Shown: positions 1 to 42,151 of the stretch, in pieces
Layout of the letters: every line of letters starts with the position of its first letter
Numbering within the stretch: the stretch's first letter is position 1
Source: Elusimicrobiaceae bacterium
Lineage (GTDB): Bacteria; Elusimicrobiota; Elusimicrobia; Elusimicrobiales; Elusimicrobiaceae
Direction: 5' to 3'
NCBI GenBank assembly: GCA_017528825.1
Contig: JAFXOI010000017.1
Span: 1 to 42,151 of the forward strand
Length of the DNA stretch: 42,151 nt
Notes under the pieces: model-generated
The model's database searches: none
What the model saw: only the letters and a program-made list of their open reading frames with translations
What the model was told of the DNA's origin: nothing
Program-made: the position numbers and the translations under genes

Positions 1-124
1 CGATAACTTCCACGGGTATTTCATCCCCCGCAATATGTGGCGGCCATCCGGCAATGACTAATTTGCACACAATAGTTTCTTTATGTGCATATACTCTTTT
101 ATGGTTGTGGTTTCCCTCTATCAT
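1..124 (-). CDS. Partial hypothetical protein at the left window edge
   Basis: Only the first 41 codons are inside the window; the gene continues past base 1. The ATG is read at 124-122 on the minus strand and is preceded by a good ribosome binding site (AAGGAAGTG). It starts 19 bases after the stop of the small gene at 144-398, so the two are probably co-transcribed. The visible part is hydrophilic (MIEGNHNHKRVYAHK...) and continues with a W-P-P-H segment. I recognise no family. Its place next to a recombinase, repressor and tRNA suggests it is cargo or a control gene of the integrated element. Confidence 0.5.
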   Translation of the reverse strand, partial: MIEGNHNHKRVYAHKETIVCKLVIAGWPPHIAGDEIPVEVI

Positions 125-143
125 AATTCACTTCCTTTTTTAT

Positions 144-398
144 TTAGTAGTTTTCACGTAAGTTATAGAACCGTTCCACATCGTCTAATAAATAGGTTTT
201 ATAGCCGCTAATGTAACGGTCCATTGGGCGCAAACCCTTTCTTTTGTAGGTAGTAGTAAGCACTACCAGCGAACATTGAAAAAGCCGCGCTACCGCCTGA
301 CGTTTCAAAAAAACATTTCCGGCAAGGTCTTTGATAACGTCCGCGGGCTTAAACATTTTTACGTCCAGTTTCTTATAAATCGGTTTTTCGTGTTCCAT
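144..398 (-). CDS. Small helix-turn-helix (excisionase/AlpA-like) protein
   Basis: The 84-residue product has the layout of short winged-helix DNA-binding proteins of the excisionase/AlpA type. An N-terminal helix is followed by a segment around residues 30-50 (FLKRQAVARLFQCS) that looks like a recognition helix, then a wing with G-x-K-x-Y, and it ends in YLLDDVERFY, a pattern common at the end of such domains. A weak SD (TAGGT) precedes the ATG. It lies divergent from the repressor gene at 702 with a 303-base control region between them. In integrative elements a protein of this kind often directs excision. The assignment is by pattern only; a different small regulator is possible. Confidence 0.5.
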   Translation of the reverse strand: MEHEKPIYKKLDVKMFKPADVIKDLAGNVFLKRQAVARLFQCSLVVLTTTYKRKGLRPMDRYISGYKTYLLDDVERFYNLRENY

Positions 399-445
399 AT
401 ATACCTACAAATCTTTGCGCCCAGTCCCCCTTTTTAGGGGTAATA

Positions 446-454
446 TGCTAAAAT
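446..454 (+). promoter_or_regulatory. Extended -10 promoter, TGCTAAAAT
   Basis: TGC directly precedes TAAAAT, matching the extended -10 form seen before several genes in this window (for example 23991-23999 and 35429-35437). No convincing -35 is present. Transcription would start near 461 and run rightward through the palindromic region toward the repressor gene at 702, or make a short RNA ending at the hairpin that follows. Confidence 0.4.
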
Positions 455-496
455 AAAAACGTACGGTACTCCTAGTAAAAGTCCCCGTACGTTTTT
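455..496. terminator. Hairpin with T runs on both strands (terminator or operator)
   Basis: AAAAACGTACGG at 455-466 is an exact inverted copy of CCGTACGTTTTT at 485-496, separated by 18 bases. On either strand the stem ends in five T, so it could terminate transcription both ways. It begins just after a promoter-like -10, so a very short transcript or a regulated 5' end is also possible. Confidence 0.4.
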
Positions 497-601
497 GGCT
501 TATATTGCAACAGGTCGCTTATTCCCTGCTGCATTGCAAATTTTTCAACTACGAATTGTTATAAGCGAATTTGTTTATAAGCCAAAGTCCCGTTTATCGG
601 G
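495..601. other. Nested inverted repeats in the element control region (possible structured RNA)
   Basis: An outer stem pairs TTGGCTTATA (495-504) with TATAAGCCAA (576-585). An inner stem pairs TCGCTTAT (515-522) with ATAAGCGA (561-568). A small hairpin CCCG/CGGG follows at 589-601. No open reading frame of note covers this stretch. It sits between the divergent genes 144-398 and 702-1070, so it may be a leader, a small RNA or a set of recombinase or repressor binding sites. I see no match to a known RNA class. Confidence 0.3.
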
Positions 602-609
602 GTAGATAA

Positions 610-626
610 GTTTAGCAATGCTAAAC
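610..626. promoter_or_regulatory. 17-bp palindromic operator candidate
   Basis: GTTTAGCAATGCTAAAC is a perfect palindrome with 8-base arms and one central base. It lies 76 bases before the repressor gene at 702 in the divergent control region, which is where a Cro/cI-type protein usually binds. The link to that repressor is inferred from position. Confidence 0.4.
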
Positions 627-701
627 AATATCATAGTATATGCTTATTAAACATAATAAATGATGTTTTGTCAAGCATTATTTTGAAAAAATAGGTGTTT
701 T

Positions 702-1070
702 ATGACGAGAAAAAAAAGCGAAGACATAGCAAATAAAATTAGAATTTTTATGCTAAAGAATGGAATTTCGCAACGTGATTTAGCAAAAAAAATGAAAGTA
801 GCTCCGCAGACAGTTAGTCGGTTTTTGACTGGCGAAAATTCATTTCGCACTGACACATTAGAAAAAATAAGCGAGGCATTAAATGTGCCCGCAAATTATT
901 TTTTTAGCGAAGTACACGGCTCTGCTATCGGGTCAAACGCGCAAGTCAATTCTTCTGCTGATATACAGAAAGATATTAAATTACTTTCTACACAAGTGGA
1001 ATTATTAACAACAAAAATGCTGATTATTGAGCAAGAAATAAAAGCTCTTAAAAAGGGGAAAGAGTTATGA
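702..1070 (+). CDS. Cro/cI-type (XRE) helix-turn-helix regulator with C-terminal coiled coil
   Basis: The 122-residue protein has a classic HTH_3 domain at about residues 8-65: helix, turn, recognition helix (ISQRDLAKKMKVAPQTVSRF), then LTGENSFRTDTLEKISEALNVP. A short polar linker (GSAIGSNAQVNSS) leads into a charged, heptad-like helix over the last 45 residues, probably for dimerisation. No peptidase domain is present, so it is not a LexA/cI self-cleaving repressor. It overlaps the next gene by four bases (ATGA), so the lipoprotein is translated from the same message. The HTH class is clear; the role as element repressor is inferred from context. Confidence 0.85.
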   Translation: MTRKKSEDIANKIRIFMLKNGISQRDLAKKMKVAPQTVSRFLTGENSFRTDTLEKISEALNVPANYFFSEVHGSAIGSNAQVNSSADIQKDIKLLSTQVELLTTKMLIIEQEIKALKKGKEL

Positions 1071-1816
1071 GAATAGTTGTTGTTTGTTTATTTATTCTTA
1101 TTGCAATGGCAAGTTGTCAAAAAATATATGAAGCTAATTTATTAAAAAAACAAGAAATTGAAAAATCTATTGAAAAAGAAGTTTGGGATAATATATTGGA
1201 AGTTAACAAAACAACCCAAGATTACAATACGTCCACCACGCCGGAAGAAATGGAAAAAGATATGCGTAAAGTGGTAGATGGTATTGTTAAAACAATGGCA
1301 CAAGAAATGTTAGCACGGGCAAAGAAAATTCACGTGCCTACGCCAATGCTTCAAGACACTTCTTTTTTGTATTCTAAAGTTAAACTAAATGCTGCTATCA
1401 AACAGCAAGATACGGATATTAAGCAGTATAAAAAAGAAATAAATTTAACTATTGATGATATTATAAACGGAAGTAAAGAAGCTATGCTTACTGATTGTGC
1501 TAAAAAATATCCAAAAAGCGAATGCGAAAAATTCAAAAAACCTATAGAAGACAGCTTGGCTGGCGCGAAAAATAAGCTAACGGCCAGCATACCATTTTAC
1601 GTGGACTACATAGAAGAAGAATTAAATGCAATGCGCTTTATTTCTAATCATTATAATAGTTTTACAACGTCGGGCCAGTTCCCGCATTTTACCGATGCTG
1701 CCTTGCAAAAGCAATTTATGGCCAAAATACAAGAGGTAGATAGAAAAGGCCGGGCGGTAGCGGACTTACGCAATAATGCCTGGCAGGATGCACACAATAA
1801 AGTAAGCAAGATTTAG
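1067..1816 (+). CDS. Lipoprotein of unknown function carried by the integrated element
   Basis: The N-terminus is a lipoprotein signal (MRIVVVCLFILIAMASC) with lipobox AMASC and Cys17 as the predicted acylated residue. The remaining 230 residues are almost wholly alpha-helical and charged, with long heptad-like stretches and two further cysteines near residues 145 and 153. I recognise no family. The gene overlaps the repressor by four bases and ends nine bases before the recombinase start, so the three genes look like one unit. A surface lipoprotein co-expressed with a repressor could act in exclusion of related elements; that is a guess from context only. Confidence 0.7.
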   Translation: MRIVVVCLFILIAMASCQKIYEANLLKKQEIEKSIEKEVWDNILEVNKTTQDYNTSTTPEEMEKDMRKVVDGIVKTMAQEMLARAKKIHVPTPMLQDTSFLYSKVKLNAAIKQQDTDIKQYKKEINLTIDDIINGSKEAMLTDCAKKYPKSECEKFKKPIEDSLAGAKNKLTASIPFYVDYIEEELNAMRFISNHYNSFTTSGQFPHFTDAALQKQFMAKIQEVDRKGRAVADLRNNAWQDAHNKVSKI

Positions 1817-1824
1817 AGAGTTTT

Positions 1825-3003
1825 ATGCCACCCATAAACAAAATATCCGGCTTCAAAAGAAAAGGCCGCAACGGGCAGCGCTACCGCAAACAAATAAATG
1901 GCCGCGTGTATGAAAAGTATTTTACTGGCAATAAAGACCAGCGCGAACAAGCATATAAAAAATGGGTAAAGCAACTGCAAGAAAAACGCGCATCTCGCGC
2001 GGAAGACCATTCTATTACATACACGGAATTTAAGGAAAAGTTTTTATCCTATCTGCGGTTAGCAGTAGATAAAGGGACAGGCAAGCCACGTTTCAAAGAC
2101 CGCACTATAGAAGAATACGAATACTGCTTAATCAATTTTGACAAAGTTATGAAACCTCATTATATGGGGGATATGGAATACTTTACGTTGGCGGAATACC
2201 GCCGCCGCATCCGTGCAGTGGCTGACGAAGAAGACGCAAATTACTACGGCGTAAATAAAAAAATGGGTTGTATTATCCGTGCGTTTAAGTGGGGAATGAC
2301 GGAGGGATATGTCCCCGTTATAAATACGGCCCCGCTGGAAAAGAAATTAGACACGGGAAAAATCGTAGTACATACCATGACCCCGCGGGAAGTGTCTTTA
2401 CTGCTTAAATATAGCCCGTTAAAATGGCGTGTAGCCATTAAGATAGGTTACTATACGGGCGTGCGCCCGGAAGAAATGATAAACCTACTTAAAAGTAAAA
2501 TTAATTTTCAAACAGGCGTTACTAAAATATACGAACACGACGCTGATCCGAAGCGAGGCATAACGGCATGGGCGCCAAAACGGAATAAACGTCGCTTGGT
2601 ATTACTGCCGCCGGACGTATTAGAAGATATTAAAAAATTACAGCCGGAAACATATATAATTTTGCGGGATAACGGTATTCCGTATAACGACACAAATTTT
2701 TCAAATTCATTTAAGGCCAACCTCAAACACGTAAATAAAGAAATACTGCGCCACGAACAAGACACGGCGCCAGTGCGCTGCACATATAAAACACTACGTA
2801 AGTCAAACATCACCACGCTTATGGATATGGGCCTGGATGAAAAAGACGCTTCGCTTGGGCTTGGGCACGCAGATAAAAAAACCAGTGAAAAGCATTATAT
2901 CAATGCACTAACCTTGGCAAAACAAAAAGAGCGTGAGCAGTTAGCGCAACTAAAAAAAGTAAAAGGATATATTTTGAAGTTACCGCAAACACTGCAAAAA
3001 TAG
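1825..3003 (+). CDS. Tyrosine recombinase (phage/ICE-type integrase)
   Basis: The 392-residue protein has an N-terminal basic arm-binding part (KRKGRNGQRYRKQINGRVY), a SAM-like core-binding domain at about 60-170 and a catalytic domain at about 185-360. Catalytic residues are visible as Arg214 in YTGVRPEEM, Arg325 in YKTLRKS, His348 in LGLGHADKKT and the nucleophile Tyr358 in KHYINA. The usual first histidine of the HxLR box is replaced (KTLR), a tolerated variation. The gene ends 168 bases from the 3' end of a tRNA-Ser gene, which is the usual arrangement for elements that insert into tRNA 3' ends. The 5' end is only nine bases from the lipoprotein stop. Confidence 0.9.
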   Translation: MPPINKISGFKRKGRNGQRYRKQINGRVYEKYFTGNKDQREQAYKKWVKQLQEKRASRAEDHSITYTEFKEKFLSYLRLAVDKGTGKPRFKDRTIEEYEYCLINFDKVMKPHYMGDMEYFTLAEYRRRIRAVADEEDANYYGVNKKMGCIIRAFKWGMTEGYVPVINTAPLEKKLDTGKIVVHTMTPREVSLLLKYSPLKWRVAIKIGYYTGVRPEEMINLLKSKINFQTGVTKIYEHDADPKRGITAWAPKRNKRRLVLLPPDVLEDIKKLQPETYIILRDNGIPYNDTNFSNSFKANLKHVNKEILRHEQDTAPVRCTYKTLRKSNITTLMDMGLDEKDASLGLGHADKKTSEKHYINALTLAKQKEREQLAQLKKVKGYILKLPQTLQK

Positions 3004-3051
3004 TGTCCCCAGTTCAGGTAAAAACAGTGTCCCCAGTTTGTGTCCCCTGTT
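3003..3051. repeat. Three short direct repeats, GTGTCCCCWGTT
   Basis: Near-identical 12-mers lie at 3003-3014, 3027-3038 and 3040-3051, starting at the integrase stop codon and lying between it and the tRNA. Repeats in this position are often arm sites for the integrase. A second set at the far end of the element would be needed to confirm this, and that end is outside the window. Confidence 0.45.
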
Positions 3052-3122
3052 TTTGGGAATTAAATACCTTAATTTAAGTTACTACCCATTACTACAAATT
3101 AGCAGGTTTTACGACGAAAAAC

Positions 3123-3152
3123 AAAATAAAAATCCCCGCTTTCGGCGGGGAT
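3123..3152 (-). terminator. Terminator of the tRNA-Ser transcript
   Basis: ATCCCCGC (3132-3139) pairs with GCGGGGAT (3145-3152). Read on the minus strand the stem is followed by a T-rich tail, placing a strong terminator 19 bases after the tRNA 3' end. Confidence 0.8.
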
Positions 3153-3170
3153 TATATGTTTAGACGGATA

Positions 3171-3257
3171 CGGAGAGGGAGAGATTCGAACTCTCGATAC
3201 GGTTTCCCGTATGCAGTCTTTCCAGGACTGTGCCTTAAACCACTCGGCCACCTCTCC
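3171..3257 (-). tRNA. tRNA-Ser (anticodon GGA)
   Basis: On the minus strand the acceptor arms GGAGAGG (3257-3251) and CCTCTCC (3178-3172) pair, with discriminator G at 3171. The D arm reads GGCCGAGTGGTTTAAGGC, the anticodon stem-loop has CTGGAAA with anticodon GGA, a class II variable arm is formed by TACGGG/CCGTA, and the T arm is GAGAGTTCGAATCTCTC. The length of 87 bases fits a serine tRNA. CCA is not encoded. Its 3' end faces the integrase, so it is the likely attachment site of the element on its left. Confidence 0.95.
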
Positions 3258-3453
3258 AAAAAATTCGTCGGAAAGTATATATATTATAGCAAATTCTGTG
3301 AAATTTTGAAAAATAGCCACTAAAAAATTATTTCTACTCGTATATTTTTTCCAATGAAAGGCATTGAAAAAATGTAGAATTAGAGTAAACTTATAAAAGG
3401 GATGGTGTGGGGAATATAGTACGTACCTATGACCATAGAAACGGGGAGGACAC

Positions 3454-3972
3454 ATGCCAAAAAACTTGATCATCTATTATTCGCGCAGAGGGGAAAATTA
3501 CTTTGGCGGCGAAATCCGTGTCATTGAAAAGGGAAATACGGAACAAGTGGCACAATTTATTCAAGCGGCGGTGGGGGGAGATTTATTTGAAGTGGAAACC
3601 GTCAAGCCGTATCCGCCGGCTTATAAGGCATGTATTGAGCAAGCCAAACACGAACTATGCGATGAGGCCCGCCCTGCCCTTAAAAAATATATATCTGATA
3701 TTTCCGAGTATGACAATATCTTTATTTGCGGACCCTGTTGGTGGGGGAGATTCCCGATGGCCGTTTTCAGTCTGTTGGAAAAATTAGATTTTACCGGCAA
3801 GAAAGTAATGGGACTTATGACACATGAAGGTAGCGGACTGGGAAATACGGAGCGGGATTTAAAGAAATTTTGCCCCGGGGCGACTTTCGGACAGGCGCTG
3901 GCGGTACATGGTTCTTATGTAAAGAACAGCCAAGAAATGGTTACTGCGTGGGCAAAAGAACAAATCGGTTAA
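3454..3972 (+). CDS. Flavodoxin family protein
   Basis: The 172-residue product begins with the flavodoxin FMN phosphate region (NLIIYYSRRGEN...GNTEQVAQFI), has the 50s-type loop ahead of the ICGPCWWGRFPMAVFSLL segment (residues about 90-108), and a later MTHEGSGLGNTERDL loop. It is likely a small cytoplasmic FMN electron carrier or NAD(P)H-independent reductase of the long flavodoxin_4 type. A strong SD (GGGGAGGA) stands seven bases ahead of ATG 3454. The gene is on its own, running away from the tRNA. The family call is good; the redox partner cannot be told from the sequence. Confidence 0.85.
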   Translation: MPKNLIIYYSRRGENYFGGEIRVIEKGNTEQVAQFIQAAVGGDLFEVETVKPYPPAYKACIEQAKHELCDEARPALKKYISDISEYDNIFICGPCWWGRFPMAVFSLLEKLDFTGKKVMGLMTHEGSGLGNTERDLKKFCPGATFGQALAVHGSYVKNSQEMVTAWAKEQIG

Positions 3973-4067
3973 TTTTTAATGCACTTGCCCAAGTGTGTTA
4001 TAAAAAGTAGAGTAGAAGAAATAGCTAACGTGTGCGGATTCATAATTTATATAAATAAGGAGAAAGT

Positions 4068-4112
4068 ATGAAAAAATTCCCCGGTCTTAAAACCGGGGAA
4101 TTTTTTGCGTGA
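4068..4112 (+). other. SD-ATG mini-ORF coinciding with a bidirectional terminator
   Basis: AAGGAGAAAGT followed by ATG opens a 14-codon frame (MKKFPGLKTGEFFA) whose codons are exactly a hairpin: AAAAAATTCCCCGGT pairs with ACCGGGGAATTTTTT (4071-4106). The hairpin serves flavodoxin on the plus strand and the convergent gene 4118-4567 on the minus strand. The SD and start look like those of the pilin genes here, so this may be a gene remnant or a leader peptide. I do not claim that the peptide is made. Confidence 0.45.
4071..4106. terminator. Bidirectional intrinsic terminator
   Basis: A 15-bp stem with a six-base loop carries A6 on one flank and T6 on the other, so it can stop transcription in both directions between convergent genes. 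Confidence 0.8.
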
Positions 4113-4117
4113 ACTGC

Positions 4118-4567
4118 TTACAAATTTTGCTCTGCTAAATACTTTTCCAAAATGGCGGCGGCACTTTTTACTTTATCTGCACAGGGTCGTGCGTGATAAT
4201 AGGCCTGCGTGCGCGGTTGAGGCGCGGGTTGATTGGCACAAGAAAGCCCCAATAATTCACGGCAAATGATAGAGCCGTTTTCTTCTTTGAAACGATTGCA
4301 TAGCTCTTTTATATGTGCGTAAAACGCTGTTTTGGCCGCGTGGTCGGTAGGATCCTTGGGAGCGTGTTTTAAGGAAAATACCATACACATCGCACTCACC
4401 GCACCGCATACTTCGCGCTGACCCCCTAGTCCGCCACCAAAACAGGCGGCTGCGGCTAAGGCCTGCTCTCGACTGAGGCCGACTTCGTCAGCGTACGCGC
4501 ATAATACGGCCTGCGCGCAATTATGTCCGGACAAAAATAATTCTTTTGCTTGTTCTGCTTTGCTCAT
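4118..4567 (-). CDS. C-GCAxxG-C-C family protein (probable redox/metal-binding)
   Basis: The 149-residue product carries the ordered cysteine pattern that names the family: NCAQAVL near residue 18, CFGGGLGG near 43, EVCGAVSA near 53, and later CNRF, CRELLGLSC and CADKV. Such proteins are common in anaerobes and are thought to bind a metal or cluster; the function is not settled. I chose ATG 4567 (MSKAEQAKEL) because upstream in-frame codons have only a TTG start and unrelated sequence. There is no SD, but TGCTATACT lies seven bases upstream, so the message is probably leaderless. The gene follows the membrane protein at 4652-5110 on the same strand. Confidence 0.8.
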   Translation of the reverse strand: MSKAEQAKELFLSGHNCAQAVLCAYADEVGLSREQALAAAACFGGGLGGQREVCGAVSAMCMVFSLKHAPKDPTDHAAKTAFYAHIKELCNRFKEENGSIICRELLGLSCANQPAPQPRTQAYYHARPCADKVKSAAAILEKYLAEQNL

Positions 4568-4574
4568 GTTCAAT

Positions 4575-4583
4575 AGTATAGCA
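4575..4583 (-). promoter_or_regulatory. Extended -10 promoter for the C-GCAxxG-C-C gene
   Basis: On the minus strand TGC plus TATACT ends seven bases before the ATG at 4567. The expected start of transcription falls on or beside the A of the start codon, which explains the missing ribosome binding site. Confidence 0.55.
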
Positions 4584-4651
4584 TTTGTGCAGGCATGAGG
4601 CCTACATGCAAAAAACGTCGAACAGAAAACTGAGGGAAAATTTCCTAGCAA

Positions 4652-5110
4652 TTAGTGGCTTTGTTGGGCTTGTTGTACCAGCGTGAGAATAAAATCCAAA
4701 TTTTTTTTAGATAAGTATATGGTGATGTTTATATCTTTTTTAGAGTGCATCCAACTTAACCAGTTGTTGTTCAAATTGTTAGGTTGTACGGGGCCTACTA
4801 TTAGCGAGTGGCTGAGTGCAAAATCGGATCTAGTAAATGAATAGGAGAAATAATCCAAGCACAAAGCTTTCCCCATCGTGCTTACAATCAATTTATCATA
4901 GTATACATCTAACTTTAATGTGTTTTTACATCTTATAGAGCCGATGTTTCCACCTAAAAAACGGAGTTTTTTCAAGGGATTGGGGAAAAGCCGTCGGAGT
5001 TCTTTGTAGTCATTGGGTAGAAAACAGGAAACGCTTGCTCTGAGTATATACCAAATTAATACAAAAGAACTGCAGAAAATTAAAAACATCAAAACACTGA
5101 CAACATACAT
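4652..5110 (-). CDS. Membrane-anchored hypothetical protein
   Basis: The 152-residue protein has one N-terminal membrane segment (residues about 4-24, VVSVLMFLIFCSSFVLIWYI) and a soluble remainder with many beta-type stretches (LDVYYDKLIVSTMG, DINITIYLS) and a conserved-looking WLSWMHSKK. Start ATG 5110 has a plausible SD (AAGGAGAAATTAC). I recognise no family. It may share a transcript with the downstream gene, although that gene has its own promoter. Confidence 0.6.
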   Translation of the reverse strand: MYVVSVLMFLIFCSSFVLIWYILRASVSCFLPNDYKELRRLFPNPLKKLRFLGGNIGSIRCKNTLKLDVYYDKLIVSTMGKALCLDYFSYSFTRSDFALSHSLIVGPVQPNNLNNNWLSWMHSKKDINITIYLSKKNLDFILTLVQQAQQSH

Positions 5111-5211
5111 AGATGTAATTTCTCCTTATTGCAGATTGTAGCATTTTACTCTTCAAGGTTTGTCTTATTTAGTTTTAATCAAAAGTTTACTACGGGGAGG
5201 TTAAAACAATG

Positions 5212-5220
5212 TGGTACAAT
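5212..5220 (+). promoter_or_regulatory. Extended -10 promoter for ldh
   Basis: TGGTACAAT (TGn plus TACAAT) lies 17 bases ahead of ATG 5238, giving a leader of roughly ten bases that begins just before the AGGAGG. No clear -35 is seen. Confidence 0.55.
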
Positions 5221-5237
5221 ACCAAACAGGAGGAATT

Positions 5238-6203
5238 ATGGAACAAAACTGTACAAATTGTGTCAATTTTAGAAAAGTAGTGATTATCGGATGCGGATTT
5301 GTGGGGTCAGCTTCAGCATTTAGTTTAATGCAAAGCGGCTTGTTTAGAGAAATGGTATTAATAGATGCAGATCCTGCCAAAGCGGAAGGGGAAGCTTTGG
5401 ATATCAGTCACGGGGTGGCCTTTGCCAAACCGATGAAAATTTATGCCGGTACATACGATGATGTTAAAAATGCTTCGGTGGTGATTATTACTGCCGGTGC
5501 GGCGCAAAAACCCGGTGAAACGCGCTTGGATTTAGTTAAGAAAAATATCGCAATTTATAAATCCATTATTCCGCAAATCAAACAACGTGATTTCAAAGGT
5601 ATTTTGCTCATAGTGTCTAATCCGGTAGATATTTTGACGACGGTAGCGGTTAAACTTAGCGGACTGGCGGAGAATCGTGTGATTGGTTCGGGTACCGTGC
5701 TGGATACCGCACGACTCAAATATGAAATCGGGCGACATCTAAACGTGGACAGCCGCAGTGTGCATGCTTTTATTATCGGTGAACACGGTGACAGCGAAAT
5801 AGCCGCCTTTAGCAGTGCTAATGTATCGGGTATTAAGTTGGACGATTTCTGCGAAATGCGCGGGCACTTTGAACATGCCAAAGCCAGTGCAGAAATTGCC
5901 GATCGTGTGAAAAACAGCGCGTATGAGATTATTGCCAAAAAGAAGGCGACCTATTACGGCATAGCGGCGGCAGTAAAGCGTATTTGCGAAGCAATTGTAC
6001 GTAACGAACGTTCTATTTTACCGGTATCTTCTATGATACACGACGTGTACGGCATTGACGGACTGGCACTGAGTATGCCGGCTATCGTGGGTTCGGAGGG
6101 AGTAGAAACGCTTGTGCCGCTCAAACTTAACGAGGACGAAACCAAACGGTTGCAGGCTTCGGCTAAAGTGCTCCAAGACATTTTAGCGCAAAATGAAATA
6201 TAG
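5238..6203 (+). CDS. ldh: L-lactate dehydrogenase
   Basis: The 321-residue enzyme interconverts pyruvate and L-lactate with NADH in the cytoplasm, recycling NAD during fermentation. The Rossmann motif is VVIIGCGFVGSASA (residues 14-27), with the acidic NADH-binding LIDAD after it. The specificity loop reads AAQKPGETR, with Gln at the residue that is Arg in malate dehydrogenase, so lactate rather than malate is the product. NPVDILT, DTARLKYEIG and the catalytic-histidine motif GEHGDSE follow. ATG 5238 is chosen over the upstream GTG because AGGAGG stands six bases before it. The short N-terminal tail MEQNCTNCVNF with a CxxC is unusual. Length is typical. It stands alone between a leftward gene and a leftward pilin. 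Confidence 0.95.
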   Translation: MEQNCTNCVNFRKVVIIGCGFVGSASAFSLMQSGLFREMVLIDADPAKAEGEALDISHGVAFAKPMKIYAGTYDDVKNASVVIITAGAAQKPGETRLDLVKKNIAIYKSIIPQIKQRDFKGILLIVSNPVDILTTVAVKLSGLAENRVIGSGTVLDTARLKYEIGRHLNVDSRSVHAFIIGEHGDSEIAAFSSANVSGIKLDDFCEMRGHFEHAKASAEIADRVKNSAYEIIAKKKATYYGIAAAVKRICEAIVRNERSILPVSSMIHDVYGIDGLALSMPAIVGSEGVETLVPLKLNEDETKRLQASAKVLQDILAQNEI

Positions 6204-6216
6204 ATAGGAAAAAATA

Positions 6217-6238
6217 AGGGCGGCTACTGAGCCGCCCT
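6217..6238 (-). terminator. Terminator between ldh and the pilin
   Basis: AGGGCGGC (6217-6224) pairs with GCCGCCCT (6231-6238). The minus strand has the better T tail (TTATTTTTTCC), so it ends the pilin message and probably also ldh. Confidence 0.75.
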
Positions 6239-6244
6239 ATCAGA

Positions 6245-6736
6245 TTATTTTTCCCAGAAATCAAATTGTTCGTAATTTTCTGGTAGGCCTACAGAAGAAC
6301 AAGAAACTGTACCTTCAAAACAGGCACAAGTAGTTAATTTCCCTTTTCTATAATCGTAACCACACTCTATGTTGTAATGATCTTTGTAATCTATCTCTAA
6401 TGGTCCACCACTAAACCAGATTTTCCAATCACCTAAAGAAGCGACTTCTTGTCCTCCTTCTCCGTATTCTGTATCAAATTTTGTTTGATCTCCAAAGGTA
6501 CGATATAATACAGTGTTGGAAACTTCAGAAGCGTTTTCTACTTCTGCCTTGCAATTATTGGCTTGCTCTATGTAACAAAGGGAATATTCTTCCATTAATC
6601 TTTTGACAGCCGGCTTAATTTGGGCGCGGCGGCTTTTGGCTACCGCTTTTTCATATTGCGGAAGTGCAATGGCAGACAAAATGCCGATGATTAAAACAAC
6701 TACTAATAATTCTATTAAGGTAAAACCTTTTTTCAT
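6245..6736 (-). CDS. Type IV pilin-like protein (PilE/GspG fold)
   Basis: The 163-residue prepilin starts [16 protein letters not shown], with the prepilin peptidase site after Gly4 and Glu at mature position 5. The hydrophobic helix continues to the usual SAIALPQYEKAVAKSRRAQ. The C-terminal domain has five cysteines (CYIEQANNCK, ECGY, CACF, CSS) for disulfides. ATG 6736 is chosen because GAGGTG precedes it and the 14 residues before it in frame do not belong to a pilin. The gene is preceded by a roughly 268-nt structured leader. Whether it builds the pilus or is a minor pilin or pseudopilin cannot be said. Confidence 0.9.
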   Translation of the reverse strand: MKKGFTLIELLVVVLIIGILSAIALPQYEKAVAKSRRAQIKPAVKRLMEEYSLCYIEQANNCKAEVENASEVSNTVLYRTFGDQTKFDTEYGEGGQEVASLGDWKIWFSGGPLEIDYKDHYNIECGYDYRKGKLTTCACFEGTVSCSSVGLPENYEQFDFWEK

Positions 6737-7004
6737 AAAACACCTCGTTTTGGGGGTCAGCTTAGATAAAAAGGCCATAAAATAGCGGCGTATTACCTAA
6801 GCTATTCCACTAACCTGTGTAATAATCGCCGCCAGCCCGCCCCCGAAGGGGCGGACAGAAACGAGGCGACTATTTGGTGGAGTGGAATATGCCTTGTGCG
6901 TGAGCACCTAGCTATGCGTGGGCCGAACCCGCGCTTCCAACAAATAATCCTATTAAATAATCCAAATGTTCTTAACTTTCTTTTTTCTCCTTATTACTAT
7001 AACT
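6737..7004 (-). promoter_or_regulatory. Structured pilin leader L1 (reduced form of the pilin-leader RNA)
   Basis: Read on the minus strand, the leader holds an outer stem TATTCCACT/AGTGGAATA (6889-6881 with 6811-6803) and an inner stem AATAGTCGCC/GGCGATTATT (6874-6865 with 6830-6821, one G-U). Within it a joining strand containing CGTTT leads to a UUCG-capped hairpin GTCCGCCCC/GGGGCGGGC (6856-6835). A 5' hairpin GCGCGGG/CCCACGC precedes it at about 6917-6935. The 3' strand of the inner stem also forms a terminator stem. This is the architecture of leaders L2 and L3 without their middle arm. A 66-codon frame on the opposite strand here is a shadow. Confidence 0.55.
6785..6832 (-). terminator. 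Attenuator stem in leader L1
   Basis: GCGGCGATTATTAC (6832-6819) pairs with GTAATACGCCGC (6796-6785) with one bulged base, followed by TATTTTAT. The 5' arm overlaps the inner leader stem, so the two folds exclude each other. Confidence 0.5.
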
Positions 7005-7010
7005 GTTTCC

Positions 7011-7019
7011 ATTATAGCA
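7011..7019 (-). promoter_or_regulatory. Extended -10 promoter for pilin leader L1
   Basis: TGCTATAAT on the minus strand is a perfect extended -10. It places the transcript start near 7004, about 268 bases before the pilin ATG. Confidence 0.65.
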
Positions 7020-7081
7020 AAGAAATAGTTTGTGTAGAAAATAGTATAAACGAAAAAATAGTTTGCCAATTCTTATCTAAT

Positions 7082-7111
7082 AAAAGCCCTTACTGAGGAG
7101 TAAGGGCTTTT
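7082..7111. terminator. Bidirectional terminator after the histidine phosphatase
   Basis: AAAAGCCCTTACT and AGTAAGGGCTTTT form a 13-bp stem with a GAGG loop, with T runs on both sides. It ends the phosphatase message. Confidence 0.85.
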
Positions 7112-7123
7112 ATGTGGAATGAT

Positions 7124-8416
7124 TTATTTGTATTGCTTTTTGAGTGTTTTGTAGGCTTTGATAGCTTTTTCAAAACGTTGTTGTACTTCTGCTAATGTAT
7201 ATAAACCATCCTCATTGGGGGTCAGGCCTTGCAGGTGCAACGGAAATACTGCCGGCGGAGTGTCTAAAGATAGCATCGAGCGCTGACGTAACTGATCCGT
7301 TGTTTGATAGACTAGGTTAATCGATACATATTCTTTGCCGTCTTTTCCAAGCCATTTATTGAATAACACTTTAGAACCGATAGGGGTCGTTTTCTGTATG
7401 CTGTTAGGTACGGAATAGGGTTCTACTTCCAAGGCCGTCAGTACGCTGGCTAAATTGGAGTCGTGTCCGCACAAAAAGGTAAATTTGCGTTTGTTATTCT
7501 TTAACTCTTTGTGCATCACTTTCAGCAACGGGTGGGCCACATTAACCGCTATAGCCGGTGCCGTAAACAACACGTCTCCGTAGAAATCTTTAATGCGGGC
7601 AATCTGATCCCATTGCTTTTCAGTCAACGTACGGCCGAAAGCCGCAGTACGGGGATTGGGCTCTTCGTAGTATTGCAAGATGAGCGCATCGCTGGCTTTT
7701 TCGGCCAGTTTCAAAGAGCCGCGCATGGCGGGTTCTTTATGTAAGTTGAGTATGATTTCCGTATCATTGGTGCCAAAATGGGTAAGCTCATTATTTTTTA
7801 CCATGTCGGATTTCGATAAATCCAACACTTTTTCCAACAGAGCCATCTCTTGGGCCACTTGTTCTCCGATGCCTTGCAAACCTTTTTCTCCGCCCATAGC
7901 GGCAATTTGTTGTAAGGCCAATGCGCGGAATTGATCGCTGACAAAAATTAAACGTGGCTCAAAAACAGGGTCCATGCGGCTGGGAGCATATTTGTGTTTG
8001 ATGCGTACATTGGCCACCGGTAACATACCGCTGGAAAAATACTGCGCGGTGGCAATGGTGCGTTGCATGGAATTAGCATAAAAAAGTACTTCGCCGGAGC
8101 GAGGAATGTAATTTTCCGTGATCAGTCCTTGGCTGACTAACCATTTGCGGAAATACTGCCCCATGAGAGTTTCTAATTCTCCTCCGAGTAAGGAGAGTTC
8201 GCTGGGGCCGGAGGACCAGTTAAACCAACTGTGTGGTGTTAAACGCGCTAGCGCGGAACCATATCCCGATAGTGGGGATCGAATATTATGACGGCTGAGG
8301 ACCAATACTTGTTTTAGCGTGTATTGATCTTGATGCTGTAATGGTTGCTGTGCGTAAGTAAATACACTGCCCAATAACAGGGAAACAACGACGGCTATAA
8401 AGCCTTTTTTTAGCAT
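7124..8416 (-). CDS. Secreted histidine-type phosphatase (acid phosphatase / glucose-1-phosphatase family)
   Basis: The 430-residue protein has a cleavable signal peptide (MLKKGFIAVVVSLLLGSVFTYA, cut before QQP) and the branch 2 histidine phosphatase signature: RHNIRSP at residues 43-49, holding the nucleophilic His, and the proton-donor motif GHDSN in LCGHDSNLASVLTAL. It should hydrolyse phosphomonoesters (sugar phosphates or phytate) in the periplasm. ATG 8416 is preferred over an ORF start 24 bases upstream because AGGAGGT stands six bases ahead of it and the signal peptide begins there. The gene is monocistronic, divergent from the efflux operon. Substrate cannot be told from sequence. 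Confidence 0.9.
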   Translation of the reverse strand: MLKKGFIAVVVSLLLGSVFTYAQQPLQHQDQYTLKQVLVLSRHNIRSPLSGYGSALARLTPHSWFNWSSGPSELSLLGGELETLMGQYFRKWLVSQGLITENYIPRSGEVLFYANSMQRTIATAQYFSSGMLPVANVRIKHKYAPSRMDPVFEPRLIFVSDQFRALALQQIAAMGGEKGLQGIGEQVAQEMALLEKVLDLSKSDMVKNNELTHFGTNDTEIILNLHKEPAMRGSLKLAEKASDALILQYYEEPNPRTAAFGRTLTEKQWDQIARIKDFYGDVLFTAPAIAVNVAHPLLKVMHKELKNNKRKFTFLCGHDSNLASVLTALEVEPYSVPNSIQKTTPIGSKVLFNKWLGKDGKEYVSINLVYQTTDQLRQRSMLSLDTPPAVFPLHLQGLTPNEDGLYTLAEVQQRFEKAIKAYKTLKKQYK

Positions 8417-8508
8417 AATTACCTCCTGGGGAAATAACAACTTCTTTTATTTTAACACATATTTGTTGCCAATAGTGAAGAATGATGTCTGAGAATTAGG
8501 TTGTTTTG

Positions 8509-8514
8509 TATAAT
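8509..8514 (+). promoter_or_regulatory. -10 box (TATAAT) for the RND efflux operon
   Basis: A consensus TATAAT lies 68 bases before the first efflux gene in the divergent gap. The -35 region is weak. No repressor gene or clear operator palindrome is adjacent. Confidence 0.4.
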
Positions 8515-8581
8515 ATATACAGGTGAATATGCCGGTTTTGAGCGGCATAGGGTACCATTTTGTGAAATATAAGGAATTAAT

Positions 8582-9913
8582 ATGAAAAAACATATAGCTT
8601 TATTAGCCGTATTGGCCCTTGCGTGGCCAGCCGCGGCCTTTGATCCGCTCGGCGCACATAAAATAAGCGCTCCGACAGGCTGCATAGATAAGGATGTAGC
8701 CACAGAGGAATTGACTTTAGATGATTTGATACAAATTGGCATTTGTACCAATCCGTCCTTAAGTGCTAGTTACATGGGGGTAAAAGCCTCGGAATCGGGA
8801 TTGGGAGCCGCTCGTTCTGAATATTTGCCGTCTATTAATTTAACCGGTACGGGTAACATCACCGGCGAAAAAGTAGAGCATGGTCATTATATACAAGGAG
8901 AGCCATATAGCGGAAAAGCCGAAGCCTCTTGGTTGTTATTTGATTTCGGCGGTCGCGAAGCGCGGCAAAATAGCACTCGTTCTTATGTTGAGGCGGCCCG
9001 TTACGGGTATGATGCTTCCGTGCAACAAATGGTACTTTCCGTTCAGACCGCATACTTAAATTTATTAGCTGCGCAAGAAAGTTTGATCAGTGCCAAAGCC
9101 AGTTTGGAAACCTATAAACATTCTTATGAAGAAGCCGAAAAACGATATAAATTAGGGATGGTATCGTTGAGTGATAAACTGCAATCTAAAACCAGCTATG
9201 AACAATCTGTTTTGACGGTTGTCCTAGCCGAAAATAACATTAAACAGCAATCGGGTAATTTGGCTGTTTTGATTAATTTATCTCCAGATACTGTTATTCA
9301 TTTGGCAAAACCGGTTTATAAAGACCAAATTATTGAAATTGAAAACGATAATGTAGAAGAACTTATGAAAATGGCCTTGCAGAATCGTCCGGAGCTGCGG
9401 GCACAAGAGCGCAAACAACAAGCTGCTAAATCGGATTTAACTACTTCCAAAACTAATTTACTACCGCGTATTAGTGCAAATGCCTCGGTGGAATATAATG
9501 ACAACTGGAAACATAGCTTTCCTTATAATACGAACAATTCTGCCGGTCTTTTGGTGACGATGCCTTTGTTTGCGGGATTTTCTAATATGTATAAAATTCA
9601 ACAAGCATCTTATGCTTATGAGCAACAACAACGCACCACGGATAATTTGAAATTGCAAGTCCAAAATGAAGTATGGCAAGCATATCAAAATTATAAAACA
9701 GCTATTCGTTCGTATGAAATCAGTCAAACGGTATTAGAAAGTGCTGAAGAAAACCACCGCGTGGCGTTCCGCTATTATGAACTGGGTAAAGAAGATATTA
9801 TCAATTTACTTAACGCAGTGTCTCGGTTGGCGGATGCCCGTCAGACGAAAATTACTTCGTTTTACGCAGTATTATTAAGCAAAGCCAATTTATATAGGAG
9901 TATCGGAAAATAA
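8582..9913 (+). CDS. TolC-family outer membrane efflux protein
   Basis: The 443-residue product has a signal peptide (MKKHIALLAVLALAWPAAAF) and two tandem outer-membrane-efflux repeats. The long helical stretches (about 60-230 and 260-440) contain the typical LxLxxAixxNPxL-like start (LTLDDLIQIGICTNPSLSASY) and mirrored motifs such as LNLLAAQESLISAKASLETYKHSYEEAEKRY region and the late RYYELGKEDIINLLNA. It forms the outer membrane channel of a tripartite pump. It lies two bases before the membrane fusion gene and is the first gene of the operon, so the whole pump is encoded together. Confidence 0.93.
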   Translation: MKKHIALLAVLALAWPAAAFDPLGAHKISAPTGCIDKDVATEELTLDDLIQIGICTNPSLSASYMGVKASESGLGAARSEYLPSINLTGTGNITGEKVEHGHYIQGEPYSGKAEASWLLFDFGGREARQNSTRSYVEAARYGYDASVQQMVLSVQTAYLNLLAAQESLISAKASLETYKHSYEEAEKRYKLGMVSLSDKLQSKTSYEQSVLTVVLAENNIKQQSGNLAVLINLSPDTVIHLAKPVYKDQIIEIENDNVEELMKMALQNRPELRAQERKQQAAKSDLTTSKTNLLPRISANASVEYNDNWKHSFPYNTNNSAGLLVTMPLFAGFSNMYKIQQASYAYEQQQRTTDNLKLQVQNEVWQAYQNYKTAIRSYEISQTVLESAEENHRVAFRYYELGKEDIINLLNAVSRLADARQTKITSFYAVLLSKANLYRSIGK

Positions 9914-9915
9914 TT

Positions 9916-11067
9916 ATGAAAAAAGAGACGATTATTACTTGTAGTAAATATGCCCTAGTGTTGCTATTGGGGGGAGTGTTAGGTTTTATCATAAAAGGTA
10001 AATTAGCCGGTGGCGGTCAAATGAATATGGGTGGTGCAGCGCCAGCTAGTGTGCTGACACAAACCATGAAAAAGCGCACCGTTGCATTGGGAAAAAATTT
10101 TATTGCTAAGGTGGAAGCAATTAACGCTTCGGATGTTATTCCACAAGTATCTGGATATATTGATAAGGTGCTGTTTGAGGAAGGATCTTTTGTAAAAGAA
10201 GGAGATGTTTTATTTGTCATCGACCAAGCCCGTTATAAAGCGGCTGTTACTGCTGCGGAAGCGGATTTAGAAAAGGCAAAAGCTACGGAGAAACAGCAAG
10301 CTAGCCATTTCAAACGGGAACAATCCTTGTATAAGGAAAAAATGCTTTCTCAGGCAGATTTGGAAGTGGCAGAAAGCAATTATACCAATGCCCAGGCCAA
10401 TGTGAAGGCTGCTCAAGCCAGCTTGGATTTAGCGAGATTAAATTTAGAATATACGGAAGTCAAATCTCCCATCAGCGGATATATCGGTAAAGCCCTGATG
10501 ACCAAGGGAAATTATACCAATGCCGCGGTCAGCAAATTAGCTCGTGTGATTCAAATGGATCCGGTGCGGGTAGTTTTCTCCATTACCGATAAAGAACGTT
10601 TATCCGGTATGGATCAATTGACCACGCATCAGCCGGACATCCAAGTGGCCTTGCCTAACGGGGAAACGATTGATTTACCATCGGCAAATGTATTTTCCGA
10701 TAATGAAATTAATGCTCAAACGGCTACCATGGCTGTCTATGCACAAGCTGACAATGCCCAAAATAAACTTATTCCCGGTAACTATGTGAATGTAACAGTT
10801 AGTTTGGATAAGTTCCGTCCCATGATTTTAGTGCCGCAAACCTCTGTCTCGCAGGACGCGGTGGGGCAATATGTGATGACGGTAGATGATAATGATACTA
10901 TTGTACAGAAATATATTGCTCTTGGGGATGTAGTCGGTACCAATTATGTAGTCGTTTCCGGCTTAGAAGACGGGGACAGGGTTGTTACCATTGGTCAACA
11001 AAAATTGCAAAACGGGCAGAAAGTGACAGTCAGCCAAGTGGAAGCTGAGTCCGATCAGAAGGAGTAA
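9916..11067 (+). CDS. RND efflux periplasmic adaptor (membrane fusion protein)
   Basis: The 383-residue adaptor has an N-terminal membrane anchor (residues 10-28, YALVLLLGGVLGFIIKG) rather than a lipobox. A biotinyl/lipoyl-like half follows (VSGYIDKVLFEEGSFVKEGDVLFVID, about 75-105). Then come a long helical hairpin (105-170), the second lipoyl half (EVKSPISGYIGKALM) and the beta-barrel with IPGNYVNVTVSL. It joins the TolC-like channel to the AcrB-like permease. The gene sits two bases after the channel gene and seven before the permease. Confidence 0.93.
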   Translation: MKKETIITCSKYALVLLLGGVLGFIIKGKLAGGGQMNMGGAAPASVLTQTMKKRTVALGKNFIAKVEAINASDVIPQVSGYIDKVLFEEGSFVKEGDVLFVIDQARYKAAVTAAEADLEKAKATEKQQASHFKREQSLYKEKMLSQADLEVAESNYTNAQANVKAAQASLDLARLNLEYTEVKSPISGYIGKALMTKGNYTNAAVSKLARVIQMDPVRVVFSITDKERLSGMDQLTTHQPDIQVALPNGETIDLPSANVFSDNEINAQTATMAVYAQADNAQNKLIPGNYVNVTVSLDKFRPMILVPQTSVSQDAVGQYVMTVDDNDTIVQKYIALGDVVGTNYVVVSGLEDGDRVVTIGQQKLQNGQKVTVSQVEAESDQKE

Positions 11068-11074
11068 ATAAAGT

Positions 11075-14000
11075 ATGTTTTCGAATTTCTTCATCCGCAG
11101 ACCTCGCTTTGCACTCGTTATTTCATTACTACTCTGTTTGGCGGGGGGGATTGCTATCAAATCCCTACCCATTGCCTTGTATCCGGAAATTACGCCACCA
11201 CAAATTGTGGTCTTGGCTACTTATCCGGGCGCGAGTGCCGAAGTAATAGCTAAAACAGTAGGGATTCCACTGGAAGCACAAGTTAACGGGGTAGAAGATA
11301 TGTTGTATATGAGTTCGGACTCTGCCGATGGCTCATATATGCTTTCTGTTACGTTCAAAACCGGTGTGGACCCGGATATCGCACAGGTGAAAGTGCAGAA
11401 CCGCGTTTCTCAAGCCACTCCGCTGTTGCCTACAGAAGTAACTCGCCAAGGGATTCGCGTATTACGCCGCTCGTCCAACATTTTGGGACTAGTATCCTTT
11501 ACCGATAAAAGCGGCCGGATGAGCGATTTGGAAATGAGTGATTACCTCAACAACAATGTGCAGAAAAATATTTCTCGTATAGACGGTGTTGGAGAGGCGC
11601 GTGTGTTCGGGGCTAATAAAAGTATGCGCGTGTGGCTAGACTCTGATAAAATGGCTGCACTAAACATTTCCATCGCAGACGTTAAAGCTGCCATTGCCAG
11701 CCAAAATTATCAGCCTTCTTTAGGTAAAATAGGTGCGCAGCCCAATGACGGAACAGTGCTTACGATTTATGCGTTACAAACCGATGGTCGCTTAAATGAT
11801 CCGGAAGATTTCAAAAATATCATTATCCGCACGGATGATCAGGGCGGTATTGTGCGTTTGTCCGAAATTGCGCGCGTGGGAGAAGGGAAAGAAACCTATG
11901 GTTTGGGAGGTTCTTTTGACGGAATAATTTCCAACCCAATCATGATAAACCTATCTTCTGGAGCCAATGCTATTGAAACTATGGAATTAGTTAAAGCCGA
12001 GCTCAAACGTTTGTCGCAGTTTTTCCCGGAAGGGCTTACCTATGATTTTGCGTTTGACACTACTGATTTTATTAATGCCTCTATCGATGAAGTAGTGTTG
12101 ACGCTGTTTATTACGTTCCTGTTGGTGGTCATTGTTTGTTATGTATTTTTACAAGACTGGCGCGCTACCTTAGTACCTGCGGCTACGATTCCGGTTTCTT
12201 TGCTCGGTACCTTTGCCGTGATGTTGGCACTGGGTTATTCCATTAACCTGTTCACCTTGTTTGCCTTGGTATTGGCTATCGGTCTAGTAGTGGATGATGC
12301 TATTTGTGTGGTGGAACGTGTCATTTATTTGATGAATAAAGAAAACCAACCGCCGATTGATGCCACCACGCAAGCCATGAGCGAATTGTCCGGTGCGCTA
12401 ATCGCTACCACGCTGGTTATTTTGGCCATTTTTGTGCCAATCACGTTTATGGGCGGTATTACTGGGGAAATTTATAAACAATTTGCAATCACTATTTCCA
12501 CAGCGGTATGTTTTTCTACCTTAAATGCCCTGTCCTTATCTCCGGCTATTTGTGCTACCATGCTACATAAAATTCCGGAAACAAAAATTACGGTGTTGCG
12601 TTGGTTCAATTTAGCCGTACAACGTGGTGCTAGAGGATACAAAAATATGGTTAGTTCCATTGCCCGAAAACTGGCAGTAATTGCGCTGTTGTTTGTGGCA
12701 ATTGTAGCGGCGAATATATTGTTTATCAAGGTATCTCAAACCTCCTTTATTCCGTTGGAAGACCAGGGTATTATCATATTAGATATGCAGTTGCCGGAAG
12801 GTTCCACTTTTGCCCGTACAAAAGAATTAATGGATCGTTTGATTAAGCAAGTAAAAGAAACCGAAGGGGTGAAACATATTGCCACTGTGCTCGGTTATAG
12901 TTTAACGTCCGGCAGCGGAGAAAACGTGGGTATCGGATTTATATCGTTACAACCCTGGGGTACCCGCCCGACACCGGGATTGTGGGGAATGGTCAAGAAA
13001 TTATTGGGTGGCAAACCCAAGGATTTATCACAAGGAGCAATAGCCCAGCGCCTGATGGGGCAATTGAGCCAAATTCCGGAAGCCAATGTGATGATTATGG
13101 AAATGCCTTCTATTCCGGGATTAGGTACTTCCAGCGGTTTGGCTTTGATGATACAGTCCTTAAATGATTTTGATTATCAAAAATTAGCTAATACCGCTAA
13201 TGGAGTAGGCTATCAAATGATGATGGATCCGACGATGGCTATGGCCTATTCTACTTTCCGCGCCAATACACCTAACATTTACTTAGATGTGAACCGCGCC
13301 AAAGCCGAATCCATGAAAGTGCCGGTGTCTAGTGTGTTCTCCGTCTTGGAAAATTACTTGGGTTCCTCTTATGTAGGGGATGTGAACTTCGGCACGCAAG
13401 TAAACAAAGTTATTTTACAATCTGAAAGTAAATACCGCATGACGCCGGAAAATATTAACAAAATGTATGTGGTCAATGCCTATGGGGAACAAGTTCCGTT
13501 AATGGCATTGGTGGACTTAAAGTATATTTTGTCTCCGCGTCAAATTACGCGCTATAACCAGTATCCGGCTGCCAAGATCATGGCCAGCCCAAGTGCCGGT
13601 TCGAGCACCGGGGCGGCGATGGACCGTACGGAGCAAATTTTGCAAAACTTACCTCCGGGTTATGCTTATGAATGGACGGATGTGAGCTATCAGGAAAAGA
13701 AAAACCGCGGACAGCTGACTATATTGATTTTATTGGCGGTCTTGTTTGCCTATTTGTTCTTGGTAGCACAATACGAGAGTATGACCATTCCTATACCGGT
13801 GTTGATGTCTGTAATTGCGGCGGTATTTGGTGGATTATTGGGTTTGTGGATTACAGACTTGCCTTTGAGTATTTATGCACAACTTGGACTAGTATTGTTG
13901 GTTGGTTTGGCCGCCAAAAATGCGATTCTGATTGTGGAATTTGCCAAGGATGAACGTGCTCACGGAAGTAGTGTAGAAGATGCTGCCTTAAACGGACTTA

Positions 14001-14233
14001 CACAGCGTTTCCGTCCGGTGCTGATGACCGCTTTCACTTTCATTTTGGGTATGTTGCCCATGGTTATGGCCACAGGAGCAGGTGCAGCCAGCCGCCGCGC
14101 GTTGGGGGTGCCTGTGTTTTACGGAATGCTTGTCGGTACATTAGCCGGATTGTTCTTAATTCCGTTGTTCTATATCCTGATCCAAACAGGGGTAGATAAA
14201 TGGAAGAATCGCAAGAAACAGAAATCTGCTTAA
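11075..14233 (+). CDS. RND multidrug efflux permease, AcrB/HAE1 family
   Basis: The 1052-residue length and 12-helix duplication are typical of HAE1 pumps. The start MFSNFFIRRPRFALVISLL is characteristic. Proton-relay residues are intact: the adjacent aspartates in AIGLVVDDAICVVE (near residue 405) and the lysine in LVGLAAKNAILIVEFA (near 945). Periplasmic porter domains lie between TM1-2 and TM7-8. It exports hydrophobic or amphipathic compounds using the proton gradient. Substrate is unknown, and no regulator is adjacent. Confidence 0.96.
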   Translation: MFSNFFIRRPRFALVISLLLCLAGGIAIKSLPIALYPEITPPQIVVLATYPGASAEVIAKTVGIPLEAQVNGVEDMLYMSSDSADGSYMLSVTFKTGVDPDIAQVKVQNRVSQATPLLPTEVTRQGIRVLRRSSNILGLVSFTDKSGRMSDLEMSDYLNNNVQKNISRIDGVGEARVFGANKSMRVWLDSDKMAALNISIADVKAAIASQNYQPSLGKIGAQPNDGTVLTIYALQTDGRLNDPEDFKNIIIRTDDQGGIVRLSEIARVGEGKETYGLGGSFDGIISNPIMINLSSGANAIETMELVKAELKRLSQFFPEGLTYDFAFDTTDFINASIDEVVLTLFITFLLVVIVCYVFLQDWRATLVPAATIPVSLLGTFAVMLALGYSINLFTLFALVLAIGLVVDDAICVVERVIYLMNKENQPPIDATTQAMSELSGALIATTLVILAIFVPITFMGGITGEIYKQFAITISTAVCFSTLNALSLSPAICATMLHKIPETKITVLRWFNLAVQRGARGYKNMVSSIARKLAVIALLFVAIVAANILFIKVSQTSFIPLEDQGIIILDMQLPEGSTFARTKELMDRLIKQVKETEGVKHIATVLGYSLTSGSGENVGIGFISLQPWGTRPTPGLWGMVKKLLGGKPKDLSQGAIAQRLMGQLSQIPEANVMIMEMPSIPGLGTSSGLALMIQSLNDFDYQKLANTANGVGYQMMMDPTMAMAYSTFRANTPNIYLDVNRAKAESMKVPVSSVFSVLENYLGSSYVGDVNFGTQVNKVILQSESKYRMTPENINKMYVVNAYGEQVPLMALVDLKYILSPRQITRYNQYPAAKIMASPSAGSSTGAAMDRTEQILQNLPPGYAYEWTDVSYQEKKNRGQLTILILLAVLFAYLFLVAQYESMTIPIPVLMSVIAAVFGGLLGLWITDLPLSIYAQLGLVLLVGLAAKNAILIVEFAKDERAHGSSVEDAALNGLTQRFRPVLMTAFTFILGMLPMVMATGAGAASRRALGVPVFYGMLVGTLAGLFLIPLFYILIQTGVDKWKNRKKQKSA

Positions 14234-14242
14234 CGATACATC

Positions 14243-14272
14243 AAAAAGCCTCCCATTCGGGAGGCTTTTTTA
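14243..14272. terminator. Terminator after the efflux operon
   Basis: AAAAAGCCTCCC pairs with GGGAGGCTTTTT around an ATTC loop. T runs on both strands let it serve the convergent helicase gene as well. Confidence 0.9.
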
Positions 14273-14295
14273 CCCGTAAATTCTCAAAGACAAAT

Positions 14296-15606
14296 TTATC
14301 TGTTTATGGTATTAAAAAAATGTACTATACGAGGATCACATCGAATATCTCGCACCGTAATCGGTTTTTTAAAAGTAACTCCGCTCAAAGTGCGGCAACG
14401 ACTTAAGGCCACATAGGTTTGACCGGTTGCAAATGCACCGCTGCCCATATCCACATAAATACCGTCAAAAGTTAATCCTTGACTCTTGTGTATGGTGATA
14501 GCCCACGCCAGTTTAAGCGGATATTGCTTAAAAAATCCCTTTACTTTCGGTTCGAGTTTTTGGGTAAGCGGATTGAATTCGTAGCGGATATCTTCCCACA
14601 CGTGGGGTTCTACTTGGTAGATATTTCCTTTCAGTTCTACTTTGATAAAATCGGGTCCCAAATCATATATGGTACCAATGTCTCCATTGACCCAAAAAGA
14701 ATCTTTTTGATTGGTCAGCATCATGATTTTGGCCCCGCGTTTTAAGTGCAGATTTTCTTCTGCGGGAACATTTTTTTTCTTAAATGTTTCGTCTATTACA
14801 GCCGGATAAATAAATTCTTCGCCTGTCAGTTGTGCCAAGTGTGCCCGGTTGCGCCACGCGGCCCCGGCATTGGTAGTGGAAAGGATGATGCTATGCTCCA
14901 AGTCAGAAGGCTCTTTTGAAGTGATACGGGTATTTAGAAAATGATCGAGTTCTGCTTGGGTAATGTGGTTTGAACGTATTTTGTTGAGTAGCAGTGCAAA
15001 ATTTCGGTCGTCCTGTTGGCGGAAAATGCGGGTTAATTCAAATACTTCTAAATGGATGTTGCGTAAAACATGGGCATCAAAAAAATAGGGGCTTCGATAT
15101 TGCGCCTGGAAATAATCAAAGAGGCCGTCTGCCGGAGATTCTTCTACGGGGGGTAATTGAAATAAATCCCCAAACAAAATAATCTGTTTGCCCCCAAATG
15201 GAACATCGCTATGTGTGGAAATACGCAAAATATAATCCATCGCATCGAGCAAATCAGCCCGAAGCATAGAAGCTTCATCAATGATGAGGGTATCGATAGC
15301 TTCTACTATGCGGCGCGGCAATTTCTTTAGATTATCCGTATCTAATAAATTGCTTGGTTTGAGATGAAAAAAGGAATGAACGGTCTGGCCTCGGACGTTT
15401 ACTGCGGCAATACCGGTAGTAGCCAGTACGACGGCATTTTTGGGAGTGTGCTGAGCAAAATAACGCAGCAAGGTTGTTTTACCGGTACCGGCTTTTCCTG
15501 TAATAAAGACAAACGGAGCCCGTGTCACCGGCGCTTCCAGCAGTGCCAGGGCATCTTTCCACTCATCTGTAAATTCTATTTGTTTGTCCGGAAAAGATTC
15601 GTGCAT
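14296..15606 (-). CDS. Pif1-like superfamily 1 DNA helicase
   Basis: The 436-residue protein shows the Pif1/RecD motif series. Walker A is GKAGTGKTTLLRYF (residues about 36-49), motif Ia is ATTGIAAVNVRGQTVHSFF, Walker B is LIIDEASML, motif III is GDLFQLPPV, and motif VI is in YVALSRCRTLSGV near the C-terminus. It probably unwinds DNA 5' to 3' with ATP, for example at forks or G-quadruplexes. There is no accessory nuclease or Zn domain. No SD precedes ATG 15606; TATAAT lies six bases upstream (15613-15618), so the message looks leaderless. It is separated by a terminator from the next gene upstream. Confidence 0.9.
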   Translation of the reverse strand: MHESFPDKQIEFTDEWKDALALLEAPVTRAPFVFITGKAGTGKTTLLRYFAQHTPKNAVVLATTGIAAVNVRGQTVHSFFHLKPSNLLDTDNLKKLPRRIVEAIDTLIIDEASMLRADLLDAMDYILRISTHSDVPFGGKQIILFGDLFQLPPVEESPADGLFDYFQAQYRSPYFFDAHVLRNIHLEVFELTRIFRQQDDRNFALLLNKIRSNHITQAELDHFLNTRITSKEPSDLEHSIILSTTNAGAAWRNRAHLAQLTGEEFIYPAVIDETFKKKNVPAEENLHLKRGAKIMMLTNQKDSFWVNGDIGTIYDLGPDFIKVELKGNIYQVEPHVWEDIRYEFNPLTQKLEPKVKGFFKQYPLKLAWAITIHKSQGLTFDGIYVDMGSGAFATGQTYVALSRCRTLSGVTFKKPITVRDIRCDPRIVHFFNTINR

Positions 15607-15612
15607 GTAGTT

Positions 15613-15618
15613 ATTATA
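15613..15618 (-). promoter_or_regulatory. -10 box giving a leaderless helicase message
   Basis: TATAAT on the minus strand ends six bases before the helicase ATG, so transcription should start at or next to the start codon. The -35 is weak. Confidence 0.5.
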
Positions 15619-15630
15619 CTAATTCAAACA

Positions 15631-15659
15631 AAACAGCCGCCCTTGTTGGGCGGCTGTTT
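15631..15659 (-). terminator. Terminator after the membrane protein at 15674
   Basis: AAACAGCCGCCC and GGGCGGCTGTTT form a 12-bp stem with a TTGTT loop. A T-rich stretch follows on the minus strand. Confidence 0.8.
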
Positions 15660-15673
15660 GATTAGAGAATTCA

Positions 15674-16435
15674 TTAGAACAAATACGGTGCCAGCAGAAA
15701 CGATAAAATCATCTCTACTGAATAACTGGTTACGTTGATGGCAAAACTAAGATTTAAGGCATCGCGGACAGTCAGGCGTTTTCGGTTACATAGCCATAAA
15801 AAGCCCGTTTCAAACAATAAGCACGCTATCCAAATTACCCACGGTTGTGGCATCCACGGTCCTAATACTCGCCAGGACAGCGGCAGGGTAAGCAAGTTAG
15901 CCGCCAGTACCGAATATAAAATGCGGTAGCTTTTGCGCGTGTAGTATAAATAGGCCCAAGCGGCCACCAACTCCAGCACAATAATAATAATGAAAGAGGT
16001 CCACGCATCGGCACGCAATAAATCATGGCTCATCGGTTCGCTAGGTGCTAATTCTACTTGTAAATCTTTATCTCGCACAATTACGTGAAAATTGCTACGT
16101 AGTCTTTGCGGAGTGGCAAATACATTACTGGTACGTTTTATTCCGTCGGAAAAATCTAATACCAGTTTTTGATAGGGGGCATATTCATAGGCGATAGAAA
16201 AACAATTATGGGCTTGGCAGTATAATCTTTGTAGTCCATACGTGCCCAATGGAGCACTTTGCAGACATTGATTATCCTGACATTGAATTTGCTCACTGGT
16301 TTGCGGCAAGACCGTCGGTTGGTTTTGCGGAGAGGAATAGATAAATGTAAAATCCATTTCCGGTTTAGGCGCTACGCCGGCCCACAAAGGAGCAAATACG
16401 ACTAAACAACAGACAAAAATAAAAAGTTTTTTCAT
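15674..16435 (-). CDS. Exported/membrane hypothetical protein with C-terminal TM helices
   Basis: The 253-residue product begins with a signal peptide (MKKLFIFVCCLVVFAPLWAG). A periplasmic beta-rich part of about 120 residues contains two paired-cysteine loops (CQDNQC near 52-57 and CQAHNC near 73-78). About four membrane helices follow from residue 143 to the end. I do not recognise the family. The layout (secreted domain, then a membrane bundle) suggests an envelope sensor or assembly factor, but this is only a description. It is a single gene with its own terminator. Confidence 0.65.
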   Translation of the reverse strand: MKKLFIFVCCLVVFAPLWAGVAPKPEMDFTFIYSSPQNQPTVLPQTSEQIQCQDNQCLQSAPLGTYGLQRLYCQAHNCFSIAYEYAPYQKLVLDFSDGIKRTSNVFATPQRLRSNFHVIVRDKDLQVELAPSEPMSHDLLRADAWTSFIIIIVLELVAAWAYLYYTRKSYRILYSVLAANLLTLPLSWRVLGPWMPQPWVIWIACLLFETGFLWLCNRKRLTVRDALNLSFAINVTSYSVEMILSFLLAPYLF

Positions 16436-16453
16436 AGCTCAGTCCTCTATATT

Positions 16454-16462
16454 TGCTATTAT
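16454..16462 (+). promoter_or_regulatory. Extended -10 promoter for the M29 aminopeptidase
   Basis: TGCTATTAT lies 29 bases before ATG 16491, giving a leader of about 22 bases that includes the GGAAGGGGA ribosome binding site. Confidence 0.5.
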
Positions 16463-16490
16463 AACATTATCTTACTTGGAAGGGGAATGT

Positions 16491-17696
16491 ATGATTTTTA
16501 CCAATACACAACTAAATCGATATGCAGACGTCATGGTGTGGGCGATGGAGAATGCCCGCCGCGGCGGTAAATTCAAAAAATATGATACGGTGTTAATCCG
16601 TTGCGAAGTGGGGGCTATGCCGTTAGCACAGGCCGTGTATAGTCGTCTACTAGAAAAACGCTATCATCCGATGGTGCGTTTTATTACGCCGGAAGGATTT
16701 CAACAGGCTTTTTATTCATTAGCCGATGCCAAACAACTGGCTTATATTGCACCGGGAGAAGAAGCGTTCCAAAACTCTCTAAACGGGATGATTGCTTTGC
16801 GTGCGCCCGAAGATTTGATGGCCCTTAAAAACGTAAATCCTGCCCGCATCGGTCAAGCTGCCGTGGCGCGTAAAAAATTGCGTGAAATTTTGGACCGCAC
16901 CGAACAAGCCGGTCAATTTTCGTGGACATTGTGCAATTACCCGACGCAGGAATTAGCCGATAAAGCAGGGTTAAGTTTGAAAGAATATGCCGCTCAAATG
17001 GTCAAGGCATGTTTTTTGAACGAAAAAGATCCGGTGGCAAAATGGAAAGAGGTGATGAAACAAATTGAGCAAACCGGCAAATGGCTCAACAGTTTGAAGA
17101 TAGACCGTTTGCACGTGCAAAGTGTGCATATGGATTTTGAGGTGCTGATGGGGGAAAAACGCAAATTTATCTCCGGAGGCGGCAACAATATCCCGTCTTT
17201 TGAAATTTTTACTTCACCGGACTGGCGCGGTACGCGCGGTGTGTATTTTGCAGATTTGTCCTCTTATCGTAGCGGTAATTATGTCAAAGGCGTTCGTCTG
17301 GAATTTAAGGAAGGGCGCGTGGTAAAAGCCACTGCCGAAAAAGGCCAAGATTTCTTACGCAAAATGTTAGCGATGGATCGCGGGGCGTCCCAAATCGGGG
17401 AGTTTTCACTCACGGACCGTCGGTTTTCTAAAATTGACAAATTCATGGCCGATATTTTGTTTGACGAAAATTTCGGCGGCAAACACGGTAATTGCCACGT
17501 GGCCGTCGGGTCCAGTTATGCCGATACCTTTGCCGGAGATGTGCGCAAACTGGACAAAAAACTCAAAGAAAAGTTGGGCTATAATGAATCTGCTTTGCAT
17601 TGGGATTTGATTAATACGGAAGATAAAACCGTACACGCCACCGTCAAAGGCGGCAAAAAAATCCTAATTTACCAAAAAGGCCAGTTCTGTCTGTAA
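16491..17696 (+). CDS. M29-family aminopeptidase (thermophilic aminopeptidase type)
   Basis: The 401-residue metallopeptidase removes N-terminal residues from peptides in the cytoplasm. The metal-site region is recognisable: GGGNNIPSFEIFTSP supplies the first glutamate (about residue 240), IGEFSLTDR the second, DENFGGKHGNCHVAVGSSY the histidine and tyrosine, and ALHWDLI a late histidine and aspartate. ATG 16491 is chosen because GGAAGGGGA lies just ahead; a longer frame adds only five residues. Neighbours on both sides are on the other strand, so it is monocistronic. Confidence 0.88.
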   Translation: MIFTNTQLNRYADVMVWAMENARRGGKFKKYDTVLIRCEVGAMPLAQAVYSRLLEKRYHPMVRFITPEGFQQAFYSLADAKQLAYIAPGEEAFQNSLNGMIALRAPEDLMALKNVNPARIGQAAVARKKLREILDRTEQAGQFSWTLCNYPTQELADKAGLSLKEYAAQMVKACFLNEKDPVAKWKEVMKQIEQTGKWLNSLKIDRLHVQSVHMDFEVLMGEKRKFISGGGNNIPSFEIFTSPDWRGTRGVYFADLSSYRSGNYVKGVRLEFKEGRVVKATAEKGQDFLRKMLAMDRGASQIGEFSLTDRRFSKIDKFMADILFDENFGGKHGNCHVAVGSSYADTFAGDVRKLDKKLKEKLGYNESALHWDLINTEDKTVHATVKGGKKILIYQKGQFCL

Positions 17697-17716
17697 GAGT
17701 GAATATAGGATCTAAA

Positions 17717-17744
17717 AAAACCCCGCTCACAAGAGCGGGGTTTT
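17717..17744. terminator. Bidirectional terminator between aminopeptidase and pilin
   Basis: AAAACCCCGCTC pairs with GAGCGGGGTTTT around ACAA, with T runs on both strands, serving the two convergent genes. Confidence 0.9.
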
Positions 17745-17750
17745 GATTTA

Positions 17751-18221
17751 TTAGCACTTCGGCGCTGAATTTGGGCACCAGGTACCTTCACAACATCCTC
17801 CATCGTACGTAACATCCCCATAAGCAGAGCCGCAAGTTCCATAAGCATTCGCGATACATTTGCTACCTTCTTTAAAGGTAGCTCCATGGCAGGAATAACC
17901 ACCATCTCCAATACAGATACTTCCAGAAGAAAATGTGCCGGAGCAAGCATGCGCACTTTTAGCGGTACAAACAGATCCATTTGCAAAAGTTCCCGTACAC
18001 GATTCATAACCTCCGGTACAAATAGCTGCATCAAAATTACCATTTTGACAGCTATAATATCCGTGTTCAATACCGGTAATACAACTGCTTCCCGGAGCAA
18101 ATTCAGAATCATTACAACCTTTATCTCTTGTTGTCTGACAAAGTCCGTCAGTCTTTACGCTAACATGATTGCAATTATTCGCTCCATAATGCTCGTCTCC
18201 CAAACAGGTGCCGCCTTCTTC
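17751..18221 (-). repeat. Protein-level tandem repeats with paired cysteines (pilin tail)
   Basis: The stretch codes for seven or eight imperfect repeats of about 16-22 residues, each carrying two cysteines six to nine residues apart. DNA identity between units is low, so the array is old or under diversifying pressure. Confidence 0.7.
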
Positions 18222-18866
18222 TATTACAAGTTTGTTCTCTTCTATCCCGCTTGTATGTTGATATCCACAAAATCCATTACTATACGGCATACCATTGGCT
18301 TTGCAACGGTCTTCTTCTGTTCTAAAACATTTGGTGTTCTTGTTGGACCAGGTGCGGCTGACATGATCACACGTGGCTTTGTCGATTTCTTGGTCTAGTA
18401 AATAGGCCGTATAGCCGTCTGCACTGGTTAAATCTTGGCCGTTTAGCAGTTTGCTACATAATCTTTTCGCGCGTTCATCCCCTGTTTTAGCTTCACAATG
18501 TAACTGCCCGGCAAACATTGGACTTTTGTCTAAATAACTAGCTAGACGCACATTGTCTAATTTACTGTTCGTAACCCGTATCACATTGGGGTCAGCCGTA
18601 TTATTGGGCGTTACTAAGGCAAATGTTAAATCACTATTATTCATCGTAACATCTAAATTAGCCATATTATCCGTATACGCACCATTGGTCATTTTAACGG
18701 CTTCTTCGGCATCTTTAATGGCTTTGGCACCCGGTAACATGGTGCTCCAATGGCTTTTATCCACCGCCCCTTGATACATGGGTATAGCAATAGCCGATAA
18801 AATACCGATAATCAGTACGACCACTAGTAGTTCTATCAGCGTGAAGGCCTGTTTATTTTTTTGCAT
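17751..18866 (-). CDS. Large type IV pilin-like protein with C-terminal cysteine-rich repeats
   Basis: The 371-residue prepilin starts MQKNKQA|FTLIELLVVVL; the residue before the cleavage point is Ala, not the usual Gly. Residues 30-210 form a pilin body shared with the paralogue at 38471 (YQGAVDKSHWSTMLPGAKAI, PNNTxDPNVIRVTNSKL, TSADGY). Residues from about 216 to the end are seven or eight repeats of roughly 16-22 residues of form G-S-x-C-(6-9)-C-x-G-x-F (for example ANGSVCTAKSAHACSGTF), each with two cysteines. The tail probably makes a disulfide-stapled solenoid at the pilus surface or tip. ATG 18866 follows AAAGGAGAA. Expression is under leader L2. Confidence 0.88.
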   Translation of the reverse strand: MQKNKQAFTLIELLVVVLIIGILSAIAIPMYQGAVDKSHWSTMLPGAKAIKDAEEAVKMTNGAYTDNMANLDVTMNNSDLTFALVTPNNTADPNVIRVTNSKLDNVRLASYLDKSPMFAGQLHCEAKTGDERAKRLCSKLLNGQDLTSADGYTAYLLDQEIDKATCDHVSRTWSNKNTKCFRTEEDRCKANGMPYSNGFCGYQHTSGIEENKLVIEEGGTCLGDEHYGANNCNHVSVKTDGLCQTTRDKGCNDSEFAPGSSCITGIEHGYYSCQNGNFDAAICTGGYESCTGTFANGSVCTAKSAHACSGTFSSGSICIGDGGYSCHGATFKEGSKCIANAYGTCGSAYGDVTYDGGCCEGTWCPNSAPKC

Positions 18867-19128
18867 ACGATTCTCCTTTTGTTTCTGTTTTTGGAGAATG
18901 CACACAAAAAAACGGCTGTTACAGCGGACTCCTGACACGGTATCCAACTATAACAGCCGTAGTCTGCCGCGCCCGAAGGCGTGGCAAACACTCGGCACAA
19001 AACAAACGGGTAATTAGTCCGTTTGCCTTGTGCCTTATATCGGCTGTTTTTGGCGTGTCAGGATTGCTGGTGCAAACCCCGTACTCTGCGTACGGTTCCA
19101 AAAACAGATTCAAATTGTATATACTACT
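18867..19128 (-). promoter_or_regulatory. Structured pilin leader L2 (riboswitch-like RNA, unknown class)
   Basis: On the minus strand the elements come in this order. CTGTTTTTGG (19107-19098) is followed by hairpin CCGTAC/GTACGG (19095-19079). Outer stem CCTGACACG/CGTGTCAGG pairs 19062-19054 with 18939-18931. Stem P1 AACAGCCG/CGGCTGTT pairs 19048-19041 with 18959-18952. Inside P1 is a three-way junction: arm P2 GGCACAA/TTGTGCC with CAAACGG/CCGTTTG (19034-18994), joining strand GAGTGTTT, arm P3 GCCACGCC-TTCG-GGCGCGGC (18985-18966), joining strand AGACTA. The P1 3' strand also pairs with a terminator arm. Leader L3 shares every part with compensating changes. The ligand, if any, is unknown. 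Confidence 0.8.
18906..18960 (-). terminator. Attenuator terminator in leader L2
   Basis: ACGGCTGTTA (18960-18951) pairs with TAACAGCCGT (18921-18912), followed by a run of T. The 5' arm is the same strand that closes stem P1, so terminator and P1 are mutually exclusive. Confidence 0.75.
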
Positions 19129-19134
19129 ATTTCT

Positions 19135-19143
19135 ATTCTACCA
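19135..19143 (-). promoter_or_regulatory. Extended -10 promoter for pilin leader L2
   Basis: TGGTAGAAT on the minus strand places the start near 19128. The downstream stretch (TAGAATARAAA...AATCTGTTTTTGG) is conserved with leader L3. Confidence 0.55.
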
Positions 19144-19163
19144 GTTTTCCAATCAAATTACCA

Positions 19164-19190
19164 TAAAAAAACCCTCGCTTGTGCGAGGGG
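19164..19190 (-). terminator. Terminator after the DUF948-like gene
   Basis: CCCTCGC and GCGAGGG pair around TTGT, followed on the minus strand by seven T. It insulates the pilin leader promoter at 19135. Confidence 0.85.
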
Positions 19191-19208
19191 GTTAGTCAAA
19201 AAATATTT

Positions 19209-19466
19209 TTATTTCTTTTTATATTTGTTTACTAAATCCATTCCTAGTTTAACGGCTCTAAACAAACCATTATCTAAGACGGAAGATACATTGTCAATCA
19301 ATTGAAATGTACTGTTTGTTTTGTCCACTTTTTCGGCAGTGGTAATGGCTAAATACTCTACTGATTCAGCGGTTTTCTGGATTTGCATTAACGTGCGGGC
19401 CGCATAAATAACCAGCACCACAAAAGCTACAACCGCAATTAATGTCATGATTTGATAAAAGTCCAT
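19209..19466 (-). CDS. Small single-pass membrane protein (DUF948-like)
   Basis: The 85-residue protein has one N-terminal membrane helix (residues 6-26, IMTLIAVVAFVVLVIYAARTL) and an amphipathic remainder with repeated TAESVEYLAITTAEKVDKTN-type heptads ending in KYKKK. This is the shape of DUF948-type proteins, whose function is not established. A clean SD (AGGAGGGG) precedes ATG 19466, and a terminator follows. It is monocistronic. Confidence 0.7.
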   Translation of the reverse strand: MDFYQIMTLIAVVAFVVLVIYAARTLMQIQKTAESVEYLAITTAEKVDKTNSTFQLIDNVSSVLDNGLFRAVKLGMDLVNKYKKK

Positions 19467-19660
19467 AACCCCTCCTGTTTTTCTTTATTTAACCAGTTTA
19501 GAAGGAACAGGTCAAGGGGGAAAATAAAATTTTTTTGAGGCAGGAAAATGAACTTTAAAATTTCTCGAAGAGAAAATAAAAAAACACAAAATTTCGTCTT
19601 TAAAAAAATAAAAAATATTATTCGTTTCCCATTAAAAAATAAGAACTTTTTGAAAACTCT

Positions 19661-19697
19661 TTGCAAGCTAAAATTTTTTATGTAAAATTTATTTTAC
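19661..19697 (+). promoter_or_regulatory. nrdD promoter with palindrome over the -10
   Basis: TTGCAA (19661-19666), 16 bases, then TAAAAT (19683-19688) make a reasonable sigma70-type promoter 54 bases before the nrdD ATG. The palindrome GTAAAAT-TT-ATTTTAC (19682-19697) overlaps the -10 and could be an operator. The 195 bases before it (19467-19660) are very A/T-rich and I see no gene there. Confidence 0.45.
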
Positions 19698-19741
19698 CGC
19701 GCAACTCTGTTTTGTGCAAAACTACTTTAAGGAAGAAACCC

Positions 19742-21802
19742 ATGGAAAACGCAGAAGTTATTAAGCATATCGTCAAACGTGACGGTAACATTCAGCATTT
19801 TGATTCAAAAAAAATTAGCACCGCTATCGCGAAAGCAGCCGAAGTAACCGGCGAGTTTGATGCAGAAACCGCCAAAAAACTAACGATTCGTGTTATCAAT
19901 ATTATTCAACAGTTGTACGCCGATACCACCCCCAACGTGGAAAATGTGCAGGATATTGTAGAAGATGTGCTGTTAACCTCCAATTATCACAAAACGGCTA
20001 AAGCATACATTTTGTACCGCGACCAACATGCGCGCATCCGTGAAATTTCTTCCAAATTTAATGTAGATTTAGTGGACCAGTACTTGAAACAATTAGACTG
20101 GCAGGTCAACGAAAACAGCAACATGGGTTACTCGTTGCAAGGGCTCAACAACTATATTTCTTCCGAAGTAAGCAAAATCTATTGGCTCAATAAAATTTAT
20201 CCGGAAAAAGTGAAACGGATGCACTTGGAAGGAGATATCCACTTGCACGATTTGGGCTTGTTGGGCGCCTATTGTGTGGGATGGGATTTGCAAGATTTGC
20301 TTTTAAGCGGTTTTACCGGTGTAGTGGGTAAAGCAGAAAGTAAACCGGCTAAGCATTTCCGCACCGCTTTGGGACAGGTAGTCAATTTCTTCTACACCTT
20401 GCAAGGGGAAAGTGCCGGCGCTCAGGCGTTTTCTAACTTTGATACGCTGCTCGCTCCGTTTATCTATTATGATAAACTCACCTATGAAGAAGTTAAACAG
20501 GCTTTGCAAGAATTTTTATTTAACGTCAACGTGCCGACCCGCGTAGGTTTCCAAACGCCGTTTACGAACTTAACCTTGGACCTCAATGTGCCGTCTTATT
20601 ACAAAGACCAACCGGTCATCATCGGCGGCAAACTGATGGATAAAACTTACAAGGAATTCCAAAATGAAATGGATTTACTCAACCGCGCGTTCTGTGAGGT
20701 AATGCTCGCCGGTGATGCCAAGGGCCGCGTGTTTACGTTCCCTATCCCGACGTATAACATCACCAAAGATTTTGACTGGAACAACGAAAAACTCACCCCG
20801 CTGTGGGAAATGACCGCTAAGTATGGTATCCCGTATTTTGCGAACTTTATTAACTCGGATATGAACCCCGAAGATGCCCGTTCTATGTGCTGCCGTCTGC
20901 GTATTGATAACCGGGAACTTCGCAAACGCGGCGGCGGGTTATTTGGCTCAGCTCCGCTGACGGGTTCTATCGGCGTGGTGACGATTAACTTGCCCCGCTT
21001 GGGATATCTTTCCAAAAACGAAGATGAATTCTTCGCCAATCTATTAGACCGTATGCAAACGGCTAAAGAAAGTTTGGAAATTAAACGTAAAGTCATTGAA
21101 CGCTTTACGGCGGCCAATTTATATCCGTATATGAGTTTCTATTTGCGCAGCGTAAAAGAACGCTTCGGTAAATACTGGATGAACCATTTCTCGACCATCG
21201 GGTTAGTCGGTTTGAATGAAGCGGCCGTTAACTTGCTTGGGGAAGATATCGGAACGGAAAAAGGAAAAGCCTTTGCTGAAAAAGTGTTGCTCTTTATGCG
21301 GGAACATTTGGTCAAATTCCAAGAAGAAACCGGTAACAATTACAACTTGGAAGCCACCCCGGCTGAAGGTACTTCCTATCGCTTGGCAAAATTGGATAAA
21401 GAACATTATCCGGACATTATTTGTGCAGACGAAGCTATGTATAAAGAAGGTCATCAGCCTTTTTATACCAACTCTTCTCAACTGCCGGTCAATTATACCG
21501 ATGATGTGTTTGAAATGTTAGACTTGCAAAACACCATTCAATCTAAGTATACTGGTGGTACTGTACAGCATATTTTTACAGGCGAACGTATTAAAAACTT
21601 GGACGCCATGAAACAGTTTATTAAAACTGTTTGCGAAAGATACACTTTACCGTATTTTTCCATCACGCCGACGTTTAGCGTCTGCCCCAAATGCGGTTAC
21701 ATTGAGGGAGAACATTTTGAATGTCCCAAATGTAAATCGGCACGTATGCAGGAGCTGGAACGTCAGGTACGCTTGCTCGAAGAACAGCTTTATAGTAAAT
21801 AA
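19742..21802 (+). CDS. nrdD: Anaerobic (class III) ribonucleoside-triphosphate reductase, catalytic part without the glycyl-radical domain
   Basis: The 686-residue protein reduces ribonucleoside triphosphates to dNTPs without oxygen. An ATP-cone occupies residues about 4-95 (IVKRDGNIQHFDSKKISTAI...). The barrel follows, with RSMCCRLRID carrying active-site cysteine and GSIGVVTINLPRLGY. Near the C-terminus is the zinc motif CPKCGY...CPKC. The usual C-terminal glycyl-radical segment (RVVGYLRP...) is absent: the chain ends in a charged helix (ARMQELERQVRLLEEQLYSK). That segment is encoded separately at 21953-22153. ATG 19742 follows AAGGAAG; upstream in-frame codons look non-coding. With the next two genes it forms the nrd cluster. 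Confidence 0.93.
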   Translation: MENAEVIKHIVKRDGNIQHFDSKKISTAIAKAAEVTGEFDAETAKKLTIRVINIIQQLYADTTPNVENVQDIVEDVLLTSNYHKTAKAYILYRDQHARIREISSKFNVDLVDQYLKQLDWQVNENSNMGYSLQGLNNYISSEVSKIYWLNKIYPEKVKRMHLEGDIHLHDLGLLGAYCVGWDLQDLLLSGFTGVVGKAESKPAKHFRTALGQVVNFFYTLQGESAGAQAFSNFDTLLAPFIYYDKLTYEEVKQALQEFLFNVNVPTRVGFQTPFTNLTLDLNVPSYYKDQPVIIGGKLMDKTYKEFQNEMDLLNRAFCEVMLAGDAKGRVFTFPIPTYNITKDFDWNNEKLTPLWEMTAKYGIPYFANFINSDMNPEDARSMCCRLRIDNRELRKRGGGLFGSAPLTGSIGVVTINLPRLGYLSKNEDEFFANLLDRMQTAKESLEIKRKVIERFTAANLYPYMSFYLRSVKERFGKYWMNHFSTIGLVGLNEAAVNLLGEDIGTEKGKAFAEKVLLFMREHLVKFQEETGNNYNLEATPAEGTSYRLAKLDKEHYPDIICADEAMYKEGHQPFYTNSSQLPVNYTDDVFEMLDLQNTIQSKYTGGTVQHIFTGERIKNLDAMKQFIKTVCERYTLPYFSITPTFSVCPKCGYIEGEHFECPKCKSARMQELERQVRLLEEQLYSK

Positions 21803-21815
21803 TTACACCTAATAC

Positions 21816-21846
21816 CTTTTTAGGGTTACGCGCTAACCCTAAAAAG
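21816..21846. other. Strong hairpin between nrdD and the radical-domain gene
   Basis: CTTTTTAGGGTTA pairs with TAACCCTAAAAAG (13 bp, loop CGCGC). It has A, not T, on its 3' side in both directions, so it is not a standard intrinsic terminator. It may protect or process the message. Confidence 0.6.
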
Positions 21847-21848
21847 CA

Positions 21849-21908
21849 GTTCGGTTTGTGCGCAAAATTGATACAAAAATTGATACAATAGTTGTAGTAA
21901 AACCGAAC
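21849..21908. promoter_or_regulatory. Inverted repeat enclosing an extended -10 promoter (TGATACAAT)
   Basis: GTTCGGTTT (21849-21857) and AAACCGAAC (21900-21908) flank two direct copies of AATTGATACAA, the second of which forms TGATACAAT (21881-21889). The transcript would start near 21896. The small radical-domain gene therefore seems to have its own promoter, and the flanking arms could be a regulator site or an RNA stem. Confidence 0.45.
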
Positions 21909-21952
21909 CAGCCGTATCGTTAAGATGCAACCATAAACTAAGGAGAAAACCC

Positions 21953-22153
21953 ATGACTGCAGAAGAAAGAAAAATTGTTGAAAATAAAATCACCGAGATC
22001 AAAGAAGAAATGAAAGATGTACACGGTTCCAAATGTGAAGTGTATTCCCGCGTAGTGGGGTATCTCCGTCCGGTACAAAACTGGAATAAAGGTAAAAAAG
22101 AAGAATTCGGCATGCGCAAAACGATGCATGTAGAATGTGGTTGCGATAAATAA
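21953..22153 (+). CDS. Stand-alone glycyl-radical domain of anaerobic ribonucleotide reductase
   Basis: The 66-residue protein holds the NrdD radical segment, CEVYSRVVGYLRPVQNWNKG, in which Gly36 (RVVGY) would carry the radical. In most NrdD proteins this is the last 40-60 residues of the main chain. Here it is preceded by a charged helix (residues 1-23, MTAEERKIVENKITEIKEEM) that could pair with the helix ending the large subunit. Two extra cysteines (ECGC) lie at the end. A good SD (AAGGAGAAAACCC) precedes ATG 21953. A stop codon, a hairpin, a promoter and an SD separate it from nrdD, so this is a true split and not a frameshift. By position it may also repair damaged enzyme as GrcA does for pyruvate formate-lyase. 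Confidence 0.85.
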   Translation: MTAEERKIVENKITEIKEEMKDVHGSKCEVYSRVVGYLRPVQNWNKGKKEEFGMRKTMHVECGCDK

Positions 22154-22171
22154 GTCGTAAGAGTTTTTTGT

Positions 22172-22795
22172 ATGAAAATTGGAGGGTTGATCAAGTTCAC
22201 GTTGATTGACTACCCGGGCGTAGTATCAGCTATTGTGTTCACACAGGGCTGTAATTTCCGCTGCAGGTATTGTCATAATCCGGAACTGGTCTACCCTTCT
22301 TTATTTCAAGAAGGCATGCCGCAAGAAGAAGTAATGTCTTTTCTGCGCCGACGGCAAGGCACTTTGCAAGGCTTAGTAGTTACCGGCGGCGAACCTACCT
22401 TACAACCCGATTTACTCGATTTTTTGTCTGAAGTAAAAAAATTAGGTTATCGTATTAAATTAGATACCAACGGGTATCGGCCGGATGTGTTGCAACAGGC
22501 CTTGGAGCAAAAGTTGGTGGATTATATTGCCATGGATTTGAAAGCGCCGCTGGCTAAATATACGCAGATTACCGGCGTACCTACCGATGAACAAGTATTG
22601 CGCCGCAGTATGGAAATGATTAAAAATTCCGGGCTGCCTCACGAGTTTCGCACTACTTACGATAAAGAAGTATTAACAGACGCAGATATCGAACAATTAA
22701 AAACAGAAACGCAGGGACATCCCTATCGTGTGCAAGAATGTTTGCCCGTTCCTAAAGAAAAAAATATCCTCAAAGTACAACATACTGAAATTTAA
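22172..22795 (+). CDS. nrdG: Anaerobic ribonucleotide reductase activating enzyme (radical SAM)
   Basis: The 207-residue protein has the radical-SAM cysteines in CNFRCRYCHNPELV (residues 27-40), the opening GGLIKFTLIDYPG typical of NrdG of this length, and VVTGGEPTLQPD for SAM binding. It cleaves S-adenosylmethionine to place the radical on the glycine of the reductase. It starts 18 bases after the radical-domain gene, which makes NrdG a better call than pyruvate formate-lyase activase. The operon ends at a terminator immediately after. Confidence 0.9.
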   Translation: MKIGGLIKFTLIDYPGVVSAIVFTQGCNFRCRYCHNPELVYPSLFQEGMPQEEVMSFLRRRQGTLQGLVVTGGEPTLQPDLLDFLSEVKKLGYRIKLDTNGYRPDVLQQALEQKLVDYIAMDLKAPLAKYTQITGVPTDEQVLRRSMEMIKNSGLPHEFRTTYDKEVLTDADIEQLKTETQGHPYRVQECLPVPKEKNILKVQHTEI

Positions 22796-22796
22796 T

Positions 22797-22822
22797 AAAC
22801 CCCGCTTTTCGGCGGGGTTTTA
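22797..22822. terminator. Terminator after nrdG and tspO
   Basis: AAACCCCGC pairs with GCGGGGTTT around CTTTTCG-type loop sequence; T follows on both strands for the two convergent genes. Confidence 0.85.
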
Positions 22823-22825
22823 GTT

Positions 22826-23287
22826 TTAATTCATCAGCCAAATACCGGTGTTAAGTAACCACGCAAAACATAGCCACGCCAAATAAGGAATAAGTAACCA
22901 GACTGCGGCGCGTGAAATCGGCCTTGCAGCCCGCATGAGCCACAGGGTCATTGCAATCATCGCCAGTACTAATATCATCGCTCCCATGATGTGATGCAGG
23001 CCGAAAAACAAGGGCGTCCACGCCGCATTAAGCACCAGTTGCGCGATTATGAGCCAGGTGGCTTTTCGCACGGGCGTATTAAACTCCCTGCGCGTGATGT
23101 AAAAGGCCGCTAGGGCCAGCAGTATATACAGTACCGCCCAGACCATGCCAAACAGCCAGTCCGGCGGAGAGAAAAATGGATGGTTTAGACTGTGGTACCA
23201 ATCCATATTTTGGCGTACAATGCGCACACCCATCCACATAGGCACTTGCCACACCAAGATCCATAAGACTAATTTTGCCAGTTGCAT
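22826..23287 (-). CDS. tspO: TspO/MBR family membrane protein
   Basis: The 153-residue protein has five predicted membrane helices and the family signature MDWYHSLNHPFFSPPDWLFGMVW followed by NAAWTPLFFGLHH and a late WLLNTGIW. TspO proteins bind tetrapyrroles and related ligands and influence porphyrin export or breakdown. SD AGGAGG precedes ATG 23287. It is monocistronic. Family is clear; the ligand here is not. Confidence 0.92.
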   Translation of the reverse strand: MQLAKLVLWILVWQVPMWMGVRIVRQNMDWYHSLNHPFFSPPDWLFGMVWAVLYILLALAAFYITRREFNTPVRKATWLIIAQLVLNAAWTPLFFGLHHIMGAMILVLAMIAMTLWLMRAARPISRAAVWLLIPYLAWLCFAWLLNTGIWLMN

Positions 23288-23390
23288 AATTCCTCCTTTT
23301 GTTAAGGTCGTACCAGTATAAAGGAAAACGGATTTTTCTACAAGTGCAAAAAGTAATTAGTTGTTTCTTTTTTGCTCATTTTACCGTCGG

Positions 23391-23442
23391 AAAGAAAAAG
23401 TATTGTAAAAAAAGCTTGACATCGTTTTTTTTTTTGTAGCAT
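23391..23442 (+). promoter_or_regulatory. Pilin promoter with 11-base T tract in the spacer
   Basis: TTGACA (23416-23421) and TAGCAT (23437-23442) are separated by 15 bases, of which 23425-23435 are eleven T. The A-rich block before it (GAAAGAAAAAGTATT...) is shared with the promoter at 38331. Spacer length could change by slipped-strand replication. Confidence 0.6.
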
Positions 23443-23475
23443 TTAAAATAAACGAACCAAAAAAGGAGGTAGTTT

Positions 23476-23955
23476 ATGTTTGTAAAAAATAACAGAGCTT
23501 TTACGCTCATTGAGTTGTTAGTAGTTGTTTTAATCATCGGCATTTTGTCTGCCATTGCTTTGCCGCAATACCAAAAAGCGGTAGAAAAATCTCGCGCCGC
23601 CGAAGCTCTTACCAACATGCGCACTATTGTGAATAATGTGGAAATGGTAATTTTGGAAACAGGAATGAACGATGGGAATATTTATCTGAACACAGACAAT
23701 TGGTCTGTTCAATTGAGCGGTAGCCAATGGAATAATGGATATTATGTGACAAAATATTTCATATATTCCCTAGAGGATGCGTCAGGTATATATGCCTTTC
23801 GTTGTAACGGTGTTTGTACAAGTGCAGAAGATGTTAATAATGTGGACTATGAGTTATGGCAAGATTATCCTTCTCAAAATAATGGGGTCAGTAATATCTC
23901 TTGTACCGGTTACACCGATTTAGGTACTTCCGTTTGTAAGGCTTTAGGCTATTAA
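23476..23955 (+). CDS. Type IV pilin-like protein
   Basis: The 159-residue prepilin starts MFVKNNRA|FTLIELLVVVLIIG, with Ala before the cleavage point, and continues with ALPQYQKAVEKSRAAEALTN. The globular domain has four cysteines (CNGVC, SCTGY, VCKAL), the last pair forming a likely C-terminal disulfide loop. SD AAAGGAGGTAG lies ahead of ATG 23476. The leader is short (about 26 bases) and has no large fold, unlike the minus-strand pilins. Transcription comes from the T-tract promoter. Confidence 0.9.
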   Translation: MFVKNNRAFTLIELLVVVLIIGILSAIALPQYQKAVEKSRAAEALTNMRTIVNNVEMVILETGMNDGNIYLNTDNWSVQLSGSQWNNGYYVTKYFIYSLEDASGIYAFRCNGVCTSAEDVNNVDYELWQDYPSQNNGVSNISCTGYTDLGTSVCKALGY

Positions 23956-23990
23956 TAGCCACTTTTTTCTATCCGTATGCCCTCTAAAAA

Positions 23991-23999
23991 TGCTAAAAT
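23991..23999 (+). promoter_or_regulatory. Extended -10 promoter for the carboxylase / hldE / SPT run
   Basis: TGCTAAAAT lies 29 bases ahead of ATG 24028, and the start should fall near 24006. No good -35 is seen. Confidence 0.5.
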
Positions 24000-24027
24000 A
24001 AGTATATATTTTTGGCAGTGAGGGAAT

Positions 24028-24402
24028 ATGGATACCAAACTGATTACAGACATTACTAATTGGCTTAAAACCACCGATTTAGCAGAATTTTGTTATCATC
24101 ATAATCACAATTGTATTGAAATCAAGACGCGTGAGGCGTTGCCGGCTCCGTTAGAGTGCACTTGCCACTTGACGGCCGTTACAGCGCCGGCTTTGGGCTT
24201 TTATCATGCCGCCGCAAAGGGTAAGAGCTTACCCCTAAAAGAAGGCCAACCCGTTAAACAAGGGGACCGATTGGGCCTAGTGGAAACCGTGGCCAAAAAG
24301 CATGCCATTACCGCTCCGGTGGACGGTACCTTGCGTATTATCTCTGCCGAGGAAGGCAAGCCCGTAGAATACGGCCAGCCCCTATTTTTTATTGAACCGT
24401 AA
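24028..24402 (+). CDS. Biotin-carboxyl-carrier-like protein lacking the normal AMKM lysine motif
   Basis: The 124-residue protein has the short biotinyl domain at residues about 50-124 (VTAPALGFYHAA...VKQGDRLGLVE...ITAPVDGTLRIISAEEGKPVEYGQPLFFIEP), which lines up without gaps with AccB. The biotinylation motif EAMKM is replaced by ETVAKKH, putting Ala where the biotinylated Lys belongs and Lys one place later. It is followed by accC after a five-base gap, as accB is in many bacteria. Either the modification site has shifted, or this subunit no longer carries biotin. Lipoyl or GcvH-type modification does not fit better. Confidence 0.75.
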   Translation: MDTKLITDITNWLKTTDLAEFCYHHNHNCIEIKTREALPAPLECTCHLTAVTAPALGFYHAAAKGKSLPLKEGQPVKQGDRLGLVETVAKKHAITAPVDGTLRIISAEEGKPVEYGQPLFFIEP

Positions 24403-24407
24403 CGCTT

Positions 24408-25793
24408 ATGCCCAAAGTTAACATCACTCCCTTCAAAAAAGTATTGATTGCCAACCGTGGCGAAATTGCCTTACGTGTTATCCGCACGCTCAAAGAAATG
24501 GGTATTGCCTCGGTGGCTGTTTATTCCGAAGCAGATCGCAACAGTTTGCACGTGCGTATGGCCGACGAGGCTGTTTGTATTGGGGCGGCGCCGGCTTCCA
24601 TGAGCTATTTGAACATAGATGCTATTGTAACCGCCGGAAAAATTACCGGTGCCGATGCGGTGCATCCCGGGTACGGTTTCTTGTCTGAAAATGCAGATTT
24701 TGCAGAGGCCGTTACCAAAGCGGGTATGACGTTTATCGGGCCGACTGCGCAAGCCATTAAAATGCTGGGCGTCAAAAGTACCGCCCGTGAAATTGCCGTC
24801 AAAGGCGGAGTGCCTATAACCCCCGGTTCGAACGGCATCGTGGGCAAAAATTTTCGTGAGGTGGCTAAAAAAATCGGCTATCCGATTATGATTAAAGCAA
24901 CGCTCGGCGGTGGCGGAAAAGGGATGCGCGCTTGCCTGCAAGAGAAAGATTTAGAGCGCATGATGAAAACCGCTCAAGCCGAAGCAAAAGCCAACTTTGG
25001 CGATGACCGCGTCTATTTTGAGAAGCTCGTCTTAAATCCGCGTCATATTGAGGTGCAAGTGGCGGCCGATAATTACGGCAATGCGGTTGCCTTTGCCGAG
25101 CGTGATTGCAGTATGCAACGTCGCCACCAAAAATTGTTGGAAGAATCTCCGTCTCCGTTTGTTACGCCTGCTGTGCGTAAGAAATTACAAGAGGCCGCCG
25201 TTAAACTGGTGAAAGCGGCCAAATATCGCGGCGTAGGAACGGTAGAATTTTTAATGGCGCCCAATAAAGAATTTTATTTTATGGAAGTCAATACGCGCTT
25301 GCAGGTGGAACATCCCGTCACGGAAGCCGTGTGCGGACAAGATTTGGTTAAAATGCAAATTGAAATTGCTCAAGGCCAGCCCCTGACGCTTTCTCAAACC
25401 GAAGCGGGTGTGGTGCGTTGTCACGCGGTGGAACATCGTATTAATGCCGAAGACAGCGACCAAAATTTTGCCCCCTGCCCGGGAGTGCTGGAAGAGTGGA
25501 TTCCGGCCGGCGGTTTGGGTGTGCGCGTGGATAGCCATATGTATGCCGGGTACACGATTCCCAGCTATTATGACAGTTTGATTGCCAAATTAATTGTAAC
25601 GGCTCCCACCCGTAAGGCACTGTTAGAACGCAGCCGCCGCGCGTTGGGGGAATTTGTAATTGGCGGTGTGAAAACCACCATCCCGTTCCATCAAAAAATC
25701 TTGGCCCAGGCCGATTTTATTGCCGGTAATACCGATACAGGGTTAATTGAACGTATGTTAGCGGCGGAGAAAAAAGATGAAAGCCAAAAATAA
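24408..25793 (+). CDS. accC: Biotin carboxylase (acetyl-CoA carboxylase subunit)
   Basis: The 461-residue enzyme carboxylates biotin with bicarbonate and ATP. It shows the N-terminal [22 protein letters not shown], the ATP-grasp glycine loop GGGGKGMRA (near residue 165), [20 protein letters not shown], and [14 protein letters not shown] with the catalytic Glu and Arg. The length and C-terminal domain match AccC and not pyruvate carboxylase. Residues [10 protein letters not shown] form a short extension. It lies just after the carrier-like gene and overlaps the next gene by 17 bases. AccA and AccD are not in the window. Confidence 0.94.
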
Positions 25794-26241
25794 AATTTTC
25801 AGCCGCCGCGCGCTTGGCTTGTGGCTTGCCAAGCAACGTAAAGCGGGTAAAAAAATCGTTTTTACCAACGGTTGTTTTGATATTTTACACGCCGGACACG
25901 TGAGCGTGTTGGAATTTTCGCGCGCCAAAGGAGATGTGCTGGTGGTGGGTGTAAATAGCGACGCGTCCGTCAAACGTTTGAAAGGGCCGACCCGTCCGGT
26001 CAATAAAGAAGCGGACCGCGCGTTGGTGCTGGCAGCCTTACAATCTGTAGATGCTGTTTGTGTATTTCCGGAAGATACGCCATATAATTTGATTAAACTT
26101 GTTCAGCCGGATGTGCTGGTCAAAGGCGGCGATTATAAGCCCAGTGAAATTGTGGGTCGCGAATTTGCAAAAAAAGTGGTGCGTTTTGCCTTGTTAAAAG
26201 GGCGTTCCACTACTAACATTATTAAAAAAGTTCAACAGTAG
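25777..26241 (+). CDS. D-glycero-beta-D-manno-heptose 1-phosphate adenylyltransferase (HldE C-terminal / RfaE2 type)
   Basis: The 154-residue nucleotidyltransferase has [21 protein letters not shown] with the HxGH motif (residues about 37-42), [19 protein letters not shown], and [14 protein letters not shown], all diagnostic of RfaE domain II. It transfers AMP to heptose 1-phosphate on the way to ADP-heptose for lipopolysaccharide core. The kinase half of HldE is absent, so a separate kinase should exist. It overlaps accC by 17 bases, so translation is probably coupled. Confidence 0.9.
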
Positions 26242-26255
26242 GAAAGGAAAATAAA

Positions 26256-27446
26256 ATGTCTGATATTTTTGAAAAATGCAGAAATTATAAAGATGCTAAA
26301 CTAGCCATGAAATTGGGTATTTACGGATATTTTCAGCCGATTGAGTCTGCTCAAGGGCCGGAAATAATGTTAAACGGGAAAAAGTTTATTATGGCCGGTT
26401 CCAATAACTATTTGGGTTTGGCTAATGATCCTGAAATGAAAAAAGCCGCCTCCGAAGCGGCTGCCAAGTACGGTACAGGTTGCGCCGGCTCACGCTTTTT
26501 GAACGGAAATACTATTTTTCACGAAGAGTTGGAAAAACGCTTGGCGCGTTTCAAACGCCGAGAAGCGGCCCTGATCTTTTCTGCCGGATATCAGATGAAC
26601 TTGGGCGTGGTTTCCTGCCTGCTAAAAAAAGGTGATTATGCCATTGTAGATAAACTGGACCATGCCAGCATTTTAGACGGAGTTAAAATGTCCGATGCCG
26701 AAATGGTGCGCTTTAAACACAATGACATGGAAGATTTAGAGCGCGTACTGGCTAAATTGCCCGAAGAGGCCGGCAAACTGATTATCGTAGACGGTGTATT
26801 TAGCATGGAAGGCGACATTTGCCCGTTGCCGGAAATTGTCAAATTGGCCAAAAAATACGGAGCGCGCATTATTGTAGATGATGCACATGCTACCGGTATT
26901 TTGGGTAAAACCGGCCGCGGTACGTGCGAGCATTTCGGACTGGAAAACGGGGAAGTAGATTTAGTGGTGGGCACTTGCTCTAAAACCTTTGCTACCGTCG
27001 GCGGTTTTGTGGTGGGCGATGCCGATATTATTCATTACATCCGCCACAATGCCCGCAGCCAAATTTTCTCTGCGGCCTTGCCGCCTGCGTCTGTAGCGTC
27101 TATTAATAAAGCGTTGGAGCTTATTGAAAACGATACTTCCCGCCGCGATAATTTATTCCGCATGACGGATAATTTGAAAAAAGGTCTACGCGAACTGGGT
27201 TATGATTTAGGCCATAGCACTACGCCGGTTATTCCGGTGCATGTGGGTAGCAATGAAAACTGCTTTAAGATGTGGCGCGCCTTGCATGAATTGGGTATTT
27301 TCTCTAACCCGGTCATCAGCCCGGCTGTGCCGCCAGGCCATGCTTTGATGCGCTTGACCTTAATGGCCACCCATACCGACGAACACGTCAAACAAATCAT
27401 TGATGCGTTTGCCAAAGCTGGCCGCGCAGTAGGAATTATTAAATAA
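26256..27446 (+). CDS. Alpha-oxoamine synthase, serine palmitoyltransferase-like
   Basis: The 396-residue PLP enzyme belongs to the family of BioF, Kbl, HemA and Spt. Key parts are SNNYLGLANDP, YGTGCAGSRFLNGN, the ring-stacking His in KLDHASILDG, DDAHATGILG, and the PLP lysine in GTCSKTFATVGGF. That last motif and RFKHNDMEDLERVL, GKLIIVDGVFSMEGDICPL and HTDEHV resemble bacterial serine palmitoyltransferase more than Kbl (which has GTLGKA). No threonine dehydrogenase gene is near. The likely product is 3-ketosphinganine, made from serine and an acyl thioester. SD AGGAAAGG precedes ATG 26256. Kbl remains the alternative. Confidence 0.78.
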   Translation: MSDIFEKCRNYKDAKLAMKLGIYGYFQPIESAQGPEIMLNGKKFIMAGSNNYLGLANDPEMKKAASEAAAKYGTGCAGSRFLNGNTIFHEELEKRLARFKRREAALIFSAGYQMNLGVVSCLLKKGDYAIVDKLDHASILDGVKMSDAEMVRFKHNDMEDLERVLAKLPEEAGKLIIVDGVFSMEGDICPLPEIVKLAKKYGARIIVDDAHATGILGKTGRGTCEHFGLENGEVDLVVGTCSKTFATVGGFVVGDADIIHYIRHNARSQIFSAALPPASVASINKALELIENDTSRRDNLFRMTDNLKKGLRELGYDLGHSTTPVIPVHVGSNENCFKMWRALHELGIFSNPVISPAVPPGHALMRLTLMATHTDEHVKQIIDAFAKAGRAVGIIK

Positions 27447-27449
27447 ATT

Positions 27450-27474
27450 AAACCCCGCTTCGGCGGGGTTTTTT
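27450..27474 (+). terminator. Terminator between the SPT-like gene and the GNAT gene
   Basis: AACCCCGC pairs with GCGGGGTT around TTCG, followed by six T. It ends only six bases before the ribosome binding site of the next gene, and I see no promoter between. Confidence 0.85.
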
Positions 27475-27486
27475 ACAGGAGCGTAT

Positions 27487-28596
27487 ATGGCGATCACTGT
27501 TTTGGATGCAGAAAATAAGCTGAAAGAATTTATACAATTTCCGTTTGATTTGTATGAGAAAGACCCTTATTGGGTGGGGGAACTGAAAGCCGATACGCGC
27601 AAATTATTGGACCTTAAAGATAGCTTTTGGAGCCGCGCGCGCCGCAAATTGTTATTGGCTTATAAAGACGGGAAAATCGTCGGACGTTTGTGTGCGCTGG
27701 TTAATGATGCGTACAATGAATTTCACCACGAAAATATAGGTTTCTTTGGCTTTTTTGATTGTGTCAATGACGCGGAAGTGTCGCACGCTCTTTTTGCGGA
27801 AGGAGAAAAATGGTTGCGTGCACAAGGGGTAACCGCCGTGCGCGGGCCTGCCAATCCGTCGTCTAATCATCCCTACGGACTTTTGGTGGAAGGTTTTGAC
27901 AGTATGCCTGCCATTATGATGCCGTACAATTATCCCTACTATGCCGAGCTGATTGAAAAAGAAGGTTTTAGTAAAGCGAAAGATTTATTGGCTTTTGAGC
28001 GTACACGCGACGATAAATTCAGCCCGTTATTTGAAAAAATTGCCGCGCGCGCCATGCGTGGTAAAGGATTAACCTTGCGCCGTCTTGATTTGAAAAATCT
28101 GAAAAAAGAAGCCGTCATAATCCGCGATATTTACAATAAATCTTGGGCGGAAAATTGGGGGCATACGCCTATTTCCGAAGCGGAAATACAGGAAATGGTG
28201 GACGAACTACAATGGGTCTTGCGCGTGGAAGGCACGTGTGTGGCAGAAGTGGACGGTGTGCCGGCCGGATTTTATATTGCAATCCCTAATATGAATCATG
28301 TGTTGAAAATTTTGCGCGGAACTTTGTGTAATCCGTTGCGCACCTTGCGTGCGTGGCGCGCGTGGGGAAAAATACGCGATGCGCGGCTGATTATGCTAGG
28401 CGTGGACCCGGCGCATCGTAAACGCGGACTGGATGTAGTGCTGATTAATCACATCGTCAAATACGGCGTAGCGATATGGGATAAAGCGGAGTTGTCGTGG
28501 GTGCTTGAGGACAATGAGGGAATGCTACACGGCATTAAAGAGGCCGGCTGTTATCCGATTAAACGCTACCGCGTGTATGAGAAAAAGATTGTGTAA
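27487..28596 (+). CDS. GNAT-fold acyltransferase-like protein (possible ceramide synthase)
   Basis: The 369-residue protein has two GNAT-like halves. The first has FPFDLYEKDPYWVGELKADT, KIVGRLCAL and GFFGFFDCVNDAEV; the second has MLGVDPAHRKRGLDVVLINHIVKYG, resembling the acyl-CoA loop and end of a GNAT core. Proteins of this two-part type often sit near serine palmitoyltransferase genes, and bacterial ceramide synthase has been described as GNAT-related; I cannot confirm homology here. ACAGGAG precedes ATG 27487. With the upstream gene it may make a dihydroceramide. If not, it is an uncharacterised N-acyltransferase. Confidence 0.65.
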   Translation: MAITVLDAENKLKEFIQFPFDLYEKDPYWVGELKADTRKLLDLKDSFWSRARRKLLLAYKDGKIVGRLCALVNDAYNEFHHENIGFFGFFDCVNDAEVSHALFAEGEKWLRAQGVTAVRGPANPSSNHPYGLLVEGFDSMPAIMMPYNYPYYAELIEKEGFSKAKDLLAFERTRDDKFSPLFEKIAARAMRGKGLTLRRLDLKNLKKEAVIIRDIYNKSWAENWGHTPISEAEIQEMVDELQWVLRVEGTCVAEVDGVPAGFYIAIPNMNHVLKILRGTLCNPLRTLRAWRAWGKIRDARLIMLGVDPAHRKRGLDVVLINHIVKYGVAIWDKAELSWVLEDNEGMLHGIKEAGCYPIKRYRVYEKKIV

Positions 28597-28608
28597 CTTG
28601 TCGTCGTG

Positions 28609-29163
28609 CTACGGTAAAGAATAAAAGCGGGTCCAACTATCATCAAAAATTAATTTTCCATTAAACAATTTTGTACAATAGTCTCCTTTTCCGAATGCGG
28701 AAGAGAAAATAAAGGGAGTCGCGGCGGGTCTTTCCATACATACAATGGTGTGATTATGAGGTTTCAGTTGTGTTTCTGGTCTATCAAGAAAGTAGACGAA
28801 ACCTGTTCCTTGATATTTTCCGCTTATACGAGCCATAAAAATACTTTTGCCAGGATATTTTTCTAATTGAACAGACCAGTCTTTATTAGATCCCGTATCA
28901 TCATAATTAGATGTGAGAAAACTTGTATTTTCTGTCCATGGAATTTGTATGCTTAAATCACTAAATGATTTTGCATATTCTCCATTTTCTAAATAATATA
29001 TTTCATCTGCTTCGCCTAATGATTTAAGTAAAGTTAATCCTTCCGTAGCTTTTGCTTTTTCTACGGCTTTTGTATATTGCGGTAAAGCTATCGCGGTAAG
29101 TATACCGATAATTAGCACCACAACTAATAATTCAATAAGGGTAAAACCTTGTCTTTGTTTCAT
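28609..29163 (-). CDS. Type IV pilin-like protein
   Basis: The 184-residue prepilin starts [18 protein letters not shown], with the standard Gly before the cut, then ALPQYTKAVEKAKATEGLTL. The C-terminal domain is rich in aromatic residues and has only two cysteines (VCMERP, DYCTKL), closing one loop. The frame extends 12 residues further upstream, but ATG 29163 is preferred because AAAGGAGAA stands before it. It is expressed behind leader L3 and meets the convergent GNAT gene with a 12-base gap and no clear terminator. Confidence 0.9.
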   Translation of the reverse strand: MKQRQGFTLIELLVVVLIIGILTAIALPQYTKAVEKAKATEGLTLLKSLGEADEIYYLENGEYAKSFSDLSIQIPWTENTSFLTSNYDDTGSNKDWSVQLEKYPGKSIFMARISGKYQGTGFVYFLDRPETQLKPHNHTIVCMERPAATPFIFSSAFGKGDYCTKLFNGKLIFDDSWTRFYSLP

Positions 29164-29437
29164 ACTATTCTCCTTTTCTGTCTTTGGAAAATAGTGCATA
29201 AAAAACGGCCGTTATTTTTTGAGCCGAAGAAGTGACCCAAAGCATAACAGCCGTGGTCTGCTATTCTCCGAAGAGAATAGCAAACACTCGGCACCACACT
29301 GCTAATGGATCAGATTAGCCGTGTAGTGCCTAAAACGACTGTCTTTGGACTTCTTCGTGCCTTTGGTCTCCCAAAAGCTCTCCGTATTCTACATACGGTT
29401 CCAAAAACAGATTAAATTGTGTACGTCTATTGTACTA
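29164..29437 (-). promoter_or_regulatory. Structured pilin leader L3 (riboswitch-like RNA, same family as L2)
   Basis: The order of parts matches L2. CTGTTTTTGG (29410-29401) is followed by hairpin CCGTAT/ATACGG (29398-29382). Outer stem CGAAGAAGT/ACTTCTTCG pairs 29357-29349 with 29233-29225. P1 GACAGTCG/CGGCTGTT pairs 29343-29336 with 29253-29246. P2 GGCACTACAC/GTGTGGTGCC lies at 29330-29290. Joining strand GAGTGTTT (29289-29282) is identical to that in L2, as is its place. P3 is GCTATTCTC-TTCG-GAGAATAGC (29281-29260), and joining strand AGACCA follows. Every helix differs in sequence from L2 yet still pairs. A terminator competes with P1. Confidence 0.8.
29200..29254 (-). terminator. Attenuator terminator in leader L3
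   Basis: ACGGCTGTTAT (29254-29244) pairs with ATAACGGCCGT (29215-29205), including one G-U, followed by six T. It uses the P1 3' strand, as in L2. Confidence 0.7.
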
Positions 29438-29443
29438 CTTTTT

Positions 29444-29452
29444 ATTCTAGCA
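29444..29452 (-). promoter_or_regulatory. Extended -10 promoter for pilin leader L3
   Basis: TGCTAGAAT on the minus strand matches the promoter positions of L1 and L2 and gives a start near 29437. Confidence 0.55.
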
Positions 29453-29475
29453 AATCTTTTTGATACGCTGTTACT

Positions 29476-29964
29476 CTATAACGTGCCGTTTTTATTAATT
29501 TGGCTGCACAACTCCTTTTCCATATCGGGTGTTTTGGAATAAGAAGTACATTTGATTTTGCTCGGATCCGATCGGGGAATATACATGTAATACCCCGTAG
29601 TCGTTCCTCTCCAAACGCCATTATCCGCTCGTTGTGCTAAGGCCAAAATTTCTAATCCGGATCCGGTGGGCGAATAAATAAAATCTTTCGTAGCGATACG
29701 GGTATTGTTTACAATCTGTGTGGTGAGCTGTCCCGGAATTTGTATGTCTAGTTTTTCTATCTCATCTGCGGTTGCATACACTCCGTTAGACACATAATAG
29801 ACTTGATTGGCATTGGCAATAGCGCGCAGATTAACAGCTGCTTCAGCCATTTTAGCCCGTTCTACGGATTTGCGGTACTGTGGCAAGGCAATGGCTGACA
29901 AAATACCGATAATCAGTACGACCACCAATAATTCAATGAGAGTAAATCCTTTTTGTTTGTTCAT
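29476..29964 (-). CDS. Type IV pilin-like protein at the end of the lgt-rluD run
   Basis: The 162-residue prepilin starts [17 protein letters not shown] and continues ALPQYRKSVERAKMAEAAVNL. Two cysteines near the end (KCTSYSK, LCSQI) make a likely disulfide loop. AAAGGATAA precedes ATG 29964, which lies three bases after the stop of the pseudouridine synthase gene. It has no leader or promoter of its own, so it is translated from the housekeeping message. That is unlike all other pilins in the window. Confidence 0.9.
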   Translation of the reverse strand: MNKQKGFTLIELLVVVLIIGILSAIALPQYRKSVERAKMAEAAVNLRAIANANQVYYVSNGVYATADEIEKLDIQIPGQLTTQIVNNTRIATKDFIYSPTGSGLEILALAQRADNGVWRGTTTGYYMYIPRSDPSKIKCTSYSKTPDMEKELCSQINKNGTL

Positions 29965-29967
29965 TAA

Positions 29968-30876
29968 TTATCCTTTGGTTACCCGTTCCCATGTGGCCAT
30001 AAAATCATCCGGCACGGGCGCTTCAAAACGCATTTTCCGTCCGGTTAGCGGATGCTTAAATTCTAATTTGCGCGCGTGTAACATTAGGCGCTCTGCCGTT
30101 GCACCTTTATACAGCCAGTCGCCTAACACCGGAAAACCAAGCCAACTTAAATGCACACGCAACTGATTGGTGCGCCCCGTGCGAGGGTACAGTTCAATAT
30201 AGGTAAATCCGTTTTTACGCTCTAATACTTTATATTCGGTAATGGCCTCGCGCCCGACGTCGGAAGCCTTGATTTTACCGCCCGCCACGCGCCCAATAGG
30301 CACTTCAATGCGTCCAGTGTCGTCGGGTACTAAACCGCACGCAATAGAGTGATACGTTTTGTGCACTTCGCGGTTAGAAAATAAATCGGTCATCGCTTGC
30401 TGAAAAGCCTCATTTTTAGCCAGTAACATGACTCCGCTTGTCTCACGGTCCAAGCGGTGTACTAACCCCGCGCGCGGAGTATTTTTATCAAATCCTTTAG
30501 GCGGATTTGCCAGTATCAGTGAAACTAAAGTCTCTTCTACCGCAAAGGCTGCTTCGGGGTTTGTTTCCCAAATGGGGCTTTGCGGATGCACAAGCATACC
30601 GGCGGGTTTATTGATTACAAAATAATCTTTACCTTCCGCAATAATTAAATCGGCCAGTTTATTTTGGTGGGCGGCGGCATCGGGCATTTGTACAATTACC
30701 TCGTTCCCTTCTTCTAAAGGATAAGAGGGCTTAACGGTTTTTCCGTTGACGGTAATTTTACCGTCTTTAATCATTTTTTGGATAATGGAACGGGAAAAAT
30801 CGGGCAGTTCGTCGGTTACAAACACGTCTAAGCGTTTGGAATATCCGCTAAAGGTAAACGTTTTATTAGTGGGCAT
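29968..30876 (-). CDS. RluA/RluD-family rRNA pseudouridine synthase
   Basis: The 302-residue enzyme has an N-terminal S4 RNA-binding domain (residues about 14-60, LPDFSRSIIQKMIKDGKITVNG) and the RluA catalytic core with the active-site Asp in GLVHRLDRETSGVMLLAK (near residue 143). RTNQLRVHLSWLGFPVLGD also fits the family. It converts uridines in 23S rRNA to pseudouridine; the S4 domain points to the RluD/RluC type. It overlaps the lgt stop by 11 bases, with AAGGAGC as SD inside lgt. Confidence 0.92.
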   Translation of the reverse strand: MPTNKTFTFSGYSKRLDVFVTDELPDFSRSIIQKMIKDGKITVNGKTVKPSYPLEEGNEVIVQMPDAAAHQNKLADLIIAEGKDYFVINKPAGMLVHPQSPIWETNPEAAFAVEETLVSLILANPPKGFDKNTPRAGLVHRLDRETSGVMLLAKNEAFQQAMTDLFSNREVHKTYHSIACGLVPDDTGRIEVPIGRVAGGKIKASDVGREAITEYKVLERKNGFTYIELYPRTGRTNQLRVHLSWLGFPVLGDWLYKGATAERLMLHARKLEFKHPLTGRKMRFEAPVPDDFMATWERVTKG

Positions 30877-31654
30877 GAGAAGCTCCTTTTTTCAAAAAAT
30901 ACAGGGCAATCAGCGCACATACCGCAGTGCCTAGAGAAATAAGCTGGGAGGGGGAAAGTCCCCAGAAAAATCCGCCCCGATAGTCCCCGCGGAAAAATTC
31001 CACCCCAAAGCGCAAACACGCATATCCGAGCAGATATGCAATTAAAATAGTGCCGTTTTTGTGTGGTTTTTTGTACAAGCGTTGCAAGATGAAAAATAAA
31101 ATCAAATTGAGAACTACTTCATACAGTTGTGTGGGATGCAAATGAACGCCTAGATATTCGTGGGCCACTAAACTGTGCGGATTAGTAAACGCTACGCCCC
31201 ACGGTAAATCGGTCGGTTTTCCATGGCAACAGCCAGCCAAAAAACAGCCGATACGTCCAATGGCGTGCCCCAGAGGCAGGGCAACAATATAAAAATCAGC
31301 GGTTTGTAAAACCGGCAATTTTTTCTTTTTCAGATAGTATAATAAAGTCCCCACCGCCGCAATAGCTCCGCCGAAAAATACAAATCCGTAGCGGAACCCT
31401 TGGATGGCATTTTTCAGGCGATCTGCAAACGTGGTCCCTAAATCTGGCCAAGACAGTATGAGATATAGCAACTTAGATCCCAACAAGGCACTGACAAACG
31501 CAATAAAAATGATATTCCAAAAAGTATCTTTATCTAGCTCAATAGAATGCAGGCGTTTGTATAAATACCAAGACGAAATCAGATAAGCCAGCGCGGTCAT
31601 TAGCCCATAACTGGCCAGTTCAAATGATCCGATATGAAATAAAATAGGATGCAT
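30866..31654 (-). CDS. lgt: Prolipoprotein diacylglyceryl transferase
   Basis: The 262-residue membrane enzyme attaches diacylglycerol to the lipobox cysteine of prolipoproteins, several of which are encoded in this window. It has about seven membrane helices, the Lgt signature region GRIGCFLAGCCHGKPTDLPWGVAF (near 130-155) and HPTQLYEVVLNL with the conserved His. The usual HGG near the first loop reads FFGG, a known kind of variation. ATG 31654 overlaps the previous stop (TAATG), so translation is coupled; the longer upstream frame belongs to the hydrolase gene. Confidence 0.9.
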   Translation of the reverse strand: MHPILFHIGSFELASYGLMTALAYLISSWYLYKRLHSIELDKDTFWNIIFIAFVSALLGSKLLYLILSWPDLGTTFADRLKNAIQGFRYGFVFFGGAIAAVGTLLYYLKKKKLPVLQTADFYIVALPLGHAIGRIGCFLAGCCHGKPTDLPWGVAFTNPHSLVAHEYLGVHLHPTQLYEVVLNLILFFILQRLYKKPHKNGTILIAYLLGYACLRFGVEFFRGDYRGGFFWGLSPSQLISLGTAVCALIALYFLKKGASHAH

Positions 31655-32265
31655 TAAGAAATCACCTTCTCGTCTTTGATAGCACTGCGCATAAATGGAT
31701 TGTGCAAACGTTCGGCTCCTATATAAGAGGAACATTTTCCGCCGTAGCTATGGCCTGCAAAAATACGGGTATCTTCCGGTAGTTTAGACAGCAAAAGCAA
31801 ACTTTTGCGCATTTGCCGCGCATCGGAAGAGGGCAAATCCACTCGTCCGCACGCTCCCGGAAAGAGGGTGTCTCCCGTGAAGATAGTGTCCCCTATTTGT
31901 ATGCATACTCCGCCGGCAGTATGGCCCGGTGTGGGGATAATATGTACAGAAAATGGGCCGAGCTTTAACTGTTGCTCTCCACAGAAAGGTTGCAATAACT
32001 CTTCCGGTAGTCCACTTAGCAGCACATCGTTTTCTTCTATATAAGCCCGCAAATTGTGAGCACGCAAAAGCGATTGACAGTCTTTTACATGATCGAAATG
32101 CCCATGCGTAAAAAGAACTGCTTGCAGATGTAATTTTTTATCCTTCAACACCTGCTCAATAGCAGTCATATCCCAAGCCGGATCAATAAGCAATGCCTCT
32201 TGGTCTTGGCTGATTAAATAAGTGCAATTGGCCATAGGGCCCAGTTCTAAGACGTCAATTTCCAT
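31654..32265 (-). CDS. Metallo-beta-lactamase-fold hydrolase (glyoxalase II-like)
   Basis: The 203-residue protein has the metal-binding motif THGHFDHVKD (residues about 54-63), the second site in TPGHTAGGVCI, then FTGDTLFPGACGRVDLP and the late AGHSYGG. The short form without the C-terminal domain of glyoxalase II is common in bacteria and hydrolyses thioesters or related bonds. The substrate is unknown. It lies two bases after the FtsB-like gene and overlaps lgt by one base. Confidence 0.88.
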   Translation of the reverse strand: MEIDVLELGPMANCTYLISQDQEALLIDPAWDMTAIEQVLKDKKLHLQAVLFTHGHFDHVKDCQSLLRAHNLRAYIEENDVLLSGLPEELLQPFCGEQQLKLGPFSVHIIPTPGHTAGGVCIQIGDTIFTGDTLFPGACGRVDLPSSDARQMRKSLLLLSKLPEDTRIFAGHSYGGKCSSYIGAERLHNPFMRSAIKDEKVIS

Positions 32266-32267
32266 AA

Positions 32268-32564
32268 TTATTTATTCTTAAAACGATATTCCGTTTCACC
32301 CGGTAAAGACATATTATATTGCACACGGGCCAAGTACTCCATATAAGCCGGATCTTGTTTTTCCAATAATTCCAGCTTGGCCTGTAATACTTCATATTCT
32401 TTGTCTAAACGGGCACTGTATTTTTGCAAACGTTTGTATTCCAGTTTGTTGTGCACGATGTCTCGTACGCTACTGCCTAAAAACCAAACAACAGCCGCCG
32501 TTGCTATTCCGGTCCAGAGTAGCAATTTACGGTTGCGGATTACCAAATCTTTAAGTTCGTTCAT
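32268..32564 (-). CDS. FtsB/DivIC-like septum formation initiator
   Basis: The 98-residue protein has one membrane helix (residues 14-32, LLWTGIATAAVVWFLGSSV) followed by a coiled coil (about 38-75) and the family ending PAYMEYLARVQYNMSLPGETEY. Such proteins join FtsL and FtsQ in the division complex. It overlaps enolase by four bases, the same eno-ftsB order found in many bacteria, which supports the call. Confidence 0.85.
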   Translation of the reverse strand: MNELKDLVIRNRKLLLWTGIATAAVVWFLGSSVRDIVHNKLEYKRLQKYSARLDKEYEVLQAKLELLEKQDPAYMEYLARVQYNMSLPGETEYRFKNK

Positions 32565-33832
32565 AATTGAAAGGCTTTTTGCCGTGCATAAACTGCTTTT
32601 TTACCCAATTCCTGTTCGATTTGTAATAGGCGATTATATTTGGCAGTTCTTTCGGATCGGCAAGGTGCTCCTGTTTTAATGGCACCGGCATTGGTGGCTA
32701 CGGCCAAATCTGCGATAAACGTATCTTCTGTTTCGCCGGAACGATGCGAGATGATACAACTATATCCCGCCCGTTGTGCCATGGCAATGACGTCTATCGT
32801 TTCCGATACGGTGCCGATTTGATTTAATTTAATCAAAATAGCGTTGGCCGCTTTTTGTTCAATTCCCATTTGCAAGCGAGAAGGATTGGTTACAAATAAA
32901 TCATCTCCGACCAGTCGGATTTTGGAGCCGAGGGTCTGCGTAATTTGTTGCCAACCGGCCCAATCGTCCTCTTGCAAGGGATCTTCGATAGAAATCAGCG
33001 GATATTTTTGGCACCAGCCGGCATACAACTTAGTTAGTTGCGTAGCGGTATAATTTTTCTTTTCAAAATAGTAATGACCTTTTTGATAAAATTCGCTGGC
33101 TGCACAATCCATGGCCAAAGACATGCGAGCGTGACCGGCTTGTTGGCACGCTTTCACCAGCGTTTTTAATACGTCCTCATGTCTAGCCATTTTGGGAGCA
33201 AAACCGCCCTCGTCTCCTACCGCAATTACTTGTCCGTCTTTTTTCAAAATCGCTTTGAGTGTGTGATAGGTTTCACTGGCGGCTTGTAACGCTTGGGAAA
33301 AAGTTTGTGCGTGCGCCGGCACAATCATAAATTCTTGGACGTCTAATCCGGAATCGGCGTGTTTGCCACCGTTAATAATGTTTAACATGGGCGTAGGCAA
33401 TAAATACGTCTTGGATTTGATGCCGTAACAAGTCCGGATATGTTCGTACAAAGGTTTTTTAGCACTTTGCGCACCGGCGCGTAAGACGGCCATAGATACT
33501 GCCAACATCGCATTGGCACCCAAGTTGTTTTTATTTTCTGTGCCGTCTAAAGCTAACATGGTATCATCTATAAGTCTGATATCATCCGCTTCTAAACCAG
33601 TAATTTTTTTGGCAATTTTTTTGACGTTAGCAACGGCCTGCAAAACACCTTTTCCCAAATAGCGTTTATTACCGTCACGCAATTCTAAGGCTTCGTGGGA
33701 ACCGGTGCTGGCACCGCTGGGCACCATCGCAGTAGCGCGGCTTGCGTCCGATAATAATACATCCACCGCCACGGTTGGAAAACCGCGTGAATCAAGCACT
33801 TCATAAGCAATTATCTTTTTAATGCTAGCCAT
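32561..33832 (-). CDS. eno: Enolase
   Basis: The 423-residue glycolytic enzyme converts 2-phosphoglycerate to phosphoenolpyruvate. Motifs are intact: VLDSRGFPTVAVDV and the mobile loop PSGASTGSHEALELRD, GGKHADSGLDVQEFMIVP, AVGDEGGFAP, SIEDPLQEDDW, the catalytic lysine in ILIKLNQIGTVSE, and ISHRSGETEDTFIADLAV. Length is normal. SD GGGGGAG precedes ATG 33832. It follows the mutase gene by 21 bases in the same run. Confidence 0.97.
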   Translation of the reverse strand: MASIKKIIAYEVLDSRGFPTVAVDVLLSDASRATAMVPSGASTGSHEALELRDGNKRYLGKGVLQAVANVKKIAKKITGLEADDIRLIDDTMLALDGTENKNNLGANAMLAVSMAVLRAGAQSAKKPLYEHIRTCYGIKSKTYLLPTPMLNIINGGKHADSGLDVQEFMIVPAHAQTFSQALQAASETYHTLKAILKKDGQVIAVGDEGGFAPKMARHEDVLKTLVKACQQAGHARMSLAMDCAASEFYQKGHYYFEKKNYTATQLTKLYAGWCQKYPLISIEDPLQEDDWAGWQQITQTLGSKIRLVGDDLFVTNPSRLQMGIEQKAANAILIKLNQIGTVSETIDVIAMAQRAGYSCIISHRSGETEDTFIADLAVATNAGAIKTGAPCRSERTAKYNRLLQIEQELGKKAVYARQKAFQL

Positions 33833-33853
33833 ATCTACTCCCCCGTAGTATAG

Positions 33854-35341
33854 TTAAATAATGCTTTCAATAATTTTTTTACCCTCTTTAATTAAGGTTA
33901 CGGGCAATTTCGGATCCGGTGCTTCGGCATAAAGACGGATACGTCGTTCCGTACTAGACGGACGAATCGCCAGCCAACTGCCCCCTTTGAGGATAAATTT
34001 AAACCCGTCGGTAGAGTCAATACGCCATACCGAGGTTTTATTGATGTTGAGGGGAGGTTTGAGGTCCAACCGTTCCATGATGCGGTTGATTTCCGTTTCC
34101 GTTTTGGAAATACTCACTTTTTGCTCATACATGGGGCGATATTTCTTATAAAATTCTTTGCGCAGTTGTTTGAGCGTTTTCTTTTCTACGGCAATCATAT
34201 CAATGGTAAGAAAACATGCTAACAGTCCGTCTTTGTCCGGAATATGATTGGCCATGGCAATGCCGCCGGATTCTTCCAATCCCATCATATACTGACCGGT
34301 ACGCATAAGTTCAATAATATACTTAAAACCCACGGGGGTCTCGCGTAACATCAGTCCGTGCATTTTGGCTACTTGGTCAAACAGCGTAGAGGTAATTACG
34401 CTACGTACGACGCGGCCTTTAATCTTTTTATTTTTAACTAAATGGTGCAAAAGCATGGGGCCGATTTCATTGGGAGATACCCACTCTCCGTCCGAATCAA
34501 TCAAGCCAAATTTATCGCAATCCGGGTTGCAGGCAATCCCGAGATGCATTTTTTTACTCAGCACTAATTTGCGCAAAGATTCCAAACTGACAGGTCCTGC
34601 ATTGGGCGCTTTTCCGCCAAAGAGTACATCCGAATCCTCGTGAATGGCTTCTACGCTAACACCATATTTTTCCAAAACTTTGCGGAAATAATGTTGAGCG
34701 GTGCCAAAGAGCGGGTCAAGCGCGATTTTCAATTTTGCTTTTTTAAGTGCTTTGCCATCTAAGATTTTTTCCATGTGGGCCATGTATTCTTTTTTAAGGG
34801 TATTGGTAGGCACCACAGCTGTATTGAGATGGTCAAACTCTGTAGAAGAGGCTTTAAGCTGTTGGGAAGTAGAAGAGGGGGTGCGTTTTTCAATATCTTC
34901 TACGATTTCATTGTTGGCGATACCGCCATAGTAAGCTACCCATTTAACCCCACAAACATGATAATCCGCTTCACTACCGGTAATAATCAGTCCGCCCACG
35001 GCAGCTTCCTTTAATACGTTCCATTCTACGGCGGGGGTAGGAAGTGGCTCATCTGCCATTTTGACGCTAATACCGCTGGCCAAAAAGGCGTTGGCGGCTA
35101 CGTAGGCAAATTGCTTGGATAAGAAGCGCGTATCATATCCAATAATAATCAACGGTTTTTTAGGTTTTTTGCCGAGTTCTTGACAATGCTTTTGATAGCC
35201 GCTTCCCTCAAAACCATAAAATGAGTTTTCCAATACATGATCAGAAATCCCAAACGCTAAGCGTTGGACGGCCTGAGCCGTCATTCCTTCGGCAATTATG
35301 CCGCGGAAACCGGATGTGCTAAATTTAATCTCTTCGCTCAT
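33854..35341 (-). CDS. Phosphohexomutase-family protein (phosphoglucomutase/phosphomannomutase) with altered active site
   Basis: The 495-residue protein has the four-domain layout: FSTSGFRGIIAEGMT at the start, IIGYDTRFLSKQFA, PLPTPAVEW, the sugar loop GLEESGGIAM, and the phosphate loop IRPSSTERRIRLY. The catalytic phosphoserine loop, normally TASHNP, reads ITGSEADYHVCGVK, keeping Ser but losing His-Asn-Pro. The metal loop DPDxDR reads NPDCDKFG. ATG 35341 (MSEEIKFST) is chosen because TATAAT lies ten bases ahead, making upstream codons part of the promoter; the message has almost no leader. It heads the minus-strand run to the pilin at 29476. Confidence 0.85.
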   Translation of the reverse strand: MSEEIKFSTSGFRGIIAEGMTAQAVQRLAFGISDHVLENSFYGFEGSGYQKHCQELGKKPKKPLIIIGYDTRFLSKQFAYVAANAFLASGISVKMADEPLPTPAVEWNVLKEAAVGGLIITGSEADYHVCGVKWVAYYGGIANNEIVEDIEKRTPSSTSQQLKASSTEFDHLNTAVVPTNTLKKEYMAHMEKILDGKALKKAKLKIALDPLFGTAQHYFRKVLEKYGVSVEAIHEDSDVLFGGKAPNAGPVSLESLRKLVLSKKMHLGIACNPDCDKFGLIDSDGEWVSPNEIGPMLLHHLVKNKKIKGRVVRSVITSTLFDQVAKMHGLMLRETPVGFKYIIELMRTGQYMMGLEESGGIAMANHIPDKDGLLACFLTIDMIAVEKKTLKQLRKEFYKKYRPMYEQKVSISKTETEINRIMERLDLKPPLNINKTSVWRIDSTDGFKFILKGGSWLAIRPSSTERRIRLYAEAPDPKLPVTLIKEGKKIIESII

Positions 35342-35351
35342 AAGTGCACAT

Positions 35352-35357
35352 ATTATA
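35352..35357 (-). promoter_or_regulatory. -10 box for the pgm-eno-...-pilin run
   Basis: TATAAT on the minus strand ends ten bases before ATG 35341, in the same TTAGTATAAT context as the helicase promoter. The transcript start is within a few bases of the start codon. Confidence 0.5.
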
Positions 35358-35428
35358 CTAAAACGGGGGGAAATTTTCACTCTTTTTATATGGTACGTGA
35401 AGCAAGAGTATGAGCGCGGAGCTAAAAA

Positions 35429-35437
35429 TGTTAAAAT
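35429..35437 (+). promoter_or_regulatory. Extended -10 promoter for rlmN
   Basis: TGTTAAAAT lies 21 bases before ATG 35458. Its surroundings (AAAAATGTTAAAATAA) closely match those at 23986-24001. Confidence 0.5.
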
Positions 35438-35457
35438 AACCTTATACTGAGGATTTT

Positions 35458-36477
35458 ATGCATTTTGAATATGTAAAAGAATTTATTAAGAATGCCGGGT
35501 TACCTAATTTCCGTATCGCACAGGTAAAAGATGCGGTATATAAGAATGGTATTTCTTCTTGGCAAGAGGCGACGGCCTTGCCCGTTGCCCTGCGAGAACA
35601 GTTGGAAAAAGAGCGGCCCATTTTAAGTTTTACCGTTAAGAAAATGGTCTTTTCGGAAAAAGACCGCGTGGCTAAAGCTTTGTTGAAATTAAAAGATGGG
35701 TTACTGATAGAAACCGTTTTACTCAAACCGCATGAAGGGTGGAGCGTATGTGTTTCTACGCAAGTAGGCTGTGCGATGCGTTGTAGTTTTTGCAGTACGG
35801 GTAAGATGGGCTTTAAGCGGGATTTAACCGACGAAGAAATTGCGGACCAGGTACTCATGTGGTTTCAGTATGTCAAGAAGGAAAAACTTGGGGAACGCAT
35901 TTCCCACGTAGTATTTATGGGAATGGGCGAGCCGTTGGTAAACTATTTGAATGTAGTAAAAGCGGTGCAGAATTTAACTAATCCGGATTTTTTGAATATT
36001 GGTGCGCGGCACATTTCTATTTCCACCTCGGGGATTGCTGATAAACTCCATAAACTGGCCACAGATTTGCCGCAAGTAAATTTGGCTATTTCTTTGCATA
36101 ATGCAGACAATGACGAACGGACGAAATTAATGCCGGTCAACCGCCGCTATGATTTAGATGAGTTGCGTCTGGCGTTGGACGAATATCTGGCACTAACCGG
36201 CCGGCAGGTGTTTTTGGAATATGCGGTTATTGATGGCGTAAATAACCGACCGGAACATATCCGTAAGTTAGGCAAATGGATTCGGGATAGTAAATTTAGT
36301 TATTTGTTGCATGTTAATTTAATTGCTTGTAATTTAGGACGCGGTGACAAGACGGAAGACCGCGTTGTGCAGGAAATGGCAGATGCACTCAAGGCGATGG
36401 GTATCGGCGTAACAATCCGCAAAAGTATGGGGAACGATATCAGTGCTGCCTGCGGACAACTCGCCTCTAAAAACTAG
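35458..36477 (+). CDS. rlmN: Dual-specificity 23S rRNA/tRNA adenine C2 methyltransferase
   Basis: The 339-residue radical-SAM enzyme methylates A2503 of 23S rRNA and A37 of some tRNAs. The cluster cysteines are in GCAMRCSFCSTGKMGF (about residues 98-113). FMGMGEPLVNY, LAISLHNADN and GVNNRPEHIRKL follow, and the conserved cysteine that takes the methyl intermediate is in SAACGQL at the end. SD TGAGG precedes ATG 35458. It starts a four-gene run with very short gaps. Confidence 0.95.
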   Translation: MHFEYVKEFIKNAGLPNFRIAQVKDAVYKNGISSWQEATALPVALREQLEKERPILSFTVKKMVFSEKDRVAKALLKLKDGLLIETVLLKPHEGWSVCVSTQVGCAMRCSFCSTGKMGFKRDLTDEEIADQVLMWFQYVKKEKLGERISHVVFMGMGEPLVNYLNVVKAVQNLTNPDFLNIGARHISISTSGIADKLHKLATDLPQVNLAISLHNADNDERTKLMPVNRRYDLDELRLALDEYLALTGRQVFLEYAVIDGVNNRPEHIRKLGKWIRDSKFSYLLHVNLIACNLGRGDKTEDRVVQEMADALKAMGIGVTIRKSMGNDISAACGQLASKN

Positions 36478-36487
36478 GAGAAAAAAT

Positions 36488-36928
36488 ATGAAAAAAATAG
36501 CATTTTTATGTATGTTATGTGTGGAATTAAGCGCGTGCGCTTCATTGATGCAAAGCAATACCGATTGGATTGCGATAGGCCCGGCTTTTCCGGCTAAAAA
36601 AACACCGGCTGAAATTGAAATTTTTACAGACAAAAAGGACATTACACACCCCTATGGTAATTTGGGCCTTTTGCGTGTTAAAAACTTAACGCCCAATAGA
36701 GATTCGTTGAAACGCGGAGTGCAAGAAGCTCGTAAAATTGCGGCTTCTAAAGGCGGCGATGCTATTTTTATCGGTCAATACAATAATGCGGAAGACGGCA
36801 TTGCAAATCCTACGGTTACTTTGATCGTCTATGTATTAAAGTACGGGGATAACCTGACGGAAGGCGATTACAAGGCCATGGAAGATTTTGAAATAGAGGG
36901 CGCGTTAAATAACAGCGTATCGTTCTAA
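36488..36928 (+). CDS. Small lipoprotein of unknown function
   Basis: The 146-residue product has a lipoprotein signal, MKKIAFLCMLCVELSAC, with lipobox LSAC. The mature part contains GGDAIFIGQYNN and an alternating hydrophobic strand TVTLIVYVLKYG, suggesting a small alpha/beta domain like those in other short heavy-metal-binding-type lipoproteins, but I cannot name a family. AGGAGAAAAAAT precedes ATG 36488, ten bases after rlmN; the longer frame upstream overlaps rlmN and lacks an SD. It is three bases before queC. Confidence 0.7.
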   Translation: MKKIAFLCMLCVELSACASLMQSNTDWIAIGPAFPAKKTPAEIEIFTDKKDITHPYGNLGLLRVKNLTPNRDSLKRGVQEARKIAASKGGDAIFIGQYNNAEDGIANPTVTLIVYVLKYGDNLTEGDYKAMEDFEIEGALNNSVSF

Positions 36929-36931
36929 TTT

Positions 36932-37609
36932 ATGTCATCTAAAAAAGCAATTGTATTATTCTCAGGCGGCCTGGATAGCACGACGTGTTTATACTGGGCC
37001 CTGGATAAAGGTTATACGTGCGAAACCTTGACGCTTTCTTATGGGCAACGGCATGAACGGGAAGTGCGTTCTGCGCGCACCATTGCAAATCGTTTGGGTG
37101 TGAAACAACATGAGGTGTCTTTGAATTTACCTTGGCTGGCGGCCAGTTCGCTGGTGGATACCAAGCAAACTATTCCCGACCATCCGCTATCTGAAATTAC
37201 CAACGGACAAATTCCTTCCACGTACGTTCCGGGAAGAAATTTGATGTTTTTATCTATGGCGGCGTCTTTAGCCGATGTAGTACAAGCAGATGCAATTGTG
37301 GCCGGGCCCAATGCAATTGATTTTTCCGGTTATCCGGATTGTACGCCGGATTTTTTTCAAGCGGCCGGCAAAGCGATTGAACTGGGCACCGCATGGGGTG
37401 TACGACATGGAATAGAGGTGTTGGCCCCGCTGATGAAATTGAGTAAAACCGATATTGTTAAACTGGGAGCATCTTTGGGCGTACCTTTTGAATTGACTTG
37501 GAGTTGCTACAACGGCGGGGAAAAACCGTGCGGTTATTGTGACTCTTGCAAACTACGCGCACGAGGTTTTGCGGAAGCCGGTGTGAAAGACGGTTCGGTG
37601 GAGAGTTAA
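36932..37609 (+). CDS. queC: 7-cyano-7-deazaguanine synthase
   Basis: The 225-residue enzyme makes preQ0 from 7-carboxy-7-deazaguanine with ammonia and ATP, for queuosine in tRNA. It has the PP-loop LFSGGLDSTTCLYWA (residues 9-23), YGQRHEREVRSA, STYVPGRNLMFLSMAAS, and the zinc cysteines in CYNGGEKPCGYCDSC near the end. Other queuosine genes are not in this window. Confidence 0.95.
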   Translation: MSSKKAIVLFSGGLDSTTCLYWALDKGYTCETLTLSYGQRHEREVRSARTIANRLGVKQHEVSLNLPWLAASSLVDTKQTIPDHPLSEITNGQIPSTYVPGRNLMFLSMAASLADVVQADAIVAGPNAIDFSGYPDCTPDFFQAAGKAIELGTAWGVRHGIEVLAPLMKLSKTDIVKLGASLGVPFELTWSCYNGGEKPCGYCDSCKLRARGFAEAGVKDGSVES

Positions 37610-37610
37610 T

Positions 37611-38066
37611 ATGAAAAAATGTTTTGCAATTTGTTGTCTGTTACTCTGTGCGGGTTTTATTTGGGCCCAAGATGATACGTCGGCTCAACGCCCTTTGGCT
37701 TTAGCGGTGCGTCCTTCTGCAGAACAACGAAAATTATTCAAGCAACGTAACAAAGAAATCCGCCGCCTGACCAAACAATACCGTCGGGCCAGTGAAGAAG
37801 AAAAACCGTCTATTAAAAAACAACTGGCACAGCTTGTGTCTACCGCCACTGACGAAGGTTTGGCCTGGACAAAAGAGCGAATTGCGGCGGAAAAAGCAAA
37901 TTTAGATATTTGGGAACAAAAGCTGGCTCAACAAGAAGAAAAGTTAGAAGAGATAAAAGCCCGTCGTGTTGACGAGATTTTAAGCGGGGAAGCCGAAAGG
38001 CGTTATAAACTAGCCCGCAAACGCTGGAAAAAAGAAATGAAAGCCGTCCGAAAATCTATGAAATAA
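37611..38066 (+). CDS. Secreted coiled-coil hypothetical protein
   Basis: The 151-residue protein has a signal peptide (MKKCFAICCLLLCAGFIWAQ) and a mature part that is almost all charged helix (residues 38-150), rich in Lys, Arg and Glu, such as EIRRLTKQYRRASEEEKPSIKK. It resembles small periplasmic helical proteins in shape only. It starts one base after the queC stop and is followed by a terminator. Confidence 0.7.
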   Translation: MKKCFAICCLLLCAGFIWAQDDTSAQRPLALAVRPSAEQRKLFKQRNKEIRRLTKQYRRASEEEKPSIKKQLAQLVSTATDEGLAWTKERIAAEKANLDIWEQKLAQQEEKLEEIKARRVDEILSGEAERRYKLARKRWKKEMKAVRKSMK

Positions 38067-38079
38067 CTTGTTTTTATGA

Positions 38080-38120
38080 AATAAAACTCCCTGGGTTACT
38101 ACAGTCCGGGGAGTTTTATT
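38080..38120 (+). terminator. Terminator after the rlmN-queC run
   Basis: AATAAAACTCCCTGG pairs with CCGGGGAGTTTTATT with one wobble, and the TTTT-rich tail continues. Confidence 0.8.
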
Positions 38121-38138
38121 TTGTTGTTAAAGGTTGTC

Positions 38139-38290
38139 ATCCTGAGGGGTTTTTGCTCAGGATCTGCGCCTTATTTGTTGTTATAAATCGGCCTTGAAGC
38201 GTAGTAAAAAAGAATCTGCAAATGGGGTAGTCTGTTTGATATGTATGAGTAAAGCGAGTTTATCAAACAGTCGTTTGCAGATTCTTTTTT
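38139..38290. repeat. REP-like palindromic repeats with an 85-base hairpin
   Basis: ATCCTGAG/CTCAGGAT forms a first palindrome near 38139-38163, of the TCATCCTGAG type common in dispersed bacterial repeats. A second unit is a long hairpin. Its outer arms AAAAAAGAATCTGCAAA (38206-38222) and TTTGCAGATTCTTTTTT (38274-38290) pair perfectly, and inner arms CTGTTTGATA and TATCAAACAG (38232-38241, 38261-38270) also pair. No coding frame is seen in 38067-38330. It could be a MITE-like repeat or a small RNA. Confidence 0.55.
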
Positions 38291-38330
38291 GCTTCTTGGC
38301 CGAGAGTCTTTTTGGATACTTTTTCTTCGG

Positions 38331-38384
38331 GAAGAAAAAGTATTAGTAAAAAAAGCTTGACTCGTTTTTTTTTTTTGCTACGAT
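38331..38384 (+). promoter_or_regulatory. Pilin promoter with 12-base T tract in the spacer
   Basis: TTGACT (38357-38362) and TACGAT (38379-38384) are 16 bases apart, with twelve T at 38365-38376. The preceding A-rich block is nearly identical to that at 23391. The leader to ATG 38471 is about 80 bases and contains AACGCC/GGCGTT arms, with TTTT following. Confidence 0.6.
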
Positions 38385-38470
38385 TTCTTAGAACGCCGCT
38401 GTTTTCAAGGCACTTGCTTGTGAAAGATTGCATTACGGGCGTTTTAAGATTATTAAACAGGAGAATAAAA

Positions 38471-39604
38471 ATGTCAAAGAAAGCCTTTACTTTAATTGAA
38501 TTACTAGTCGTAGTTCTTATTATCGGAGTGTTAAGTGCTATTGCTATTCCAATGTATCAAGGAGCAGTGGACAAGAGTCATTGGAGCACGATGCTCCCGG
38601 GAGCCAAAGCGATAAAAGACGCGGAAGAAGCATTTAAGATGTCCAATGACGGATATACCGGTGAAATGGGAAATCTTGATGTGACTATGGAGAACAACGA
38701 TTTAACATTTAACTTAATTACTCCTAATAATACCTCGGACCCCAATGTAATCAGAGTGACGAATAGCAAACTGCCCAATGTACGCCTAGCCAGTTATTTA
38801 GATGATAATCCCAAATTTGCGGGACAATTACACTGCGAAGCGCTTGCTGGGGACGAGCGCGCAAACCGGCTATGCGGTGGTTTGTTACAAGGGCAAGAGC
38901 TAACGTCAGCTGACGGATATGTGGGATATCTTTTAGACCAAGAGATAGACCAAGGAACTTGTCAAAATGCCAGTCGCTCTTGGAGTACCAGTAAAACAAA
39001 GTGCTATAAAGATACTGCCACGCGTTGTACAGATTTGGGATCAGAGATAGTTACGAGTATGAATGACCAGTGTGGTTATGTTGGAAGTACAGGGGGGAAA
39101 CAGATAGGAGAAGAAGAAATTTGTTTAGGAAATAGCGGATATACTCCTTGTATAAATACTACTATTAATCAGGGAGGAATATGTGAAGCAAGTGGGGGTA
39201 CAAGGGCCTGTTATAGTGCAAAAATTAATTCAGGCGGTATTTGTCATGCTACCAATGATGCACAGACAGGTTGTGAAAGTGTGGTTGTAAATCCTGGTGG
39301 TATTTGTATCGGAGATAGCGTAAATTCTTGCGGTTTATCATGGTATGCTGCCAATACGGGAAAGATTGACGGTGGAATTTGCGTAGGAAATGGAGTTTCT
39401 TCTTGTACGTCGGGGAGTGGGCCTACGTTTATCAATGGGGCTATTTGTTATGCAAATAATTCACACACTTGCGGACACAATTGGTATTCGCCAGATGCTT
39501 CTGTTTTCTATGACGATACTTCTTGTTGTTGTGGTAATTTCTGCGGAAATGCTCCTTCCTGTGCCAGTCGAGGGAAAACCTGTGACCCGCAGTATTTGAA
39601 ATAA
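38471..39604 (+). CDS. Large type IV pilin-like protein with C-terminal cysteine-rich repeats (paralogue of 17751-18866)
   Basis: The 377-residue prepilin starts MSKKA|FTLIELLVVVLI, again with Ala before the cut. Residues up to about 170 match the paralogue closely at protein level (GAVDKSHWSTMLPGAKAIKD, NVRLASYLDxxPxFAGQLHC), while the DNA is diverged. From about residue 213 the tail has six or seven repeats of form N-x-G-G-I-C-(6-9)-C, for instance NQGGICEASGGTRACYSAKI. The repeat sequences differ from those of the paralogue. CAGGAG precedes ATG 38471. It is driven by the T-tract promoter, whereas its paralogue has the structured leader. Confidence 0.88.
   Translation: MSKKAFTLIELLVVVLIIGVLSAIAIPMYQGAVDKSHWSTMLPGAKAIKDAEEAFKMSNDGYTGEMGNLDVTMENNDLTFNLITPNNTSDPNVIRVTNSKLPNVRLASYLDDNPKFAGQLHCEALAGDERANRLCGGLLQGQELTSADGYVGYLLDQEIDQGTCQNASRSWSTSKTKCYKDTATRCTDLGSEIVTSMNDQCGYVGSTGGKQIGEEEICLGNSGYTPCINTTINQGGICEASGGTRACYSAKINSGGICHATNDAQTGCESVVVNPGGICIGDSVNSCGLSWYAANTGKIDGGICVGNGVSSCTSGSGPTFINGAICYANNSHTCGHNWYSPDASVFYDDTSCCCGNFCGNAPSCASRGKTCDPQYLK
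39107..39604 (+). repeat. Protein-level tandem repeats with paired cysteines (pilin tail)
   Basis: Six or seven units of about 18-26 residues each have GGIC or a variant at the start and a second cysteine six to nine residues later. They line up with the tail of the pilin at 17751-18866 in spacing, not in detail. Confidence 0.7.
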
Positions 39605-39605
39605 A

Positions 39606-40472
39606 TTATTGCAAAACTTTAATTTGGCGGGCGCGGGCATCTAGGGGGGAAACGGTTTCCTGTGTGGTATCTGCTCTCCATACCCCGCAACTGAGAGTTC
39701 TGTTTTCCAACTGATCGGCCGAGGCTCCGCTTTGCACCTTGGCATAACAAGCCACCCGGTAAGTGCCGTCGGCCAGCGGAGCGGCTTGGTAGATGCGTTG
39801 GCTTACCAGAAAAATATATCCCTTTTTACGATATTCCTGATTGACTTGATAGAAATAGCGGTCTATCTTAGTTTCTTGGGCGCGTTGTACTAAATTTTTT
39901 GCCCGCTGTAAGGCCGCCTCTGAAGGGAATTCTGCGGTCGTATCTTCTTCAATCTGCTGGTCACTTAACCATGCATTTCGCCGCGCCTGTAATTGACGGG
40001 CCTGACTTTCTATTTGAGCCAAGCGGGCGGGGTTTTCTACCGTTTTGTGTTTTAATTTTACCGTTCCGTTGGCACTGATTGCCCCCCGCGGTGAAACATG
40101 TACCGCGGTGGTATTAAGTAAATTGGAATGAGTAATTTGTAAGGTGATTTTTTCCGGTGTATAACGCTCGGCCCGTCCGTAAAAGCGTAAATTTTTCTCA
40201 AAATCTTTGTTGAAATCCCACACTATTTCAGACTGATCACTACGCCAACAACAGCTGTGTATGCAGGCTTTTTGTCCGTCTAAAGCTGCTTCCGCTTCGG
40301 CCGGTACAAAATGCACCTTGAACTGGTAGCATGAGTCGTATTGTTTTCCTTCAAAGTTCGTTTTCTTGGCAGGAATTTCCAACCAGGATTTGTTGGTGCT
40401 AACACCGGAATTGTTTAGCGGTGCATAGCAACCGGATAAGAATAGGATTGCCAAGAAAAGAAATTTTTTCAT
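39606..40472 (-). CDS. Lipoprotein of unknown function
   Basis: The 288-residue product has a short lipoprotein signal, MKKFLFLAILFLSGC, with lipobox LSGC and Cys15. The mature part has an N-terminal beta-rich region with clustered cysteines (CYQF, CIHSCCW), a central helix rich in Gln and Arg (ARLAQIESQARQLQARRNAW) and a C-terminal strand region (YRVACYAKV, LSCGVWRADT). I recognise no family. Its stop lies one base from the pilin stop, with no terminator between. It may act in the outer membrane beside the pilin system, but only position suggests that. Confidence 0.7.
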   Translation of the reverse strand: MKKFLFLAILFLSGCYAPLNNSGVSTNKSWLEIPAKKTNFEGKQYDSCYQFKVHFVPAEAEAALDGQKACIHSCCWRSDQSEIVWDFNKDFEKNLRFYGRAERYTPEKITLQITHSNLLNTTAVHVSPRGAISANGTVKLKHKTVENPARLAQIESQARQLQARRNAWLSDQQIEEDTTAEFPSEAALQRAKNLVQRAQETKIDRYFYQVNQEYRKKGYIFLVSQRIYQAAPLADGTYRVACYAKVQSGASADQLENRTLSCGVWRADTTQETVSPLDARARQIKVLQ

Positions 40473-40520
40473 ACACTTTATTATAGTAACTTTTTTACGC
40501 TGAAACTACAGGAGATAAAT

Positions 40521-41783
40521 ATGTTGAGCAATTGGATTGCGGCTTGGTTAATGCCCGTTTCTTTTCTGTCTGATAAAATACGCGTTGTCGTGGCGGAATG
40601 TATCGCTATTCTCGGCTTGGTGTTGCTGACTTATTTGGTGGCTAGAATTTTGAAATGGATAGCGCATTTTTTCTTGGGATGGTCCTTTATTCATAATCGG
40701 TGGCCGCGCTTAACAGAAGCCTTGCGCGCTTCTTATGTGCTGGATGCATTGGGGTTCACTCTTTCGGCGGTAATCGCCTTTCACTCTTATCCGTTTTTTA
40801 TGCCGCTGGAAGGGGCCGTTTTACACGGCATTATAGGGCGCATAGTAGGAATTTACGGCATCATTTGTGTAATGGGGCTTTTGATTTCTTCGGTCAATGT
40901 GGTCGATTATTTATACGGCAAAAACCCCAAAGTGCCTTTGCGCGGCGTGTTTCAAGCGGCAAAAATCATCATCGTTTTACTGGCGGTACTGGTCATTATT
41001 TCCATCATCACCAGCAAAAGACCCATGTACGTGATTACCGGTTTGTCCGCGGCGGCAGCGGTGTTTATGCTGATTTTCAAAGACCCGATTTTAGGGTTTG
41101 CCGCCGGCATTCAGTTGGCCAGTAATAAACTACTCAAAATAGGAGATTGGATTACCATGCCGTCCCACGGGGCCGACGGCACGGTGGTAGATATTACCTT
41201 GACAACCGTGCGAGTGCAAAATTTTGATAATACAATCGTCAATTTACCCGCGTATGATTTGGTATCGCGTCCGTTTCAAAACTGGAACGGTATGTTGCAA
41301 AGTGGTGCCCGCCGAATTCAACGTGCGCTGTATATTGACGTAGAAGCCATTCAATTTTTAGATCAAGCCATGTTGGAGCGCTTATCTAAAATTAAATTAC
41401 TGGAGACATATTTGAAAAATAAAATGACCGAAATTCGTGCCTTTAACGAGCAACGTAATGTGAAGGAAAGTGTGCTCAACGGCCGTCATTTGACCAATAT
41501 CGGTACGTTCCGCCAGTATGCCGTGGAATATTTGCGCAGTTTGCCTACGATAGATCGTACACAAACGTGCATGGTGCGCCAATTGGCGGCGGGCTCGCAG
41601 GGGCTTCCGTTAGAGATTTATTGTTTTGCGGCTACGACTGAATGGGTAAAATATGAAGGAATTCAGAGCGATATTTTTGATCATTTATATTCCGTAATGC
41701 CGGAATTTGGGCTCTATCCTTTCCAACAACCTACCGGCAGAGATGTATCCAAGGCATTCGGAAAAGAAACAACTGGTAAATAG
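40521..41783 (+). CDS. MscS-family mechanosensitive channel (YbdG-like)
   Basis: The 420-residue protein has about five membrane helices. The pore helix and beta domain are recognisable in GLSAAAAVFMLIFKDPILGFAAGIQLASNKLLKIGDWITMP followed by GADGTVVDITLTTVRVQNFDNTIVNLPAYDLVSRPFQNW (about residues 172-255). The extra insertion and long C-terminal domain match YbdG/MscM-type channels, which open on osmotic downshock. ACAGGAGATAA precedes ATG 40521. It is monocistronic and ends at a terminator. Confidence 0.92.
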   Translation: MLSNWIAAWLMPVSFLSDKIRVVVAECIAILGLVLLTYLVARILKWIAHFFLGWSFIHNRWPRLTEALRASYVLDALGFTLSAVIAFHSYPFFMPLEGAVLHGIIGRIVGIYGIICVMGLLISSVNVVDYLYGKNPKVPLRGVFQAAKIIIVLLAVLVIISIITSKRPMYVITGLSAAAAVFMLIFKDPILGFAAGIQLASNKLLKIGDWITMPSHGADGTVVDITLTTVRVQNFDNTIVNLPAYDLVSRPFQNWNGMLQSGARRIQRALYIDVEAIQFLDQAMLERLSKIKLLETYLKNKMTEIRAFNEQRNVKESVLNGRHLTNIGTFRQYAVEYLRSLPTIDRTQTCMVRQLAAGSQGLPLEIYCFAATTEWVKYEGIQSDIFDHLYSVMPEFGLYPFQQPTGRDVSKAFGKETTGK

Positions 41784-41797
41784 ATCTTTATCCGCAG

Positions 41798-41827
41798 AAA
41801 AGGCACGTCTTTGGACGTGCCTTTTTT
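41798..41827 (+). terminator. Terminator after the MscS-like gene
   Basis: AAAAGGCACGTC pairs with GACGTGCCTTTT around TTTG, followed by more T. Confidence 0.9.
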
Positions 41828-41869
41828 GTGCTAAGGCGGGCTTTCTTCCTTCTTGGTCGTTTTTTCGTC

Positions 41870-41915
41870 GACAAATAAAAAAGACTTGACAATCGTTTTT
41901 TTTTTTTGATAGCAT
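41870..41915 (+). promoter_or_regulatory. Pilin promoter with 12-base T tract in the spacer
   Basis: TTGACA (41886-41891) and TAGCAT (41910-41915) are 18 bases apart, with twelve T at 41896-41907. The roughly 100-base leader contains GGGGAT-AGT-ATCCCC and GTGT-AAAA-CACG hairpins but no three-way junction. Confidence 0.6.
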
Positions 41916-42025
41916 CTTAAAAGCGGGGATAGTATCCCCTGATGTTTGTTGTGTAAAACACGCATTTTGAGGTTGTTTTATTGAAAAGAATAGAGCTGTA
42001 GAAAAGAATCTAAAAAGGAGAAACT

Positions 42026-42151
42026 ATGAAAAAAGGTTTCACGTTAATTGAATTATTAATAGTTGTGTTAATTATCGGTGTGTTAACTGCAATTGCTTTG
42101 CCGCAGTACCAAACCGCCACCGATAAAAGCCGGTACGCTACTTTGATGCCG
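42026..42151 (+). CDS. Type IV pilin-like protein (partial, right edge)
   Basis: Only the first 42 residues are in the window: [18 protein letters not shown] followed by [18 protein letters not shown]. The prepilin signal and hydrophobic helix are complete and standard, with Gly before the cut. AAAGGAGAAAC precedes ATG 42026. It is driven by the third T-tract promoter. Confidence 0.92.

Follow-up and report, generated by a model that had tools for sequence, protein, structure and literature searches.

Promoters with homopolymer spacers upstream of type IV pilin-type genes in gut Elusimicrobiaceae: candidate slippage-driven contingency promoters

The focal promoter and its window

The window analysed here is the whole of contig C17 (42,151 nucleotides), part of a 1.53-Mb MAG of 41 contigs whose relatives are gut Elusimicrobiaceae, e.g. 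Candidatus Avelusimicrobium. The focal feature is a promoter-like sequence in which a run of T occupies most of the spacer between the -35 and -10 hexamers, lying upstream of a pilin-type gene (Table 1). The encoded protein carries the prepilin cleavage/methylation N-terminus, with both PF07963 and TIGR02532 over cut-off, and thus belongs to the type IV pilin superfamily. The first-pass annotation had described the layout as TTGACA-15-TAGCAT with T11, and direct reading of positions 23416-23442 bears this out. Moreover, the two further pilins for which it had reported T12 tracts and spacers of 16 and 18 were found as described, each promoter being followed by a pilin-type ORF. These three tracts are the only runs of at least nine T in the window, which holds seven pilin-type ORFs, three of them with a tract. 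A simple consensus scan, which allows spacers of 16-18, missed the focal promoter, whose 15-nt spacer falls outside that range. Tract-promoter pilin copies are where several MAG contigs stop (window 41886-42151; G000:C5:1-265; other contig ends), and the assembly probably breaks at these points because the promoter and N-terminus repeats are near-identical.

Table 1. Promoter, pilin and leader RNA features of the window
Feature	Position	Strand	Remarks
Focal -35 hexamer, TTGACA	23416..23421	+	Sequence reading
T11 tract	23425..23435	+	Inside the 15-nt spacer 23422-23436; sequence reading
-10-like hexamer, TAGCAT	23437..23442	+	Sequence reading; putative function
GGAGG	23465-23469		Upstream of ATG 23476 of the focal pilin
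Focal type IV pilin-type protein, 159 aa	23476..23955	+	PF07963 N_methyl, E 1.5e-8
Second promoter, TTGACT-16-TACGAT	38357..38384	+	T12 at 38365-38376; TGn extended -10
Pilin-type ORF, ~377 aa, class A (large)	38471..39604	+	Behind the second promoter
Third promoter, TTGACA-18-TAGCAT	41886..41915	+	T12 at 41896-41907
Pilin ORF start	42026..42151	+	Behind the third promoter; continues past contig end
Leader RNA copy	18901-19048	-	
Leader RNA copy	29193-29343	-	

A T run in an intergenic region might be the tail of the upstream gene's intrinsic terminator. We found this scarcely credible and dropped it: hairpins ahead of the tract are no more stable than those of shuffled sequences (z 0.2-0.8), no terminator was found, and the gene upstream of the focal pilin faces away.

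The focal pilin is flanked by tspO and the biotin-carrier gene bccp (window 23287-24028). Only this genome and one sister species have a pilin in this gap, and no pilin match was found there in ~50 congeners. In the sister species, RUG14242 (L093), the gap contains two pilin-type genes, and the one related to the focal pilin has the promoter TTGAGA-17-TATATT and no tract. We therefore gave up viewing the focal locus as a conserved switch; the same observations indicate that tract promoters come and go by locus and species.

Tract promoters in the genome and among relatives

Genome-scale statements draw on pattern searches and on individually chosen stretches of sequence. Across the whole 1.53-Mb genome, searched on both strands and hence for A as well, all 32 runs of at least ten T lie inside a TTGAC...TA spacer and none was found outside a promoter spacer. 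For thirty-one of them a pilin gene follows 26-240 bp downstream, and the remaining one is at a contig end. A search with the focal pilin identified 109 pilin-type genes; for 34 of these, a tract promoter on the same strand precedes the gene by 26-240 bp. When spacer tracts of at least eight T are considered, 34/35 sites lie at most 500 bp upstream of a same-strand pilin match (binomial P ~1e-58), and the 35th, with no such match, is near a contig end. The tract-in-spacer layout is far from chance. Moreover, a pilin-type gene lies downstream at 34/35 sites, a position which suggests that the tract controls a surface structure.

A different element, a ~150-nt leader RNA present in 44 copies, two of them in the window (Table 1), precedes 39 further pilins of this genome that all lack a tract promoter. 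It is also found before a few non-pilin genes; those named by eye include a predicted lipoprotein, a HAD-like protein and a DNA methyltransferase. The RNA folds into two hairpins closed by AACAGYCG/CGGCTGTT, and the 3' strand of the closing helix P1 can alternatively pair with a downstream AACAGCCGTTTTTT terminator. In an alignment of 10 sequences 93% of cells pair, and both sides have changed in 19/34 pairs, compared with 10 in shuffles and 4-8 when the pairing is slid; the covariation of the two hairpins is strong. No Rfam family matched at gathering score, and matches to the leader occur in 55/60 congeners. It is a candidate for a new riboswitch or antitermination element working through the choice between P1 and the terminator, and would constitute a second control layer for pilins.

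To follow the tract promoters through relatives, the pattern TTGACN{2,5}T9N{1,6}TANNNT was searched in 101 genomes, including 60 congeners and 40 members of the sister family. It is present in 50/60 congeners, with a maximum of 117 per genome (G011), and in 2/40 sister-family genomes, while the reversed pattern used as a control gave 0 matches in all 101. Most tract sites at the congener loci that were fetched are upstream of pilins, with a few before other secreted proteins. Moreover, several congeners have poly-A spacers of ~A9-A14 (14 sites in G004, 10 in G032 and 7 in G015), and wherever the downstream gene was read it was a pilin (L093, L123, L124, L146). We infer that poly-T and poly-A spacers are of separate origin.

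These distributions bear on two further explanations. The first is that a promoter cassette was duplicated as the gene family expanded, leaving the tract as inherited baggage of no role. Copies are indeed near-identical within a genome and different between species, and contigs break at the repeats. However, pure T12 persists at orthologues with flank identities of 74-80%, other congeners have poly-A versions, and such long homopolymers are absent elsewhere in the genome, all of which makes the cassette explanation improbable. The second, in which a regulator binds the tract or a palindrome around the -10, draws on the palindrome GATAAATTTTGC..ATG..GCAAAATTTATC, which in the GATAAATT clade covers the -10 and start codon of nearly all copies, and on hairpin-like dyads that precede the -35 in this genome. 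The palindrome was not found by eye at the window promoters, however, no regulator emerged from the analysis, and T and A tracts are interchangeable. The existence of both versions points to the homopolymer itself mattering, through slippage or rigidity, more than one base-specific binding protein, and we regard a regulator site as very improbable.

Other features of the congener leaders were recorded. In the clade comprising L260-L281 (G046), L243-L255 (G012) and L282-L294 (G053), the -10 is ~6 nt upstream of the ATG, which suggests leaderless pilin mRNAs. Here the palindrome extends across the -10 and first codons, and in L103 it has changed matchingly on both arms. The pilin leaders of L306, L230, L238 and L240 contain repetitive palindromes of the GTCATCCTGAG...CTCAGGATCT type, and in some ORFs such palindromes seem to be translated within the leader peptide, e.g. 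as RHAELVSAS. A search of the CC-licensed literature found no papers on Elusimicrobium pilin promoters.

Spacer length and its change between copies and species

The tract promoters share the consensus cTTGAC(A/T)-(T)CG-T11/12-G(A/C)-TANNNT, many copies having a TGn extended -10. The bases ahead of the tract compensate for its length, such that TCG+T11 and CG+T12 each give a spacer of 16. This spacer is found at 151/223 listed sites from nine species, a count in which about four sites of the own genome ending AGTAT were misread by the script and are 13, 16 or 17 by inspection. In the genus's ordinary intergenic promoters spacer length has a sharp peak at 17 (58 sites; 9 at 16 and 9 at 18), and the tract class is therefore one base off the norm while keeping the same register. 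The optimum of 17 assumed by the first-pass annotation thus applies to the ordinary promoters of the genus but not to the tract promoters, which peak at 16. This difference of one base bears on A-tract geometry in RNA polymerase positioning.

Within the own genome, pilin-type ORFs of the large class (class A), whose -10 is of the GCTACGAT type with TGn, have T12 in 17/20 cases, whereas small pilins with AGTATCAT-type -10s range from T8 to T16 and over spacers 13-20, their flanks being alike. The focal promoter is a member of the small-pilin class, whose spacer spread differs from that of the large-ORF class (Levene p 3e-5, with classes and spacers assigned by hand).

We then compared near-identical copies. 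At one locus aligned between G012 and G035, 1,960 columns contain 29 substitutions and a sole indel event, T10 against T12. In G035 a tandem pair that differs by 1 substitution in 660 bp has tracts of T12 and T10, and one in G046 that differs by 2 substitutions in 275 bp has T12 and T14. Among near-identical pairs, defined by at most 6 differences across 120 bp downstream, 7/29 differ in tract length, although many pairs are not independent. Judged from these alignments, the tract is the quickest-changing feature at several otherwise near-identical copies. Each MAG gives one consensus allele per tract; the length differences were seen between species and between paralogues only, and pattern scans of viral contigs found no strain variants of these promoters. 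At orthologous sites with 74-89% flank identity, in turn, T12 is mostly retained. Both facts hold, and they suggest that the tract slips over evolutionary time while selection draws the spacer to 16. As mutS is present in 61/61 genomes, loss of MutS was dropped as a source of tract instability, and any switching would be expected to be slow.

The favoured length is accounted for equally well by the main rival explanation, a fixed promoter class. In such a class the T or A tract would form a rigid, over-wound spacer that sets the strength or supercoiling response of a pilin regulon, and length changes would be mutations purged by selection, with no adaptive switching. The concentration at spacer 16, the compensation between TCG+T11 and CG+T12, the T12 kept at most diverged orthologues and in 17/20 class A promoters, and the presence of MutS are all consistent with it. 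However, a fixed class leaves unexplained why pure homopolymers stand at surface genes only, with no runs of ten or more T elsewhere, and it sits poorly with the range of small-pilin spacers and with the ordinary promoters at other pilins, such as TTGAGA-17-TATATT at the sister-species orthologue. We consider a fixed class a real possibility, though less likely than slippage-driven switching.

A candidate bank of contingency promoters and its known counterparts

On balance we favour, with modest confidence and from sequence comparison, the reading that these are sigma-70-type promoters with a mostly homopolymeric spacer, which would serve the pilin genes as contingency switches or dimmers driven by slippage. 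Replication slippage would add or remove T's in single cells. The working length would be a spacer of 16 (T12, or T11 plus one further base), spacers of at most 15 or at least 19 would be weak or off, and the cells of a population would come to express different subsets of ~100 pilins. With its spacer of 15, the focal copy as assembled here would be weak or off. The winding of poly(dA).poly(dT) is tighter than that of ordinary DNA, at ~10 bp per turn. Our guess is that an over-wound 16-bp stretch may keep the hexamers in register, hence 16 and not 17.

The phase-variable switch proposed by the first-pass annotation is upheld insofar as the tract lies exactly within the spacer and is confined to pilins and a small number of other surface proteins, near-identical copies and species differ in its length, and T and A versions occur. 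As a simple on/off switch it fares less well. The spacer of 16 is strongly maintained and T12 prevails in diverged orthologues, which would be equally expected of a fixed promoter, and every genome has mutS. Moreover, the TGn extended -10 of many copies should soften spacing effects, making these promoters less spacing-dependent, and the comparison of copies draws on few loci, with 7/29 pairs differing and many of the pairs not independent.

The proposal in its full form is that slippage switches dedicated to pilins, tens to more than 100 T- or A-spacer promoters per genome, let single cells arrive at random combinations of pilins, and that the homopolymer spacer is of multiple origin and kept one base shorter than the ordinary spacer of the genus. 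We advance it tentatively, as a proposal that falls just short of probable. If true, such a bank of switches would explain the use of ~100 pilin genes by one cell. Promoter-spacer phase variation is known at a few loci of well-studied pathogens; the uncultured gut Elusimicrobiota seem to have them throughout a single gene family, in numbers from tens to over 100 per genome.

The closest of the known systems is opc of Neisseria meningitidis, whose poly-C tract is positioned in the spacer between the -35 and -10. Its expression is set by C11 versus C12 (PMC3447861), and in a mutS+ meningococcus the opc tract was unchanged in 89 colonies (PMC3447861). The promoters described here share with opc a homopolymer between the -35 and -10 of a surface-protein gene. 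They differ in that the tract is T or A rather than C, that one family carries it at loci numbering from tens to over 100 per genome, and that their switching is a proposal. In sabA of Helicobacter pylori a promoter T-tract is proposed to act through its length, and repeats placed between the -10 and -35 are stated to influence the docking of sigma (PMC4081817). The likeness is a T-tract of similar length at the promoter of a surface adhesin; however, the sabA tract is beside the -35, outside the spacer, and acts via UP-like elements, whereas here it lies between the -35 and -10 and is itself the spacer. Repeats in or beside the promoter core also vary the expression of fimbriae (hifA/hifB of Haemophilus influenzae) or of a lipoprotein (vlp of Mycoplasma hyorhinis). 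These differ from the present promoters in having TA dinucleotides or poly-A at few loci. Taken together, our best reading is a slippage-prone contingency promoter of the Neisseria opc kind that has spread across one gene family.
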